DNA of 64,000 bases from positions 2,634,501 to 2,698,500 of the forward strand of contig NZ_CP050695.1 in assembly GCF_012044895.1 (NCBI RefSeq), written 5' to 3'. The position numbers and the translations under genes are program-made. Below are positions 1-64,000 of the stretch, piece by piece; the first letter of the stretch is position 1, and the number at the start of each line of letters is the position of its first letter. The notes under the pieces were generated by a model. The model had not been told where the DNA came from. It saw nothing but the letters and a program-made list of their open reading frames with translations, and did not search any database. The stretch comes from Aquisalimonas sp. 2447 (GTDB lineage: Bacteria > Pseudomonadota > Gammaproteobacteria > Nitrococcales > Aquisalimonadaceae).

Positions 1-216
1 AGCCCTGATGACCTCTTCGGGGAGGTCATCGAAATCCGCGGCCATCCTGATCTGCCCCTTGAGCCGGCCCGGCGTCCGCGCTCCACCACTGGCACGGTAG
101 GGCATCAGTTCCAGGTACGGTTTTCCAGCACGGGCGATCACCACGCGCTCGCCGCAGATCACGCGCTCACCGAGGCGGGACAGGGAGCTTTTCGCTTCGT
201 GCATGTTGACCTGCAT
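1..216 (-). CDS. Phd/YefM-type antitoxin, partial (3' end outside window)
   Basis: Seventy-two codons of a small antitoxin start at an ATG and run off the left edge. The N-terminus reads MQVNMHEAKSSLS, the usual opening of Phd/YefM antitoxins, whose N-terminal fold binds DNA and whose C-terminal tail neutralises a partner toxin. The segment is nearly the same as the complete antitoxin near 5.2-5.4 kb, so the toxin partner is probably a PIN protein just outside the window. The upstream DNA is also duplicated. Family assignment is firm; partner identity is inferred. Confidence 0.8.
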   Translation of the reverse strand, partial: MQVNMHEAKSSLSRLGERVICGERVVIARAGKPYLELMPYRASGGARTPGRLKGQIRMAADFDDLPEEVIRA

Positions 217-245
217 CGGGAACACCAGTGCTTAGCTAGATTAGC

Positions 246-259
246 CCGACTGTAGTCGG
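246..259. promoter_or_regulatory. Inverted repeat upstream of antitoxin, probable autoregulatory operator
   Basis: CCGACTGTAGTCGG is a perfect dyad with six-base arms, 30 bases upstream of the antitoxin start. Phd-family antitoxins commonly repress their own promoter through such sites. In the second copy (5428-5441) one arm carries a C-to-T change. The operator role is inferred. Confidence 0.45.
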
Positions 260-386
260 ACTAAGTCCGCATGGACAAGACAGCGCTCCGCGCATTCCGG
301 TACCGAGGATGCACGCTTGCGCAGGGCTCCAGTGAAATGGCATCGAATCTGATAAACTAAGTCGGAAAGACTAACTTGAGGACATT

Positions 387-644
387 ATGGAAACCGTCAA
401 CATCCACGAGGCCAAGACCAATCTCTCTCGGCTACTCGAGAAGGCAGCCCGGGGTGAGCCGTTCATCATCGCCAAGGCCGGGCGGCCCATTGCCCGCGTC
501 ACCGGCATCGGTGCGCCGGAGCCCTCCGCCACCCGGCGCCTGGGGTTCCTCCAGAACGAGGTGAAGGTACCCGACGATTTCGATCGCATGGGCGAACAGG
601 AGATCAGCGACCTGTTCGAGGGCTCGGATGATTCTGCTTCTTGA
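387..644 (+). CDS. Phd/YefM-family antitoxin
   Basis: This 85-residue protein begins METVNIHEAKTNLSRLLEKA, the standard DNA-binding N-terminus of Phd/YefM antitoxins, followed by the AGRPIARV strand pattern and an acidic C-terminal tail expected to wrap the toxin. TTGAGG lies five bases ahead of the ATG and supports this start. The gene overlaps the PIN-domain gene downstream by 17 bases, so the pair is almost certainly cotranscribed and translationally coupled. Autoregulation is expected from the family. Family confidence is high. Confidence 0.9.
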   Translation: METVNIHEAKTNLSRLLEKAARGEPFIIAKAGRPIARVTGIGAPEPSATRRLGFLQNEVKVPDDFDRMGEQEISDLFEGSDDSAS

Positions 645-1014
645 TACGCATCTCCTGCTCTGGGCTGCGGGCCAGCCCGACAGACTCTCACCCGCAGCCC
701 GGGATCTGATCACCGACGCGAGCAACGTGCTGTGGTTCAGTGCCGCCAGCATCTGGGAGGTGACCATCAAGCATGGGCTCGGACGCGACGACTTCCATGT
801 CGAACCGCATCTGCTACGTCGGGGCCTGCTGGAGAACGGCTACCGCGAACTGGCGATCACCGGTGCACACACCCTGGCAGTGAGCCACCTGCCGGCCATT
901 CATCGCGATCCGTTCGACCGCTTGCTGGTGGCGCAGGCGGAGAGCGAGGGCGTGTTGCTCCTGACAGCCGATGAGATCGTTGCGCGTTATCCCGGGCCGG
1001 TGCGGCGTGTTTAA
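628..1014 (+). CDS. PIN-domain toxin, VapC-like ribonuclease
   Basis: A 128-residue single-domain PIN protein. The acidic residues that coordinate metal in this nuclease fold are visible: Asp6 in LLLDTH, Glu44 in SIWEV, Asp94/Asp97 in HRDPFDRLL and Asp115 in LLTADE. VapC toxins cleave tRNA or rRNA when released from their antitoxin. The gene starts inside the end of the Phd-type antitoxin gene, giving a conventional antitoxin-toxin operon. Length and motif order are normal, so it looks intact. The RNA target cannot be read from the sequence. Confidence 0.92.
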   Translation: MILLLDTHLLLWAAGQPDRLSPAARDLITDASNVLWFSAASIWEVTIKHGLGRDDFHVEPHLLRRGLLENGYRELAITGAHTLAVSHLPAIHRDPFDRLLVAQAESEGVLLLTADEIVARYPGPVRRV

Positions 1015-1099
1015 TGCTGTTTCACACGGGTCGCCGCTCATTTCGGTACCGCGTTGGAGCGTACGAACGCACCGTCCGGGGCTGTCTCCTGCGGGAGAG

Positions 1100-1291
1100 C
1101 TACGCCGCATCGCTTCGCAACAATGGCCATGCTCCCTGCCTGGACGCCTCCAGAACCACGACTTCCACGATGGTCCCGTCGTCGGCATAGCTGATGTGGG
1201 TATGCCAATCCTGAGATGCTTCCCGGACAATGGGCTTGTCCGACAGGTGCAGGACGAGAATGTCATCGGCCGCGTCGTAAGTTGTGCGCAT
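1100..1291 (-). CDS. DUF2283 family small protein
   Basis: A 63-residue protein starting MRTTYDAADDILVLHLSDKP, with the alternating strand pattern of DUF2283 (a short beta-rich domain: Y-D-x-x-D-x-L...I-x-Y-A-D-D-G). The start is the ATG two bases after the stop of the upstream DUF4258 gene, so the two are coupled. DUF2283 proteins often sit beside DUF4258 or other small toxin-like genes and are suspected antitoxins, but no activity is established that I can name. The dense TA setting supports the same idea here. Function remains inferred. Confidence 0.75.
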   Translation of the reverse strand: MRTTYDAADDILVLHLSDKPIVREASQDWHTHISYADDGTIVEVVVLEASRQGAWPLLRSDAA

Positions 1292-1293
1292 GC

Positions 1294-1548
1294 TCAGTCC
1301 TCCCAACGGAAGTGGTGCATCACCGTTTTGACTATGAGCCGGTCTTCCAGCACAACGGCAGCACACACCAGGTTATAGTCGCGCCCGCGGAAAGACTTCG
1401 CAACCCAAAGCCGGCTCTCGTCCTTATGGCGAACTGCCCCCTCTGCCAAGAGCGCAAGGAGCATGACATCCGTAACGTTTCTTTGAGCCATGCGCTCTCT
1501 GGCGTGCCGGGTAACATCAACCGCTCTGTTAAACCTTCTGGAAAACAT
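1294..1548 (-). CDS. DUF4258 domain protein, toxin-like
   Basis: An 84-residue basic protein with the DUF4258 signature: a helix reading HARERMAQRNVT near residue 15 and the strand VLEDRLIVKTVM near the C-terminus. DUF4258 resembles small RelE/BrnT-like RNases in size and layout. It precedes the DUF2283 gene by two bases. The order (possible toxin first, possible antitoxin second) is the reverse of the Phd/PIN modules in this island. Nuclease activity is not shown by any single motif, so the toxin call is contextual. Confidence 0.75.
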   Translation of the reverse strand: MFSRRFNRAVDVTRHARERMAQRNVTDVMLLALLAEGAVRHKDESRLWVAKSFRGRDYNLVCAAVVLEDRLIVKTVMHHFRWED

Positions 1549-1605
1549 CCTTGTTCACGCTGCCAATGGGAAATCGGGTCTGCCGGTGAAACGCCTTCAG
1601 ATCGC

Positions 1606-2469
1606 TCAGTCCCTCTTCGTGTTGGACCGGACGAACGCTCCTTCCGGGGCGTGCTCGGGGCGGCGGTACATCACCAGGTCCCAGGGGTAATGGGAGGGGT
1701 AGCGGGACTCGGTGTCATCGGCGGGCCGCTCGACATCGAAACCTCGCCGTTCCAGCGCACTGTAAGCCGCCTCAACACCGTTGTCGGCGGCAGAACGCAG
1801 GTAGGTCTCCGCCTTCTCCATATTCGCGTGAAATCCGTGGAGTTGCCCGAGAATCAGGTCGGCCAGCGGGTAACCCATGGCGCTGGCCTCCTCCAGGAGC
1901 TGGAAGGCGGGCTCGTAGTCCCACTCTCGCCCGGGGCTGTAGCGCAGGTAATCGACGGCAGCGATGTAGCGGGCAAGCTCGGTCATCGCGACCGGATCAC
2001 CCATGGCAGCGGCGCGCTCGTAGGCGTCAACCATGGCTTGCTCGTCTTCATTTCGTTTGAATTCCATCCAGCCCAAAGCCGTCAGAGCCTTGGCACTGCC
2101 CTGCTCGGCGCCTTGGCGAAGAAACTCGTGGACCCTGTGCCGCAGCATCCCGGATCGATACTGGAGGCGGGCGGCGTAGAAGTACATGTCGGGGTGGGGG
2201 TCTTCAAGAGTCAGCACCGAGCGGCAGGTCGCCTGCTGCAAACGAATCCAGTCCCTGGCTTCGACACTGTCTTCAAGATCCGGGTACGCGCTGCAGAATT
2301 CCGCCCTTTCCTCAAAATCAAGGGTCTGTAGCACATCGTATAAATCGTCAACGCGGTCAGAGAACGGCCTTGCATCAGCTTCGGCAGCAACCCCCATACC
2401 TGGGCCGAGGGCAGCAATCACGAATGCGAGAAGGCCAGGCCACCCCAGCCGCGAACACGTCGATGTCAT
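1606..2469 (-). CDS. Exported Sel1-repeat protein, candidate T6SS immunity protein
   Basis: This 287-residue protein has a signal peptide at residues 1-30 (hydrophobic core LLAFVIAALGPGMGVAAEA) followed by Sel1/TPR-like helical repeats, for example the units near EFLRQGAEQGSAKALTALGW and DAYERAAAMGDPVAMTELA. The chosen ATG overlaps the stop of the upstream gene by four bases, indicating coupling. Periplasmic Sel1-repeat proteins are known as immunity partners of several type VI effectors. Here it is the last gene of an hcp-unknown-Sel1 group, which suggests protection against the middle protein. The repeat and export calls are visible; the immunity role is inference. Confidence 0.75.
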   Translation of the reverse strand: MTSTCSRLGWPGLLAFVIAALGPGMGVAAEADARPFSDRVDDLYDVLQTLDFEERAEFCSAYPDLEDSVEARDWIRLQQATCRSVLTLEDPHPDMYFYAARLQYRSGMLRHRVHEFLRQGAEQGSAKALTALGWMEFKRNEDEQAMVDAYERAAAMGDPVAMTELARYIAAVDYLRYSPGREWDYEPAFQLLEEASAMGYPLADLILGQLHGFHANMEKAETYLRSAADNGVEAAYSALERRGFDVERPADDTESRYPSHYPWDLVMYRRPEHAPEGAFVRSNTKRD

Positions 2470-3188
2470 AACTCCAGCGCATCCTGCCATTGTTTGCATA
2501 GCTCCTTATCCAGATACACGAAGACGCCATCCTGGCGCCTTATAGCTGCCTTGACCGTTTCCAGACGCCCGATCGCCTTGGCACCAAGATCCTGAATGTG
2601 ATCGCCCTTCTCCCTGGTCAGTTCTCGCTCGCGCTCCTGATCTTCCGCCTGGTTCTGGAAACCATGCGCGCGTAGCATCGACAGCCTTGCAGCAAGATCT
2701 CGGGATTTCTCCGGGTTGGGAACACGGATTCGAGATCGGCGTTTACCTCGAACATAGCTTTCGTGACCCAACTGCTCGCTCGCTTGCCGCTGAGATTCTT
2801 CCAGATCCGCCTCGATGCGCATGACCACCTCGCTCTCAAGCGTCGCGGACACCTCGGCCAATTCGCGGATTTCATCAATAAGACGCTCCAGCTCCTGGAT
2901 CTCGGGCAACCGGAAATAGCGGTTGCACGTGACGAACGCGTCGCTGCGACCAGGTTCGTGCCCATGCTCTTCAAAGTTTCGACGAACATCCCGATAGGCT
3001 TCGAAATAATCGCTGGTCACTTCGTCCAGCGTCTTCATTGCCTCGAGCCGGTAATCCAGCGCGGACGCCGAGCGACCGAAATTCTCCGCCAGCGCCGGCT
3101 CGACTGCCTCCTCTACGATTTTCCCGACAATCCACCGAATCGCCTTCGCGATCGGTGACGCTGCTGCTTCCGTGCGTGCCACAGCCAT
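2466..3188 (-). CDS. Uncharacterised helical protein next to orphan hcp, candidate T6SS cargo
   Basis: I do not recognise a family in this 240-residue protein. It is largely alpha-helical and charged, with coiled-coil-like stretches around residues 100-145 and 180-215, no signal peptide and no clear transmembrane segment. There is a weakly hydrophobic amphipathic stretch near residues 12-35. It lies 15 bases downstream of an Hcp gene and its stop overlaps the start of an exported Sel1-repeat protein. Hcp, effector, immunity is a recurrent order in type VI auxiliary islands, so an effector or effector adaptor is the leading guess. No catalytic motif is visible. Confidence 0.55.
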   Translation of the reverse strand: MAVARTEAAASPIAKAIRWIVGKIVEEAVEPALAENFGRSASALDYRLEAMKTLDEVTSDYFEAYRDVRRNFEEHGHEPGRSDAFVTCNRYFRLPEIQELERLIDEIRELAEVSATLESEVVMRIEADLEESQRQASEQLGHESYVRGKRRSRIRVPNPEKSRDLAARLSMLRAHGFQNQAEDQERERELTREKGDHIQDLGAKAIGRLETVKAAIRRQDGVFVYLDKELCKQWQDALEL

Positions 3189-3203
3189 GGCTTCTCTCCT
3201 TCC

Positions 3204-3692
3204 TCACGAGCGACGATTACGCGTGCTGTCGAATCCCACCACCACCGGCGCCACGGCATTGCCATCGGCGTCCTGGCCCACGTATTTCATCTCCACCGCC
3301 GTGAAGCTGAGGCGCAACGTCTCCAGCGGACAGGCGTTGCCCCGGCCACGGGCGCGTACGGTGTACTCGCTCAGCAATGCGTTGTGGAGAACGTATTCGG
3401 CGTAGGGTTCGGCCCCGTTACCATGACCGGTGCGGGTGAACCGCAGGGTGACGGTCTGCCCGCGGCCGCAGCAGGCGCCGAGGACCAGGGCAGGGGTCGC
3501 GCGGTCGGAGGGCCGGCGCACCGTGAGTTGATGGAATTCCGTGTTGCTGGCTTCCCGCTGGCCTCGTCGGCCCGAGGGCGAGGCAAGTTGCCGCTGCACG
3601 CCCCACTCGATGGTCTCGACGGGCAACCAGCCGGCGTGTCCGGCGTCGGCGACAGACCCCTGGACGTTGGGCATGGCCATGAAAATGGACAT
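3204..3692 (-). CDS. hcp: Hcp-family type VI secretion tube protein (orphan copy)
   Basis: A 162-residue Hcp (TssD) homologue, the same length as the Hcp at the end of the main type VI cluster. Shared landmarks include the MSIFM start, W-G-V-x-R near residue 33, ACCGRG near residue 73, the LHNALLSEY strand, and ETLRLSFTAVEMKY before the C-terminal GFDS. Hcp hexamers stack into the tube ejected by the contractile sheath and carry small cargo in the lumen. This copy lies 34 kb from the cluster and leads a three-gene group, so it probably delivers the products encoded after it. The ATG giving MSIFM was chosen over upstream starts by homology. Confidence 0.88.
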   Translation of the reverse strand: MSIFMAMPNVQGSVADAGHAGWLPVETIEWGVQRQLASPSGRRGQREASNTEFHQLTVRRPSDRATPALVLGACCGRGQTVTLRFTRTGHGNGAEPYAEYVLHNALLSEYTVRARGRGNACPLETLRLSFTAVEMKYVGQDADGNAVAPVVVGFDSTRNRRS

Positions 3693-3829
3693 TGTTCCGC
3701 TCTCCCTGCTGAACATGTGGGCTGAACCAGAAACTGTGGAGAGGGAGAAGGAACACGCTGCGTGGATCACGTTCCCTGTGCCGGGGTGGAGCCCGGGGTT
3801 GCCCTCTCCGTGGGCAGTTGCTGGTTGGT

Positions 3830-4258
3830 TCAGGAGAGAAATTTAGGTGATGGCGGGCCTGGGTGCAAGGGGAGGGACTGCCCTGGCCGGTGCATTAAGA
3901 TGCACCCTGCGAGTCGCGACTTACGTCGCTCCCACGCCTGGTAGCTGTGCACGGCGACATTGCGAAAACCAACTGCTGCTCGCATGCGGTCCCGCAATCC
4001 GGCGTCGATGATGCCTTCGGCACACAGCAGGTCGAACGCTTCCCCCATGGTCTGCGGTGCAGGCTGGCTGGTGTCGGATAGAACATGTGCGGCCATATCC
4101 ACGCATAGCTGCACGGCCCGTGTGAGATTCACGCTGAGGATGTCCTGCCGGTCTAGATCCTCGCGGAGTGCGTTCGCGGACGCCGCCCGACGCTCTTCAA
4201 TACGCCGGACGCACCAACGCAGCGCTTCTAGCTTTTCCGCCAGGATTACCGGGTCCAT
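3830..4258 (-). CDS. hepT: HepT-type toxin (DUF86/HEPN), C-terminus replaced by repeat-derived sequence
   Basis: The first 110 residues are HepT-like: a four-helix HEPN fold with the R-x4-6-H motif as RNVAVHSY (Arg99, Asn100, His104, Tyr106). HepT proteins act as RNases or as targets of the AMPylating MNT partner. The gene overlaps the MNT gene upstream by 13 bases. After residue 110 the frame enters a REP-C palindrome and then a REP-A palindrome, giving an unrelated tail of about 32 residues (RRKSRLAGCILMHRPG and onward) where family members normally have a final helix. The catalytic motif survives, but the fold may be impaired. Confidence 0.8.
   Translation of the reverse strand: MDPVILAEKLEALRWCVRRIEERRAASANALREDLDRQDILSVNLTRAVQLCVDMAAHVLSDTSQPAPQTMGEAFDLLCAEGIIDAGLRDRMRAAVGFRNVAVHSYQAWERRKSRLAGCILMHRPGQSLPLHPGPPSPKFLS
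3889..3906. repeat. REP-A palindrome inside 3' end of HepT gene
   Basis: GGTGCATTAAGATGCACC is a one-base variant of the REP-A hairpin found at many places in the window. It is translated as part of the altered HepT tail. Confidence 0.8.
3913..3935. repeat. REP-C type palindrome in HepT coding sequence
   Basis: The sequence gtcgcgacttacgtcgctcc and its neighbours match the GTCGCGACTGACGTCGCTCCC element seen at 6784 and 26072. It marks the point where the HepT reading frame leaves its conserved region. Confidence 0.7.
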
Positions 4259-4653
4259 GCGTCGCGGCGCTCTTTGAGAATACGTTGACGGTAGGGCAGG
4301 AAATCCTCGGTATCGACCAGCAGACGTGAGACAAGGCCGTCGTAGGCGCGGCGATCCCGACATAACAGGCGAGTTCCATGGCGCAGCGCTTCCCGGAGCA
4401 CGGGAACGCCCGCGGTGCGGAGGTCGACCAAGTCCACGGGGCGCCCGGTGCATTGGCCCAGGTCATGAATCAACGCCCGACGCCTGTCGGCGGAAAGCGG
4501 GCGGGCACACAGCACGCCGACATCGAGATCACTCTCGGGGGTGGCGGTCCCGTTGACCATGGACCCGAACGCGATTCCCACGAGGATATCCTCGTCTTCG
4601 GCAAGCCGCTGGCCGACAGAGTGCAACTCCGGATTCTGGGGCGCCGTCTCCAT
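4246..4653 (-). CDS. mntA: MNT-type nucleotidyltransferase antitoxin
   Basis: A 135-residue minimal nucleotidyltransferase with the signature GS-x10-D-x-D: Gly30-Ser31 in AFGSMVNG, then Asp42 and Asp44 in ESDLDVGV, and a further acidic strand PVDLVDL. MNT antitoxins of the MntA/HepT class inactivate HepT by adding AMP to its HEPN tyrosine. The 13-base overlap with the HepT gene supports a joint operon. The protein looks intact, in contrast to its altered toxin partner. Confidence 0.88.
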   Translation of the reverse strand: METAPQNPELHSVGQRLAEDEDILVGIAFGSMVNGTATPESDLDVGVLCARPLSADRRRALIHDLGQCTGRPVDLVDLRTAGVPVLREALRHGTRLLCRDRRAYDGLVSRLLVDTEDFLPYRQRILKERRDAWTR

Positions 4654-4706
4654 CCTTTTACTTTAACAGTTTCGGGCAATTACGGCCGCTCGGCGCCGTG
4701 GCTGTT

Positions 4707-4728
4707 GTGGGAGCGGCTTTAGCCGCGA
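4707..4728. repeat. REP-like palindrome, gtgggagcggct type
   Basis: GTGGGAGCGGCTTTAGCCGC and the next two bases form a hairpin with GCGGCT/AGCCGC arms. A near-identical copy lies at 6830-6851. This is the common gammaproteobacterial GTGGGAGCGGC REP form. It occupies the gap between the MNT gene and the next PIN toxin. Confidence 0.75.
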
Positions 4729-4778
4729 TGTACGGGCACTCTCCACGCGTCGCGGAGCCGCGACTGAGAATGTCCCTG

Positions 4779-5165
4779 CTATCGCGCGGCTGTCAGCGTG
4801 CGCACGCCGTACTTGGGGATGGTAGTATCTGCAGTCACGAGCACCAGCCCTTCGGCCTGTGCCTGCGCCACGAGCATGCGGTCGAAGGGGTCGGCATGGT
4901 GCGGTGGCAAGGCGCCTGCTTGTTCACCATGAAAGAAGCTGATCGGCAGCAGCTGGAAACCTTCCTCTTCGATGATGGTTTCCAGGTCGTCCGGGGCCTC
5001 GAGTTTGCCCAGGGCCTTCTTTATTGAAATTTCCCAGCCCGAGGCAGCGCTGACGTACACCTCGTGCCGGGCATCCGACAGGATCTCGCGTGCGTGCTGG
5101 CCCAGCGACGGGGCATCCGCCAGCCACCAGAGCAGCACGTGTGTATCGAGCAGGAGCCTTCTCAT
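4779..5165 (-). CDS. PIN-domain toxin, VapC-like ribonuclease
   Basis: A 128-residue PIN protein related to the one at 628-1014 (shared LLDTHxLLW, SAASxWEISIK and ADPFDRMLVAQAxAEG). Metal-binding acidic residues are Asp7, Glu45, Asp92/Asp95 and Asp113. Its start codon overlaps the stop of the Phd-type antitoxin by four bases, the classic coupled arrangement. It is full length and likely functional. The RNA target is unknown. Confidence 0.92.
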   Translation of the reverse strand: MRRLLLDTHVLLWWLADAPSLGQHAREILSDARHEVYVSAASGWEISIKKALGKLEAPDDLETIIEEEGFQLLPISFFHGEQAGALPPHHADPFDRMLVAQAQAEGLVLVTADTTIPKYGVRTLTAAR

Positions 5166-5398
5166 TCGGCCTCGCCGGAGAATGCCCTGATGACCTCCTC
5201 CGGGAGGTCATCGAAATCCGCGGCCATCCGGATCTGACCCTTAAGCCGGCCGGGCGTCCGCGTTCCACCACTGGCGCGGTAGGGCATCAGTTCCAGGTAC
5301 GGTTTTCCGGCACGGGCGATCACCACGCGTTCGCCGCGGATCACGCGTTCACCGAGGCGGGACAGGGAGCTTTTCGCTTCGTGCATGTTGACTTGCAT
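5162..5398 (-). CDS. Phd/YefM-family antitoxin
   Basis: A 78-residue antitoxin starting MQVNMHEAKSSLSRLGERV, with AGKPYLELMPY in the core and an acidic toxin-binding tail. The ATG was preferred to a GTG three codons upstream because it gives the family start and matches the duplicated copy at 1-216. It precedes and overlaps the PIN toxin gene. The matching dyad upstream suggests autoregulation. Confidence 0.9.
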   Translation of the reverse strand: MQVNMHEAKSSLSRLGERVIRGERVVIARAGKPYLELMPYRASGGTRTPGRLKGQIRMAADFDDLPEEVIRAFSGEAE

Positions 5399-5472
5399 CG
5401 GGCACACCAGTGATTAGCTAGATTAGCCCGATTGTAGTCGGAGTGAGTCAGCACGGACAAGACAGCGCTCCG
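5183..5472. repeat. Direct repeat copy 2 (antitoxin plus promoter)
   Basis: Gap-free counterpart of 1-290 in the same orientation. It contains most of the antitoxin gene and its leader, and ends at the same cagcgctccg boundary. Substitutions between the copies show the duplication is not recent. Confidence 0.85.
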
Positions 5473-5514
5473 GGCCGGTGCGGCATATCCGGCCGCGCGG
5501 CCCCGTGGCTGTGA

Positions 5515-5976
5515 TCACCGCGCATCGCTGGAGCGGCGGACGGGCTGTAGGCCCATTTCGTGACACCACTCTTCCAGAGCGTCCTTGAGTATTCGGTCCT
5601 CGTACTGGTTCCAGGCTGTCAGGAGATCCCGTTCGTCCAGCAGCGCCCTGAATCGACGGAAAGCCCCCTTGCGCGCGAAATACCGCTCGACTTCGGTCAC
5701 GTCGTCCTCGGACAAATGCTGGTACGCGAAACGCAGGGCCAGGGGTTTCCCGGTGATCATGAGATCGCTTTTCTCCGGGACAGCGATGTAGTCGTCGGAG
5801 TCGTCGGCCTCTTCCAGGCTCGGCCAGGCTTCGCCTCGAACTTCATCATCCATCGCTTCGCCATACCAGCCGATTTCGCCGGTCGCGCGATGAACGAACG
5901 CGGCGGCATCGAAGGCAATACCGTCACTGACGTATTCGACAGAGGATGCAAGGTCGTCGAGATCGACTTCGGTCAT
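5515..5976 (-). CDS. UPF0158 family protein
   Basis: A 153-residue acidic protein matching the UPF0158 pattern: an N-terminal strand region with AFVHRATGEIGW, then a helical half with RFAYQHLSEDD, GAFRRFRALLDE and W-x-x-Y-E-D-R. The start MTEVDLDDL follows AGGATC seven bases upstream. No biochemical role is established for the family. It stands alone between TA modules on the same strand, and its size and setting would allow a role in regulation or immunity, but nothing in the sequence proves one. Confidence 0.75.
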   Translation of the reverse strand: MTEVDLDDLASSVEYVSDGIAFDAAAFVHRATGEIGWYGEAMDDEVRGEAWPSLEEADDSDDYIAVPEKSDLMITGKPLALRFAYQHLSEDDVTEVERYFARKGAFRRFRALLDERDLLTAWNQYEDRILKDALEEWCHEMGLQPVRRSSDAR

Positions 5977-6069
5977 GGGGATCCTCCAGTTCGTCGATTC
6001 GGTCTGTCTGCCTCGCATCCGTACTCAGCGGAAAGTCGCATGGCATTGGCACATGACAACTTTCGTAAT

Positions 6070-6414
6070 CTACTTGTTCGCCAACAGGCTCTCCAGTGTA
6101 TCGATCAAGTCGGGGATATCCCGGCGCACCGTTTCATACAGTAGTTCGTGATCAATATCACCGTACTCATGCGCGAGAACGTTCCGCTGCCCAATAATAC
6201 GGCGCCAAGGAATCTCTGGCGTTTTCTCCATCCGCGCCAGCGATACCCGCGTGGCAGCTTCCCCCAGGATCTCCAGATTTCGCTCTGTTGCTCTCAGGAG
6301 CATCCTGTTGCTGAGAAACTCGCGGCGGGAGGCATTCGCGTTCATTTCAACCAGCTCTCGCGAGACCTCGAGCATGTCCCAGAGATAGGCCGGATCACGA
6401 TCCTCATGCCGCAT
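6070..6414 (-). CDS. hepT: HepT-type toxin (DUF86/HEPN)
   Basis: A complete 114-residue HepT-like protein. The HEPN motif is QRNVLAHEY (Arg77, Asn78, His82, Tyr84), with the Tyr available for AMPylation by the partner. The conserved helix RATERNLEILGEAATRVS is present. It overlaps the MNT gene upstream by 11 bases. It is the intact comparison for the altered HepT near 3.8-4.3 kb. The family call is strong; RNase activity follows from the family. Confidence 0.9.
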   Translation of the reverse strand: MRHEDRDPAYLWDMLEVSRELVEMNANASRREFLSNRMLLRATERNLEILGEAATRVSLARMEKTPEIPWRRIIGQRNVLAHEYGDIDHELLYETVRRDIPDLIDTLESLLANK

Positions 6415-6748
6415 AAAGCTCTCGCTTTTCCCTTTCGATAGCCTTCCGCCGATAGGGGTTGCGCAGGATGCTTGGGGTTGTCAGATCGACGTCCCTTCCC
6501 CCGAACAGTCGCATGAATGCGTCTCGTGCCTCTGCCAAATCCCCGAGGGACGGCTGGACATTCATGCTGTATTCAATCATGAGATCAACATCGCTGTCCG
6601 GTCTCATTTCCCCACGCGCCGCTGACCCGAAAACGGTCAGCCGCTTGATGCCGTATTGGCTGCAAACGTCTTCGATGTCCCTTTCGGAAACACCCAACTG
6701 CCGGAGCAATGTCGACTTGGACAAGGCTGGTTGATCATCGGCGTTCAT
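6404..6748 (-). CDS. mntA: MNT-type nucleotidyltransferase antitoxin
   Basis: A 114-residue protein with a short helical N-terminus and the minimal nucleotidyltransferase core FGSAARGE, then DSDVDLMIEY: Gly41-Ser42, Asp53, Asp55, with the third acidic residue in GRDVDLTTP. It is the first gene of an MNT/HepT operon and is expected to neutralise HepT by nucleotidylation. Confidence 0.9.
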   Translation of the reverse strand: MNADDQPALSKSTLLRQLGVSERDIEDVCSQYGIKRLTVFGSAARGEMRPDSDVDLMIEYSMNVQPSLGDLAEARDAFMRLFGGRDVDLTTPSILRNPYRRKAIEREKRELYAA

Positions 6749-6783
6749 ATGTGAAGTCTACTCGTCTCGACTGAGAACGTACT

Positions 6784-6851
6784 AGTCGCGACTGACGTCG
6801 CTCCCGCAATGGGAGCGGTGATTGTGGGTGTGGGAGCGGCTTCAGCCGCGA
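6784..6851. repeat. REP-C element followed by gtgggagcggct palindrome
   Basis: Two hairpin units lie side by side: a GTCGCGACTGACGTCGCTCCC unit and GTGGGAGCGGCTTCAGCCGC. Both recur elsewhere in the window (26072-26144 and 4707-4728). They fill the gap between the MNT gene and the 3' end of the metallo-beta-lactamase gene, slightly overlapping the latter. Confidence 0.75.
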
Positions 6852-8296
6852 TCACTTCGGGCCTCGGCAGGAGGAGTGCGTGACTCCGCGATGCGGACCG
6901 TGAGCTGACGCCCTGCTTCCGCCGCCCATGCTTCGATTCGGGCCTTGAGGGCGCGTTGTGCATGCGCTTCGCCGTGGACCAGGTGGATGGTGTGCGGCGG
7001 GCGGCGCATGCGGCGGACGAAGCGCAGGAGGCCGGCCTGGTCGGCGTGGGCGGAGTAGCCGCGGATGGTGTCCACGCGGGCGCGGATGGTGTGGCGTTCG
7101 CCGTCCAGTTCCACCCAGCCGCCACCGGGGCCGTACTGCTGGATGGCGCGGCCGGGGGTGCCGGCGGCCTGGTAGCCGACGAACAGCACGCAATGGCGTT
7201 CGTCCCCGAGCATGCGCTTGAGGTAGTTGACGACGCGGCCGCCGGCGGCCATGCCGCTTGCGGCGATGACCACCGCCGGGCGGCCGGTGCGGGCCAGGTA
7301 GTCGACGGTCTGCAGGTGTTCATCGTGGTCGTCGACGGTGTAGAGGTTGTCGAAGTCCAGCGGGTGGCGGCCGGCGCGCAGGCGCTTGTGGGCCTCGGCG
7401 TCCCAGTAGGGCTTGAGGTCGCGGTAGACCCGGGTGAAGCGGGCGGCCAGGGGCGAGTCGACGATGATCTCCAGGTTGGGCCAGTCGGTAGAGTCTGTGC
7501 CGGGTGTTCCGCTGTGGACCAGCCCTTCCAGCTCGTAGAGCAGCTCCTGGGTGCGGCCGATGGAGAACGCGGGGATGATGACGGTGCCGCGGTTCTCGAG
7601 GGCGCGGTCGATGGCGGCCTTGAGCCGTTTACGGCGATCATGCCGCCCCTCATGGTTGCGGTCCCCGTAGGTGCTCTCCAGGACGAGGCGGTCGGCACGG
7701 TGCGGGGGGTTCGGTGCCGTCAACAGCGGCGCGTGCGGGGCGCCCAGGTCGCCGGAGAACACGATGCGCTCCCCTGCCCCGCTCGCCACATCTTGGACGT
7801 CAACTTCCACGTAGGCCGAGCCGAGGATGTGCCCGGCGCGCTGGAGCCGGATGCGGACGCGGTGACGATCATCATCGACCAGGGTATGCCAGTCCCGGTA
7901 GTCCAGCGGCACCAGGCGCTGTTCCACCTCGGCGAGGAAACGCTGGATCATGCGCTCGTCGCGGGTGAAGCCGATTTTCAGGGCGTCCTCGATGACCAGC
8001 GGCAGCAGCCGCGCGGAGGGCACGGAGCAGAGGATCGGCCCCTGGTAGCCGGCGGCCAGCAGATAAGGCAACCGGCCGATGTGGTCGATGTGCACGTGGG
8101 TGACGATCAGCGCCAGGAGATCGGCCACGGGGAAGTCGACATGGTGCTGCTCGAGGTGGTCGTCCTCGATGGTGTCCTCGCCCTGGAACAGGCCGCAGTC
8201 CACCAGAAGGGCGCGGTCCGTGGCGATCTGCAGGCGGTGGCAGCTTCCGGTGACGCCATCGGCGCCGCCGTGATGGGTGATGATGGCGTGGTCCAT
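6842..8296 (-). CDS. MBL-fold beta-CASP RNA metallo-hydrolase
   Basis: A 484-residue protein of the YSH1/CPSF73-like family. Visible metal motifs are HVHIDH at residues 67-72, the GHILGSAYVEV strand, FSGDLG, and the beta-CASP elements VIAASGMAAGGR, YSAHADQAG and LVHGE. Such proteins are endo- or 5'-exoribonucleases acting on structured RNA. The protein is full length with a normal start. No partner gene is obvious; neighbours are TA modules and repeats. The substrate is not predictable. The C-terminal 20 residues overlap a REP-like palindrome. Confidence 0.9.
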   Translation of the reverse strand: MDHAIITHHGGADGVTGSCHRLQIATDRALLVDCGLFQGEDTIEDDHLEQHHVDFPVADLLALIVTHVHIDHIGRLPYLLAAGYQGPILCSVPSARLLPLVIEDALKIGFTRDERMIQRFLAEVEQRLVPLDYRDWHTLVDDDRHRVRIRLQRAGHILGSAYVEVDVQDVASGAGERIVFSGDLGAPHAPLLTAPNPPHRADRLVLESTYGDRNHEGRHDRRKRLKAAIDRALENRGTVIIPAFSIGRTQELLYELEGLVHSGTPGTDSTDWPNLEIIVDSPLAARFTRVYRDLKPYWDAEAHKRLRAGRHPLDFDNLYTVDDHDEHLQTVDYLARTGRPAVVIAASGMAAGGRVVNYLKRMLGDERHCVLFVGYQAAGTPGRAIQQYGPGGGWVELDGERHTIRARVDTIRGYSAHADQAGLLRFVRRMRRPPHTIHLVHGEAHAQRALKARIEAWAAEAGRQLTVRIAESRTPPAEARSDRG

Positions 8297-8388
8297 TCCC
8301 TGGTCCTCGGTCGTTCGTTGTAAGTTCGATAGTGTATCGGCAGCGTCATGACAGCAACACTCGGCGAACCAACTCGTCGAGCGAACTC

Positions 8389-8478
8389 GTAGGGCGGACC
8401 TTCAGGTCCGCCTATGGGGCTTCGATAAGCCAACTTGGCTAGCATGTCTCTAACGGCGGACCTGAAGGTCCGCCCTAC
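8389..8478. repeat. Composite REP-B element (two facing palindromes)
   Basis: The element starts GTAGGGCGGACCTTCAGGTC and ends with its mirror, finishing ...GGTCCGCCCTAC. About 40 bases separate the arms, including gcttcgataagcc and a gcatgtctctaac-like stretch. Each arm is itself a hairpin (GGCGGACC/GGTCCGCC). The same layout recurs at 18422-18525 and at both group II intron sites. Confidence 0.85.
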
Positions 8479-8551
8479 AGGTCCGTCCTGCGCGCTACGC
8501 TCGTTCCGCGGGGTTGCCGCCGCGGGCTGCATGTCGACGGGAGGCGGCCCT

Positions 8552-8944
8552 TCAGGTCCGCTGAGCAGGCCGGAAGGGGCGCAGCGCCAGCCCCGGGAGC
8601 TGTCTGTAGTGTTTGACGTTCCCGGTAATCAGCTCGCGCCCCGTCTCCATGGCGGTAGCGGCGATAAGGGCATCCGCCAGTTGCAGGGAGTCGGCCAGGG
8701 CATGCTCTTCCATGAGAAAGCTCGCGCGGGCCGATATGGCCTCGCTGACGTGGATGATATCCGCGTGCCAGTACTGGAAGGCCTGCCGAAGCTGTCGGAG
8801 TTCCTTTTTGTCGCGCAGCCCCTGCAGGAGTTCCATATAGCTTACTGCGGAGATCGCAAACCCCCGGGCACCGTCCAGCAACTTGGCGGCCCTGTGATCT
8901 CCTCGCAGGTTCCAGATCACGACATCCGTGTCCACCAGGATCAT
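8552..8944 (-). CDS. vapC: VapC-family PIN toxin
   Basis: A 130-residue PIN toxin of the classical VapC type: MILVDTDVVIW (Asp5), SYMELLQG (Glu38), LADALIAATA (Asp91) and LITGNVKHY (Thr107, Asn109). These residues form the metal site of an endoribonuclease. The start codon overlaps the antitoxin stop by four bases. It differs from the two other PIN toxins in the island, which have the DTHLLLW pattern, so this module was acquired separately. Confidence 0.93.
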   Translation of the reverse strand: MILVDTDVVIWNLRGDHRAAKLLDGARGFAISAVSYMELLQGLRDKKELRQLRQAFQYWHADIIHVSEAISARASFLMEEHALADSLQLADALIAATAMETGRELITGNVKHYRQLPGLALRPFRPAQRT

Positions 8945-9183
8945 GGCAGTTGCCTCCCTTTGCGCATGTCTCTGACCTGCTGCCCGACGTCCTCTTCCCG
9001 GTCGGCCCACAGACCGAACGCAGGGTTGATGCCGTTGCCAGCTTGCTCGGCGGCAGGCTGCTGCCAACCCTGCAGCACCGCGCGGCGCTTTCCGCGATAG
9101 GTGATGTATACGGTTTCACCGCGATCAGCGGCTGCCAGGATTTCGGCCGTGTGAAGGCGGAGGTCTTTGGTGGTGGCTTCCAT
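8941..9183 (-). CDS. Phd/YefM-like antitoxin
   Basis: An 80-residue protein beginning MEATTKDLRLHTAEILAAAD, followed by GETVYITYRGKRRAVLQ, the Phd-type DNA-binding fold, and a C-terminal toxin-binding segment. It is cotranscribed with the VapC gene through a four-base overlap. The family call rests on the DLR-x-x-TAEIL and GKRRAVL patterns. Confidence 0.88.
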   Translation of the reverse strand: MEATTKDLRLHTAEILAAADRGETVYITYRGKRRAVLQGWQQPAAEQAGNGINPAFGLWADREEDVGQQVRDMRKGRQLP

Positions 9184-9201
9184 GTTGGCGCCCGTCGTTA
9201 C

Positions 9202-9220
9202 ACTTTATGGTGAAACTTTA
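9202..9220. promoter_or_regulatory. Direct ACTTTA repeats upstream of antitoxin, possible operator
   Basis: Two ACTTTA copies 13 bases apart lie just upstream of the antitoxin start. They could be an autoregulatory site. Support is limited to position and repetition. Confidence 0.3.
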
Positions 9221-9285
9221 GATGATCGAGGCGGGAGTGTCGAGGCCTGGGCGGCGCCCTTGGGCGAGCGGCTTTTGGGCCGCAC

Positions 9286-9303
9286 GGTGCATCAAGATGC
9301 ACC
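9286..9303. repeat. REP-A palindrome
   Basis: GGTGCATCAAGATGCACC is a perfect hairpin with eight-base arms and a two-base centre. A lone copy upstream of the first intron site. Confidence 0.85.
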
Positions 9304-9351
9304 CTGACTACCGGTGCCGGGGATCCGGCTGTGCGGCATTTGTTGAGCCCT

Positions 9352-9425
9352 GTAGGGCGGACCTTCAGGTCCGCCGTTGCCTAGCATGCATACCACTTCG
9401 GCTCATCGAGGCCCCATCGGCGGAC
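9352..9425. repeat. REP-B composite, left part, interrupted by group II intron
   Basis: The first palindrome GTAGGGCGGACCTTCAGGTC... is complete, followed by the usual spacer and the first bases of the facing arm (ggcggac). The rest of that arm resumes at 11418-11434, on the other side of the intron. Confidence 0.85.
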
Positions 9426-11417
9426 GTCGGGTAGGCCGGCCGGTTACCCGGCCGGCCCCCCACAGATCCACTCGTGCGGGTTTCCCGCAAGTGGCTCCTC
9501 GTGTGAGTGGCTTCGCTACGTGGCGCAGATCCTGGCCCGGGCGAGCGGGTAACACTCCAGGAACCGGGAGAACTCCGACCACGGGATCGCCGCCTTCTGC
9601 GAGCGCCGCGACAGCCATCGGTGCCAGGAGCGCATCGCCTGGGAGCGGACCTGGTCGATCGCTGCAAAGTTACCACGCACGCCGAAGTAGGCGTAGTGGC
9701 CCCGGAGTCTGCGGTTCAGGGCTTGCCACTGCTCAACCACGGGGTGATGCCGCATCACACAGCACCAACGATCGATTGCATGCATGGCCCGGCGCAGCCG
9801 ATCCCGCGCCGTCTTGCGCTTGACCACCCAGCGCCCTCGCCTCGACCGCCCCCAGTAGTGGGTGAAGCCGAGAAAATCGAAGGTCTCCGGGTGCGGTCCT
9901 CCGCCCGATCCGGGCCGGTCGAACCGCACAACCCGGGTCTTCTCCGGGTGGAGTTCCAGCCCGTAGCGCGCAAAACGCTTGGGCAGCACCTCCATCACCC
10001 GCCGGGCATCGCTCTCGCAGGCGAACACCAGCAGCGCATCGTCGGCAAAACGCACCAGGTGCGCCTCACCGCGCAACCGGGGCCGGACACTGTCCTCGAA
10101 CCACGTATCCAGCACCTCGTGGAGGAAAATGTTGGCGAGCATCGGCGAGATCACCCCGCCCTGCGGGTGCCCCGCCAGGCTGGCGCCACTGCCCTTCCTC
10201 CAGCACGCCGGCGTTCAACCATTTGCCGATCAACCGAACCAGCACGCCGTCACGTACCCGCCGACGCAGCACCTCCCGCAACAGACCATGGTCGACCCGG
10301 TCAAAGAACTTGCGCACGTCAAGATCAATCACCCAGCCACCGCCCATCGCCATCAACGGCCGCCAGACCGCCTGCAGCGCCTGGTGCGCCGAGCGTCCCG
10401 GCGGAAGCCGTACGAGCCCTCGTGGAACTCCGGCTCGTAGACCGCCTCCAGCACCATCGCCACCGCCCGCTGGAGCACCTTGTCCTCAAACGTCGGAATG
10501 CCGAGCGCTCGGCGCTCGCTCCCGTCACCCTTGGGGATCGAGGTGCCCCGCACCGGCGGCGCCCGGTACGCCCCGGACTTCGCCCGCTCCAGCAGCGAGC
10601 TCAGGTTCGCCTCAAGCTCCTCGCCGTAGGCGGCACCCGTGCGACCATCAACGCCCGGCGCCCCGTCCTTGCGCGTGCGTCGATACGCCTCACGCAACCA
10701 CGCCTCGTCAATGTGATGGGCCAACGTCAAAAGCGGCCTGTCCGGAAGACGCCGCGCCAGATCCGCTATCTGTTGGCATCGCGTTGAGATGAGATCAGAG
10801 TCCAATGCCTCCGCCATCGGTCCCTCCAACAGCTCCACTCACACGGTCTCCCCTTCCCCTTCACCGGGTCCGCTGGGGCGCGTTCCCCGGCTGCTCCGGT
10901 ACTATGGGAGACTCCGACTGCCTGCCGCCCGTCTGGCACCGCTCTGGCTGTCCTCGCAGCACCATACCGCCGCAGCGCCCTCAGCCTTCGCTCCAGCAGC
11001 AGGAGGACGCTCCCACCACTGGCCCGGACTGCGGATCAGCGGTCGCCCGCACCGTCTACTTCTTAGGCGGAGACGACAGGCCCTCCCAGGTTCCTGGGGG
11101 ACCCCAATGTGCCCATGCCCCGCTCTCGGACCCCGGCGGGCACACCACACCAGGCCTCTACAGTGCAGCGTTACTGCCTTCCGGTCTTCAGACACCGTCG
11201 GCACCCACAATGTCGCGGATTTCGGGGCTCAATCACGCAGCCTGGACACTCGCTGTCTACGCTTCACCACAGCAGTTACCCACTGCAGCGCAAGACTCGC
11301 TTCCGGCTGGTGGCCAACCTCTACCGGGCGGGCTCAACGGCCCGCTGGGTCCCTCTCGCAATTTCATGGCCGCCTCCATGCCACCAATCCCAAGCGACCA
11401 GGCTTCGCCTGGCGCTC
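9426..11417 (-). mobile_element. Group II intron, copy 1 (reverse transcriptase frameshifted)
   Basis: The element reads on the minus strand. Its 5' end is GAGCGCCAGG and its 3' end is CCCGAC, close to the GUGYG...AY consensus. A domain V-like hairpin of 33 bases lies at 9465-9497, with the AGC triad, a GAAA tetraloop and a CG bulge. A GGCCGGCC-armed domain VI with an unpaired A follows it. Joining the flanks restores GTAGGGCGGACC TTCAG|GTCCGCCG exactly, which fixes both boundaries. The intron lies 33 bases past the rfaH stop. It is 1992 bases long, three fewer than copy 2. Confidence 0.85.
9516..10838 (-). pseudogene. Group II intron reverse transcriptase/maturase, three frameshifts
   Basis: The sequence matches the intact gene at 24125-25450 except for three single-base losses in G/C runs, near 10165, 10176 and 10400. 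One further substitution adjoins the second loss. Reading in three frames recovers the full maturase: the IPKGDG region, the RT core with FADD, and the C-terminal maturase region. The breaks fall between GSYGFR and GTPQGG, so no active enzyme is expected. Homopolymer sequencing error is an alternative explanation for all three losses. Confidence 0.85.
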
Positions 11418-11434
11418 CTGAAGGTCCGCCCTAC
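11418..11434. repeat. REP-B arm, distal part after intron copy 1
   Basis: ctgaaggtccgccctac completes the palindrome begun at 9419-9425. It abuts the 3' end of the rfaH gene region. Confidence 0.85.
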
Positions 11435-11450
11435 GGATCTGCTCTGGGGG

Positions 11451-11954
11451 TCAGGTGCGGTCGATGGCGTGTTCGGAAAGGGTGATGCGCTGGGACTGGT
11501 GCATGATGTCCAGGAGCACGACGACGCGCTCTTCACCGCTGCGGGCCTGGAACAGGGCCTCGTGGCCGGCGAAGGGGCCCTGGGTGATGCGCACACGCTG
11601 GTTCGGAGTGTAATCGGTGTTGGTGGTGAGATCCACACAGCCGCTTTCCGGGTCGATCTGGGCCTGGATGGTCTCGACCACGGAGAGCGGCACGGGCACG
11701 GGATAGGTGCCGAAGCGCACCAGGCCCAGCACGCCGCGGGTGGAGCGAATGGGCGCCCAGTTCTCGTTGACGTCGTCCAGGTCCACGAACAGGTAGCGCG
11801 GGAACAGGGATTCGGTGACGGTGGTCATGCGACCGCCACGGCGCCGGCGCTGGCGGACCATGGGCCGGAAGACGCTGAAACCCTGGTTCTGCAGGTTCTG
11901 CTCGGCCCGGGCATCCTCGTTGGCCTTGCATTGGACGGCGTACCAGTGCCGCAT
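11451..11954 (-). CDS. rfaH: RfaH-like NusG-family transcription antiterminator
   Basis: A 167-residue NusG paralogue. The N-terminal NGN domain reads MRHWYAVQCKANEDARAEQN and continues through FPRYLFVDLDD to GLVRFG; the C-terminal KOW-type domain contains QRVRITQGPFAGHEALF. RfaH is recruited at ops sites and prevents Rho-dependent termination of long envelope or toxin operons while coupling ribosomes. The ATG with AGGAGG upstream was chosen over an earlier start. A basic RQRRRRGG loop lies before the dimer-facing strand. No ops element was found in the window. Confidence 0.88.
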   Translation of the reverse strand: MRHWYAVQCKANEDARAEQNLQNQGFSVFRPMVRQRRRRGGRMTTVTESLFPRYLFVDLDDVNENWAPIRSTRGVLGLVRFGTYPVPVPLSVVETIQAQIDPESGCVDLTTNTDYTPNQRVRITQGPFAGHEALFQARSGEERVVVLLDIMHQSQRITLSEHAIDRT

Positions 11955-11995
11955 GGGGCCTCCTGCGCCTTGGAGTTGCATTCCTGGCTGATCAC

Positions 11996-12109
11996 GGCGG
12001 ACCTGAAGGTCCGCCCTACGGTGCTGTGAGCGCTGTTGGGCAGTTTACCAAATGAAGACCAATGGCAGGGCGCATCTGTAGGGCTGTAGGGCGGACCTTC
12101 AGGTCCGCC
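11996..12109. repeat. Two REP-B palindromes in diverging orientation
   Basis: One REP-B unit (ggcggacctgaaggtccgcc with ctac tail) and a second (gtagggcggaccttcaggtc type) lie about 65 bases apart, with tails facing each other rather than outward. They sit in the 396-base gene-free gap upstream of rfaH. The gap contains only these repeats and the REP-A pair that follows. Confidence 0.85.
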
Positions 12110-12198
12110 GCCTCCATACATGCAAACCAAGGCGGCTTATCGAAGCCCTGAATTTTGTCGGATTCGAGAGCGGCGGCCGCTCCGGGCGTGGGTTTGAT

Positions 12199-12267
12199 GG
12201 TGCATCAAGATGCACCCTACGCCCACTGGCCGGGCCCGGGGGAACGTAGGGTGCATCTTGATGCACC
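12199..12267. repeat. REP-A pair, tails facing inward
   Basis: Two copies of the GGTGCATCAAGATGCACC hairpin with CCTAC/GTAGG tails pointing towards each other, about 25 bases apart. This is opposite to the composite form at 16.2 and 19 kb. They lie in the gap downstream of hslR. Confidence 0.85.
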
Positions 12268-12350
12268 TTCCGGGGCCCGATTTCCCCGCGGGGGAGGAAT
12301 CGGAGGCGGCGCGGTTCACCGGGATGCGCCCGGCGGCACGCCGCCCGCCG

Positions 12351-12737
12351 CTAGTCGCCGCGCTTGAACCGGGCGAGGTGCTTGCGGTCGTGCTTGTCGG
12401 GGCGCTGTTTCGGCTGGGGGAAGGCGGCGTTCTGGGCGCGGATCTGTTCGCGGGTCTCTTCCCGGCGGGCGATGCTCTCGGGGGTTTCCTCGTAGAGGCT
12501 CTCGGCCACCTTTGCGGGACCGCGTTTCTCCGAGAGATCGCGCACGATGATGTGGAACTCGTAGGCGTCCTTGCGGACGCGCAGCTCATCCCCGGGACGC
12601 ACGGTCTTGGCCGGCTTCGCGCGGGTGTCGTTCAGCTCCACCTTGCCGCCCTGGATGGCCTCGGTGGCCAGGCGGCGGGTCTTGAAGAACCGCGCCGCCC
12701 AGAGCCATTTGTCCACGCGGACACCTTCGTCACTCAT
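12351..12737 (-). CDS. hslR: Hsp15, ribosome-associated S4-domain protein
   Basis: A 128-residue protein with the S4 RNA-binding domain at the N-terminus (VRVDKWLWAARFFKTRRLAT, then GGKVELND and PGDELRV) and a basic C-terminal tail. Hsp15 binds 50S subunits carrying stranded peptidyl-tRNA and helps recycle them after heat stress. It overlaps the CBS gene upstream by four bases, so the two share a transcript. Confidence 0.9.
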   Translation of the reverse strand: MSDEGVRVDKWLWAARFFKTRRLATEAIQGGKVELNDTRAKPAKTVRPGDELRVRKDAYEFHIIVRDLSEKRGPAKVAESLYEETPESIARREETREQIRAQNAAFPQPKQRPDKHDRKHLARFKRGD

Positions 12738-13195
12738 GCATCAACGCGAGGTTGTACCCCGTATCCGCCGTAGATGTAGTCGGTGAGTTCGGCGATGCGG
12801 TGCTCCTGGCCGTCCACCACGGCGCCGATGAGATCGCGCACGGAGACCATGCCGATCAGGGTGTCACCGTCCATGACGGGCAGATGCCGGCAGTTGCGGG
12901 TGTTCACCAGCACCATGGCGTGCTGCACGGTATCCGTGGGCTTGATTACCACCACGTCGCTGGTCATGACCTCGGCCACGGGTGTCTCGTCGGCGTTGCG
13001 GTGGCTCTCAACCACGCGCCGCAGCACGTCGCGCTCGGTAAAGATGCCTGCCAGATGGCCTTTGTCCATCACGGCAACCGCGCCCACGCGGGCCTGGTTC
13101 ATCGTCCGCACCGCGTCGGCAACGGTGGCATCGCGCTCGACGGTGTGCAGGTCGCCCGGCCGCTTCTCCAGCAGCTTGCTTACCGGCTGATCCAT
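12734..13195 (-). CDS. CBS-domain pair protein
   Basis: A 153-residue protein made of two CBS modules. The first has DATVADAVRTMNQARVGAVAVMD and GIFTERDVLR; the second has VIKPTDTVQHAMVLVNTR, RHLPVMDG and GMVSVRDL. Such stand-alone pairs bind adenine nucleotides and regulate partners. The ATG of MDQPVSK is preceded by GGGGGAGA. Its stop overlaps the hslR start. No partner domain is fused, so the regulated protein is unknown. Confidence 0.9.
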   Translation of the reverse strand: MDQPVSKLLEKRPGDLHTVERDATVADAVRTMNQARVGAVAVMDKGHLAGIFTERDVLRRVVESHRNADETPVAEVMTSDVVVIKPTDTVQHAMVLVNTRNCRHLPVMDGDTLIGMVSVRDLIGAVVDGQEHRIAELTDYIYGGYGVQPRVDA

Positions 13196-13214
13196 GCGAA
13201 TCTCCCCCTTGTTC

Positions 13215-13700
13215 TTAATCGTTGTGCAGCGGTTGCTGCGCCACAATGATGCCGTCTTCGTCGGCGTAGAGATAGGACCCCGCGCGGACGGTGATGCCGG
13301 CAAAGGTCACGGACGCGTCCCGCTCCCCCTCCCCTTTCTTGACACTCTTGAGGGGGTGGGTGTTCAGCGCCTTGACGCCGATATCCATGTCGGCAAGGTC
13401 GGCGGAGTCACGGATACAGCCATAGACCACGATGCCTGTCCAGCCGTTCTGGCGGCCCATCTCGGCGAGGTTGTCCCCCAGCAGGGCGCAGCGCATGGAG
13501 CCACCGCCGTCCACCACCAGGACGCGGCCTTCGCCCGGCTCTTCCAGCGCGGCGCGGACCAGCGAGTTGTCCTCGAACACCTTGACGGTGCTGATGGGGC
13601 CGTGGAACTGGCGGCGACCGCCGAAATCCCGGAACAGTGGCGTGGCGATGGCCAGGTGATCGGAGTGGTCGTCGCAGAGGTCGGTTGTCTTCAGGCTCAT
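13215..13700 (-). CDS. rraA: RraA-like protein (RNase E regulator or HMG/CHA aldolase family)
   Basis: A 161-residue RraA-fold protein: TTDLCDDHSD at the N-terminus, GGGSMRCALLGDNLAEMGRQNGW in the middle, then GCIRDSADL and a C-terminal DEDGIIVA. RraA binds RNase E and lowers mRNA decay; relatives with the G-x20-R-D-x2-D motif are class II aldolases. The Arg-Asp pair is present here (CIRD), so aldolase-type metal binding is also possible. It is divergent from the phosphoribulokinase-like gene. Confidence 0.85.
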   Translation of the reverse strand: MSLKTTDLCDDHSDHLAIATPLFRDFGGRRQFHGPISTVKVFEDNSLVRAALEEPGEGRVLVVDGGGSMRCALLGDNLAEMGRQNGWTGIVVYGCIRDSADLADMDIGVKALNTHPLKSVKKGEGERDASVTFAGITVRAGSYLYADEDGIIVAQQPLHND

Positions 13701-13823
13701 GGAACTCCTCGAGATGCGTTATTCTGGGAAAGTTACCAAAGGTAAGAAACCTGCGGTGAAATGTCACCCCGCGTGCGGGACGGGAGCGTCCGCACCACCG
13801 TCCAGGCGAGGAGTATCACCCCC

Positions 13824-14855
13824 ATGACCAGCACGCCACCCGACTACCAGCCGGACGCCCAGCCTCTGCGCGCGCAGCTGCAGTCGGCCCGGCGCCCTAT
13901 TCTGCTGGGCGTGGCGGGGGACAGCGGCAGCGGCAAGACCACCTATACCCATGGCATTCGCCGACTGCTGGGCAATGACATGGTCACTTCCATCCCGCTG
14001 GACGGCTACCACCGCGAGGACCGGGCCCAGCGCCGCCGCAGCGGCCGGCTGCCGCTGGACCCGGGCAACAATCACCTGGACCTGGTGGAAGAGCATCTGC
14101 GCTCCCTGCGCAAGGGCCGCCCGGTGGAGGTTCCGGTGTACAACCACCAGACGGGGTGCTTCGATGCACCGCAGATCGTGCGGCCGACGCCGGTGGTCAT
14201 CATCGAGGGGCTGCATGCACTCTACCAGCACCTGTTGCCGCACCTGGATTTCAGCCTGTATGTGGACACGGACCGGGAGGTGAAGTGGCGCTGGAAGTTC
14301 GAGCGGGATGTCTCCTACCGCGGCCATGACCCCGGCGAACTGGAGGACGAGATCCAGCGTCGCGAGGCAGCCTACAAGCAGTGGATCGATTTCCAGAAGA
14401 CCAGTGCCGATGTGGTGGTGAAAATCCACGAAAGTCAGCTGGCCCAGCTCGCTCACCAGAAGTACGCGGGTTCCGTGCCGGATAACTGCTACCACCTGGA
14501 GATCGTGCTGACGCCTTCGGATCTGCCCCTGCCGGCGCTGAACTTGCCGGTGAACCTCAATGCCGTCATGGATGCCGGCACCCGGCCGTTCATGCTCGCC
14601 GCCGTGCCCAGCAGCTACTGGGGCAAGCATGTGAACGTCACCCACATGGACGGCGTAATGCCCCTGGAGGCGATGCAGCGCATCGAGGAGGACATCATGC
14701 AGCTCACCGGCATTGCCGAGGATCTGGAGGCCTGCCTGGTCACGGAAGAGGCACAGAACTCCACCATGCGCTTTGCCCAGTCGCTGGTGGCGTGGCCGTT
14801 CCTCGGTCACGTGCGGGCCAAGCTCATGGAATGGCAGGCGGAAGACCTCCGGTAG
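13824..14855 (+). CDS. Phosphoribulokinase-like P-loop kinase
   Basis: A 343-residue member of the phosphoribulokinase/uridine kinase superfamily. The P-loop is GVAGDSGSGKTT at residues 29-40, followed by LDGYHREDR, PLDPGNNHLDLVEEHL, VPVYNHQTG and VVIIEGLHALY, the order seen in class II and archaeal-type phosphoribulokinases. A true enzyme phosphorylates ribulose 5-phosphate. The start follows GAGGAG. A RuBisCO-like gene lies 2.4 kb downstream on the same strand, but no genuine RuBisCO is in the window, so a role in the Calvin cycle cannot be claimed. Another sugar or nucleoside substrate is possible. Confidence 0.8.
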   Translation: MTSTPPDYQPDAQPLRAQLQSARRPILLGVAGDSGSGKTTYTHGIRRLLGNDMVTSIPLDGYHREDRAQRRRSGRLPLDPGNNHLDLVEEHLRSLRKGRPVEVPVYNHQTGCFDAPQIVRPTPVVIIEGLHALYQHLLPHLDFSLYVDTDREVKWRWKFERDVSYRGHDPGELEDEIQRREAAYKQWIDFQKTSADVVVKIHESQLAQLAHQKYAGSVPDNCYHLEIVLTPSDLPLPALNLPVNLNAVMDAGTRPFMLAAVPSSYWGKHVNVTHMDGVMPLEAMQRIEEDIMQLTGIAEDLEACLVTEEAQNSTMRFAQSLVAWPFLGHVRAKLMEWQAEDLR

Positions 14856-14868
14856 TGGACCGACGAAC

Positions 14869-15102
14869 ATGCGCTTGTTGATCGCCGTTGCCGTATCCGC
14901 CGTCATCGTGGGCCTGTACGTGTTCCTGCTCTACGCATTCGCCACCTGGATATGGCCGGTTCTGCCCGACTGGGCGATGCTGATCGCCTTTGTGCTGATT
15001 GCCGTATTCCTGGTGGGTTCGCCCATCATGGCGCTGCGGCACTACGGTCAGGTACGCTCGGCGGCCCGGAAAGCGCGTGGTGACGACGAGGACAAGGCAT
15101 GA
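14869..15102 (+). CDS. Small two-helix membrane protein
   Basis: A 77-residue protein with two hydrophobic segments (about residues 4-24 and 36-56), separated by a short loop with Trp and Pro, and a charged tail ending GDDEDKA. No family was recognised. It begins 13 bases after the phosphoribulokinase-like gene and overlaps the GGDEF-like gene by four bases, so all three are probably one operon. It may anchor or signal to the downstream protein; that is inference. Confidence 0.65.
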   Translation: MRLLIAVAVSAVIVGLYVFLLYAFATWIWPVLPDWAMLIAFVLIAVFLVGSPIMALRHYGQVRSAARKARGDDEDKA

Positions 15103-16160
15103 ACGACTCCAACGAGCCGCAGGATCTCCAGGCCGTCCTCGACGCCGCTGCCCGAGCGCAGGCCCGGGCAGCGGAGCAGTTGGCCGTGGCGCGGGAGCAG
15201 GCGGCCGACGCGGGGACTGCGAGCGGCCCCGGGCTGCTGTCTGCGTTGGGGGACAGCGTGGCGGCCATCGCCGGCGCAGCCAGCACGCGCGGCGTGCTCG
15301 GTGAACTGAACAGGGCCATGCAGCGCCTGATTCCGGGCTCCGGGGGCATCGTTCTGCTGCGCTCCGCCGAGGGCGACGCACCGAGCCTCGCGGCCTTCTG
15401 GCATGGGGATCAACACTGGGTCGAGGGCAGTGGCCGGCCACCGGCCATGCCCGAACAGCTGGAAGCCCTGAGCCGCGGTGATGCCGAACCGGACTTGTGC
15501 CTGAGCCTCGCCGGCAGTGGCCTCAGTCTGGGCGAATGCCGCTTGTGGCTTCCCACGCGGGACGACGCCGCACAGGCTGCCGTCGCCCGCATGCTGGTGG
15601 ACATCACCGCGCTGGCACTGGGCGGCGTGCATCTGCAGAGCGTCTCCCGGCACCGGTCGGTGCGGGATTCCGTCACCGGCTTGTTCAATCGCCGCTACAT
15701 GGAAGACACCCTGCGCCGGGAGTTGCACCGCTGTCGGCGCAACAAGAAACCCCTGGGCGTTCTGCAGATCGACATGGACGGCATGGCGGCCTTCAACGGC
15801 GAGCATGGCCGTACCGCCGGCGACAGGCTGCTACAGAGTGTCGCCGGACTGCTCCAGTCTGCCTTCCGCGGCTCCGATGCCGCCTGCCGCATCGACGATG
15901 ATACGTTTATCGTGCTCCTGCCCGAGGCGGACCTCAATGACACCCGCCTGCGGGGCGAGGAACTGCGCGAGCTGATCAATGCCGTGGAGTTGCCGTTGAG
16001 CAACGGTCGCGTCCCGGGCATCCCCGCGTCCATCGGCGTGGCGGGTTACCCCGAGCTCGCCATTTCCCCGGACGAGCTGCTGCTGGCCGCCGACAGCGCG
16101 GTACAGCTCTCCCGGGAGGCCGGCGGCAATGCCGTGACCATCGCCCAGCGGGCGGGGTGA
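15099..16160 (+). CDS. GGDEF-domain protein with degenerate active site
   Basis: A 353-residue protein: Ala/Gln-rich helix at 10-40, a GAF-like sensory region at roughly 55-180, and a GGDEF domain from DSVTGLFNRRY (about 190-200). The nucleotide-binding and catalytic signature is altered: the usual R-[YF]-GG[DE]EF is RIDDDTF at 264-270, so both glycines and the catalytic Glu are lost. The IDMDGMAAFN and GRTAGDRLL motifs remain. It probably binds ligand or partner rather than making cyclic di-GMP. No EAL domain and no clear inhibitory RxxD site are seen. Confidence 0.8.
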   Translation: MNDSNEPQDLQAVLDAAARAQARAAEQLAVAREQAADAGTASGPGLLSALGDSVAAIAGAASTRGVLGELNRAMQRLIPGSGGIVLLRSAEGDAPSLAAFWHGDQHWVEGSGRPPAMPEQLEALSRGDAEPDLCLSLAGSGLSLGECRLWLPTRDDAAQAAVARMLVDITALALGGVHLQSVSRHRSVRDSVTGLFNRRYMEDTLRRELHRCRRNKKPLGVLQIDMDGMAAFNGEHGRTAGDRLLQSVAGLLQSAFRGSDAACRIDDDTFIVLLPEADLNDTRLRGEELRELINAVELPLSNGRVPGIPASIGVAGYPELAISPDELLLAADSAVQLSREAGGNAVTIAQRAG

Positions 16161-16192
16161 CGAAGCGCACCACGCTACGATCCGCAACGCCC

Positions 16193-16263
16193 GTAGGGTG
16201 CATCTTGATGCACCTTCAAGGGCTTCGGTTGATGCCGTAACGGTGCATCAAGATGCACCCTAC
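16193..16263. repeat. Composite REP-A element (two facing palindromes)
   Basis: A 71-base inverted element: GTAGGGTGCATCTTGATGCA... at the left and its mirror ...TGCATCAAGATGCACCCTAC at the right, with a centre containing ggcttcggttgatgcc. Almost the same element lies at 19014-19084. It separates the GGDEF-like gene from the DMT transporter. Confidence 0.9.
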
Positions 16264-16343
16264 GCCGTGGTCACCATGGTCTGCCCCGCCGCGACTAACC
16301 AATTACGGTACACTGCGCGCTTTTCGCGGACCGGCCATCCCTC

Positions 16344-17225
16344 ATGCAACGCAACCTGCTCCTGGGCGCTCTGTTCATCGTCGTCTCCGAGTTCCTGCTG
16401 GCGAGCATGAGCGCGGCGGTGAAGGTGCTGGCGGAGACCATGCCCGAGGCCATGCTGGTGTTCTTCCGCAACCTGTTCGGGCTGCTGGTGCTCATGCCGC
16501 TGGTGCTGCGCAACGGCTGGGCCAGCCTGAAGACCTCGGTGCCGCATTTGCACTTCATGCGTGCGGCGGTGGGCGTGACGGCCATGTACTGCTTTTTCTA
16601 CACCATCGCCCACATGGCGCTGGCAGAGGCGCTGCTGTTCAAGCTCACGGCGCCGTTCTTCATTCCCATCATCGCCCTGCTGTGGCTTTCGGAGACCATT
16701 CCCAACACCGCCAAGGCGGCCATCGTGGTGGGTTTCGTCGGCGTGGCGTTCATCCTGCAACCGGACGCCGAGGGGGTGCAGATGGTCGCCATCATCGGCC
16801 TCATGGGCGCATTTCTCGCCGGGCTGGCCAAGGTGACCATCCGGCGCATGAGCCGCACGGAGCCGGCGGTGCGGATCGTTTTCTGGTTCGGGGTGTTCGC
16901 CACCCTGATCTCCGCCGTGCCGCTGCTTTGGACATGGCAGACCCCGGAGCCGCGCGCCCTGCTCTGGCTGCTGGCCATGGGCGGCTGCGCCACGGCGGCG
17001 CAGCTGCTGCTCACCCGCGCCTATGCGCTGGCGCCGGCAGGCCAGATCGGACCGTTCACGTATGTCTCGGTGGTGTTCGGGGCCCTGTACGGCTGGCTAT
17101 TCTGGAGTGAGCACCTGGACATGCCCACACTGATCGGCATGCTGCTGGTGGTCCTCGCGGGCGTCCTCACCACCCGCTCGGGCAAACCCGCGCCGGCAGC
17201 GACAAAGGAGACTGCCAATGGATGA
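16344..17225 (+). CDS. DMT-superfamily EamA transporter
   Basis: A 293-residue inner-membrane protein with about ten hydrophobic helices in two EamA repeats. Typical features are SAAVKVLAETMPEAMLVFFRN near the start and a second-half repeat ending YVSVVFGALYGWLFWSE followed by GMLLVVLAGVLTTRSG. DMT transporters export small metabolites. Its last eight bases overlap the RuBisCO-like gene, a tight coupling that suggests the transporter handles a substrate or product of that pathway. Direction and substrate are unknown. Confidence 0.88.
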   Translation: MQRNLLLGALFIVVSEFLLASMSAAVKVLAETMPEAMLVFFRNLFGLLVLMPLVLRNGWASLKTSVPHLHFMRAAVGVTAMYCFFYTIAHMALAEALLFKLTAPFFIPIIALLWLSETIPNTAKAAIVVGFVGVAFILQPDAEGVQMVAIIGLMGAFLAGLAKVTIRRMSRTEPAVRIVFWFGVFATLISAVPLLWTWQTPEPRALLWLLAMGGCATAAQLLLTRAYALAPAGQIGPFTYVSVVFGALYGWLFWSEHLDMPTLIGMLLVVLAGVLTTRSGKPAPAATKETANG

Positions 17226-18321
17226 GCGCCTGCAGGTGGACTATCTGCTGACCTGCCAGCCGGACGAGGACCCGGAAGCGAAGCTCCGGGACATCGCCCT
17301 GGAACAGACCGTGGAACTGCCACGGGACTGTGTGCCGGATGCCCTGTACGAACGGGTGGTGGGCCGTGTGGAGCGGTTCTCCGCACTGCCCGACCATCGC
17401 TTCGAGGCCACGCTCAGTTTCAATCCGGCCCTGGTGGGTGGTGAGCTGACGCAGTTGCTGAATACCCTGTTCGGCAACATCTCGCTCAAGGACGGCATTC
17501 GCCTCACCGACATCCGCTGGCCCCGGGATCTGCTGGACGCCTTCGGTGGCCCCGCGTTCGGCATGACAGGCCTGCGCCAGCTCACCGGCGTGCCGGGGGG
17601 CGAGGCGTTGCTGTGCACGGCACTGAAGCCCGTGGGCCTGGATGCCGACGCCCTGGCCGAACGTGCCTACCGCTTCGCCCTGGGCGGCATGGACATCATC
17701 AAGGACGATCACGGCGTGGCGGATCAGGCGGACGCACCCTTCGTCGAGCGGGTAACGGCGTGCCAGAGCGCCGTCGCGCAGGCGAATGCGGAAACCGGCG
17801 GCAACAGCCTGTACTTCCCCAACGTCACGGCACCGTGGCACCTGCTGGAAGCGCGCATGACGGTGGCCCGGGAGGCAGGCTGCCGGGGTGTGCTCATCAG
17901 CCCCTGGATCACCGGCCTGGACACCATGCGCTGGCTGCGCGGGCGCTTCGGCCTGGCGCTCATGGCGCATCCGGCGCTCACGGGCAGTTACTTCCGTCCG
18001 GATCATGGCATCTCGCCGGATCTGCTCCTGGGCGACCTCTTCCGCCTGACCGGCGCCGACGCCTCCATCTACCCCAACACCGGCGGGCGCTTCGGCTTCA
18101 GCCTGGCCACCTGCGAAGCCATCAACCACCGTCTGCGCTACCCCATGGGTGAGCTGCTGCCGGCGGCGCCCACCCCCGGCGGGGGCATGGACGTGGCCCG
18201 CGCCCCCGGGTGGATCGAACAGTACGGGGCCGATACCATAATGCTGATCGGCGGCAGCCTGTATGCCCAGGGGGATCTCACCCGCGCGACGGAGGCGTTG
18301 CGGAAGGCCATCGGACGGTAG
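17218..18321 (+). CDS. RuBisCO-like protein (form IV)
   Basis: A 367-residue RuBisCO large-subunit homologue. Conserved: FGGPAFGMTGLR (about 109-120), TALKP with Lys137 at the position of spinach Lys175, and GGMDIIKDD with Lys162 at the carbamylated Lys201. Changed: Lys177 is Val139, Glu204 is His165, His327 and Lys334 are lost (YPNTGGRFGF), and Ser379 is in PTPGGG. It therefore cannot be a carboxylase and belongs with form IV enzymes such as enolases, isomerases and decarboxylases of sugar-phosphate or methylthioribulose metabolism. It is coupled to the EamA transporter. Exact reaction unknown. Confidence 0.88.
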   Translation: MDERLQVDYLLTCQPDEDPEAKLRDIALEQTVELPRDCVPDALYERVVGRVERFSALPDHRFEATLSFNPALVGGELTQLLNTLFGNISLKDGIRLTDIRWPRDLLDAFGGPAFGMTGLRQLTGVPGGEALLCTALKPVGLDADALAERAYRFALGGMDIIKDDHGVADQADAPFVERVTACQSAVAQANAETGGNSLYFPNVTAPWHLLEARMTVAREAGCRGVLISPWITGLDTMRWLRGRFGLALMAHPALTGSYFRPDHGISPDLLLGDLFRLTGADASIYPNTGGRFGFSLATCEAINHRLRYPMGELLPAAPTPGGGMDVARAPGWIEQYGADTIMLIGGSLYAQGDLTRATEALRKAIGR

Positions 18322-18344
18322 GGCGATGGATCCTGTCGCCTGAC

Positions 18345-18368
18345 GTAGGGCGGACCTTCAGGTCCGCC
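18345..18368. repeat. REP-B palindrome
   Basis: A complete GTAGGGCGGACCTTCAGGTC... unit, 24 bases after the RuBisCO-like gene. Confidence 0.85.
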
Positions 18369-18421
18369 GCCCAAGACACGCAGGCCAGGGCGGCTCGATC
18401 GAAGCCGGAACTTCAGCCACC

Positions 18422-18525
18422 GTAGGGCGGACCTTCAGGTCCGCCGTCCAAAGACATGCAAACCAAGGCGGCTCACGGAAGCCTCATCGGCGGACCTGAA
18501 GGTCCGCCCTACAGGTCCGCCCTAC
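18422..18525. repeat. Composite REP-B element
   Basis: Two facing REP-B palindromes with a spacer containing gacatgcaaaccaaggcggc, followed by a partial repeat of the last arm (aggtccgccctac). Together with 18345-18368 it fills the 237-base gap before the cupin gene. Confidence 0.85.
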
Positions 18526-18558
18526 ATCTGCTGCACGGGCAGCGAACCGGAAACGACG

Positions 18559-19005
18559 ATGGCAAAGATCGTACGCGCCAAAGACTACCGCTGGGACGTG
18601 CCGGTCAAGGAATACAAGACCGACGGCACCGGCTTCCGCGACATCCACCGGCAGACTCTGCTTGGTGAGAACGAGGGCGAGGAGCGCCTGAACTTCATCA
18701 CCCGGTATTTCGAGATCCAGCCGGGGGGGTATTCATCCCTGGAGCATCACGAGCATCCGCATTCGGTGGTGATCATCCGCGGTGCCGGCGAGGTGGTCCT
18801 GGAGGACCGCGTCGAGGCCATCGGCCTGCATGACTGCGTGTACATCGCCCCGCACCAGTGGCACCAGTTTCACGCCACCACCGACGAATCTCTGGGTTTC
18901 CTGTGCATCGTCGACCGCGACCGCGACCGCCCGCAGGTGCCGACGGAGGAAAACGTCGAGGAATTGCGGAAGAATCCGGCGTTGACAGGACGCATCAAGG
19001 TCTAG
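18559..19005 (+). CDS. Cupin-2 domain protein
   Basis: A 148-residue single-domain cupin. Metal-binding residues fit the two cupin motifs: LEHHEHPHSVVIIRGAGEV (several His and the Gly turn) and IAPHQWHQFHATTDE. The N-terminal third has a strand pair before the barrel. Cupins of this size are small metalloenzymes or ligand sensors. Its neighbours are repeats, so context gives no hint. Function is not assigned. Confidence 0.85.
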   Translation: MAKIVRAKDYRWDVPVKEYKTDGTGFRDIHRQTLLGENEGEERLNFITRYFEIQPGGYSSLEHHEHPHSVVIIRGAGEVVLEDRVEAIGLHDCVYIAPHQWHQFHATTDESLGFLCIVDRDRDRPQVPTEENVEELRKNPALTGRIKV

Positions 19006-19013
19006 ACAAACGC

Positions 19014-19084
19014 GTAGGGTGCATCTTGATGCACCTTCAGGGGCTTCGGTTGATGCCTTAACGGTGCATCAAGATGCACCCTAC
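19014..19084. repeat. Composite REP-A element upstream of RAYT
   Basis: A near-copy of 16193-16263, with facing GTAGGGTGCATCTTGATGCACC arms. It begins ten bases after the cupin stop and lies about 110 bases before the RAYT start. Confidence 0.9.
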
Positions 19085-19191
19085 GGTGGGGGTTCGGATG
19101 CATCGATCTCACGAATTGGCTATGATCTCTCGGCCGCTGTTGATGCGCCGCTGGAACCATGAATGAACACCGATTGGCAGGGAGGCCGATC

Positions 19192-19725
19192 ATGCCGAAT
19201 TACCGGCGCGCCCGAGTACCGGGCGGAACCTATTTCTTCACTGTCGTGACCCATCGGCGACGCCCTCTTTTCAACGTGTCGGCGAATGTACAACGCCTTC
19301 GTACAGCCTTGCGCCGCACGCGTGCAGCATATCCTTTCCAGATCGAAGCCATGGTGGTTCTGCCCGACCATTTGCACGCCCTGTGGACGCTCCCCGACGG
19401 GGACAACGACCACGCACGCCGGTGGCGCCTCGTAAAGACGCTGTTCACGCAATCCTCGCCCGAAGATGTGACCGCTGAGCGGGCCCGCCGCCCCGGGGAG
19501 CAACCGGTGTGGCAACGGCGTTATTGGGAGCACCTTATCCGGGAAGAGGAGGATTTCCGGCGGCACATGGACTACATTCACTACAACCCAGTGAAACACG
19601 GGTTGGTAGCGCAGCCGGGGGATTGGCCGTATTCGAGTTTCCATCAGGCCGTAAAGAAAGCCTGGTATCCGCCGGATTGGGGTGCTTGTGAGCCGGATAA
19701 CATCATGGGGATGGAGTTCGAGTGA
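19192..19725 (+). CDS. REP-associated tyrosine transposase (RAYT)
   Basis: A 177-residue Y1-type single-strand nuclease of the IS200-like TnpA_REP group. The HUH motif is LPDHLHALW (His60, His62) and the catalytic Tyr128 is in YIHYNPVKHGLV. WQRRYWEHLIREEEDFRRHM, a RAYT hallmark, lies between them. RAYTs cut REP hairpins and are thought to drive their spread without being mobile insertion sequences. This one sits between two composite REP-A elements, which strongly suggests that REP-A is its substrate. It appears intact. Confidence 0.93.
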   Translation: MPNYRRARVPGGTYFFTVVTHRRRPLFNVSANVQRLRTALRRTRAAYPFQIEAMVVLPDHLHALWTLPDGDNDHARRWRLVKTLFTQSSPEDVTAERARRPGEQPVWQRRYWEHLIREEEDFRRHMDYIHYNPVKHGLVAQPGDWPYSSFHQAVKKAWYPPDWGACEPDNIMGMEFE

Positions 19726-19760
19726 GCCACATCACCGGTCGATGCTGAACGGCCCCACGC

Positions 19761-19829
19761 AGGGTGCATCTTGATGCACCGTTACGGCATCAATCGAAGC
19801 AGCTGAAGGTGCATCAAGATGCACCCTAC
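19761..19829. repeat. Composite REP-A element downstream of RAYT
   Basis: AGGGTGCATCTTGATGCACC and its mirror, with a centre in the opposite orientation to the upstream element (cggcatcaatcgaagc). Together the two elements bracket the RAYT gene. Confidence 0.9.
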
Positions 19830-19895
19830 GCCTCTGGATGGGCCGCCTGCGGAAGCATCCACCGCACCCCCGTCCAGGGGCGCCAGGATGCAACA

Positions 19896-20465
19896 TCAGG
19901 CGGGCTCGTTGCCGGGCTTCCACTTGATGTTGCAGCCCATGCTGGGGGTCTGGTCCGGGTCGACTTCGGTGCCGGTGAGGACGGCGGTGGCGGCGGCGCG
20001 GAGGTCGTCGCCGGTGACGGGGGTGTTGTTGCCCGGACGGCTGCCGTCGAACTGGCCGCGGTAGGCCAGGCTGCCGTCGCCGTCAAAGAGGAAGAAGTCC
20101 GGGGTACATGCTGCACCAAAGGCGTGCGCCACGGTTTGATCCGGGTCGTGCAAATACGGGAACGGGTAACCTACCCGGGCTTTCTCCCACCCCATGGCTT
20201 CGAAGCTGTCGTCCGGGAAGCGCTCGGCGTCGTTGGAATTGATGCCGACCACGGCCAGGCCCCGGGGCATGAATTCCCGGGCAAAGCTCGCAAGCCCCTG
20301 GGCGATGTGGCGCACGAACGGGCAATGGTTGCACATGAAGACCACCAGCAGGGCATCGGCGTCGACGAAATCGTCACTGGCAACGATATTGCCGTCGGTG
20401 TCCAGCAGGCGGAACCGGGGGAGTGGGGTTTCCAGCGGCATCATGCGGGATGCTGTGGCGACCAT
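19896..20465 (-). CDS. Thioredoxin-like redoxin (AhpC/TSA fold)
   Basis: A 189-residue cytoplasmic thioredoxin-fold protein. The active-site pair is CNHC (Cys45, Cys48) in VVFMCNHCPFVRH, followed by GLAVVGINSNDAERFPDDS and TPDFFLFDGDGSLAYRGQFD. This is the widespread 'thioredoxin family protein' with the N-H-C-P motif, probably a thiol reductase or peroxiredoxin-like enzyme. The start ATG was chosen to exclude an upstream stretch overlapping a REP-A hairpin. Confidence 0.87.
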   Translation of the reverse strand: MVATASRMMPLETPLPRFRLLDTDGNIVASDDFVDADALLVVFMCNHCPFVRHIAQGLASFAREFMPRGLAVVGINSNDAERFPDDSFEAMGWEKARVGYPFPYLHDPDQTVAHAFGAACTPDFFLFDGDGSLAYRGQFDGSRPGNNTPVTGDDLRAAATAVLTGTEVDPDQTPSMGCNIKWKPGNEPA

Positions 20466-20508
20466 GGCGGATGCTCCTGCGTTGGGTGACCGAGTGTCCA
20501 GGCCTGAA

Positions 20509-20526
20509 GGTGCATCAAGATGCACC
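20509..20526. repeat. REP-A palindrome
   Basis: GGTGCATCAAGATGCACC just upstream of the redoxin gene. A broken half-copy (ggtgcttgatgcacc) lies 10 bases further on. Confidence 0.85.
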
Positions 20527-20642
20527 CTGCGTCTGGACGGTGCTTGATGCACCCCAAGTCGCGCAAGGCGGCTTGTTCCCGTTTCCCTAATGATGGCATG
20601 GCTGTGGGGCTTCTGCCGTCTTGCGGTGCCGCAAACGTAAAC

Positions 20643-20666
20643 GGCCCGACCTTTTCAGGCCGAGCC
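20643..20666 (-). terminator. Rho-independent terminator after TRAP dctP
   Basis: On the minus strand GGCTCGGCCT and AGGTCGGGCC form a stem closed by GAAA, followed by GTTT. It is 40 bases past the dctP stop. Confidence 0.75.
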
Positions 20667-20706
20667 GCTATGGCGTCACTGCCGGCAGAACCGGCTGTGA
20701 CTCGAC

Positions 20707-21726
20707 TTACCGGTGCTCTTCCACCAGTTCCAGCAGGTTCTCCAGCATGCGTCCGCCGCGATCACCGACCATGTCGACGAAGACGTCGCGGACCGGCTCG
20801 GCGCGCTCGGCGAAGGCCTGACGCTCCTCGTCGGTGAGCTCGACGATCTCGGTGCTGCCCTCGTCCTTGATGGTTTCCAGCCGATCGGTGTTGAGCTCCT
20901 GCTGCTTGTCGTGGATGTATTCCACCAGTTCCTGCCGCGCCTCGTGGACCACATCCTTCAGGTCGTCGTCGAGGCTGTCCCACCAGTCACGGTTGCCCAT
21001 GAACGTGGCGATGAACTGGGCGTGGTTGGCGAAGATCAGGTAGTCCTGCACCTCGTAGAAGGCCATTTCCTCATGGGCGAACACCGGCTGGATGTTGCCC
21101 TCGGCCTGGCCAAGCTGCAGGGCGGAGTAGAGTTCACCGTACTCGACGGTCACCGGATCCGCGCCATAGGCCTGGTACGTCTCCCGCAGCAGACGGTTGT
21201 CCATGGTGCGGATGGCGAGGCCGCTCATGTCTTCCGGCGTGCGGATTTCCTGATTGGCGGACCAGACCTGCCAGCCCTCCGGAACCACTGCAATGGGATG
21301 CAGATCGCGGTTGCGGAACGCTTCCTGGAAGTCCTCACTCAGCAGGAACTCGTCGGAGTTCAGGATCTGGGTGTTGGTCCACTCATCATCCGTGAGCACG
21401 AAGTTGAGGCTGAAAATCTGGCTCTCCGGAACCGTGCCACCGAGGAACCCGGACCCGAACGCCAGCTGGATGGCACCACTCTGCGCGGCATCGTAGATGT
21501 CCGTCAGGCCACCAAGCTGCCCGTAGGGATAGAGCTCGACACTGACCGCACCATCCGTCTTCTCGTCCATGAGTTCCGCGAATCGCGCCGCATACTCGTA
21601 CTGGACACTGCCCTCGATCTCTTCAAGGCCAAACCGCCAGGTCTGGCTTTCGAAAGCCGCTGCCTGTGTTCCCGCCGTGGCAAGACCCAGGGCTACAGCT
21701 GCACAAAAACCTTTTTGCCAGAGCAT
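20707..21726 (-). CDS. dctP: TRAP transporter solute-binding protein (DctP family)
   Basis: A 339-residue periplasmic binding protein with a signal peptide (residues 1-24, ending TQAAA). Family signatures include YPYGQLGGLTDIYDAAQSGAIQLAF and GLAIRTMDNRLLRETYQAYGADPVTVEYGELYSALQLG. TRAP systems use ion gradients to import organic acids. The ATG six bases after GGGAGG was chosen over a GTG two codons upstream. It is divergent from the membrane-subunit genes, so the shared 251-base gap should carry both promoters. The ligand is not predictable. Confidence 0.9.
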   Translation of the reverse strand: MLWQKGFCAAVALGLATAGTQAAAFESQTWRFGLEEIEGSVQYEYAARFAELMDEKTDGAVSVELYPYGQLGGLTDIYDAAQSGAIQLAFGSGFLGGTVPESQIFSLNFVLTDDEWTNTQILNSDEFLLSEDFQEAFRNRDLHPIAVVPEGWQVWSANQEIRTPEDMSGLAIRTMDNRLLRETYQAYGADPVTVEYGELYSALQLGQAEGNIQPVFAHEEMAFYEVQDYLIFANHAQFIATFMGNRDWWDSLDDDLKDVVHEARQELVEYIHDKQQELNTDRLETIKDEGSTEIVELTDEERQAFAERAEPVRDVFVDMVGDRGGRMLENLLELVEEHR

Positions 21727-21977
21727 TGGCACCTCCCGTTTCTACGTTTGAGTTAGTCTCCAAGGGACTCTCGCATTGAGCCTTCCTTAACACTAACACA
21801 GCGGAGCGGCCTGTCTACGACCCGGACGGTGCCCTTCTTATGGACGCATCAGACGCACTCTTGCAGGGCGTCGCTGCACTAATGCTGCGCATGCCGCCGG
21901 AAAGTGTGCAAAGCCGTTCAAGTGCGTTATTGTCGAGTCATCGGTAGAAAAAAGACAGCCATTGTGGGAGAGCAGCG

Positions 21978-22583
21978 GTGAGCAATGGGGCGTCACTCAT
22001 ACGCAGACCGACAACGCTTTTGGGCAAGATCATTCGGGTGATCGACCGAATCCTGGAGTACATGGAGGCAACCATTGTCGGCGGCTCCATTGTCGTCATG
22101 GCAGTACTGATGGTGACCCACGTTCTCGGGCGCATGTTCTTCCAGGTCGGCGTCCCCGGACGCACGGAAGTGACGGAACTCCTCATCGTGCTGATTACCT
22201 TCGTCGGTGTGAGCTACGCCGTGCGGCGCGCCCGCCACATCAGCATGTCCGCGATCTACGATCAGCTGAAGGGAATCGCCCGCAAGGTGTTCATCATCAT
22301 GATCTGCCTGGTGACCGGGGCGCTGCTGTTCTACATGGCCTGGGAAGCCGTCGGCTATGTCGAGACCATCTATCGCCGGCAGCGCAGCACGTCGGCACTG
22401 AACATCCCGCTGTGGATGATCTACATCTCCATGCCCATTGGCTTCACACTTGCAGGCATCCAGTACTGGCTCACCGCGTTCCGTAATCTCACCACCAAGG
22501 AAATGTACCGCTCCTTCACGGAACTGGAAGGCTACGACGAGGTGCCGGTGGAGATGCCGGATGAGGAGCAGGAACCACGATAA
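21978..22583 (+). CDS. dctQ: TRAP transporter small permease subunit (DctQ family)
   Basis: A 201-residue membrane protein with four predicted helices: around 30-52, 65-82, 103-128 and 142-160. The conserved RTEVTELLIVLITFVGVSYAVRRARHI segment is present. The start is GTG, with GGGAGA upstream. It pairs with the large permease 47 bases downstream. The tail is acidic (VEMPDEEQEPR). Role: small subunit of the membrane translocator. Confidence 0.88.
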   Translation: MSNGASLIRRPTTLLGKIIRVIDRILEYMEATIVGGSIVVMAVLMVTHVLGRMFFQVGVPGRTEVTELLIVLITFVGVSYAVRRARHISMSAIYDQLKGIARKVFIIMICLVTGALLFYMAWEAVGYVETIYRRQRSTSALNIPLWMIYISMPIGFTLAGIQYWLTAFRNLTTKEMYRSFTELEGYDEVPVEMPDEEQEPR

Positions 22584-22630
22584 TCGCCGGCGCGGTGCGC
22601 TGAGGTTCGAATAACAAGAGGGCGATCTGC

Positions 22631-23917
22631 ATGCTGACCTGGATGGCCATCCTCATGGTAGTCCTGCTCCTGCTGGGCTTTCCCATGATGGTTCCGCTGC
22701 TGGCTGCCACGCTGTTCATGATGTTCACCGGCATGACCTTCTTTGGCCCCGACCAGGGTGTCAGCTGGATGTTCTCGGGGGTGGAGCAGTGGGTGCTGGC
22801 GGCGGTGCCGATGTTCATCTTTGCCGCGGACATCATGACCAAGGGGCATACCGCCAACCGGCTGCTTGACCTGGTCAGCGCGTTCGCCGGCCACCTCCGC
22901 GGCGGGCTGCCCATCACCACCGCCGCGAGTTGCACCCTGTTCGGTGCGGTGTCCGGCTCCACCCAGGCCACCGTGGTTGCCATGGGTGGCCCCATGCGTC
23001 CGCGGCTGCTGCAGAAGGGCTACAAGGACAGCTTCACCCTGGCGCTGATCATCAACGCCAGCGACATCGCTCTGCTGATTCCGCCGAGTATCGGCATGAT
23101 CGTCTACGGCGTCATCGCCCGCGGTGCGTCCATCGGCGATCTATTCATCGCCGGCATCCTGCCCGGCTTCCTGATCCTGTTCATGTTCTCGATCTACTGC
23201 TATGTGGCGTCGCGGATCATGGGCATCGAGCCGGAGCCGCGCTCCAGCTGGTCGCAGCGGCTGACAGCACTGCGCAAGTCCATCCTGCCCCTGGGCTTCC
23301 CGGTGATCGTGGTGGGCGGGATCTACACCGGCACCTTCAGCCCGGTGGACGCCTCGGCCATGGCGGTGCTGTATGCGTTCATCCTCGAGGTGATCATCTA
23401 CCGCAAGGTCAGCCTCAGGGACATCGGCTCGATTGCCCTGTCCACCGGCATGATCACGGCGGTGGTGTTCATCCTGGTGGCCATCGGCTACGCGTTCTCC
23501 CAGGCATTGTCCACGGCGGGCGTGCCGCAGCAGATCCTCACGCCCATCATCCAGCAGTTCGGTGACAGCCCCACCGCGGCACTGGCGCTGATCGCGGTGG
23601 CCTACTTCATCGGCTGCATGTTCGTGGACCCGATCGTGGTGATCCTGATTCTTACGCCGCTGTTCCAGCCGCTGGTCACCGCCGCCGGCCTGGACCCGGT
23701 GCACGTGGGCGTGATCGTGACCCTGCAGGCGGCCATCGGTTCGGCGACACCGCCGTTCGGCTGTGACATATTCACTGCCATGGCTGTCTTCCGAAGGCCC
23801 TACTTCGACGTCATACGCGGGACGCCACCATTCATTGCGATACTGCTACTGGCGACGGTCATTCTGATCATGTTCCCGCAGATTTCGCTGTGGCTGCCGT
23901 CCATGGGGGCGCAGTAG
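22631..23917 (+). CDS. dctM: TRAP transporter large permease subunit (DctM family)
   Basis: A 428-residue inner-membrane protein with about twelve helices. DctM hallmarks include the SGSTQATVVAMGGPMRPRLLQKGY region, the NASDIALLIPPSIGMIVYGVIA motif near the first re-entrant loop, and GCMFVDPIVVILILTPLFQPLV. It catalyses sodium-coupled uptake. Together with dctP and dctQ it forms a complete tripartite importer. It ends just before a REP-B element and the second intron. Confidence 0.92.
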   Translation: MLTWMAILMVVLLLLGFPMMVPLLAATLFMMFTGMTFFGPDQGVSWMFSGVEQWVLAAVPMFIFAADIMTKGHTANRLLDLVSAFAGHLRGGLPITTAASCTLFGAVSGSTQATVVAMGGPMRPRLLQKGYKDSFTLALIINASDIALLIPPSIGMIVYGVIARGASIGDLFIAGILPGFLILFMFSIYCYVASRIMGIEPEPRSSWSQRLTALRKSILPLGFPVIVVGGIYTGTFSPVDASAMAVLYAFILEVIIYRKVSLRDIGSIALSTGMITAVVFILVAIGYAFSQALSTAGVPQQILTPIIQQFGDSPTAALALIAVAYFIGCMFVDPIVVILILTPLFQPLVTAAGLDPVHVGVIVTLQAAIGSATPPFGCDIFTAMAVFRRPYFDVIRGTPPFIAILLLATVILIMFPQISLWLPSMGAQ

Positions 23918-23959
23918 GCGAAGCAACGCCAGGGCTGATCCGCGGCAAATGTAGTAAAC

Positions 23960-24034
23960 GTAGGGCGGACCTTCAGGTCCGCCGAGCGGGATTCGATCAA
24001 GCCACCATGGCTTGCATGTCTTGTAACGGCGGAC
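23960..24034. repeat. REP-B composite, left part, interrupted by intron copy 2
   Basis: A complete GTAGGGCGGACCTTCAGGTC... unit, spacer (gattcgatcaagccaccatggc), and the first seven bases of the facing arm. It mirrors the layout at 9352-9425. Confidence 0.85.
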
Positions 24035-26029
24035 GTCGGGTAGGCCGGCCGGTTACCCGGCCGGCCCCCCACAGATCCACTCGTGCGGGTTTCCCGCAAG
24101 TGGCTCCTCGTGTGAGTGGCTTCGCTACGTGGCGCAGATCCTGGCCCGGGCGAGCGGGTAACACTCCAGGAACCGGGAGAACTCCGACCACGGGATCGCC
24201 GCCTTCTGCGAGCGCCGCGACAGCCATCGGTGCCAGGAGCGCATCGCCTGGGAGCGGACCTGGTCGATCGCTGCAAAGTTACCACGCACGCCGAAGTAGG
24301 CGTAGTGGCCCCGGAGTCTGCGGTTCAGGGCTTGCCACTGCTCAACCACGGGGTGATGCCGCATCACACAGCACCAACGATCGATTGCATGCATGGCCCG
24401 GCGCAGCCGATCCCGCGCCGTCTTGCGCTTGACCACCCAGCGCCCTCGCCTCGACCGCCCCCAGTAGTGGGTGAAGCCGAGAAAATCGAAGGTCTCCGGG
24501 TGCGGTCCTCCGCCCGATCCGGGCCGGTCGAACCGCACAACCCGGGTCTTCTCCGGGTGGAGTTCCAGCCCGTAGCGCGCAAAACGCTTGGGCAGCACCT
24601 CCATCACCCGCCGGGCATCGCTCTCGCAGGCGAACACCAGCAGCGCATCGTCGGCAAAACGCACCAGGTGCGCCTCACCGCGCAACCGGGGCCGGACACT
24701 GTCCTCGAACCACGTATCCAGCACCTCGTGGAGGAAAATGTTGGCGAGCATCGGCGAGATCACCCCGCCCTGCGGGGTGCCCCGCCCGGGCTGGCGCCAC
24801 TGCCCTTCCTCCAGCACGCCGGCGTTCAACCATTTGCCGATCAACCGAACCAGCACGCCGTCACGTACCCGCCGACGCAGCACCTCCCGCAACAGACCAT
24901 GGTCGACCCGGTCAAAGAACTTGCGCACGTCAAGATCAATCACCCAGCCACCGCCCATCGCCATCAACGGCCGCCAGACCGCCTGCAGCGCCTGGTGCGC
25001 CGAGCGTCCCGGGCGGAAGCCGTACGAGCCCTCGTGGAACTCCGGCTCGTAGACCGCCTCCAGCACCATCGCCACCGCCCGCTGGAGCACCTTGTCCTCA
25101 AACGTCGGAATGCCGAGCGCTCGGCGCTCGCTCCCGTCACCCTTGGGGATCGAGGTGCCCCGCACCGGCGGCGCCCGGTACGCCCCGGACTTCGCCCGCT
25201 CCAGCAGCGAGCTCAGGTTCGCCTCAAGCTCCTCGCCGTAGGCGGCACCCGTGCGACCATCAACGCCCGGCGCCCCGTCCTTGCGCGTGCGTCGATACGC
25301 CTCACGCAACCACGCCTCGTCAATGTGATGGGCCAACGTCAAAAGCGGCCTGTCCGGAAGACGCCGCGCCAGATCCGCTATCTGTTGGCATCGCGTTGAG
25401 ATGAGATCAGAGTCCAATGCCTCCGCCATCGGTCCCTCCAACAGCTCCACTCACACGGTCTCCCCTTCCCCTTCACCGGGTCCGCTGGGGCGCGTTCCCC
25501 GGCTGCTCCGGTACTATGGGAGACTCCGACTGCCTGCCGCCCGTCTGGCACCGCTCTGGCTGTCCTCGCAGCACCATACCGCCGCAGCGCCCTCAGCCTT
25601 CGCTCCAGCAGCAGGAGGACGCTCCCACCACTGGCCCGGACTGCGGATCAGCGGTCGCCCGCACCGTCTACTTCTTAGGCGGAGACGACAGGCCCTCCCA
25701 GGTTCCTGGGGGACCCCAATGTGCCCATGCCCCGCTCTCGGACCCCGGCGGGCACACCACACCAGGCCTCTACAGTGCAGCGTTACTGCCTTCCGGTCTT
25801 CAGACACCGTCGGCACCCACAATGTCGCGGATTTCGGGGCTCAATCACGCAGCCTGGACACTCGCTGTCTACGCTTCACCACAGCAGTTACCCACTGCAG
25901 CGCAAGACTCGCTTCCGGCTGGTGGCCAACCTCTACCGGGCGGGCTCAACGGCCCGCTGGGTCCCTCTCGCAATTTCATGGCCGCCTCCATGCCACCAAT
26001 CCCAAGCGACCAGGCTTCGCCTGGCGCTC
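24035..26029 (-). mobile_element. Group II intron, copy 2 (intact)
   Basis: A 1995-base intron on the minus strand with the same ends as copy 1 (GAGCG at 5', CCGAC at 3'). It has a domain V-like hairpin at 24074-24106 and a strong GGCCGGCC-armed domain VI. Its boundaries restore an uninterrupted REP-B arm when removed. It encodes a reverse transcriptase in the position of domain IV. The absence of an HNH endonuclease domain fits bacterial class C introns, which insert near hairpins. It lies between the convergent 3' ends of dctM and the ketopantoate reductase gene. Confidence 0.88.
24125..25450 (-). CDS. ltrA: Group II intron reverse transcriptase/maturase
   Basis: A 441-residue intron-encoded protein. 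RT blocks are in order: [17 protein letters not shown] (about 98-114), [47 protein letters not shown] and [12 protein letters not shown] with the catalytic Asp pair. The C-terminal maturase region includes [14 protein letters not shown] and [11 protein letters not shown]. No HNH endonuclease follows. It reverse-transcribes the intron RNA and aids splicing. The start lies 579 bases into the intron. Confidence 0.95.
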
Positions 26030-26046
26030 CTGAAGGTCCGCCCTAC
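26030..26046. repeat. REP-B arm, distal part after intron copy 2
   Basis: ctgaaggtccgccctac, the continuation of the arm broken at 24034. Confidence 0.85.
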
Positions 26047-26071
26047 GGGCGTTTAGCCCGACTGCCGATTT

Positions 26072-26144
26072 GTCGCGACTGACGTCGCTCCCACAGGAGA
26101 AGCCACCGCCTGCCATTCGTGTGAGAGCGACGTCAGTCGCGAAC
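26072..26144. repeat. Composite REP-C element
   Basis: gtcgcgactgacgtcgctcc at the left and gagcgacgtcagtcgcgaac at the right form a mirrored pair about 26 bases apart. It occupies the gap between intron copy 2 and the ketopantoate reductase gene. Confidence 0.85.
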
Positions 26145-26165
26145 CGGAAGCAGCCCGAAGGCTCC

Positions 26166-27107
26166 CTACCCCTCCACGGCGATCCGCTGCTGCGCCATCT
26201 TGGTGACGCGGTAGACGCTCTCCAGATGCGGGATATCCACGTTGTGCTCCCTCGCCGCCCGGATGACGTTACCGAGGATGGCCTCCACTTCCATGGGGCG
26301 GCCGTTGAGGAAATCCAGGGCCATGCTGTTGTGGTACGGGGGCATCTTGCGGGTACCAGGGATCGCCTTTTGCGGCAGCTCCGGGTCCAGGGGATGTCCG
26401 GCGGCAGCGGCCACGGCGCAGATCTCCTGCATCAACGTCACCATGAACTCCTCGCCGCCGGGGGCGTCCAGCATGGTGGTGGTGGTGGCGCCACCGGCGA
26501 TGACGGAGACAGGGTTGAAAGCGGCGTTCCAGACAGCTTTGCGCCAGCGCTCGGTGACCAGACTGTCGGAAATGGGGCAGTTCACGCCACCGGCTTCCAG
26601 CAGGGCCGAGAACCGCTGGCAGGCGTCGCCGGCACCCGCGGGGTACTCGCCGATCACCAGCCGGCCGTAGGCCTTGTGCTCCGATTGCGCCTGACCGGTG
26701 CGACTCACCGCGACGAAGGCCAGGCCACTGACCAGGGGATTATCGGGGAACGCCTCCTTGATGGGGCGCTCGATGTCGATGCCGTTCTCCACCAGCACAA
26801 TCACCGTCTCCGGCCCCACCGCCGGGCGGATCAGCGCAGCCCGGTCGAGATCGTCCAGCACCTTCACCGACAGCAGCACGAACTCGGGCGGCGTGGCGAC
26901 GTCCTCGACGCTCTCGTAGACCGCATCGGGCTTGAACGAGAGATCGCCCATGTCCTGGCTGTTGATGCGGAAGCCCTGCTCGCGGATGACGGTCGCTTCC
27001 GAGCGGCTCACGGCTTCAACGCGGGCACCGCCGCGGGCGAGAATGGCGCCGTAGAAGCTGCCGATGGCTCCTGCGCCAACGATCAGGACGCGGGGGGAGT
27101 CGGTCAT
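26166..27107 (-). CDS. panE: 2-dehydropantoate 2-reductase family protein (PanE/ApbA)
   Basis: A 313-residue NADPH-dependent reductase. The Rossmann motif is GAGAIGSFYGAILA at residues 11-24, followed by LLSVKVLDD and VENGID in the N-terminal domain and the C-terminal ERWRKAVWNAAFNPVSVIAG helix with the catalytic Lys. The family reduces ketopantoate to pantoate for pantothenate and CoA synthesis, but many paralogues act on other 2-oxo acids. It follows a BASS-family transporter gene by 103 bases. Ketopantoate is therefore a reasonable but unproven substrate. Confidence 0.82.
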   Translation of the reverse strand: MTDSPRVLIVGAGAIGSFYGAILARGGARVEAVSRSEATVIREQGFRINSQDMGDLSFKPDAVYESVEDVATPPEFVLLSVKVLDDLDRAALIRPAVGPETVIVLVENGIDIERPIKEAFPDNPLVSGLAFVAVSRTGQAQSEHKAYGRLVIGEYPAGAGDACQRFSALLEAGGVNCPISDSLVTERWRKAVWNAAFNPVSVIAGGATTTTMLDAPGGEEFMVTLMQEICAVAAAAGHPLDPELPQKAIPGTRKMPPYHNSMALDFLNGRPMEVEAILGNVIRAAREHNVDIPHLESVYRVTKMAQQRIAVEG

Positions 27108-27210
27108 GGGATCCTCCAGAGGTGCGTTTGTTTGTATGTATTCGCTCCCGGGTTGACGCCGCCGGGTCGCGGCCTGCGGACGACCCGGCGCGCGGCGTGA
27201 TGGAAGCGGC

Positions 27211-28113
27211 CTACGCTTTCGCCGGCTCGATCTTCGCCTGATCCCTTGCCAGCTCTTCGATCCGCGTGCGGCGGCGGTAGTAAAGCGTGGCCAGGCTCGA
27301 GGTGATGATGATGAAGAACGAGTACAGCACCGGCATCAGCAGAATGAGCTGCTGCGTCTCGCCGGAGAACACCATGATCACGATCAGCGCCCCCAGCGGC
27401 CCGTTCTGGATGCCGGTTTCCAGCGACACCGTGCGGGCTTTCTGTGGCCCCAGCCGGACCACGCGGGCAAAGATGTAGCCGAACAGGAAGCCGACGACGC
27501 CCAGCAGGATCACCGCCAGGTAGACATCCCAGCCGGTGGTGAACAGCAGCTCCCAGTTCCGCGGCGCCCAGGTGGCCATCAGGAACGCGATAACCAGCAC
27601 CCCGATGACGCCGCCAACCAGCTCCGTGACGGCACCGAAGTTGGCGTTCTTCTTCCGCGACCACATGCCGATGAGCGTCGGGATCAGCAGCACGAACAAC
27701 AGCGCAATGATCTCGTCCGGCGGGATGCGGAATGTGTCGTCAATCCCGGCGGTGTAGAACTCCATGAGCAGCGGCACCATGACAATGGCCGCAAGCGTGG
27801 AGCACACCGTCATCATGATGCTGAGGCTCAGCAAACTCTTGGAGAAATACGCGAAGATATTCGAGGTGGTGCCACCCGGCATGCAGCCCATGAGCACCAA
27901 CCCCACCGTCTGCTCCGGGGTGAGCTGCAGCAGCCGCGCCAGGCTGAAGGCGATGAACGGCATGAACATGTACTGGGATGCGAACCCGACCAGGACAGCC
28001 TGGGGGTGACGCATGGCGATGCGGAAATCCTTGAATGTGAGCGATGCGCCCATGCCCAGCATGATGACAATCATCATCACCGCCAGCAGGGCCTCTTCCA
28101 ATGGACTCAGCAT
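27211..28113 (-). CDS. BASS-family transporter (bile acid:sodium symporter-like)
   Basis: A 300-residue membrane protein with about nine to ten helices. BASS landmarks are GCMPGGTTSNIFAYFSKS (the first crossover with the sodium site) and SLETGIQNGPLGALIV (the second crossover). Bacterial members carry pantoate, ketopantoate or other carboxylates; Salmonella PanS is the known ketopantoate/pantoate carrier. Position ahead of a PanE-like gene points the same way. The C-terminal tail is charged and cytoplasmic. Confidence 0.87.
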   Translation of the reverse strand: MLSPLEEALLAVMMIVIMLGMGASLTFKDFRIAMRHPQAVLVGFASQYMFMPFIAFSLARLLQLTPEQTVGLVLMGCMPGGTTSNIFAYFSKSLLSLSIMMTVCSTLAAIVMVPLLMEFYTAGIDDTFRIPPDEIIALLFVLLIPTLIGMWSRKKNANFGAVTELVGGVIGVLVIAFLMATWAPRNWELLFTTGWDVYLAVILLGVVGFLFGYIFARVVRLGPQKARTVSLETGIQNGPLGALIVIMVFSGETQQLILLMPVLYSFFIIITSSLATLYYRRRTRIEELARDQAKIEPAKA

Positions 28114-28209
28114 GAATCTTCTCCGTGGTCGGATCGGCTGGCACGCACCTGCCCGGGCGTACCGCCACCCTTTTCGCTGTTATTGATCCGGCGGGCGACG
28201 GCAGCCGCC

Positions 28210-29964
28210 TCAGGCCGCTTCCGTCTTCGTTGTGGTGGCAGTGCCCGCCGCCCCGCCGGGGCGCAGTTCCTTGCGCAGCACCTTGCCCACGGGTGTCTTC
28301 GGCAGATCATCCCGGAACTCGATCTGTTTCGGCACCTTGTAACCGGCCAGATGCGCCTTGCAGTGCTTGCGCACTTCCTCGGCGGTGAGACTCTCGTCGC
28401 GCTTGACCACGAACGCCTTCACCGCCTCGCCGGTGTCCGGATCCTTGACGCCGATGACCGCCGCCTCGTGGACTTTCTCCAGCAGCGCGATGCAGTCCTC
28501 CACCTCATTGGGATACACGTTGAAACCGCTGACCAGGACCATGTCCTTCTTGCGGTCGACGATGTGGAAGAATCCGTCCTCATCCATGTAGGCCACGTCA
28601 CCGGTATACAGCCAGCCGTCCTTGATTGTCTTGGCGGTTTCGTCCGGCCGGTTCCAGTAGCCCTGCATGACCTGATCCCCCTGGACGATGATCTCGCCGG
28701 GTGCGCCGGGCGCCACGGCGTGGCCGTCGTCATCGACAATCCGCACCCGCGTTCCCGGCGCAGGGATGCCGATACTGTCCCGCCGACCGCCCTGGCCAAT
28801 GGGATTGAAGCTCACCACCGGTGAGCTCTCGGTGAGCCCGTAACCCTCGGCGATGGGGCAGCCCACCACCCGCTCCCAGCGATCCGCCACTGCCGCGTGC
28901 AGAGCGGTGCCTCCGGCGATGGCGACTTTCATGGTCTTCGGCGGATAGACGTGGAACCACTCCTCGTTCAGCAAGGCATTGAACAGGGTGTTCACACCGG
29001 AGATCCAGGTAATGGGGTAATTCTCGATGGCCCGCTGGCAGTTCTGGATGGGCCGCGGGCTGGGCACCAGGATGTTCCGCGCGCCGCGGCAGTGGAACGC
29101 CAGCATGTTCACCGTGAACGCGAAGATGTGGTAGAGCGGCAGCGCCGTGAGCACGCACTCCTTGCCGTTTTCCATGTGATCGCTGGCGACGGCGTCGATC
29201 TGGCCGATGTTGGTGAGGATATTGCCGTGGGTGAGCACGCCGCCCTTGCTCACGCCGGTGGTACCGCCGGTGTACTGGAGCACCGCCACGTCATCACGCG
29301 AGATGTCCCGCCAGTAGTCGGCAACGCGGATGCCCCCGGCCTCCCGGGCACGCTCTCCCTGCTCCAGCGCCTCGGCGATGGTGGTGGCCTCGATGGTGAG
29401 TTCGGGAACGGCCTTGTTCCAGTACTTGAACACGCCCCTGAGGATGCCCCCCACCACCCGCGGGAACCACTGCGCCAGGCTGGTGACCACCACATGCTTC
29501 ACCGACGTCTGCTCGATGATGCTGGCCAGCTTGTCGGTGAACATGTCCACGATTACCAGCACCTCCACGCCGGCATCCTTGAACTGGTGCTTCATCTCGG
29601 ACTCGGTGTAGAGCGGGTTGACGTTCACCAGCGTGCAGCCGGCCTTGAACACCCCCATGGCGGCCACCGGGAAGGTGAGGCAGTTGGGCATCTGCACCGC
29701 CACCCGCGTGCCGGGTGCGACGCGGAGCACCTCGCGGAGGTAGACGGCGAACTGGTCCGACATCAAGTCCACGTCGCCGTAACGCAGCGAGCCGGACATG
29801 CCGTTGGGCATGACCGTGGTGTAGGCGAGGCTCTCCTTGTATGTACTGGCGTTGTCGACAACAAGTTGCGCCAGATTGTCATAGCCGTGCAGTCGGGACT
29901 TGGTGTAGTCGCCACTGTAATGCTTCGACCACGGGGCAGCGTCGTAGGCGTCCTCGTAAGACAT
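28210..29964 (-). CDS. fadD: Long-chain acyl-CoA ligase (AMP-binding, FadD-like)
   Basis: A 584-residue adenylate-forming enzyme. Core motifs: LQYTGGTTGVSKGGVLTH (phosphate loop; one extra Gly compared with the usual GVAKGA), YGLTESSPVVS, the DGWLYTGDVAYMDEDGFF hinge motif and a C-terminal KTPVGKVLRKEL with the catalytic Lys. It activates fatty acids with ATP and CoA. The start MSYEDAYDA follows GGAGGAG. The C-terminus carries a Gly/Ala/Thr-rich tail. Substrate length is inferred from similarity to FadD. Confidence 0.88.
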   Translation of the reverse strand: MSYEDAYDAAPWSKHYSGDYTKSRLHGYDNLAQLVVDNASTYKESLAYTTVMPNGMSGSLRYGDVDLMSDQFAVYLREVLRVAPGTRVAVQMPNCLTFPVAAMGVFKAGCTLVNVNPLYTESEMKHQFKDAGVEVLVIVDMFTDKLASIIEQTSVKHVVVTSLAQWFPRVVGGILRGVFKYWNKAVPELTIEATTIAEALEQGERAREAGGIRVADYWRDISRDDVAVLQYTGGTTGVSKGGVLTHGNILTNIGQIDAVASDHMENGKECVLTALPLYHIFAFTVNMLAFHCRGARNILVPSPRPIQNCQRAIENYPITWISGVNTLFNALLNEEWFHVYPPKTMKVAIAGGTALHAAVADRWERVVGCPIAEGYGLTESSPVVSFNPIGQGGRRDSIGIPAPGTRVRIVDDDGHAVAPGAPGEIIVQGDQVMQGYWNRPDETAKTIKDGWLYTGDVAYMDEDGFFHIVDRKKDMVLVSGFNVYPNEVEDCIALLEKVHEAAVIGVKDPDTGEAVKAFVVKRDESLTAEEVRKHCKAHLAGYKVPKQIEFRDDLPKTPVGKVLRKELRPGGAAGTATTTKTEAA

Positions 29965-30353
29965 GTAACTCCTCCGGTTCGGATCACCCCCGCGCGGGGC
30001 GTCCTTATCGTTCTGTTCATTCTCTTGCCGCGCACCCGCCGCCCTGGCAGCGACCGCATGCTTTACGATGCGCGCTCGCCGGGATTTCGGCAAGTCATTC
30101 AGTGCGCGGGATCATCGCAATACGGGTCCGTATGGTAGCGCCTTTGTGCTCGCGCGCAAACGCGGGCCAAAGCACAGCCGGAAAATGTGGACCAGTCCAC
30201 ACCCCGGCCCGAAAACCGAACGACAAGTGCGGTCCACCGCTTGACGTTACAACGATCCCGCCGGAACCTTGCTGAAGACACTCATCGGGCCCGCTGCACC
30301 GCATGTCGGAGCATTGGCATCACAACCCTGGAGTTCGTGCGAACATTCGCCCC
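29965..30353. other. Gene-free divergent intergenic region
   Basis: About 390 bases separate the ligase and the subtilase genes, which are transcribed away from each other. I see no RNA gene, REP palindrome or convincing ORF, only presumed promoters for the two genes. Confidence 0.5.
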
Positions 30354-32990
30354 ATGACTGCCTCAGGTCCGCCCAACAGCATCCGCACCCTAGTCCTAGC
30401 CACACTGCTACCGCTCACCCTGTCCGGGTGCTTTAGCGGCAGTAGCAGCAGCAGTGACGACAGCGACCGGCGCGGCGTGGTCGAGGGTGCAATCAGCATC
30501 GAGCCGGGCACGGCGGTGGACAGAACGGTCAACAATCCGCAGGCCGGCGACGGAAGCACCAACAATGATCTCGACGAAGCTCAACCCCTCCGCAATCCAG
30601 CGACGCTCGGCGGGTATGCGAATGCGGATCCGGACACCGACCCCGTTGACTACTACAGCGCCAATCTCTCCCCGGGCCAACGCATCCGGCTGCACATCAG
30701 CGACTACCCCGGCAGCGACGAGGAACCCGTCGACCTCGACCTGCATCTCATGGACGAAGACGGTCACGTGATCGCCAGTTCCGCGGACCACGCGCGGGTC
30801 GAAGAAATCCAGGTGCCTTCGGATGCGGGCACGGACACGTTCATCATCAAAGTCACCGCCGTTGAGGGGGACTCCAACTACATACTCACCCTGGGTCAGG
30901 GGCTGACACCGGCGGCGGCGTCAACAGGGGCCTCTACCGCAACCAGTCAGGGAGAGTTCGTCCCCGGAGACATCATCGTCCATTTCGAAGACGACTCCCT
31001 GCAGGCCCAGGGCCTGGATGTGGGCACCATGGCCAGCGCCCGATCCCGGCAACTGGGCCTGGAGCACCGGGGCGGCGGCCCCCGGGTCGGAACGCTCATG
31101 CATGTCCCGGACGAGGCGGCGCACCAGCAGGCGATGTCTGCCATGGGTCGGGGCGCCACCCCGGAGACAGCACGCCGGGGACGTTCGCAACTACCGGCAG
31201 CCACGCGGCGTCACCTGGATACGATCGCCATGGCCAAGGCGCTGCGGCGACAGGAGGACATCCGCGATACGGAACTCAACGCCGTTTACCGCTCCCAGAG
31301 CCTGCCCAACGACGAATTCCTCGATCTCCAGTGGAACGTGCCGCTGATCGACATGGACGAGGCCTGGTCCCTTACAGCCAGCGAGGACGAGATCATCGTC
31401 GCCGTCATCGACACCGAGATCTATGCCGACCACCCCGACCTGGCCGACAAGCTCACGGCCGACGGACGGGATTTCTCCCCCGATTGTGACGTCGACGGCA
31501 CATCCATACCCGATGGCACTCGCTTCCACGGCACCCACGTGGCCGGCATTGTCGGTGCGGCAACGAATAACAACACCGGTATTGCCGGAATTGGCCGGGA
31601 CACGCGCATCATGCCCATGACGGCCCTTTGCGATGACGGCTTTGGCACCACCATGAGCGTGCGTGAGAGCGTGCGCTACGCGGCGGGGCTTGACGATGCG
31701 GCGTCGCAACCGGACCGGCCCGCGGACATCATCAACCTGAGCCTGGGCGGTGGCGCGCGCTCCGACATCGACGAAGCCCTCTATGAGGAGGTGGCGGACG
31801 CCGGAGTGATCGTCGTGGCGGCCTCGGGCAACGACGGCGAGGCTCGTAGAATCTATCCGGCGGCGTACGATCACGTCCTGTCCGTTGGGGCGGTGGGCGC
31901 CGACACCACCCGCGCGCCCTACTCCAACTTCGGCGACTCCCTGGACCTGGTTGCTCCCGGTGGCAACATGAACCAGGATCTCACTGGTGACGGCCATCCG
32001 GACGGCATCCTCAGCACATCAGCGGAGACCGGTTCGGACGGATCGATTTCACCCAACTACGTGTTTTCCCAGGGCACGTCCATGGCGACACCGCATGTTG
32101 CCGGCGTGGTCGCCCTGATGCGCAGCCTCAACCCGGAGCTGGACGTTGACACGCTGCTCTCGTGGATTCAGGCCCCGGACAGCCCCATGACCGAGCCGCT
32201 GGGTGATGCGGGCACGGGTGAACACGACGAGCTGTACGGCTACGGCCTGATCAATGCCGCGGACGCCGTGCGTCTGGCCGAGGGAGAGGCCGGCGAACCC
32301 TCCTTGCGCGCCTCCCCCCGGTCCCTAACGTTGGAAGTCCCTCAAGGGGGGACCGAGAGCGCCGAGTTCGAGCTGACGATGCTCAACGACGATGAACAAT
32401 CCGTGGACGTCGTCGAGGTATCAGACGATCGGGACTGGATCAGGGTAGAGCCCCTGGACGAGAACAGCGAACGCGGCCTCGGGACATACAGGGTCACCGT
32501 TGATGCAGACGACCGGGACGATGGGACGTTCCGCGGCACCGTCGAAGCTGAAGCGGATAACGGCTCCACTGCCAGGGTCAGTGTCACCATGACGGTGAGC
32601 GAAATGGACGCCCGGGGCGACGAGGACGCCGGACTCAAGTATGTGCAACTCCGGGATGCGTCGACCTACTCGCTGGTGAAGGAGACGGCAGTCAACGCTG
32701 AGGACGGTCGCTATACCTACCGGTTCACCGATGTGGACCCGGGGGAATACTACGTGATCGCCGGAACGGATAACGACAACGACGGGTTCATTTGCGATGC
32801 CGGCGAAGCCTGTGGTGCCTATCCCACACTGGACCGCATCGAGCGCTTCTCCGTCGGCGCGGGCCAGACCGTGCGGCGTGATTTCAGCACCGGCTACCGG
32901 GCCGGCCTGGGGAGCAGCACGTCGCTGGAGACCCTGGGTACCCTGGAGCGCAGCGGCGGCGACCGCTCCCAACTCCGGAGGCAACAATGA
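30354..32990 (+). CDS. Subtilisin-family (S8) serine protease, lipoprotein
   Basis: An 878-residue secreted protease. The N-terminus has a lipoprotein signal with lipobox LSGC (Cys26) and a Ser-rich linker. A pre-peptidase-like domain (about 70-190) and a propeptide-like region starting PGDIIVHFEDD follow. The S8 domain contains the triad Asp353 (VIDTEIYADHPDL), His392 (HGTHVAGI) and Ser576 (GTSMATPHVAG), with Asn493 as oxyanion residue. After the catalytic domain come Ig-like modules, including a DNDNDGFICD segment. The usual DTG is DTE. The shorter start was chosen because it gives a normal lipoprotein signal. It is coupled to the next gene. Confidence 0.88.
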   Translation: MTASGPPNSIRTLVLATLLPLTLSGCFSGSSSSSDDSDRRGVVEGAISIEPGTAVDRTVNNPQAGDGSTNNDLDEAQPLRNPATLGGYANADPDTDPVDYYSANLSPGQRIRLHISDYPGSDEEPVDLDLHLMDEDGHVIASSADHARVEEIQVPSDAGTDTFIIKVTAVEGDSNYILTLGQGLTPAAASTGASTATSQGEFVPGDIIVHFEDDSLQAQGLDVGTMASARSRQLGLEHRGGGPRVGTLMHVPDEAAHQQAMSAMGRGATPETARRGRSQLPAATRRHLDTIAMAKALRRQEDIRDTELNAVYRSQSLPNDEFLDLQWNVPLIDMDEAWSLTASEDEIIVAVIDTEIYADHPDLADKLTADGRDFSPDCDVDGTSIPDGTRFHGTHVAGIVGAATNNNTGIAGIGRDTRIMPMTALCDDGFGTTMSVRESVRYAAGLDDAASQPDRPADIINLSLGGGARSDIDEALYEEVADAGVIVVAASGNDGEARRIYPAAYDHVLSVGAVGADTTRAPYSNFGDSLDLVAPGGNMNQDLTGDGHPDGILSTSAETGSDGSISPNYVFSQGTSMATPHVAGVVALMRSLNPELDVDTLLSWIQAPDSPMTEPLGDAGTGEHDELYGYGLINAADAVRLAEGEAGEPSLRASPRSLTLEVPQGGTESAEFELTMLNDDEQSVDVVEVSDDRDWIRVEPLDENSERGLGTYRVTVDADDRDDGTFRGTVEAEADNGSTARVSVTMTVSEMDARGDEDAGLKYVQLRDASTYSLVKETAVNAEDGRYTYRFTDVDPGEYYVIAGTDNDNDGFICDAGEACGAYPTLDRIERFSVGAGQTVRRDFSTGYRAGLGSSTSLETLGTLERSGGDRSQLRRQQ

Positions 32991-33496
32991 ACATGCGCGG
33001 CGGCTGGGCGCTGGCCGGCCTCACGGCGGCGAGTCTAACACTCGTCACGGCCTGCGCTGACATGGGCGGCGACGAGCACGTTCCGGTAGAGGTACTCTAC
33101 AGCGGCAGCCACTGCGGGGGCGACGGGAGTGAGCCGCAGCTGCGCCGCATCACCGACGAGGAACAGTTCCGGGCGGCGCGCGACGCCATGTTCCGTCATG
33201 TACTCGGAAATGACCATGCGGAGCGCCTGCCGGCGCCCGACTTCCACGAGTCAATCGCGGTGCTGGCCACCATGGGGCAACGGTCCACCGGGGGGTATGG
33301 CCTGGAACTGCGGGACGACCGGGCAACACTCGACAACGATGCCCTCGCGTTATCCGTGACCTGGACGGAGCCGGCCGAAGACGCAATGGTCACCCAGGCC
33401 ATCACCAGCCCGTGCCTGATGCTCACCCTTCCCCGCCGGGACTACGACACCATCCGCGCGGTGGACCAAGACGGGAAAACACGCCTGCGGGAGTAA
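32987..33496 (+). CDS. PrcB-like lipoprotein
   Basis: A 169-residue lipoprotein with signal sequence and lipobox LVTAC (Cys23). The C-terminal half has the PrcB_C pattern SIAVLATMGQRSTGGYGLEL, with strand pairs ending in LMLTLPRRDYDTIRAVD. In spirochaetes PrcB forms a complex with a subtilisin-type protease, and here the gene overlaps the S8 protease gene by four bases. A regulatory or stabilising partner role is therefore plausible. Both should sit in the same membrane leaflet. Confidence 0.75.
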   Translation: MNMRGGWALAGLTAASLTLVTACADMGGDEHVPVEVLYSGSHCGGDGSEPQLRRITDEEQFRAARDAMFRHVLGNDHAERLPAPDFHESIAVLATMGQRSTGGYGLELRDDRATLDNDALALSVTWTEPAEDAMVTQAITSPCLMLTLPRRDYDTIRAVDQDGKTRLRE

Positions 33497-33529
33497 TCCG
33501 GCCACCCCCGCAACCGCGTTGGCGCCGGA

Positions 33530-34267
33530 TCAGGATTTGCCCGCCAGGAACCCGCCGTCCACGGGCAGGTCAGCCCCGGTAATGAAACTCGCTTCGTCGG
33601 ATGCCAGGAACAGCGCGGCATTGGCGACTTCCTCCGGGCGCCCGAGACGCTGCACCGGGTGCAGCGAAACCAGGAAATCCTTGACTTCCTGCTCCAGCAG
33701 ATCGAGCAGCGGCGTATCCACGTACCCCGGCGAAATGCTGTTCACCCGAATGCCGTCCGGCGCGCCTTCCAGTGCCAGCGTGCGCGTCATGTTCACCACG
33801 CCGCCCTTGGCAGCGGTATACGGCGCGGTCTGTGATTGTCCGAAATGGCCGAGAATGGAGGCGCAGTTGACGATACTGCCGCCCCGGCCCTGCATGTAGC
33901 GCATGGCCTCCCGCGCCACCCGGAACACGCCGGTGAGGTTGATGCTGATCACCTGCCCCCACTCCTCGTCGGTGGTCTCCACCGCTGCGGCCTGGTGGCC
34001 GATGCCGGCGTTGTTGAACACCGCATCCACGCCGCAGAACTCCTCAGCCTGCCTGAATAGAGCTTCCACCTGCGCCTGGTCGGTGACATCGGTTCGCACG
34101 AATCGGGCCTTGTCCTCACCCAGGTCCCGCACCAGGGCTTCGCCGGCCTCGATGTTCATGTCGGCAATCACGGCTCGGGCGCCCTCCTCCACCATCCGCC
34201 GCACTGCCGCGGCGCCAATGCCGCTGGCACCCCCCGTAACGATCACACCCTTGCCTTGCATGCGCAT
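33530..34267 (-). CDS. Short-chain dehydrogenase/reductase
   Basis: A 245-residue classical SDR. Cofactor motif TGGASGIGAAAV (residues 11-22), VFNNAGIG, the catalytic NCASILGHFG Ser and Tyr-Lys in APYTAAKGG, and the C-terminal DLPVDGGF. Asp36 in VIADMN suggests NAD preference. The substrate is unknown. It is followed by the proline-racemase-family gene upstream on the same strand. Confidence 0.9.
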   Translation of the reverse strand: MRMQGKGVIVTGGASGIGAAAVRRMVEEGARAVIADMNIEAGEALVRDLGEDKARFVRTDVTDQAQVEALFRQAEEFCGVDAVFNNAGIGHQAAAVETTDEEWGQVISINLTGVFRVAREAMRYMQGRGGSIVNCASILGHFGQSQTAPYTAAKGGVVNMTRTLALEGAPDGIRVNSISPGYVDTPLLDLLEQEVKDFLVSLHPVQRLGRPEEVANAALFLASDEASFITGADLPVDGGFLAGKS

Positions 34268-34376
34268 TGACGACGCCTCCGTGAGCCGATACCGGCTGTT
34301 TCAATCAATCGAGGTAATCAGCTTAGGGCATTCATCGGCGAGGCGAGTTGATCGAGAGCAAGAGAAAGGCTGATGA

Positions 34377-35438
34377 TCAGTGGTCCGCATCACCGACACG
34401 CCGGTTGAGCACGTGATCCAGCTCGTACTGGCGCAGCATCGGCGCATCCACATCCACGGTGAGGTCCATGTAGGCCATGGGATAGGGGTCAGCGGTGATG
34501 GTGTTGTCGATGGCCGGGAAATCGCCAACGCGGGTGTGGCCCGTGATCACACCGCGGAACGCATTCCCCCAGGGGGAAACCGTCTCGAACACGGTTCCCG
34601 GCTGAAGAACCCCCGCATTCGCCATGCGGGCCATGCGAGCGGAGGTCCCGGTGCCCGTGGGGCAATGCCAGATCACACCGGGGTGGCCGTAGGTCGCCGA
34701 CCGGGTGCGGATGGAGCCGTCAGGCTGTTCTTCCAGTGGCCCCATGAAATGGAGAAACCGCGGTAGCCCCACGTCGCCGAGTTCCGGATGGCGATGGCTG
34801 AAGCCGTCCTGCACCGCACGCACAATGCGAGCGGCGACCTCGGTCATGCCATCCACGTTGGCCTCGTTGATCACGAACCCCAGGGCGGTCGCATCCACCA
34901 GGAGGTAATACCCCCCACTCCAGGCAAGGTCGTACGCGACCGTGCCGAGCCCCGGCACCTCCACTGCCTGTTCCGCCGCCTGAATGAAGGCCGCTCCGCC
35001 CTGCGTCGTCACCGAGCGGACACGGCCGTTCTCGTTATGCGCCACCACGGTGTTCACCCCGGCGGGGGATTCCAGGCGGACGGTCTGGCTGCCCTCCTCC
35101 ATGGGGATCAGCCCCGCCTCGAGCACTGCCGCGGTGGTGGCGATGGTGTTGGAGCCGGAGTAGTACGGATACCCCATCACCTCCATGATCACGAACCCGA
35201 GCTGCGCCTCCGGCATGGATGCGGGCATCACCAGATCGACGCACATGCTCTCGTAGCCGAAGGGCTCGGTGATCAGAAGCCGGCGCAGGCCATCGGCCTT
35301 GCCTTCCATGTAGTCCATGCGTTCACGGACAAAGCGGCCGGGTGCCGGCGCCACGCCGTCAAGAACGATACGGTGGAGATCGCCGCCGACGTCCACGTCC
35401 ACCAGGCGCAGGCGGCGGAGATTGTCGCTGGAACGCAT
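34377..35438 (-). CDS. Proline racemase-family protein with Ser/Thr in place of catalytic Cys pair
   Basis: A 353-residue member of the proline racemase/hydroxyproline epimerase/trans-3-hydroxyproline dehydratase family. The fold is complete. The first catalytic position, normally Cys in MCGHN, is Ser94 (YSGSNT). The second, normally Cys in SPCGTGTSA, is Thr261 (CPTGTGTSA). Cys-Thr enzymes are 3-hydroxyproline dehydratases and Ser-Cys ones are epimerases, so Ser-Thr is uncommon. A dehydratase-like reaction or an altered substrate is possible. Confidence 0.82.
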   Translation of the reverse strand: MRSSDNLRRLRLVDVDVGGDLHRIVLDGVAPAPGRFVRERMDYMEGKADGLRRLLITEPFGYESMCVDLVMPASMPEAQLGFVIMEVMGYPYYSGSNTIATTAAVLEAGLIPMEEGSQTVRLESPAGVNTVVAHNENGRVRSVTTQGGAAFIQAAEQAVEVPGLGTVAYDLAWSGGYYLLVDATALGFVINEANVDGMTEVAARIVRAVQDGFSHRHPELGDVGLPRFLHFMGPLEEQPDGSIRTRSATYGHPGVIWHCPTGTGTSARMARMANAGVLQPGTVFETVSPWGNAFRGVITGHTRVGDFPAIDNTITADPYPMAYMDLTVDVDAPMLRQYELDHVLNRRVGDADH

Positions 35439-35639
35439 GGGGGTCTCCCGTCGGAATGTAACCGGCCTTCAAGTCTAACAGAGGTGTCATTCATGGACGG
35501 GCATGCGCCCGGGCTGCACGAACTCGAAACATCGCGCCGGCACGGTCCACAATTGACGTGCTACCCACACCACCGGCTATGCTCACAAAACGGCCAGACA
35601 TAACGGCATTCGCCTCCGCCAACCAGGAAGGAGAAAGGC

Positions 35640-35873
35640 ATGTCCAGTGCCATGCGCATGGAGCACCTGGAGCCGGGACAACAGTTCCTGCTGACCAACG
35701 ACACCCGCAAGCCCCTGGAAGTCGTCCTGCAGACCCAGTACGAATCCGAAGTCCGGATGACACTGCCCATCGGTGGCGAACTGGAATTCACCCTGGGGGA
35801 GGAAAGCGGCGTGGTCTACATCCTGGAGCGGGAGCAGGAGGAGCATCCGGTGCGGGCGGTACCGAAGGAGTAG
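35640..35873 (+). CDS. Small conserved-type hypothetical protein
   Basis: A 77-residue acidic protein, probably beta-rich (alternating strands EVVLQTQYESEVRMTLP and LEFTLGEESGVVYIL). It starts MSSAMRMEHLEPGQQ after GGAGAAAGG. No family recognised. It is isolated between the racemase-family gene and the type VI-linked genes. Confidence 0.55.
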   Translation: MSSAMRMEHLEPGQQFLLTNDTRKPLEVVLQTQYESEVRMTLPIGGELEFTLGEESGVVYILEREQEEHPVRAVPKE

Positions 35874-36048
35874 ACCACGCCCCCTCGGCACCGCCCCCGT
35901 CGCTGAAAACAGACTAGACAGCCGCCTGGGTCATTACGGACCGCTGTCCGGCCACCGCCATGCGCAACGCTTCCCGCACTTCACCCTCGACGTTGTCGAT
36001 GCTGGGGATGAAATCCCTGGGCTTGCGATTGGGGTACTCCAGCACCAC

Positions 36049-36894
36049 CTAGGTTGTGGGCGGCAATCGCCGTCCACTGCGCGTGAAATCACGCTGCCGC
36101 TCCCACACCCGCATGCGGTAGGCGTTGGCCATGAGCCACAGTGCATCCTCCTGGCGATGGACCGGGCGGAAGTCATGTCGAGTATACCCTTCCCCGGCGA
36201 GCGTGGTGTCCCAGTACTGCTCGCCGCTGGGCGCGAACTGCAATCTGCCGTCCTGGAGAAAGCCTTGGGCAGCCGGGCTGTTCTTGTGGATGAGTTCGAT
36301 CTTCTCCACCAAGGGCTTGAAGGCGGCCTTGACGTCGGCAGCCAGTTCGGTGAAATTGAGGTTGATCAGGTTGGCGTCTTCGATTGCCTGCTGAACCATC
36401 TGACCCGCCAAGAGGTCGTCGTCTTCCTCACGGCCGCCCAGCACCTCGTTAAGCGCCTCAAAGCACACCCTACCGTAATCCGAAGCGGGAAACTCGCGCC
36501 CCTGCCGCGCAATGATGTTGTGCAACTCCCCCCGGACATCCAGGAAATTGCGATACACCGCATCATGCTGCCTTTCCACCCGGTCGTGGTACGTGTCGGC
36601 GAAAGCCGCCTGTACCTGACTGAGCAGCATCACCGGCACCGCCACCCGGCGAAGACCGGCCGCCGCGAGCCGCGCAGGAACGCTGCGTTCGACCCGCCGG
36701 GGAGCAAACATGGGGAAAAGCTCGCTGGCCAGGTTGCTGCCGAAACTTAACCAGGCGGCACTCCGTGCGCCGTCGTCAAGCCGCGGTAGATCCACCTCCC
36801 TGATCGCCGTCTCCATGTGCCGGGCCCATTCGTTGCCCAGATTGCGGAGTTCGTTGTAGATGACCCGTCCGTCAATCACTGTCTTTTCGTTCAT
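36049..36894 (-). CDS. Uncharacterised helical protein beside T6SS hcp/Sel1 genes
   Basis: A 281-residue predominantly helical protein with no recognised domain or export signal. Stretches such as AVPVMLLSQVQAAFADTYHDR (around 100-120) are amphipathic. A GREEDDDLLAG acidic patch lies near residue 160. The start MNEKTVIDG has GGGAGG upstream. It is divergent from an exported Sel1-repeat gene, and both lie at the hcp end of the type VI cluster. This resembles the unknown-plus-Sel1 pairing at the orphan hcp. A cargo role is inferred only from context. Confidence 0.5.
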   Translation of the reverse strand: MNEKTVIDGRVIYNELRNLGNEWARHMETAIREVDLPRLDDGARSAAWLSFGSNLASELFPMFAPRRVERSVPARLAAAGLRRVAVPVMLLSQVQAAFADTYHDRVERQHDAVYRNFLDVRGELHNIIARQGREFPASDYGRVCFEALNEVLGGREEDDDLLAGQMVQQAIEDANLINLNFTELAADVKAAFKPLVEKIELIHKNSPAAQGFLQDGRLQFAPSGEQYWDTTLAGEGYTRHDFRPVHRQEDALWLMANAYRMRVWERQRDFTRSGRRLPPTT

Positions 36895-37037
36895 TTCCTG
36901 CCTCCCTGAATTGCGGTCTGCATCCTTCCTGGGTCCTTGCCGCAGTAGTGCTTGCGCCGTGCGCAAGCGCAATAGTATGTTTCCACTTCGTTGTAACTCA
37001 AGCCAACCGCATGGACTGCATTCAGCCGGAGGGATCC

Positions 37038-37889
37038 ATGGCTGCACATCGCCTCACCGCTGTCGTGGGCAGCGCGCTGCTGCTCGCCGCCACCATCAGC
37101 CTCGCCACCGAGCCCCGCATCGAGCGCGCCGACCGCATTGACCGCACACCGGATGAGTACCCGGACGCCCTGGCCGAGTACTACGGCGTCAACGCCGACG
37201 ACCCCATGCAGGCCGAACTCGAGGCCGCCATCCGCGATTACTACTTCCTCTATGACGACCGACGCGACGGCCTCATCGACCGCTTCCGCGATCTCGCCGA
37301 GGGCGGCTGCGCCCACGCCATGTATTACTACGCCCTGTTCACCCCCGAAGGAGCGGACTCCGACGCGCATACCCGGAAGTGGATGCGCAAGGGTGTGAAA
37401 CACGGCAGTACGCGCGCACTGTACCTCCTGGGAGGGTCCTACCAGCACGGCGCGTATGGCATGGGCCCGCGCGGCCAGTACGAGGAGGCCGAGAAGTGGT
37501 TGCGAAAGGCTGCCGAGCAGGGGAGTCCCGAAGCCATGGCGGCACTTGCCTCCATGCACACCCGCAACAAGGTCGACGTGGAGCGGGACGCCCTGCGCAT
37601 CTACGGCTATAAGTGGTACACACTGGCCATCCATCGCCTGCCCCCCTCCACCACACACCCCGCCTACGGCATGGGCTCCGATCACGACACCCGTGCCCGC
37701 CTCCAGCGCATCCGCGACAACCGGCTGGCACCGCGAATGAGTGATGACGCGATCGCCCAGGCGGAGCGCCTGGTCGAAGAATGGGAAGAGGCCCATGACC
37801 ATGTCCGCCGCATGCCCGAAGAGGCCGAGGACATCGATGCCCCGCTACCCGTTTGGCTACGGGCCATCGAAGGGCCGTGCGACCGCTAG
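37038..37889 (+). CDS. Exported Sel1-repeat protein at T6SS locus, candidate immunity protein
   Basis: A 283-residue protein with a signal peptide (residues 1-24, VVGSALLLAATISLA). Sel1 repeats follow: GGCAHAMYYYALFT, KHGSTRALYLLGGSYQHG and AEKWLRKAAEQGSPEAMAALASMH. It starts after GGAGGG. It lies divergent to the unknown helical protein and just past hcp. Periplasmic Sel1 proteins often protect against type VI effectors. The repeats and export signal are clear; the immunity role is inferred. Confidence 0.75.
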   Translation: MAAHRLTAVVGSALLLAATISLATEPRIERADRIDRTPDEYPDALAEYYGVNADDPMQAELEAAIRDYYFLYDDRRDGLIDRFRDLAEGGCAHAMYYYALFTPEGADSDAHTRKWMRKGVKHGSTRALYLLGGSYQHGAYGMGPRGQYEEAEKWLRKAAEQGSPEAMAALASMHTRNKVDVERDALRIYGYKWYTLAIHRLPPSTTHPAYGMGSDHDTRARLQRIRDNRLAPRMSDDAIAQAERLVEEWEEAHDHVRRMPEEAEDIDAPLPVWLRAIEGPCDR

Positions 37890-37993
37890 TTCCGTCGCCG
37901 GAAGGGGATAGTGAAGGGCCAGTGAACAGCGGTCCGCCTCCAATGCGAGAGGCGGGCACCGCAAAATGCGGCGCCCGCCCCCACGGCCGTCGC

Positions 37994-38482
37994 TTACCGC
38001 TTGGTGTTGGTCGCGGTATCGTAGCCCACGGCGATCGCAGCTTCGGCGTTACCATCGTCATCGTACGGAGTGTACTTGACCTCCATTTCGACGAAGCTGA
38101 TGGTGATCGATTCCGACGGGCGATCCTCGTCCTGGCTCTTGGCCGAGACAGAGTAGTTGCTCATCAGCGCGTTCTTCAGCGTGTATTCCATGAACACATC
38201 CGAGCCCGCACCGTCGCCGGTCTTGGTCAGGTGGATCACCACGTCCTTGCCCTTGCCGCAGCACGCTTCCATGAACAGGCTCGGGGTTGCCTTGTCCATG
38301 CGGCGCGTCAGCGTGAGGTCGGTAATCTCGGCGTTCGCCGACTCGCGATCACTCTTGGTGGATGAGGCGGACGTGATGTTCCGGCGCACGCCCCACTGGA
38401 TCTGATCCACATCCAGCCAGTCCTTGTGGCTGTCGTCCGTGGCTTCACCCTTGATGCCGGTGTAATTCATGAAAATCGACAT
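37994..38482 (-). CDS. hcp: Hcp (TssD), type VI secretion tube protein
   Basis: A 162-residue Hcp: MSIFMNYTGIKGEATD at the N-terminus, QIQWGVRRNI, EACCGKGKDVVIHLT, and SITISFVEMEVKYTPYD near the C-terminus. It forms the hexameric rings of the inner tube. It is the last gene of the minus-strand type VI cluster, 57 bases after clpV. Confidence 0.94.
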   Translation of the reverse strand: MSIFMNYTGIKGEATDDSHKDWLDVDQIQWGVRRNITSASSTKSDRESANAEITDLTLTRRMDKATPSLFMEACCGKGKDVVIHLTKTGDGAGSDVFMEYTLKNALMSNYSVSAKSQDEDRPSESITISFVEMEVKYTPYDDDGNAEAAIAVGYDTATNTKR

Positions 38483-38539
38483 GATTTAGCCTTCCCTGTT
38501 TTGAAGTTTCCAGATTGAGTCAACAACACAAATGAGCCA

Positions 38540-41272
38540 TCAGGCTCGCTCCTTCTTATATCGCCCGTCGGCAACTCCACCGTCGGACGACAATAAGAAT
38601 CCTCGCTCCTCGCGCTCCTGGGGTGTGGGGTGCGGCGCCCCGGCGTCATCGGCACTGTGCACCTGGATGCAGAAACCATCGTTGGCGTCCACGTCCACAT
38701 TGATGTCCGCGACGGTTCCGCCCTGTGCCAGATGGCGCAGCAGGCGGTCGGAGATCGCGGGGAGCAGTGTCTGGTTGATGGCGGCGCTGATCTGGCGTGC
38801 GCCAGTGTCGCTCTGGCGGCAGCGCTGGATGATGTGGTCAAGCAGTGCCGGCGTGTAATCCAGCGCAGCGTCGTAGTTATCCCGCACGCGGTTCTGGATG
38901 GCAGCGAGCTGAAGACGCACGATCTCAGCCATGGCCGCCTGGCCCAGCGGGTAGTACGGGATGACGTCCACCCGCCCCAGGAACGCCGGTTTGTACACCT
39001 CCGCCAGTGCGGGTCGGATGGCCTCCACCAAACCCTCGGGTTCCGGGCAGGTGTCCGGGTCGTCAGCGAGGCGGTGGATCTGCTCGCTGGCGGTGTTGGT
39101 AGTCATGACGATCACCGTGTTGGTGAAGTCGATGTCCCGCCCTTCGCCATCCCGCAGGCTGCCCTTGTCGAAGACCTGGTAGAAGATGTCCTGCACGCCC
39201 GGGTGGGCCTTTTCCATTTCATCCAGCAGGACCACGCTGTAGGGGCGCCGGCGCACGGCCTCGGTGAGCACGCCGCCCTCGCCGTAACCCACGTAACCGG
39301 GGGGCGATCCCGTGAGCATGGAGACCTTGTGCTCTTCCTTGAACTCGGACATGTTGATGACCGTCATGGCGTCGTCCGAGCCATAGAGCTGCTCGGCCAG
39401 GGCCAGTGCCGTCTCTGTCTTGCCCACGCCGCTAGGGCCGACGAGCAGGAACACGCCCAGCGGCCGGCGCGGATCGCCGAGTTTGCTGCGGGCGGTCTGC
39501 ATGGTCCGGACCACGGCGTTCAGGGCGTGATCCTGGCCCACAACCCGCTGCTGCATCGCCTCGCGCAGTCCGAGCACGCCGTGGATCTCGTCCACCTGCA
39601 TGCGGCCCACGGGAATGCCGGTCCAGTCGGCAATGACGCTGGCGACCACCTGGGCATCCACCCGCTCATGCAGCAGGGGCGTCTCCCCCTGTTGGCTGGC
39701 GAGTTCGCGGCGTTTGTCCTGGAGATGCCGCCGCAGTGTCTCCGGTGCGTCGGCCGTCGCCGCGTCTGTCTCCTCGACGTCTTCGTTCCGCTGGCTGCTC
39801 TCGTGGAGCCGGCGCTTGAGATCGCGCAGTGCGGCGGTGAGCTCCTGCTCCCGCTGCCATCGGGCCGCCAGGGTCTCCTGCTCCGAGGCGATACGATCCG
39901 CCTCCTGCTCCAGGGCGAGAATCGGCTCCAGGTGCTCCGCCCCCATGGCGTGCTCGCGGCGCAGCCGCTCCAGCTCGGTGCGATGGGCATCGGCCCGTTG
40001 CTGCAAATCCTCCAGCATGCCCGGCGCACTGTTCTGGCTGAGATTGACTCGTGCGCAGGCGGTATCCAGCAGGCTCACGCACTTGTCCGGCAGCTGCCGG
40101 GCCGGGATGTAACGGGCGGAGAGGTGAACCGCGGCGGTGATGGCCTCGTCCATGATCTCGACACCGTGGTGGGCTTCCAGGTGCGGGGCGAACTCGCGCA
40201 GCATCACCACCGCCTGCTCCCGGGTGGGCTCCTCCACGTGGACCACCTGGAACCGGCGGGTCAGCGCGGCATCGCCTTCGACGTACTTCTTGTACTCGCG
40301 CCAGGTGGTGGCGGCGATGGTGCGCAGCTCCCCGCGCGCCAGCGCCGGCTTGAGCAGGTTGGCGGCGTCCGCGCTGCCTGATTGATTGCCGGCGCCAATG
40401 AGCGTGTGCGCCTCGTCGATGAACAGGATGACCGGCGCGGGTGCGTTCTGGACTTCACGGATGACATTCTTCAGGCGGTTCTCGAACTCGCCCTTCACGC
40501 CCGCGCCCGCCTGCAGGAGGCCAACATCCAGGCTCCGCAACGACACGCCGCGGAGCGCCTCCGGCACCTCGCCGCTGACGATGCGCCGGGCAAGCCCTTC
40601 CACCACGGCGGTCTTGCCGACGCCGGCCTCCCCCGTGAGGATGGGGTTGTTCTGACGCCGCCGACAGAGCACGTCGATCATCTGCCGGATCTCCCGCTCA
40701 CGCCCGACCACCGGATCGATGCGGTGGCGGCGGGCCTGCTCGGTGAGGTCCACGGTGAACTGATCCAGGGCCGAGGTGCCACCCTGGTCCACGGGAGCAG
40801 CGGCGGACGCCGCCGGCTCGAACAGCGGTGCGCAGCGGTCGCGAAGCTGCGCCTCGTCCAGTTTTGCCAGCTCAGTGGAGATCCCGCTGGCGCGCACTCT
40901 CAGTGCATCGTTCCGGGCCAGGGCCAGCACCAGGTGCGAAGCACGGATTTCAAGGCACTGGAACTCCGACGAGGCCGCCATCCAGCCTTCGAACAGCAAC
41001 CGCGTCACCTCACTGGAGATGGCCGGAAAGCCGGAGTGGCCGGTGCGCAGCCGCTCCATGGCGGCCTGGACATCCGCGTGTAATTGCCCGACCTCGACGT
41101 CGGCCACTGCCAGGAGTTCGCGCACGTCGGGGGCATCGCGCTGCGCGGCCCGATCCAGCCAGTGCTCGATCTCGACGGCGCGGTGCGAACGCGAGGCCGC
41201 GGCGCTCACGGCCTGCTCGAACAGCTCCCGGCAGGCGGGGGTCATGTGCTTGATGAGTTGTTCCAGTTCCAT
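38540..41272 (-). CDS. clpV: ClpV (TssH), sheath-recycling AAA+ ATPase
   Basis: A 910-residue Clp/Hsp100 protein: N-domain with double Clp repeat (MELEQLIKHMT...), first ATPase module with GEAGVGKT and FIDEAHTLIGAG, a middle coiled-coil (around 430-540), and a second module with GPSGVGKTE and LLDEMEKAHP. The C-terminal domain lacks the proteobacterial ClpB ending. ClpV disassembles contracted TssBC sheaths. Its place between tssG and hcp confirms the T6SS role. Confidence 0.94.
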   Translation of the reverse strand: MELEQLIKHMTPACRELFEQAVSAAASRSHRAVEIEHWLDRAAQRDAPDVRELLAVADVEVGQLHADVQAAMERLRTGHSGFPAISSEVTRLLFEGWMAASSEFQCLEIRASHLVLALARNDALRVRASGISTELAKLDEAQLRDRCAPLFEPAASAAAPVDQGGTSALDQFTVDLTEQARRHRIDPVVGREREIRQMIDVLCRRRQNNPILTGEAGVGKTAVVEGLARRIVSGEVPEALRGVSLRSLDVGLLQAGAGVKGEFENRLKNVIREVQNAPAPVILFIDEAHTLIGAGNQSGSADAANLLKPALARGELRTIAATTWREYKKYVEGDAALTRRFQVVHVEEPTREQAVVMLREFAPHLEAHHGVEIMDEAITAAVHLSARYIPARQLPDKCVSLLDTACARVNLSQNSAPGMLEDLQQRADAHRTELERLRREHAMGAEHLEPILALEQEADRIASEQETLAARWQREQELTAALRDLKRRLHESSQRNEDVEETDAATADAPETLRRHLQDKRRELASQQGETPLLHERVDAQVVASVIADWTGIPVGRMQVDEIHGVLGLREAMQQRVVGQDHALNAVVRTMQTARSKLGDPRRPLGVFLLVGPSGVGKTETALALAEQLYGSDDAMTVINMSEFKEEHKVSMLTGSPPGYVGYGEGGVLTEAVRRRPYSVVLLDEMEKAHPGVQDIFYQVFDKGSLRDGEGRDIDFTNTVIVMTTNTASEQIHRLADDPDTCPEPEGLVEAIRPALAEVYKPAFLGRVDVIPYYPLGQAAMAEIVRLQLAAIQNRVRDNYDAALDYTPALLDHIIQRCRQSDTGARQISAAINQTLLPAISDRLLRHLAQGGTVADINVDVDANDGFCIQVHSADDAGAPHPTPQEREERGFLLSSDGGVADGRYKKERA

Positions 41273-41285
41273 GGTTCGATCCTTG

Positions 41286-42320
41286 TCAACACGTGTCCAT
41301 GCGCACCCGCGCGCAGCGATCGCCTGCCCCGGCGCTGCCAAGCCAGGCCGTGCGCCCCAGGGCCGCTCCGTTGCCGAGCCGGCGCGGCGGTCCTTCCCCA
41401 CCGGTGATACGGATGCAGAGTTCCACGTCCAGATGCGCGGGGACGAAGGCCCGCAACAGATGACGGAGTTCCTCGTGCCCGTTGTTCCCCGGCAGCAGGG
41501 CTTCGAACTCCTGATCACTCATCGGCCCCAGGTGCAGTCGAATGCGGCTCTGGACATCCCAGAATCGCCGCCCGCTGATCAGGCCTTCTCCCAGCCGCAT
41601 GCCCGACGCCCGCCCGGCACGGCCGAGCCGAACGCGATCACGGTCACGCAACGGCAACCACTGCCCCACGAACGTTTCCACGTTCACGGGCCGGCCAAGC
41701 CAATCCGCCACCAGGTGCTCCAGGCTCGTCGACGAGCGGCATGAACGGGCGTACTGCCCCGCGTAGTACAGCACCCGTTCGTCGGACCGTGATCGGGGCT
41801 GCCCGGCCATGGCGTTCAGCGCCCGGGTCATCGAGTTGGCGGCGTAGTCAAACCCGGCATCTTCCGCCTGCACCGCCGGACACGCCCGCGCCCAGGCGCG
41901 GTAGTAGAGCGACAGCAGGCGATGGTTGAAGAGGTCGAAAAAGTCCGCCAGTGCCCGGTCGCGCTGGCGTAGTCGCGTCACCGCCAGCGTGGTGTAGTGC
42001 TGCGGCAGCGCGCCGGAGGGACCCGTGAGCCCCATGAAACTCACGTCCAGGAAATAGCGCAGTCCGTCGCCGTCCTCGACCCGCTCTGCGCTCTCCACCG
42101 CCGCCACCGGGAACGCGGCGGACTGCACTGCGCGGAAGCGCAGTGGCTCCCGCGCCGGATGACGGTCGCCGCCAATGGCCGGGCGATCGTAGTCGGCATC
42201 GTGGCGGCGTGCGAACCGCTGCGCCAGCCGCACGGCCGCGAAGAACTCCCCCTGCGCCGGGGCGAGCTCGTCCGGGTTGTCCACTAGACCAGTGGCTGGC
42301 TGCCGCTGCGCGGTGGCCAT
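41286..42320 (-). CDS. tssG: TssG, type VI baseplate protein
   Basis: A 344-residue baseplate wedge component. Family features: a LRFRAVQSAAFP strand near residue 58, FMGLTGPSGALPQHYTTLA, LADFFDLFNHRLLSLYYRAW, and a C-terminal RLHLGPMSDQEFEALLPG. It overlaps the tssF gene by 37 bases and is cotranslated. It forms a TssF2-TssG wedge with TssE. Confidence 0.92.
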   Translation of the reverse strand: MATAQRQPATGLVDNPDELAPAQGEFFAAVRLAQRFARRHDADYDRPAIGGDRHPAREPLRFRAVQSAAFPVAAVESAERVEDGDGLRYFLDVSFMGLTGPSGALPQHYTTLAVTRLRQRDRALADFFDLFNHRLLSLYYRAWARACPAVQAEDAGFDYAANSMTRALNAMAGQPRSRSDERVLYYAGQYARSCRSSTSLEHLVADWLGRPVNVETFVGQWLPLRDRDRVRLGRAGRASGMRLGEGLISGRRFWDVQSRIRLHLGPMSDQEFEALLPGNNGHEELRHLLRAFVPAHLDVELCIRITGGEGPPRRLGNGAALGRTAWLGSAGAGDRCARVRMDTC

Positions 42321-44110
42321 TGGATCTCCCTCCCTGGACGCTGCCGGACCCGGACGCACAGCTCGGTAAAGCTGTTGACGGTGCAGCACTGTGCAAAAAA
42401 CTCGTTGAGCACCGCGGTGAACAGGTACACGCCGGACCCACTGTAGAAGGCCTCGTCGAGTTCCAGTTCGATGCGCGTCCCTTGCGCCAGCGCCGCCCGG
42501 CCCTGGCGCATGATACGTGCGGTGGTGGGCCGCGTGCGCAGCCCGGTGATGCCCTCGATGGCGGAACGATTGCCCGGCGCCTGCCCGAAGTCGTAGAGAT
42601 TCAAGGTGTCCCGCAGCACCTGGACGCCGTCGTCGCCGGCGAAATGCTGCAGTGACAACTGCGTGACCAACTGCCAGCGGGCAGCATCGTCCAGCTGGGG
42701 TCGGATGCTGGCCGTGGGCGGTGTGATGCAGTCCAGCGTCAACGGCGCGCCACCCTTGCGAAGCCGCAGCGCCGGCTCGCCCGGGCCGAATGGCAGCCGG
42801 TCCGGCATATCGCGGTTCGTGCACAACGCCCGGCCCGTAATCACCCACCCCTCTTCGGGGGTGGTGACCCGGAAGGCCGGGTCCACCAGTGACAGATAGG
42901 TATCGATGCCGTGGCTGACACAGCCCTTCTGCCAACTGCTGTGCTCGCGCCTCGCGTGCCAGTAGACCCCGGCTTCGTTATCCTCGGTGCGCTGGCGGCC
43001 GCCATAGAACGGCAGCAGATCCACCCGGGTACCGTCCGGGCGGCGAACCTGCAGCTCTTCCACGGTGTGAACATCCGCGTGGGGATCGGAACGGGAGTGC
43101 ACCGTGAGCGGCGCTTCGTGGCCGAAACCGGCGGCCGGCAACGGCTCGATGGCAGTCTCGAACAGGTTCGCCACGGGGGTGCACCCGGGCACGAGTACAC
43201 CGTCGGTCACGCCCTGCACCAGTTCCGGATGGCTCTGGTCGAAGTAGATGAAGATCTCTGCGCTCGCTTCGAACGGTTGCAACGCCTGTTGCAGGCCGGC
43301 GAGTTCCACGAACAGGAACTTCTCCGGGAACGCAAAGTACTCCGTGAGCAGGCGGTGGGCGTTCAGGGAGCGGCCACCCAGCGGCAGCACCGCACTGTCT
43401 TCGTCCAGCCCGCACAGCCGCAGATGGTCGGAGCCGAGGAACAACGGCTCCGGGTCGTTGGCATGACGGGCCACGGCGATCCCCGTGGCATGGCGGAACA
43501 GGTACTCGTGCAGGCGGAACGTCAGCTGCGGCTGGCCGTTGAGGAACAACCGCAGCCGCTCGGGTGCCACCTCACCCAGAGCGACGCCGGTGTTGGCCTC
43601 CAGGGTAAGGGCAAGAACTGCCTGATTGCCACGGGCGGCCGCCGACCCTGGCGTCACCGGTGCCTTGAAGGGGCGTCCGGAGAAACGGGGGCGAACTACC
43701 TGTAGCGGCTCCACCCGGGTGGTGTAGCTTGTCCGGTACCGGCAGGCACCGGCCGGATGGCCGTGGACTGTCAGTTCGGTGCCCGCAGGCACCGTCAGCG
43801 GCTCGGTCAGGTCCGGCGTCGGCCGCATGCGCGCGATGGCCATGGACGGGACCGGCGCGTGGTAGTCGGGGTACAACAGCCCCATCAGCGCCTGCGCCAC
43901 TTCCGGAAAACTGTCGTCCAGGCGCTGGCGGATGCGCGAGGTCAGGAATGCGAAGGACTCGATGAGCCGCGAAACGTGCGGGTCCTCGACCACCTCTTCG
44001 TCCAGGCGCAGCCGCCCGGCGATCTTCGGGTGGCGCTCGGCGAATTCTGCCCCCATGCGACGCAGATAGCCCAGCTCGCGGTTGTAGTAGGAGAGCAGCA
44101 TGTCATCCAT
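42284..44110 (-). CDS. tssF: TssF, type VI baseplate protein
   Basis: A 608-residue baseplate protein starting MDDMLLSYYNRELGYLRRMG with AEFAERHPKIAGRL, the diagnostic N-terminus. Further down SFAFLTSRIRQRLDDSFPEV and LLYPDYHAPVPSMAI fit TssF. It overlaps tssE by eight bases. Complete. Confidence 0.95.
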   Translation of the reverse strand: MDDMLLSYYNRELGYLRRMGAEFAERHPKIAGRLRLDEEVVEDPHVSRLIESFAFLTSRIRQRLDDSFPEVAQALMGLLYPDYHAPVPSMAIARMRPTPDLTEPLTVPAGTELTVHGHPAGACRYRTSYTTRVEPLQVVRPRFSGRPFKAPVTPGSAAARGNQAVLALTLEANTGVALGEVAPERLRLFLNGQPQLTFRLHEYLFRHATGIAVARHANDPEPLFLGSDHLRLCGLDEDSAVLPLGGRSLNAHRLLTEYFAFPEKFLFVELAGLQQALQPFEASAEIFIYFDQSHPELVQGVTDGVLVPGCTPVANLFETAIEPLPAAGFGHEAPLTVHSRSDPHADVHTVEELQVRRPDGTRVDLLPFYGGRQRTEDNEAGVYWHARREHSSWQKGCVSHGIDTYLSLVDPAFRVTTPEEGWVITGRALCTNRDMPDRLPFGPGEPALRLRKGGAPLTLDCITPPTASIRPQLDDAARWQLVTQLSLQHFAGDDGVQVLRDTLNLYDFGQAPGNRSAIEGITGLRTRPTTARIMRQGRAALAQGTRIELELDEAFYSGSGVYLFTAVLNEFFAQCCTVNSFTELCVRVRQRPGREIQWPPRSGSQPLV

Positions 44111-44609
44111 GGTGGCGCTCCCTGAGCCTGAGCATGCGGTCGGCCGCGTGAATGCGGGAGTCCAGGTGCAGCGGTACGGGCTCGGGTTCCATCATCAGCA
44201 CGGCGGAGATACGCAGATGCAGGACCCGTTCGCGGTCGTCGCCGATATCGAGCAGCTGGACCGACACCCGCCTCAGCCGGGGCTCGAAACGCTCGATGGT
44301 GGTCTGCACGGCCTGGCGCAGGCTCTCCTTGTGCTCGGCGACGCCGAGCTGAATGGCGCTGAAGTCCGGCAACCCGTAGGTGAGGATCGACTGCCGGAGC
44401 TGCTCGTGGGCGTCCACGCCCTCCCGGCGGACCATGCGGGTATTCAGGAGGTTTTCCAGATCGCGTCGCACGCTGGCGCGCACGTCGCGCACCGTGGGCG
44501 CCGTTCGGTCGGCGGGCCGGTCCGGCGCATCGTCGATGAGACGATCCAGCAGCGAGGGCACCACCGGCTCACCGCCGCGCTCCCTGTCACGACGTGGCAC
44601 ACTAGCCAT
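44103..44609 (-). CDS. tssE: TssE, type VI baseplate gp25-like protein
   Basis: A 168-residue protein related to phage gp25. Conserved SVRRDLENLLNTR, SILTYGLPDFSAI and IERFEPRLRRVSV segments match TssE. It starts the sheath at the baseplate. The start MASVPRRD overlaps the tagJ stop by eight bases. Confidence 0.92.
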   Translation of the reverse strand: MASVPRRDRERGGEPVVPSLLDRLIDDAPDRPADRTAPTVRDVRASVRRDLENLLNTRMVRREGVDAHEQLRQSILTYGLPDFSAIQLGVAEHKESLRQAVQTTIERFEPRLRRVSVQLLDIGDDRERVLHLRISAVLMMEPEPVPLHLDSRIHAADRMLRLRERHHG

Positions 44610-45420
44610 GCCCGACGCCTCCTTCAGCGGCCGCGCCAGTCTGAGCGGCCTCCAACTGCCGGAATTCACCCATGGCCAGCGCGTCATCTCCGACAAGCCA
44701 GCTGCGCCGGCCCACGCCACGCACCAGAGAACCGTCAGCGACCCACTCCGTGCGCCGCCCCAGAAGCAGTGCCGGGTCATCGGTGGGTTCCGGGTAGATG
44801 GCCGGGATGAACACCTCGCCTTCCGTGCCTCCGGCAAGCACCAGATCCGCCCGGCGCCAGGCGAGATCCAGGAGCCGTTCCGGTGGATGGATCTCCAGGG
44901 ATGCAACCGTGCTCATATCCACCCAGAAATACTTGCCGTTACTCGCGAGCACCTCCAGCACCCCGGCGCAGAGGTCGTCCAGATCACGGACATCATCCAC
45001 CGGCGTGCCGTCAACCAGTGCCGGACAAGCGACACGCTCCTGTTCCACGGCGCCCGGGTCAGTCTGCGCACCGCGGTCGGATTCCAGTCGCTCCACCAGC
45101 AGGTGCAACCGCGCCGTGAGCTGCGCCGAGGGCGTTTCGATAAACTCCGGAACCCGTCCCGTGGCGAAGGTATCCCGGCGTGCCTGGGCGGCGCGTGCCA
45201 GGTGGCGCCAGGTCCCCACCGTTGTGGCGGTTCGGGCGTTCAGGTTCTTCACCGTCTCCAGTTGCCGGTCGGCGCGCTCATAGTCGCCGTGAATGCAGAG
45301 AAGCTCCGCGTAGAACGCGCGTTGCGCGGTATCCGTCGGCGCCCGCTTCAGCCCGTCGGCCACGATGGCCAGGGCCTGGTCCAGATCCCCTGCCTGCAGG
45401 CATTGCTCAGCGGTGGCCAT
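44602..45420 (-). CDS. tagJ: TagJ (ImpE/SciE), type VI accessory protein
   Basis: A 272-residue protein with a TPR-like N-terminus (AEQCLQAGDLDQALAIVADGLKRAPTD, then FYAELLCIHGDYERADRQL) and the ImpE domain from about residue 140 (NGKYFWVDMSTVASLEIHPP, RRADLVLAGGTEGEVFIPAIYP). TagJ binds the TssB N-terminal helix or ClpV and modulates sheath recycling. It lies between the second tssC and tssE. Confidence 0.9.
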   Translation of the reverse strand: MATAEQCLQAGDLDQALAIVADGLKRAPTDTAQRAFYAELLCIHGDYERADRQLETVKNLNARTATTVGTWRHLARAAQARRDTFATGRVPEFIETPSAQLTARLHLLVERLESDRGAQTDPGAVEQERVACPALVDGTPVDDVRDLDDLCAGVLEVLASNGKYFWVDMSTVASLEIHPPERLLDLAWRRADLVLAGGTEGEVFIPAIYPEPTDDPALLLGRRTEWVADGSLVRGVGRRSWLVGDDALAMGEFRQLEAAQTGAAAEGGVGHG

Positions 45421-45451
45421 GCACCCTCCCTGTTTGCGTCATTGCGGTGCC

Positions 45452-46954
45452 CTATATGTCGCCGGTACCGGTGGGACCAATGGCAAGCTCGGTCACCAGG
45501 CGAATACTCGTGACCAGCTGATCCAGCTGGAAGTGCGGCTGGAGATGCACCACGCAGGTAAAGTGCCCCGGGCGCCCCGGCTGTTCGGTGACCTCCACGC
45601 GGCTCGCCGCCAGCGGGTAGCGCGCCTTGAGCTCGGTGGAGGGACCATCACTGGCAGTGCTGTAGCGGTTCAGCCAGTCCTGTAGCAGCTTCTGGCAGTC
45701 CGCCGCGTTGACGAAGCTGCCAATCTTGTCCCGGCCGATGACCTTGATGTGGTGCCCGAACCGGGACGCGCAGAGCATGTATTGCATCATCCCCGACAGC
45801 CGCGCATTGAGATTGGCGAAGTCGCCGCCCTGGGGCGGCGGCCGGTGGAGTGAATCGTTACTGTGAAAGACGGCGAACCCCGGCCCGTGATAGGCGCACA
45901 GCGGGATCAGTCCGGCATCGGCCAGCTTGCGTTCGCCGAAGTCATCCAGCTGCACTTCGGTAACCGACCGTGACGCTACCGCCGGTGCTTCCCCGTCGTA
46001 CCCGGCGCCGGCCAGTGACGGCACGATGCCGCCACCCCCGTGACCGTGGCGATCCCCGCGGATGTCAGCGAACCAGCCCGTCTCCGCGAACGCACGCATG
46101 ACTACGCTGCCGAAGGCGAAACAGGCATTGCCCCAGAGGTACTGCTCGGCATCGCCGGTTGTGTCTTCCCGGTACGGGAAGCCGTCGCGCCGCGTGCCGT
46201 CCGGCCGATAGGGTTCACGCATGAGCACGCGCGGCACGGCCAGGCCGATGAAGCGGGTATGCTCGTCCTGCCGCAGCCGGTGCCAGCCCGCGTACTCGCG
46301 CTGGCGGAAGACGGCGTCGAAATCCTGCGGTTGGCGCAGTTCCCGGAAGCTGTCCAGGCCCAGCAGTGCACTGTCGGCCCCGAGGATCAGCGGGCACAGG
46401 GCCGCCGCCGAGATGCGCGCAAGTTCGCCCAGCACCTCCTCGTCGGACGCCGGCACGCCGGTACGCGGCCGGTGGGAGACGGCATAGTCACCGAGAAGAA
46501 CGCCGAAGGGTTCCCCTCCCGGTGTCCCGAACTCCTCGCTGTAGATGCGGTTGAACAGCTGCGACTGGTCGAACTCCAGCGCCCGCGTCACATCCCGGGC
46601 CACTTCCCGCCATGAGATGTTCAGCACCCGCACCCGGATGGCCAGCTCGTCGTCGTGCCGCGCCTGCACCGCCACCAGGTGCTCCAGACCCCGCCAGGAG
46701 GCTTCCAGCCTCTGGAAGCGGGGATGGTGGAGAATCGCATCCACCTGGCGCCCGAGCAGCCGATCGATCCAGACGATCACCTGATCCACCAGCGCGCGGA
46801 ACTGCTGCTGGCTTGCCGCGGCGTGCACCAGGTGCCGCCCGAAGCCCGCGCCGGCGGCCGGGGCGTCGGCATACCCCGTACCCCCGGCATCCGCGGGCAC
46901 GGGGGCCGCGGGGCGGGCTGCCGGATGCGGTTGTTGCTCGGCCAATGTGCTCAC
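45452..46954 (-). CDS. tssC2: Second TssC-family sheath protein
   Basis: A 500-residue TssC homologue distinct from the next upstream TssC. Shared landmarks include ILHHPRFQRLEASWRGLEHLV, FDQSQLFNRIYSEEFGTPGG, LYLWGNACFAFG-type and GRDKIGSFVNAADCQKLLQDWLN. The N-terminal extension is Pro/Ala-rich. The C-terminal half has a Gly/His-rich insert near residue 310 (GDRHGHGGGG). Tandem TssC-like genes occur in a subset of T6SS loci. The partner TssB has only one copy here. It may form an alternative sheath segment or cap. Confidence 0.88.
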   Translation of the reverse strand: MSTLAEQQPHPAARPAAPVPADAGGTGYADAPAAGAGFGRHLVHAAASQQQFRALVDQVIVWIDRLLGRQVDAILHHPRFQRLEASWRGLEHLVAVQARHDDELAIRVRVLNISWREVARDVTRALEFDQSQLFNRIYSEEFGTPGGEPFGVLLGDYAVSHRPRTGVPASDEEVLGELARISAAALCPLILGADSALLGLDSFRELRQPQDFDAVFRQREYAGWHRLRQDEHTRFIGLAVPRVLMREPYRPDGTRRDGFPYREDTTGDAEQYLWGNACFAFGSVVMRAFAETGWFADIRGDRHGHGGGGIVPSLAGAGYDGEAPAVASRSVTEVQLDDFGERKLADAGLIPLCAYHGPGFAVFHSNDSLHRPPPQGGDFANLNARLSGMMQYMLCASRFGHHIKVIGRDKIGSFVNAADCQKLLQDWLNRYSTASDGPSTELKARYPLAASRVEVTEQPGRPGHFTCVVHLQPHFQLDQLVTSIRLVTELAIGPTGTGDI

Positions 46955-46993
46955 GCGACGTCCATGTCGTTGCTGGTTCGGGGTTGCCGCTGA

Positions 46994-48466
46994 TCACCCA
47001 CCTTCGGGGATGCGGGCGACCATGCGCAGGGAGGTGGTCAGCTCCTCCATCTGCAGCCAGGGGCGCAGCCAGGCGACAGCGTTGTATGCGCCAGGCTTGC
47101 CGGGTACCGGAGTGACCTCCACCTTGGCTTCGCGCAGCGGGTACTTGGCCCGCATCTCCTGGCCGCCCCCTTCGCTGGCATTCACGTAGTTGTTGATCCA
47201 GCGATTGAGCCAGCTCTCCATGTCCTCGGCTTCCATGAAACTGCCGACCTTGTCCCGGCCCATGACCTTGAGGTAATGCGCAATACGGGAGGTGGCCATG
47301 ATGTAAGGCAACCGGGCGGAGATGGCCGCGTTGGCCGTGGCCTCCGGGCGGTCGTACTTGGCCGGCTTCTGCGCCGTCTGCCCGCCGAAGAACACGGCGT
47401 AGTCGGTGTTCTTGTAGTGGGACAGCGGCATGAAACCGAGACTGCTCAGCTCCGCTTCACGCCGATCGGTGACGGCAATCTCCGTGGGACACTGCATGTC
47501 CACGTCGCCGTCGTCGGAGGTGGTCAGGTGAACCGGCAGGCCGTCCACCCGGCCGCCGCCTTCGGCGCCGCGGATGGCGGTGCACCAGCCGTGCTGGGCG
47601 AAGGCGTCGGTGAGGCGCGTGCCAAGCACGTAGGCGGCATTCATCCAGGTGTAGTCGCCGTTGCCAGGCTGTGTATCCGCCGGCATTTCCTCGTAGGCGA
47701 ACTCCTCCACCGGCGACGTTTCCTCACCGTAGGGCAGGCGCGAGAGCACCCGCGGCATGGTCAGGCAGACGAAGCGGGAATCCTGGGACTCACGGAACGA
47801 ACGCCACTTGATGTACTCCGCCGAGTCGAAGATCTTGGCGAGATCCCGCGGCTTGGACAGTTCCGTCCACTCGTCGAAACCGAACATGCCGGCATCGGCA
47901 GCACTCAGGAACGGGCAGAAGGCCGCCGCCGCCACGTTGGACATGTTGCTGAGGAATTCCAGATCGTCCGGGTGATTGCCGAAGGTGTAGTCACCGATCA
48001 GCGCTCCGTACGGTTCACCGCCCGGGGTCCCGAACTCGCTCTCGTAGATCTTCTTGAACAGCTCGCTCTGGTCGAACTCCACGGCCTTGGACAGATCCTT
48101 GGCGGCTTCCTTCTTGGTGACGTTCAGCGCCCGCAGTTTCAGCGACGTGCTGGTTTCGGTGTTCATCACCAGGTAGTGCAGCCCGCGCCAGGTGCCTTCC
48201 AGCTGCTGGAACTTCTGGTGATGCATGATCTCCCGCAACTGGGCGCTGATGGTCTCATCGATGGCGGCGATGGCCTTGCGGAACGTCACCGTGAGGTTCT
48301 TGTCCCAGGCGACGGTCCCTTCCATGGCCTGTTCCGACAGGGTGCGCAGCAGCTCGCGCGCCTCGTCCTCGCCGGTCTGTTTGGTGGCCTGAATGGCCTG
48401 ATCCAGCAGGCTCGCCGCCTCGGCTTCCGCGCCGTGTTGTTGCTGTGCTTCCGTTGCTTCACTCAT
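46994..48466 (-). CDS. tssC: TssC, type VI contractile sheath large subunit
   Basis: A 490-residue sheath subunit. Typical: [66 protein letters not shown] and [21 protein letters not shown]. It overlaps the tssB gene by eight bases. It assembles with TssB into the contractile sheath. The start [10 protein letters not shown] was chosen over an upstream ATG inside tssB. Confidence 0.95.
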
Positions 48467-48986
48467 CGCTCTTCTCCTCACCCTCGGACTGCTCGCCGGC
48501 ACCGACGGCGTCGGCCAGTTCATCCAGATCCGCCTTGTTGGTCAGAACCCGCTCGATGATCTCTTCCAGCTCTTCGGAACGATCCGCCTTGGTGGAGAGG
48601 TCACGCAGCCGGTTGCGCGTCTCCATGAGCTTGCGCAGGGGCTCCACCTGCTGGACCACCGCTCCGGGCTCGAAGTCGTCCATGGACTCGAACTTGAGAT
48701 CCACGGCGAACTCGCTGCCGTCGTCCTGGATCCGGTTGTCGACCTTGAGCTGGAGGCCGGGCGTCATGCTGGCGAGAACCTGGTTGAAGTTGTCCCGGTC
48801 GATCTGCACGAAACGCCGGTCCTTCAAGGGCTTCAGGGGCTCCGTGGGATCCCCGGAAAAATCCCCCATGACGCCGACGATGAACGGCAGTTCCTTCTCC
48901 ACTACAGCGCCTTCGGTCTCCACCTCGTAGCTCAGGTGCACCCGCGGCTTGCGCACGCGGTTGAGTTTGTCGTGAATGCTTGGCAT
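48459..48986 (-). CDS. tssB: TssB, type VI contractile sheath small subunit
   Basis: A 175-residue protein starting [20 protein letters not shown], with [32 protein letters not shown] and an acidic C-terminus. The C-terminal helix ([19 protein letters not shown]) is the ClpV-recognition region in the family. It is coupled to tssC. Confidence 0.95.
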
Positions 48987-49072
48987 TGGTTTCCCTTCCC
49001 TCTTGCGATCGCCCTGCTGGCCGTTGAGTACTGTGCGGCGACGCCTCGGAGCAGTGCGCGCCGCGGCGTGGT

Positions 49073-50230
49073 TCAGCCGCCGTCATCCCGGATGCCGGCA
49101 AGCGTGCGGTACTTCTGTCGCGCCCCGTCGTCGGGGATGAGCTCAGCGAGCAGATCCGGCAGCGGCATCTGGCTCCACCGCACCGCCTGCTCGATGGCAT
49201 ACGACACCGGCGAATGCGGCTCGGTGCGCCGGAAGAATTCCGCCACCTCCCGGAGCTGGCGCAAGGCCGCTTCGCGGTCCATCTGCCGCCGCCCCTGCTG
49301 CTCGCCCGGGGCTGGCGCCGCCTCGTCGTCACCTGCTTCATCGTCCGCGTCGTTGGCGGCGTCGGCCTGGGTATCGCCACCGACCACCTGGATCCGATCG
49401 CCGGCCAGATGCGCGACCATGCGGCGACAGTTGTCCAGGGTGTCGGCGATGCGCCCGGTAGGCTGTGGATCGTCCGCGCAGTAACGATCCAGCGTCTCGC
49501 TGTAACGGTGGAACTCGCTGATGGCCTGTCGGATATCGTGGTCGGTGGCCTGGAGCACTGGGGTGGACGTTGCCCCCACCGCCTGGAGGATATCCTCCAG
49601 CGCCACATAGCCGCGCTTGATCCGCGCAGCGCGCTTGTCGGGATCGGTGATCTTCTCCAGTTCGAAGGCCTGTTCGCACTGCCAGGTGCAGAAGGGCCCC
49701 GGTGGCGCGTTATCGGTGAGACGCAGCGACTTGAGCGGCGGGATCAGCGCCCCTTCGGACCCCACACCGTTGAGCCCGGTCAGGGCGATGAGCTGACTGG
49801 GTTTGCCATCTTCGTCGGGCTGCGGGTGAAGGCCCTCACCGAAGGTCTCCAGAAGCTGCCGGGCGAGGCAGAATCCGGCCGCCACGCCGCGGAATCCATG
49901 GGTGCGGCACAGGGCCTCGATGAGCCAGGTCACCACTTCCAGGTCCTTGCTCTCGTTGCGCAGCACCTCCGGAGCCGTCTCCAGGACCTCACGCCACTCG
50001 GCCGGCGTGCCCTGGTCGGTTTCTCCGCTCTCCAGCGCGTCACGCTCCTGGTTGCGCGCGATGCCACGTGCGTTCCGCAGGGCGTGGTAACTGGACGCCG
50101 CACCGTCATCCAGGCGCAGATCCTGCCCGGTGGGCGCATCGTCCGTCACCGGCAGAAGCAAACCCGGAATATCGAGAATGTCGAAGAAAGGACTGTCACC
50201 CGAGGTCCCTTCGGTCATCGGCTCACTCAT
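49073..50230 (-). CDS. tssA: TssA, type VI baseplate/sheath coordinator
   Basis: A 385-residue protein with the ImpA N-terminal domain (GQDLRLDD near residue 35, then [36 protein letters not shown]) and a C-terminal domain ending [15 protein letters not shown]. An acidic linker ([15 protein letters not shown]) divides the halves. It is the first gene of the cluster. The start follows GGGAGCTCTC. TssA primes tube and sheath polymerisation. Confidence 0.9.
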
Positions 50231-50253
50231 GAGAGCTCCCTGCTTCCCTTTCC

Positions 50254-50280
50254 CTGCAGATACCCACCCGATATCTGCAG
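50254..50280. promoter_or_regulatory. Spaced inverted repeat in tssA leader
   Basis: CTGCAGATA and TATCTGCAG are perfect 9-base inverted arms, nine bases apart, in the leader 24 bases before tssA. It could be an operator or an mRNA hairpin. Confidence 0.4.
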
Positions 50281-50469
50281 TCGCGCCGGGAACGATCGCC
50301 AATCTGGTCGATATCCCGGACGCAACAATGACGCCTGTCGACGGCTTGCAATCGAATCAGCCAGCAGGAAGGAGGCGAAGGGGGAGACTGCGGTGCCCCG
50401 CAGTTAACGCTCTAACTGAGCGGGTAGCGCTGCCACTGCAGTTCCCTTGCGCCGTCGCCTTCCTGGCTG

Positions 50470-50487
50470 CCGGGAACGTGTTCCCGG
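50470..50487. promoter_or_regulatory. Perfect dyad upstream of type VI operon
   Basis: CCGGGAACGTGTTCCCGG has eight-base perfect arms around GT. It lies about 33 bases downstream of the -10 candidate, a position suited to a repressor. Confidence 0.4.
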
Positions 50488-50519
50488 GGCTGACGTGACC
50501 GCTTGGTCGTAATGTGCGA

Positions 50520-50549
50520 AATATGGTTCCTGGTGACCTGCCTTGTCAA
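50520..50549 (-). promoter_or_regulatory. Candidate sigma-70 promoter for type VI operon
   Basis: On the minus strand TTGACA is followed 18 bases later by CATATT. The -35 is perfect and the -10 matches four of six. It lies about 290 bases ahead of tssA. Confidence 0.4.
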
Positions 50550-50580
50550 TACCTTCTGCGCGGTGTCCTTGCGGAAGTGC

Positions 50581-51276
50581 TCAGCGGGTGCGGCCCTGAA
50601 ACAGCCTGACCCGACGGTACTTGAACAGCAGTATGAGCACGGCGCCTGCCAGGAAACCGCCGATATGGGCCAGGAAGGCGACGCCGGGCTCATCCGGATC
50701 CACGCCGGCGCTGCTGATGAGTTGCAGACCGAACCAGACAATCAGGACCAGACCGGCGGGCAGCCGCGCCGGGTAGAGAATAAAGCCCAGGGGGATCACC
50801 ACGGTGATGCGGGAGAACGGATGCAGCATCAGGTAGGCGCCGAGCACGCCGGAAATGGCCCCGCTGGCACCGATCATGGGGATCTCGGAGCCGGACGCCG
50901 GGGCGCCGTGGACCAGGGCGGCGACCACCCCGCACAGCAGATAGAAGACCACAAACCGCAGGTGTCCCATGGCGTCTTCGACGTTGTTGGCAAAGACCCA
51001 CAGATAGAGCATGTTGCTGATCAGGTGCATCCAGCCGCCGTGCAGGAACATGGATGTGAACAGGGTGGCCCAGGCGGGCACCATGGCCATGTCCGGGTGC
51101 AGCCGGGCCTCGCCGAAAAACACGGCCGGGATGAAGCCCAGGCCGTGAATGACCGCGGCATGGGCTCGCTGATCCAGGCCGAGCTGCCAGAAGAAAGCAC
51201 CGATACACGCCGCCAGAAGCGTCCAGGTGACGATCGGGAGAATGCGGGTCGGGTTGTCGTCGGCAACGGGGATCAC
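50581..51276 (-). CDS. Rhomboid-family intramembrane serine protease
   Basis: A 231-residue membrane protein with six to seven helices. The catalytic Ser138 is in GASGAISGV and His204 in AHIGGFLAG, with the [17 protein letters not shown] helix (residues 79-95) that forms the oxyanion region. A GTG start gives [14 protein letters not shown], the typical rhomboid opening, and was preferred to longer frames with no ribosome binding site. Substrates are unknown. Confidence 0.87.
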
Positions 51277-51397
51277 GGCGGGGGCTGGCTCGCTGCTGGC
51301 TGACTCGGGAGTCTGGCATACTGCCACAAGGGAATACGATGGCGGGACCTCTGGCTGCCGCGTCGGTGGCACCACCGTATCGACAGGACAGCAGACC

Positions 51398-51544
51398 ATG
51401 CCGCACGTGAAACCGCGTCTTCCGGAGAAGGTCTGCCCGGTGTGTGAGCGCCCGTTCCGATGGCGGCGCAAGTGGCGCAACAACTGGGATAGTGTTGTCT
51501 ACTGCTCGGAACGGTGTCGTCGGCGAGCCGCACGACGGTGCTAA
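51398..51544 (+). CDS. DUF2256 zinc-ribbon-like small protein
   Basis: A 48-residue basic protein: [16 protein letters not shown], then [15 protein letters not shown]. Four Cys in two C-x2-C/C-x3-C pairs could bind zinc. DUF2256 genes commonly accompany photolyase/cryptochrome-related genes, and the photolyase gene here ends ten bases further on the opposite strand. Too short to appear in routine gene calls. Confidence 0.8.
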
Positions 51545-51553
51545 CAGTACAAG

Positions 51554-53092
51554 TCAGCCACCCAGAACCGTCCGCCGGTGCGCATCGGCGGTATCCTGAA
51601 TCGCGGTACGTTCTTCGTCGCCAAGGCGCTGAAGGTTTCGCACCTGCAATGCCGTTCGTGGATTGCGCCGCAGGCGGTCTTCGTGGCGGATCAGGAAATC
51701 CCAGTACAGGGCGGTGAAGGGGCAGGCCGTGTCGCCGCTGCGCTGTTCCGGTTTGTACGCGCAGTGCTGGCAGTAGTTGCTCATGCGCTGGACATACTTG
51801 CCGGAGGCACAGTAGGGCTTGGAGGCAAGCAGGCCATCGTCTGCGAACTGGGACATACCCAGGGTGTTCGGCGCCTCCACCCACTCCACGGCGTCGACAT
51901 AGACGGCCAGATACCATTCGTGCACGCGGCGTGGCTCAACGCCGAGCATCAGGGTGTACAGGCCGGTGATCATCAGCCGCTGGATATGATGGGCATAGCC
52001 GTGGTCCAGGGTCTGCCCGACACTCTGGCGCAGGCAGGTCATGTCGGTCTCGCCGGTCCAGAAAAACCCGGGCAGGGGGTGGGTCGCCTCCAGCGCGTTA
52101 TTGTCCAGGTACCCAGGCATGTGCAGCCAGTAGATGCCCCGCACGAACTCGCGCCAGCCCAGCACCTGGCGGATGAATCCTTCCACGGACTGCAGCGGTG
52201 CCCGCCCTTCGCGGTATGCCTGCTCGGCGGCATCCACGGCGACCCGTGGCGAGAGCAATTTGAGATTCATTGCCGCGGCGAGCCGTGAATGATACAGCCA
52301 GGGCTCGTCCATCCACAGGGCATCCTGATACGGGCCGAACGCGGGCAGCCGGTGGTCCACGAAGTCCGCCAGCGCCTCCCGGGCCTGCTCCTGAGTCACC
52401 GGCCAGTCAAAGTGGTCCAGACGCCCGGGATGATCCGCATAGCGCGCCTCCACCAGCGCAAGCACCTCTCGGGTGATGGCGTCGTGTTGAAAACTCTTGG
52501 GCGCAGGCAGCATGCCCGGTCCTTCACGGCCGAAGCTGCGCCGGTTCTGGTGGTCCAGATTCCAGCTGCCGCCAACAGGCTGGTCACCGTCCATGAGCAC
52601 ATGCCGGTCAAACCGCATCGCCCGATAGTAGTCTTCCAGTCGCAGCCGCTTGCGCTCGCGGGCCCACAACCGGAATCCCTCCGGCGAGTCGAAGAACTGC
52701 CGATCCCGCACGACCACCAGGCGCTTGCCGGCGCGCCGTACTGCACCCCGCAACTGTTGCAGCACTCGATAGTCGCCGGGCTGGGTCACCAGGACGTGCG
52801 CCGGGTTCAGGCGGGCGAGATCGGCGGACAGCGCCTCGCCCAGGGTCTGTGCACGGTCCGCATCGAGCCGGTGGTAGTGGACGGTGGTCCCTCCTTCCCC
52901 CAGCCCTTCGGCGAAGTGCCGCATGGCGGACAGGAAAAGCGCGATCCGCGCCTTGTGTGACCAGACATGGGTGGCTTCCTCGGGTACTTCTGCCATCCAC
53001 ACGGCGTCGTGATCACGATCAAAATTGTCGAACACGGCGGCGTCAGCGTTAAGCTGATCCCCCAGGCAGATCACGAGCTGGCGTAGGCCCAC
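51554..53092 (-). CDS. Photolyase-related protein, iron-sulfur CryPro/PhrB type
   Basis: A 512-residue protein of the prokaryotic (6-4) photolyase/CryPro family. The N-terminal alpha/beta domain starts VGLRQLVICLGDQLN; the helical FAD domain has GWREFVRGIYWLHMPGY and MQFADDG-like WVEAPNTLGMSQFADDG. Four Cys expected to bind the 4Fe-4S cluster are in DMTCLRQ, NYCQHCAY and DTACPF. The GTG start is chosen because GGAGGT lies nine bases upstream; an ATG 16 codons earlier lacks one. The enzyme repairs UV lesions in DNA using light. Confidence 0.9.
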   Translation of the reverse strand: MGLRQLVICLGDQLNADAAVFDNFDRDHDAVWMAEVPEEATHVWSHKARIALFLSAMRHFAEGLGEGGTTVHYHRLDADRAQTLGEALSADLARLNPAHVLVTQPGDYRVLQQLRGAVRRAGKRLVVVRDRQFFDSPEGFRLWARERKRLRLEDYYRAMRFDRHVLMDGDQPVGGSWNLDHQNRRSFGREGPGMLPAPKSFQHDAITREVLALVEARYADHPGRLDHFDWPVTQEQAREALADFVDHRLPAFGPYQDALWMDEPWLYHSRLAAAMNLKLLSPRVAVDAAEQAYREGRAPLQSVEGFIRQVLGWREFVRGIYWLHMPGYLDNNALEATHPLPGFFWTGETDMTCLRQSVGQTLDHGYAHHIQRLMITGLYTLMLGVEPRRVHEWYLAVYVDAVEWVEAPNTLGMSQFADDGLLASKPYCASGKYVQRMSNYCQHCAYKPEQRSGDTACPFTALYWDFLIRHEDRLRRNPRTALQVRNLQRLGDEERTAIQDTADAHRRTVLGG

Positions 53093-53145
53093 GGGCGGGC
53101 ACCTCCGGTAACGGGCGTGGCATGATGCCAGCGGCGGCAATCAAT

Positions 53146-53175
53146 TTATACAACTAGTGTACAGGAGATGTACGA
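53146..53175. promoter_or_regulatory. Three 11-bp direct repeats matching CarH/LitR operator
   Basis: The units TTATACAA, GTGTACAG and ATGTACGA start exactly 11 bases apart (53146, 53157, 53168). They fit the nTnTACAn pattern bound head-to-tail by B12-dependent CarH/LitR photoreceptors, with one deviation in the third unit. The block lies between the photolyase gene and the exonuclease gene, overlapping a likely -10 (TATAAA on the minus strand) of the photolyase and the ribosome site of the other gene. No carH/litR gene is in the window. Confidence 0.65.
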
Positions 53176-53805
53176 ATGTCTCGATTCCGCAAACCGCCGA
53201 ACGACGTTTTCGTGTCCACGGATATCGAGGCGGACGGACCCGCGCCAGGCCTCAATTCCATGCTGTCTCTGGGCTCAGCGGCGTACGCCCTGGACGGGGA
53301 GCTGCTGGACACGTTCAGCATCAACCTCGAGACGCTGCCCGAGGCGAGCGCGCATCCGAAAACGGTGGAGTGGTGGAAACAGTTCCCGGAGGCCTGGGAA
53401 CTGGCGCGGCGTGATGCACGACCACCCACCGAAGCGATGGCCGCCTATCTGGAGTGGCTCAAGGGGCTGGATGGCCGACCGGTGTTCGTGGCCTGGCCGG
53501 TGGGGTTCGACTTCCCGTTCGTGAATTACTACCTGATGCGCTTCACCGGCGAGGCACCCTTCGGTTTCACGGCGCTGGACATCAAGACGTACGCCATGGC
53601 GCTCACGTCCAGGAGTTCCTACCATCGCACCACCAAGGACCGGCTTCCGGACCGCTGGTTCGAACCGGGGCTGAAGCACAACCATGTGGCCCTGGACGAC
53701 GCCCTGGAACAGGGTTCGCTGTTCATGGCCATGTTCCGGGAAGCCATGGACACCGCCAGCGACGGGGTCAACCTGGCGGATTATACCGAGTTCCCGGACT
53801 GGTAG
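53176..53805 (+). CDS. DEDD-family 3'-5' exonuclease (RNase T/DnaQ fold)
   Basis: A 209-residue nuclease domain. DEDD residues: Asp16 and Glu18 in STDIEADGP, Asp in FVAWPVGFDFPF, and His/Asp in HNHVALDDALEQG. The metal-binding layout matches exoribonuclease or proofreading exonuclease domains. AGGAG precedes the ATG within the third CarH-like repeat, so translation and light regulation may intersect. Its divergence from the photolyase suggests a role in repair or stress. Confidence 0.85.
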   Translation: MSRFRKPPNDVFVSTDIEADGPAPGLNSMLSLGSAAYALDGELLDTFSINLETLPEASAHPKTVEWWKQFPEAWELARRDARPPTEAMAAYLEWLKGLDGRPVFVAWPVGFDFPFVNYYLMRFTGEAPFGFTALDIKTYAMALTSRSSYHRTTKDRLPDRWFEPGLKHNHVALDDALEQGSLFMAMFREAMDTASDGVNLADYTEFPDW

Positions 53806-53826
53806 CCGGGGTGCGGCAACGGGAAC

Positions 53827-54327
53827 TCACTCTTGGGGAGTGAGTTCCCACTCCTGCCCGTCCTGAAAACGCAGGACCAGGGTATCGCTGGCGCGTGACC
53901 ATTCCATGGTGCGGGTCAGGTTATTGACGAAATCCCGCTCAAAGGCCTGACTGTCGGGATCCTGGATATTGCACTGCTCCGTGGTGAGACCGATGGCACC
54001 GAAACGCAGATGTTCCTCATCGACATGCTCGACACTGGCATTCCAGTTGTTGCACGCCGCCTGACCGGCCACATTACCCTCGCCATCGACTTCCACGGTG
54101 AACGGCGCGGCATCCGGCTGCAGGGACCGGCCCTGCGGGTCGATGGCCCCGGTCACGCGCCAGGCGCCGGTGATGTCGTCCGGTGGTGCGTCCATGGACG
54201 CAGCCCGTATGCCCTCCTGTTCCGGCTCCGGCCCGGTGCCGCAGCCGGCCACCAGCAACGCGCCGGCCAGCGCCAGTGACATCCCGTGCCATCCACGCCG
54301 CAATGTTGCTACTGGCGTGTTGATCAT
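53827..54327 (-). CDS. META-domain lipoprotein
   Basis: A 166-residue lipoprotein: lipobox LVAGC (Cys29), linker, then the META fold with DITGAWRVTGAIDPQGRSL, GNVAGQAACNNWNASVEH (the canonical G-x-x-x-C-N-x-W motif) and TLVLRFQDGQEW. HslJ-like META proteins are implicated in motility or stress. It sits upstream of der's 3' side on the same strand. Confidence 0.85.
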   Translation of the reverse strand: MINTPVATLRRGWHGMSLALAGALLVAGCGTGPEPEQEGIRAASMDAPPDDITGAWRVTGAIDPQGRSLQPDAAPFTVEVDGEGNVAGQAACNNWNASVEHVDEEHLRFGAIGLTTEQCNIQDPDSQAFERDFVNNLTRTMEWSRASDTLVLRFQDGQEWELTPQE

Positions 54328-54362
54328 CGTCAGTTCCTCCTTGCTCGACGCCTCCCCGCGGA

Positions 54363-55781
54363 CTAGCGGCGCTTCTTGCGACTGTTCTTCTTGATGTGCC
54401 GTATCAGGCGATTCCGCCGCTGCTGTTGCCGGGGGCTCAGCGTGTTCGTCTTGCCTTCATAGGGGTTGTCGGTGGTCTTGAATTCCAGACGCACGGGGGT
54501 GCCCTGAAGTTCCAGCACCTTGCGAAACGTATTCGCCAGATAGCGCCGGTAATCCCGCGGCGTACGTTCGGCCTGATTACCATGGACGACGATCACCGGT
54601 GGATTGCGTCCACCCTGGTGAGCATAGCGCAGCTTGATCCGCCGCCCGCGCACCAACGGTGGCTGATGACGATCCACGGCATCTTCCAGTATCTGGGTGA
54701 GCCGCCCGGTGGACAGGTCGCGGCTGCCCGCCTCATGGGCCTGGTCCACGGCGTCCAGCAACAGGCCGACACCGGTGCCGTGGAGCGCGGAGATGAAATG
54801 CACCTCGGCGAACTCGATAAACCCGAGTTTCACCTGCAGTGTGCGCCGTACATCCTCACGCTCGTCCGGGGCCAGGCCATCCCACTTGTTCACGGCAATC
54901 ACCAGGCCGCGGCCGGCCTCGACGGCGTGCCCGACCAGGTGGGCATCCTGCTCGGTCACCCGACCCCGGGCGTCCAGCACCATGATCACCACGTTGGCGG
55001 CGTCAATGGCGGTCAGCGTCTTGATAACACTGAATTTCTCCACCGACTCGTTGACCCGGCTGCGACGACGCACGCCGGCGGTGTCGATCAGGGTGTAGGC
55101 CTGACTGCCACGCTCGAAGGGGATGGCAATACTGTCACGGGTTGTGCCAGGCGCATCATAGACCAACACCCGGTCTTCGCCCAGAAGGCGGTTCACCAGG
55201 GTCGACTTGCCCACGTTCGGGCGGCCAATCACGGCGACCCGCGTCCCCTGCGCCTCCTCCACGAGCGCCTGGCTGCCCTCCAGGCGCTCCGTCGGCAACG
55301 ACGCGAACACATGCTCCAGAAGCCGGTTGATCCCGTGACCGTGGGCGGCGGCAATGGGCCAGGGGGCACCGAGCCCAAGGGCGTGGAAGTCCGCGCCGGC
55401 AAGACCGGGTTCCACGCCCTCGGTCTTGTTCACGGCGACCGTCAGGGGTTTCCCGGCTCGCCGCAGCAGCCCCGCGATCTCCTGGTCGGCGCTGGTGACG
55501 CCCACTTTGCCGTCCACCAGAAGCACCACCCCGTCGGCCTCCTCGATGGCCTGCAGTGCCTGCCGGTGCATGCCGGCTTCCACGCCCTGGGGGTCATCGC
55601 CCATGCCACCGGTGTCCACCACCACGAAGGGCTGGCCCCCGAAGTGCGCACGGCCGTACTGCCGATCCCGCGTGAGCCCGGGGAAATCCGCCACCAGCGC
55701 ATCGCGGGAACGGGTGAGACGGTTGAACAGTGTGGACTTGCCCACGTTGGGCCGACCCACCAGTGCGATCACGGGATCCAT
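54363..55781 (-). CDS. der: Der (EngA), tandem GTPase for 50S assembly
   Basis: A 472-residue protein with two GTPase domains: [13 protein letters not shown] at residues 8-20 with DTGGM, and [13 protein letters not shown] near 186 with DTAGV and NKWD. A KH-like C-terminal domain ([17 protein letters not shown] and onward) binds rRNA. The tail ends KKNSRKKRR. Essential for large-subunit assembly. Complete. Confidence 0.97.
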
Positions 55782-55926
55782 GTTGGCTCGCCAGGGAGAA
55801 GGAATCGGTCGGCAGGATAGCAGAACTGACCCCGCTCGTGTCCCGTCGGGGGACCACCGCCCCTGCCGCGGGCGACCCGGAATGCGTTATAGTCCGCCGG
55901 AATTGCCAACCGCGAGGAGAACAGAG

Positions 55927-56727
55927 ATGGGGTTCCTGTCAGGAAAAAAGGCGCTGATCACCGGCATAGCGAGTAACCGCTCGATCGCCTACGGTGTCGC
56001 CAAGTCCATGCGCCGCGAGGGCGCCGAACTCGCCTTCACCTACCTGGGCGACAAACTCAAGCCGAGGGTGGAGAAGATCGCCGCTGAAATGGGCAGCGAC
56101 ATCGTGCTGCCGCTGGACGTGGCCACGGATGAGGATTTCGATGCCCTGGCGCCGGAACTGGGCAAGCACTGGGACCACGTTGACACCGTGGTGCACTCCA
56201 TTGGTTTTGCCCCGCAGGAGGCGCTGAAAGGCTCGTTCGTGGACAACACCACCCGCGACAGCTATCGCATCTCCCATGACATCAGTGCCTACAGCTTTGT
56301 CGCCCTGGCCCGCGCCCTGCGAGGCATGATGCACGAGGACTCATCGCTGCTCACCCTGACCTACCTCGGTTCCGAACGGGCCCTGCCGAGCTACAATGTC
56401 ATGGGCGCCGCCAAGGCGAGCCTGGAGGCCAACGTGCGTTACATGGCCTATGACCTCGGCCCCCACGGCATCCGCGTCAACGGCCTCTCCGCCGGCCCGA
56501 TCAAGACCCTGGCAGCGGCAGGTATCGGCAGCTTCGGCAAGATGCTCAAGTACAATGCCCGCTCGGCACCGCTGCGGCGCAACGTCACCACCGACGAGGT
56601 CGGCGATGCCGCAGCGTTCCTGTGCTCGGATCTGGCCCGGGGCATTACCGGCGAAGTCGTCCACGTGGATAGCGGCTACCACATCGTCGGCCTCCCGGGG
56701 CTGGACGGCCTGGAGGACGACGAGTAA
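55927..56727 (+). CDS. fabI: Enoyl-[acyl-carrier-protein] reductase (NADH)
   Basis: A 266-residue FabI. Cofactor region [15 protein letters not shown], and the active-site Y-x6-K in [14 protein letters not shown] with the upstream [15 protein letters not shown]. It performs the last step of fatty-acid elongation. The ATG follows GAGGAGAACAG. It is convergent with ppiD across a perfect terminator hairpin. Confidence 0.96.
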
Positions 56728-56772
56728 CCACGACAAGGGCGGAGCGCCTGAAGCGCTCCGCCCTTGTCGTGG
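56728..56772. terminator. Bidirectional terminator hairpin between fabI and ppiD
   Basis: A perfect 20-base-pair stem with loop CTGAA begins directly after the fabI stop: CCACGACAAGGGCGGAGCGC pairs with its mirror. Both convergent genes end within 25 bases of it. Confidence 0.85.
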
Positions 56773-56796
56773 CCGACGAGCGGGGGCGGCTACCCT

Positions 56797-58719
56797 CTAC
56801 CGGTAGTCCTCGTCGTGGATCTCCACGTCCGCGTCGGCACGCAGCTGCGCGAGGAACTGCTGCACCGCTTCCTGGCCGTACGCGTCACGCAGGCGATCGG
56901 CCAGCTCCCGACGCTCTTCTGCGTCCACCGCATCTGGATCACCATCGCGCACACCGCGCAGGATGAGCACCACCCGATCCCCTGCCGCCGAAATCACTCC
57001 CACTTCAGGGCGATCACCGTCAGGGCGACTCATCCGGAACACCTCGTTCAGGACCGGCCACGGAGCCTCACCCTCCTGGCGGGTGATCCAGCCGACAGAC
57101 TGGTAGCCGAGCCGTTCATCCTCGTCCGCCAAAGACTCGGGGTCATCGCCGTCGCGAACCCGGCCCATGAGGTCCTGAGCAAAGGATTCGGCAGCCTCGC
57201 CGGCCTTCCGCGCGCGCAGCCGCTCCGTGATATCGTCCCGCACCTCGTCCAGTTCCAGCTGCGCCTGGGGTTCATGCTCGGCGACACGGACCACGACAGC
57301 ACGGTCGTCGTCGATTTCGATCACGCGGCTGTTCATGCCATCTTCGAGCACTTCCGGGTCAAACGCGGCGTCCACCACCTCGCGCACGGCACCTATACCC
57401 TCGTCGGCGCCTTCGCGGGTAAGCCAGTCGCTCTCACGAACCTCCAGCCCCATTTCTTCCGCCGGCCCTTCCAGGCTGTCCGGCATATCGTAGGCCAGGT
57501 CGTCCAGGCGATTGATCTCGTCGAAATAGGCCGTGGAGATGCGCTCCTCGGCGAGTTCACGCCGGATTTCATCGCGCACGTCCTCCAACGGAGTTGCTTC
57601 ACCACGCTCCATGGTGGTGGCCTGGATCAGGTGGAAGCCGAACGGCGAGCGCACGGGCTCTGATACTTCATTCTCATCCAGTGCGAACAGGGCGTCCTCG
57701 AACTCCTCCACCATATCACCGCGCTGGACCTCACCGAGATCACCACCGCGACGTGCCGACCCAGGGTCCTCGGAGTATTCCTCGGCCAGTTCGGCGAAGG
57801 ACTCGCCGTCGCGCAGGCGCTCAGCGAGGGTCTGAATACGCTCCTCGGCGTCAGCAACCGTGTCGGGATCAGCGTCTTCATCCACCCGAATGAGGATATG
57901 CCGCGCCTCGACCCGTCCGGTCTCAGCGTAGCGCTCCTCCTTGACCTGCTCGTAACGCGCTTCGATGTCGTCATCGGAGACGTCTACCTGCTCTAGCAGG
58001 TCCTCGCGGTTGAGCTCCACATACGCCAAACGTACACGCTCAGGCGTGACGAACTCACTGCGATTGTCTTCGTAATAGGCGTCGATTTCGTCATCGCTGA
58101 CAGTGACATCGTCCTGCCAGCCATCGGCGGCAATCCTCACCCAGGCGACGTCGCGCTCCTGGTACTCCAGCCGCAGCAAATCATCGACCTCCCGGGCCGT
58201 CACCAGGCCGGTCTCGCTCAGCGACGAGCGCACCTGCTGCGCCAGGGCCTGACGACGCACTTGCTGCTCGTACTGATCAGTGGTCATCTGGTTTGACTGG
58301 AGGATCTGGCGGTACCGCTCCGCGGAGAAGCGACCGCCTTCATGGAACATTTCCTGGGACCGGATGACCGCAGCCAGATCCTGATCACTGAGGGTCATGT
58401 TCCGATCGTCCAGGTAATCCGCCAGCAAACGGCGATCAATCAACTGCTGCAGGGCATCCCGGCGAATCTCCTGATCAATCTCGTCGGTAATCTCCAGATC
58501 ACCGCCATACATCTGCTCGACCTGCTGGCGCTGGTTACGATAGGCCTGACCCGCCTGATTCCGGCTGATCTCCTGGCCGTTCACCGTTGCCACTGCGCGC
58601 GGCTGACCGCTCGGCCCCATGTACTGGGACAAGCCGAACGTGGCAAAAGCCGCGGCGATCAGGACGATGACGGTCCAGACAATCCAGCGGGAGGCTCCAT
58701 CTCGAATATCCTGCAGCAT
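56797..58719 (-). CDS. ppiD: PpiD-like periplasmic peptidyl-prolyl isomerase/chaperone
   Basis: A 640-residue inner-membrane-anchored protein: N-terminal helix (WIVWTVIVLIAAAFATFGLS), a SurA-like N domain, a parvulin domain (ARHILIRVDEDAD... through GGDLGEVQRGDMVEEFEDA and SPFGFHLIQ), and a long acidic C-terminal domain. PpiD works at the SecYEG exit. The acidic composition fits a halophile. Confidence 0.93.
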   Translation of the reverse strand: MLQDIRDGASRWIVWTVIVLIAAAFATFGLSQYMGPSGQPRAVATVNGQEISRNQAGQAYRNQRQQVEQMYGGDLEITDEIDQEIRRDALQQLIDRRLLADYLDDRNMTLSDQDLAAVIRSQEMFHEGGRFSAERYRQILQSNQMTTDQYEQQVRRQALAQQVRSSLSETGLVTAREVDDLLRLEYQERDVAWVRIAADGWQDDVTVSDDEIDAYYEDNRSEFVTPERVRLAYVELNREDLLEQVDVSDDDIEARYEQVKEERYAETGRVEARHILIRVDEDADPDTVADAEERIQTLAERLRDGESFAELAEEYSEDPGSARRGGDLGEVQRGDMVEEFEDALFALDENEVSEPVRSPFGFHLIQATTMERGEATPLEDVRDEIRRELAEERISTAYFDEINRLDDLAYDMPDSLEGPAEEMGLEVRESDWLTREGADEGIGAVREVVDAAFDPEVLEDGMNSRVIEIDDDRAVVVRVAEHEPQAQLELDEVRDDITERLRARKAGEAAESFAQDLMGRVRDGDDPESLADEDERLGYQSVGWITRQEGEAPWPVLNEVFRMSRPDGDRPEVGVISAAGDRVVLILRGVRDGDPDAVDAEERRELADRLRDAYGQEAVQQFLAQLRADADVEIHDEDYR

Positions 58720-58875
58720 GTTGCAACCGATCCTCTTGGTGACGGCGCGCGCGAATTTCCTTCAGCGCGGCTCGCAGGCACATCTTGGCAGGTGTAAAGA
58801 CAAGTGAATGCCCGGCAGGTTCCCGGGCCCGGGGGCGTCTGCACCTCCCTTGTCACTTTTCCCGACCCCTGTAAC

Positions 58876-58904
58876 ACGAAAGGCGCCCCGAAGGCGCCTT
58901 TCGT
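58876..58904 (-). terminator. Terminator downstream of tRNA genes
   Basis: ACGAAAGGCGCC and GGCGCCTTTCGT form a 12-base-pair stem with a five-base loop, nine bases beyond the tRNA-Asp 3' end on the minus strand. Confidence 0.8.
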
Positions 58905-58912
58905 ACCGAATA

Positions 58913-58989
58913 TGGCGGAGCGGACGGGACTCGAACCCGCGACCTCCGGCGTGACAGGCCGGCATTCTAACCAACTGAACTACCGCTCC
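58913..58989 (-). tRNA. tRNA-Asp (GTC)
   Basis: A 77-base tRNA with anticodon GTC in the loop CTGTCAC, T-loop GGTTCGAGTCC and encoded CCA. It is nearly identical to the E. coli tRNA-Asp. It lies between tRNA-Val and ppiD. Confidence 0.97.
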
Positions 58990-59007
58990 GGATTTTACTG
59001 CACCACT

Positions 59008-59083
59008 TGGTGGGTGGTGAGGGGATCGAACCCCCGACATTCGCCTTGTAAGGGCGACGCTCTACCAGCTGAGCTAACCACCC
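59008..59083 (-). tRNA. tRNA-Val (TAC)
   Basis: A 76-base tRNA with anticodon TAC in CTTACAA, acceptor stem GGGTGGT/ACCACCC and encoded CCA. It precedes tRNA-Asp by 18 bases and is likely cotranscribed with it and possibly with hupB. Confidence 0.97.
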
Positions 59084-59097
59084 CAAAAACGAAGGCA

Positions 59098-59370
59098 CTA
59101 GTTTACAGCATCCTTCAGGGCTTTGCCAGCCTTGAAGCTCGGCACCTTGGTGGCCGGAATGTTGATGGTGGCGCCGGTCCGCGGGTTGCGCCCGGAGCGT
59201 GCAGCACGCTCGCGCACGGAGAAGGTTCCGAAGCCGACCAGGCTCACGGAGTCGTTTTCCTTGAGGGCGTTGGTCACTGCATCAACCATGGCGTCAACGG
59301 CACGCGCCGCGGAGGCCTTGGATAGATCGGCGTTCTGGGCGACCGCTTCAATAAGTTCCGACTTATTCAT
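59098..59370 (-). CDS. hupB: HU DNA-binding protein, beta subunit type
   Basis: A 90-residue HU protein: [19 protein letters not shown], the [20 protein letters not shown] arm region, and [15 protein letters not shown] at the end. It compacts DNA and bends it as a dimer. Position next to lon is conserved in gammaproteobacteria. The ATG is preceded by GGGG and AGG. Confidence 0.97.
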
Positions 59371-59446
59371 CCTGTATTCCCCTTGGTGTTGTTCTGCGTG
59401 GACAACTTCGCTTCCATTTCCGGACACGCATCACTGTACTAGCTTG

Positions 59447-59464
59447 GCCTGTCCGCGGACAGGC
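59447..59464. promoter_or_regulatory. Perfect palindrome upstream of hupB
   Basis: GCCTGTCCGCGGACAGGC is an 18-base perfect dyad about 77 bases before hupB. It may be an operator or a transcript hairpin; function unknown. Confidence 0.35.
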
Positions 59465-59569
59465 TCGGTCTGCTTCTCGACAGGCCCCATACGGCCTTTA
59501 CGGGCTGACACTTTATCGCATCTGTGCAGGTCAGTGTCCAGACCCCCCGAAGACACCGCCAGCCCAAGG

Positions 59570-59609
59570 AAAAGCCGGCCCCGTACGCAAGCGCACGGAG
59601 ACCGGCTTA
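59570..59609 (-). terminator. Terminator after lon
   Basis: On the minus strand AAGCCGGTCTCCGTGCG pairs with CGTACGGGGCCGGCTTTT, a strong stem with a short loop and a T-run, 31 bases past the lon stop. Confidence 0.75.
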
Positions 59610-59640
59610 TCGGCGTTATAGCAATGGGTGGTTCAGGGTG

Positions 59641-62091
59641 TCAATGCGCCCTGACATCCCCCTCCTTTTTCTTACTACGGGAACGCTTCTTGGTGGGCTC
59701 CTCCACTCCTTCTCCGCCGACCTCTTCTTCCGGTAGAGGTTGCGGCGTGCGAACCAGGGCAAGCTCCAGGACTTCGTCGATCCAACGCACCGGACGCACG
59801 TCCAGCTTGCCGATGACGCCCTTGGGAATCTCCTGGAGATCCTTGCGGTTCTCCTCGGGGATGACCACGGTGCTGATACCACCCCTGTGCGCCGCCAGCA
59901 GCTTCTCCTTGAGGCCGCCGATGGGGAGCACCTCACCCCGCAGGGTAATCTCACCGGTCATGGCCACTGAGGACTTCACCGGGATATCCGTGAGCGCCGA
60001 CACCAGAGCGGTGCACATGCCGATTCCGGCGCTGGGGCCGTCCTTGGGAATGGCCCCTTCCGGAACATGGATGTGCACGTCATGGTTCTGGTGGAAGTCC
60101 GGCTGGATCCCCAGCATCGCCGCCCGACTGCGTACCACGGTCATGGCCGCCTGGATGGACTCCTTCATGACCTCGCCCAGTTGACCGGTGGGGGTCATCT
60201 TGCCCTTGCCCGGAACAATGGCGGATTCGATGTTCAGCAGCTCGCCGCCCACTTCGGTCCAGGCCAGGCCGGTGACGTGCCCCACCTGATCCTTCTCCTC
60301 GGCCACGCCGTAGCGGTAGCGCCGCACGCCCAGATACTTGTCCAGGTTCTGGGTGCTCACGACCAGCTTGTTGTTCCGCGGCTTCTGCACCAGCTCCTTG
60401 ACCACCTTGCGGCAGATCTTGGCGACCTCGCGCTCCAGGTTGCGCACCCCCGCCTCACGGGTGTAGTGCCGCACGATGTCACGCAGGGCGTTTTCGCTGA
60501 TCTCCAGCTCACCGTCCTTGAGCCCGTTGGCCTTCATCTGCTTGGGCAGCAGGTACCGCTGCACGATATTGACCTTCTCGTGCTCGGTGTAACCCGCGAG
60601 ACGGATCACCTCCATACGGTCCAGCAGCGGCGCCGGGATGTTCATGGTGTTGGCCGTGCAGATGAACAGGACCTCGGACAGGTCGACATCCACTTCCAGG
60701 TAGTGATCCTGGAATGTGCTGTTCTGCTCCGGATCCAGCACCTCCAGCAGGGCAGACGCGGGATCGCCACGGAAATCCATGGCCATCTTGTCCACTTCGT
60801 CCAGCAGGAACAGCGGATTGCGCGTTCCGGCCTTGGAGAGGTTCTGCACGATCTTGCCCGGCAGGGAGCCGATGTACGTCCGCCGGTGGCCACGGATCTC
60901 CGCCTCGTCACGCACGCCGCCCAGGGACATGCGCACGAACTTGCGGTTGGTGGCCCGGGCGATGGACTGCCCCAGGGAGGTCTTGCCGACGCCCGGAGGG
61001 CCCACCAGGCACAGGATCGGTCCCTTGAGCTTTTTCACCCGCTTCTGCACGGCCAGGTACTCAAGGATACGCTCCTTGACCTTCTCCAGGCCGTAATGGT
61101 CAGCATCCAGCACGCCCTGCGCCTTGTCCAGGTCGTGTTTGACGCGGGTGCGCTTTTTCCACGGCACGGAGACCAGCCACTCGACGTAGTTCCGCACCAC
61201 GGTGGCCTCGGCGGACATGGGCTGCATCATGCGCAGCTTGTTGAGCTCAGCCTTGGCCTTGCTCATGACCTCCTTGGGCATGCCCGAGTCGTCGATCTTC
61301 TGCTCGAGATCGTCGGTGTCGTTGGGCGCATCTTCCAGCTCGCCCAGTTCCTTCTGGATGGCCTTGGCCTGCTCGTTGAGGTAGTACTCCCGCTGGCTCT
61401 TCTCCATCTGCTGCTTCACGCGGCCGCGGATCCGCTTCTCGATCTGCAGCACGTCGATCTCGCCCTCGATGAGCCCGAGGAGGTGCTCAAGGCGCTCACG
61501 GACGTCCTCGATTTCGAGGATCTGCTGCTTGCCTTCCACCTTCAGCGCCATGTGGGCCGCAACGGTATCGGCCAGCCGGCCCGGATCCTCGATTCCCTGC
61601 AGGGAGGAGAGGATCTCCGGCGGCACTTTCTTGTTCAGCTTCACGTACTGATCGAACTGACTCACCACCGAGCGGGCCAGCACGTCCACTTCCCGGTCGT
61701 CGGAGTAGTCTTTCTGCTCCGGCACCGACGCCTGGGCGGTGAAATACTCGCCTTCGCCGTGGACGCTGACAACGCGGGCACGGTGCAGCCCTTCCACGAG
61801 CACCTTCACGGTGCCGTCGGGGAGCTTGAGCATCTGCAGGATGGTGGCCACCGTGCCCTGGTCGTACAGGTCCGAGGCTGCCGGCTCGTCCACCTCGGCA
61901 CTCTTCTGGGCCACCAGGAAGATACGCTTGTCCTCTTCCATGGCCGCTTCCAGGGCCTTGATGGACTTGTCCCGCCCCACGAACAAGGGAATCACCATGT
62001 GGGGATAGACCACCACGTCGCGCAACGGCAGCACCGGCGCGGCATTGAGGGATTCCTTGACGACTTCGGAGTTCTCGTCACTGCGGGTCAT
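59641..62091 (-). CDS. lon: Lon, ATP-dependent protease
   Basis: An 816-residue Lon protease: N-terminal substrate-binding domain ([21 protein letters not shown]), central coiled-coil, AAA+ module with [10 protein letters not shown] and FLLDEVDKM, and protease domain with the Ser in [11 protein letters not shown] and the Lys in [12 protein letters not shown]. The C-terminus adds a basic [11 protein letters not shown] tail. It degrades misfolded and regulatory proteins, including many antitoxins such as those in this window. Confidence 0.97.
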
Positions 62092-62165
62092 GTAAGGTCA
62101 ACCTCGCTTGCACTGTATGGAACGGTCGGCCGCCTCGGCCGCCCGTCTTGAACTGACTTGCTAGT

Positions 62166-62194
62166 AATATGCGGTCGATAAGGCGGGGATTCAA
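62166..62194 (-). promoter_or_regulatory. Candidate promoter for lon
   Basis: On the minus strand TTGAAT, 17 bases, CATATT, in the 217-base lon-clpX gap. Each hexamer matches four consensus positions. Confidence 0.35.
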
Positions 62195-62308
62195 TGCACG
62201 TCGTCACAACCGCGCCATTTCCTGGCGGCGGTGGCAAAGAGGCCCGCGAAACGGGGCCGGAGGGAGCAGCGAGCCGGCGACGGGCTCCTGCCCGCCGCCG
62301 GCGCACGG

Positions 62309-63589
<1,281 letters not shown>

Positions 63590-63752
63590 GACCGATCCTC
63601 GGTTGATTCCAGGACTTGCATGGCCGGCCCGGTCGGGCCTTTGCCATCACTTAAAACCATGCCTGCTTTTCCGGAGGCACGCAAGAGAGGAAACCGCGAA
63701 CGGCGCCGCATTCCAGCCCATTCACGGCAACATGAAAGGTCGTTCGAGAGGG

Positions 63753-63782
63753 GCCGGGCGTCCGTAAACCGGAACGCCCGGC
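63753..63782. other. Hairpin between clpP and clpX
   Basis: GCCGGGCGTCCG and its mirror form a strong stem just after the clpP stop. No T-run follows in either direction, so it may be a processing or attenuation signal rather than a full terminator. Confidence 0.5.
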
Positions 63783-63788
63783 AATGGA

Positions 63789-64000
63789 TCACTTGCCTGC
63801 AGGGAGGCCGGCGCGGTCCCTGAGAACCTCGTCCACCAGCCCGTACTCCTGCGCCTTCTCCGGCGACATGAAGTTGTCCCGCTCGGTGTCTTCCTGCACA
63901 CGTTCGATGGGCTGGCCGGTGTGGTGGGCGAGAATGCTGTTCAGGCGATCGCGGATGCTCAGGATCTCGCGGGCGTGGATGTCGATGTCCGTCGCCTGCC
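63789..64000 (-). CDS. clpP: ClpP protease, C-terminal part (5' end outside window)
   Basis: Seventy C-terminal residues of ClpP: the stretch [19 protein letters not shown] followed by the [20 protein letters not shown] region with the catalytic Asp, then [19 protein letters not shown]. Ser and His of the triad lie outside the window. The gene is followed by clpX on the same strand. Confidence 0.95.

Follow-up and report, generated by a model that had tools for sequence, protein, structure and literature searches.

The LitR/CarH type of regulator has been described in several bacteria. In class I, which includes Thermus, Bacillus and the Myxococcales, the operators are tandem 11-bp repeats nnnnTnnACAn, according to the available part of PMC9304148. 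The class II regulators of Pseudomonas have operators of the form TRTACA-N12-TGTAYA, for example TGTACA-N12-TGTACA. The light-inducible genes given for them in the available part of PMC9758184 are phrB, ufaM, folE and cryB; the phrB/ufaM operon includes an FAD oxidoreductase. In P. mendocina, according to the same source, PmSB-LOV attaches to the HTH domain of PmlR2 once it is activated by light. In surface plasmon and run-off transcription experiments this abolishes the repression by PmlR2, while a gel shift showed instead a complex on DNA; the authors favour removal of the repressor (PMC9758184, in part). In V. cholerae the VCA0056-phr system shows a blue-light response, and a photo-oxidative signal has been proposed for the MerR-like VCA0056 of the phr operon (PMC5241685, in the part available).

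The locus that we have studied is found in Aquisalimonas sp. 2447 (G000), whose genome of 3.97 Mb is a single contig. The window, which is the whole stretch of DNA that was analysed, has 64,000 nucleotides (C1:2634501-2698500). It contains two divergent genes, for a photolyase and an exonuclease, which are separated by a gap of 83 bp. The features of this region are:

51554-53092, minus strand: DPRP-family photolyase of the FeS-type bacterial cryptochrome/(6-4) kind, its start best placed at GTG 53092 behind GGAGG (sequence read directly)
53145-53150, minus strand: TATAAA, -10-like letters, a candidate for the photolyase gene, which overlap unit 1
53147-53152, plus strand: putative operator unit 1, TATACA (sequence read directly)
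53158-53163, plus strand: putative operator unit 2, TGTACA (sequence read directly)
53163-53167, plus strand: ribosome-binding sequence AGGAG of the exonuclease, which shares one base with the end of unit 2 and stops short of unit 3
53169-53174, plus strand: putative operator unit 3, imperfect, TGTACG, between the exonuclease ribosome-binding sequence and its ATG
53176-53805, plus strand: DEDD-family 3'-5' exonuclease, its start best placed at ATG 53176 behind AGGAG (sequence read directly)

The step from unit 1 to unit 2 and from unit 2 to unit 3 is 11 bases in each case. Units 1 and 2 are exact TRTACA and carry the full TnnACA core; unit 3 is TnnACG. In the terms of PMC9304148, as far as its available part defines them, the site has two direct repeats and one pseudorepeat. 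The initial annotation had described three TNTACA units: the spacing and two exact units are as it said, the third one is TGTACG. For this reason an exact TNTACA triplet at an 11-base step has no match in the window. When one mismatch is allowed there is a single match, at 53147-53174, and none in 100 shuffles. The pair TRTACA-N5-TRTACA with at most one mismatch gives four rows in the window, all of them in the photolyase/exonuclease gap, for an expected value of 0.03. Throughout the genome this pair gives 31 rows (20 distinct places, near-palindromes being counted on both strands) versus 3 for the backwards control. The TATAAA-like -10 which had been assigned to the photolyase gene is present as letters, on the minus strand at 53150-53145, but no sigma-70-like promoter was matched by pattern search in 52950-53300.

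The photolyase belongs to PF04244 (Pfam, E 1.2e-68). Its closest PDB entries are the (6-4) photolyase PhrB (5kcm and 4dja, about 1e-148) and cryptochrome B (3zxs, 3e-140); the matches to PhrB/CryB are full-length (5kcm, 4dja, 3zxs and 7ykn). It has cysteines at 353, 441, 444 and 457, which we take to be the iron-sulphur ligands, plus two others. For the exonuclease the best evidence is PDB entry 7t2s, a 3'-5' exonuclease (E 1.6e-19); the Pfam families Rv2179c-like and RNase_T are slightly under their cut-offs. An open frame with DUF2256 (PF10013), at 51227-51544 on the plus strand, is convergent with the photolyase gene and stops 10 bases from its end. In G006 (L122), G106 (L029) and G078 (L030) a short frame similar to it can be seen by eye immediately upstream of the photolyase. 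Elsewhere in the window Pfam identifies the type VI secretion sheath genes VipA and VipB (46994-48986, minus strand).

A regulator of the LitR/CarH type, which the initial annotation presupposed, is indeed present. There is one in the genome, with 289 aa (L015:3409-4278, which is G000:C1:3295408-3296274); the MerR_1 profile has four matches, only one of them in a LitR-sized frame. A classical photolyase gene overlaps and directly follows litR, in the same operon. The RxWERRY helix is found as LRAWERRYGL (PF13411, E 1.7e-18), and the best full-length match in the PDB is the Thermus CarH/LitR. The structure predicted for its orthologue in the same genus, L169, has a mean pLDDT of 88.5 and a pTM of 0.69. 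Its C-terminal domain superposes on the cobalamin domains of CarH with Z about 20, at 2.5-2.9 Å over 186-194 residues with 20-22% identity; a photocobilin ties with the CarH domains (Z 20.0).

The residues which bind B12 have been lost. The motif Wx9EH is absent from the regulator: the aligned residues are S and GA, and a second, different alignment shows no EH either. The cobalamin ligand motif D/ExHxxG is also absent, with CxD..A in its place. This is the case for all the regulators of the family, both motifs being missing in 14/14. In an alignment of 108 homologues, from which L088 (one internal stop), L089 (cut) and matches without a locus were left out, 39 have the motifs in full, another 3 carry Ser in place of the acidic residue and 66 are without them. 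Up to E 1 Pfam finds only MerR-type and HTH matches in the regulator, with no B12 domain and no remnant of the B12-binding_2 four-helix domain. The sensing by a B12 photoreceptor which had been proposed for the site is not supported for this protein. We also considered, and rejected, the possibility that a CarH able to bind B12 is encoded at another place in the genome: the three PF02310 matches belong to frames of 523, 1186 and 1282 aa, which are not MerR-sized, and only the one in the 1282-aa frame passes the cut-off.

Phylogenetic trees separate the LitR rows of Pseudomonas and Halomonas from those of the order to which the window belongs. One change of motif status suffices in the unrooted tree, built without six near-duplicate rows (L169, L170, L171, L173, L176 and L179). 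Two are needed in the tree rooted on Thermus CarH, which has a very long outgroup branch and was built additionally without three long-branch rows (L191, L205 and L206). It is possible that B12 binding was lost here independently of Pseudomonas.

Among the 115 genomes compared, 39 have the photolyase and 15 the exonuclease. They form a divergent pair in G000, G002, G003 and G004, and also in G006, which belongs to another genus. The first four are all the genomes of the genus in which the photolyase is found, and the units of the window are kept in every one of them (4/4). Unit 1 is always (A/T)ATACA and unit 2 is identical; unit 3 appears in the relatives as TGTACT, TGTATC or TGTATA. G000 and G002 are closely related, but in G003 and G004 most of the gap outside the units differs from theirs. 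Part of the conservation of the units has another cause, since units 2 and 3 are close to the AGGAG and the start codon of the exonuclease. The repeats are therefore conserved at orthologous photolyases, as the earlier proposal had anticipated, although within the limits of the genus.

The upstream regions of the photolyase were compared in 30 of the 39 genomes which have it, leaving out 9 without a locus. No units are seen by eye in 26 of these 30 regions, all of them outside the genus; six of the 26 were formally scored, with 0 matches. G006 has the gene pair without the units. G001 has the exonuclease, with no photolyase match and no units, and there are none either in any of the 11 exonuclease upstream regions outside the four genomes. 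To judge by these regions, the operator of the window is a genus-level feature tied to the gene pair and not a general one for such photolyases. In three genomes, from two other genera, a sequence close to AAACCTTACAC is found upstream of photolyase/exonuclease genes (L023/L122 in G006, L059 in G009 and L025 in G011); the units are absent there. Perhaps another regulator or a sigma factor took over in such cases.

Similar pairs are found at other genes of the family. We scored two TNTACA units with at least 9/10 letters, on either strand and with spacings 7-23, in the upstream regions of four gene groups. Pairs with the 11-bp spacing are present at litR in 14/14 family genomes, at an amine-oxidoreductase gene in 14/14 and at folE in 13/13 (second copies at L117 and L118 excluded; folE has no match in G003), as well as in the exonuclease/photolyase gap of 4/4 genomes of the genus with photolyase. 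The simulated means are 0.03-0.10 (200 rounds, first-order sequences). The second-best spacing is 22 (folE 8/13, window pair 3/4), which is double the 11-bp step, as expected of tandem repeats; none of the other spacings in the range 7-23 is above 4/13, 3/14 or 2/4. The folE gene, identified by TIGR00063 and PF01227, has in G000 a perfect triplet, TTTACA-TATACA-TGTACA (15/15), the only such one in the stretches scanned. The window site has a score of 14/15, as has L008 6325, one of the other TRTACA pairs of the genome. Behind the oxidoreductase gene come DUF1365 and CMAS genes, a gene order read in G000 only, as the first gene alone was sought in the relatives.

The targets found in this way suggest a list which is nearly equal to that of the Pseudomonas class II LitR. 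From their shared sites, the litR-phr operon, folE, the oxidoreductase/DUF1365/CMAS operon and the photolyase of the window would form one light regulon. The interpretation of the window site as an operator of the LitR kind is well supported, because the targets which share the 11-bp pairs match the published light regulon of Pseudomonas; we consider it very probable. That it controls the photolyase gene appears only slightly less so.

Other pairs were also observed. A chalcone-isomerase-like gene (L017 2108-2686, minus strand) has by eye an 11-bp pair upstream in 4/5 genomes of the genus and in 0/3 outside it, 8 of its 13 matches having been covered. It is a possible further member of the light regulon. 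More TRTACA pairs are found near a cydB-type gene, ubiG, an MdoG-type gene and a DCC1-like gene; some of these are palindromic and could be sites of a different regulator. A perfect palindrome, TGTACAATTATTGTACA, lies at G000:C1:892973-892989 (L008 5974), downstream of the cytochrome bd subunit II gene, and an imperfect three-unit repeat is found about 350 bases beyond it.

A candidate light sensor is present in the genome as a short LOV protein of 141 aa, LOV-B (L149:3143-3568, G000:C1:1692657). In the PDB its 12 best chains have values of 1e-62 to 3e-53, the next one being at 3e-31. The best group is annotated as 'sensory box protein' and the like; it includes 3sw1, presumably PpSB1-LOV, so that we take the whole group to be short LOVs of the Pseudomonas type. 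Short LOVs of this PpSB type are present in 14/14 family genomes, within a longer open frame in G001 and G004. The litR and LOV genes are at different places in G000. In G106 they adjoin: the LOV gene is next to a LitR-type gene, itself beside photolyase and chalcone-isomerase-like genes, and this LitR has no B12 motifs by eye and no Pfam B12 domain. A short LOV gene lies at 4 kb or less from litR in 5/80 named loci, and all five regulators are B12-less. LOV-B is found in 17/23 relatives with a B12-less LitR and in 0/5 with the B12 motif, one of these five rows (G061) having Ser at the acidic position; the Fisher p of 0.005 overstates the evidence, because the 23 and 5 genomes are not independent of one another. 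A second short LOV, LOV-A (L119:2757-3209 in G000), also occurs in part of the relatives, among them genomes where the search gave no LitR; LOV-A and photolyase occur together in 12 g9 genomes of this kind. G000 also has a small BLUF protein (L093).

Our main reading, to which we give a probability of about 0.62, is that the window site is the operator of a LitR/CarH-type repressor, which would repress the photolyase in the dark and would have a short LOV protein as its sensor. In the dark the repressor, placed on the tandem 11-bp units, would block the transcription of the FeS-type photolyase. In blue light the short LOV protein would bind the repressor and lift it off the DNA, by homology with PmSB-LOV and PmlR2. 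Since the repressor has lost its B12 ligands, a separate short LOV is the most likely sensor; by analogy we consider it probable that light is sensed in this way, rather than through B12 or another signal. What the sequences show is the units with their spacing and conservation, the loss of the motifs and the LOV gene; from these we infer the binding of LitR to DNA, the direction of the light effect and the partnership with LOV. Several points speak against this reading: the N12 spacing of the class II operators in Pseudomonas, the separate places of litR and the LOV gene, the conflicting results for PmlR2, the lack of a sigma-70-like promoter match at the site, the LOV-A and BLUF proteins of G000, and the restriction of the photolyase units to the genus.

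The same repressor and operator could respond to a different signal, either photo-oxidative (ROS, linked to ChrR) or coming from another photoreceptor such as BLUF. Control of the BLUF type is known as BluR/BluF in E. coli. In its layout the litR-phr operon is like VCA0056-VCA0057, and V. cholerae no longer responds to blue light when both ChrR and MerR are mutated (PMC5241685, in its available part). LOV-B is missing in 6/23 relatives with a B12-less LitR, so that not all such regulators can depend on it, and the BLUF gene of G000 also speaks for another photoreceptor. However BLUF was found in 1/8 family genomes searched, versus LOV-B in 14/14, and we have set it aside as a partner of LitR; a signal of this different kind looks improbable to us. 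A CarH photoreceptor which itself binds AdoB12 at the window site is much more difficult to accept. CarH operators do have the same 11-bp step (PMC9304148, in the part available), and the orthologue L169 keeps the CarH fold in the prediction, but the regulator lacks both ligand motifs and any Pfam B12 domain, and the genome has no second MerR frame of LitR size: we find this very unlikely. It is even harder to believe that the units are due to chance, or that the DNA is kept only for its translation signals. Units 2 and 3 do have AGGAG and the start codon beside them; yet translation does not need unit 1 or the 11-bp step, which are also conserved, pairs of the same kind are found at three further genes and 0/100 shuffles gave the triplet. 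The LOV-dependent repressor is thus the reading that we retain.

The position of the exonuclease in this scheme is more delicate. It may share the switch of the photolyase, as the initial annotation had suggested, and its membership in the light regulon is a tentative proposal, for which we would not give even odds. It is even conceivable that the exonuclease is the primary target of the operator and the photolyase is affected just because it lies nearby, or that the two genes are equal partners in a light-induced repair pair. Unit 3 lies between the ribosome-binding sequence and the ATG of the exonuclease, so that the repressor, once bound, would lie over the 5' end of this gene, and the two genes are also divergent in another genus (G006). 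On the other hand G001 keeps the exonuclease without photolyase and without units, which counts only weakly against its membership because a single deletion could explain it. Furthermore the Pseudomonas regulon holds the cryB photolyase, but no such exonuclease is named in the available part of its description, where several genes are unannotated (PMC9758184). An operator which serves the exonuclease first, or both genes equally, seems unlikely to us, and the photolyase remains the preferred target.

A 28-base pattern has thus led to a testable light regulon in a family of halophiles. No light regulon of this family (Aquisalimonas and its relatives) is described among the matches listed for the open-licence literature. 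The wider picture would be a change of sensor in which the DNA code was kept: the LitR of the family would have given up B12 and come under a PpSB-type LOV while retaining operators of the CarH type with an 11-bp step, possibly independently of Pseudomonas, and the DEDD exonuclease would have been drawn into the switch of a light-induced (6-4) photolyase. Taken as a whole, this picture is doubtful. Relatives are found on both sides of the loss of B12 sensing. If the control by LOV is true, the family is a natural series for photoreceptor exchange with unchanged operators, and a comparison of its 11-bp step with the N12 spacing found in Pseudomonas would become possible.

Among the described systems, VCA0056-phr of V. 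cholerae is similar by its operon layout, with a MerR-type regulator together with a photolyase; it differs from the system of the window in that no operator is described for it in the available part of PMC5241685. The resemblance to class I LitR/CarH lies in the repeat step and core, in the two repeats with a pseudorepeat, in the RxWERRY recognition helix and in the predicted CarH fold (PMC9304148, in part). The species studied here differs from class I by the loss of both B12-ligand motifs in its regulator and by its targets, those found here being repair and stress-type genes. With class II of Pseudomonas there are also differences: the spacer is N5 (an 11-bp step) instead of N12, the LOV gene is not adjacent to litR, and the regulator has no B12-binding_2 domain detectable by Pfam and is placed on another branch of the tree than the Pseudomonas and Halomonas rows. 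But it is with class II LitR/short LOV (PplR and PpSB-LOV in P. putida, PmlR2 and PmSB-LOV in P. mendocina) that it has in common a B12-less LitR, a short LOV of the PpSB type, operator units TRTACA and probable targets such as phrB, folE, a CMAS-type (ufaM) operon with an oxidoreductase and a cryB-type photolyase, as far as the available part of PMC9758184 describes them.
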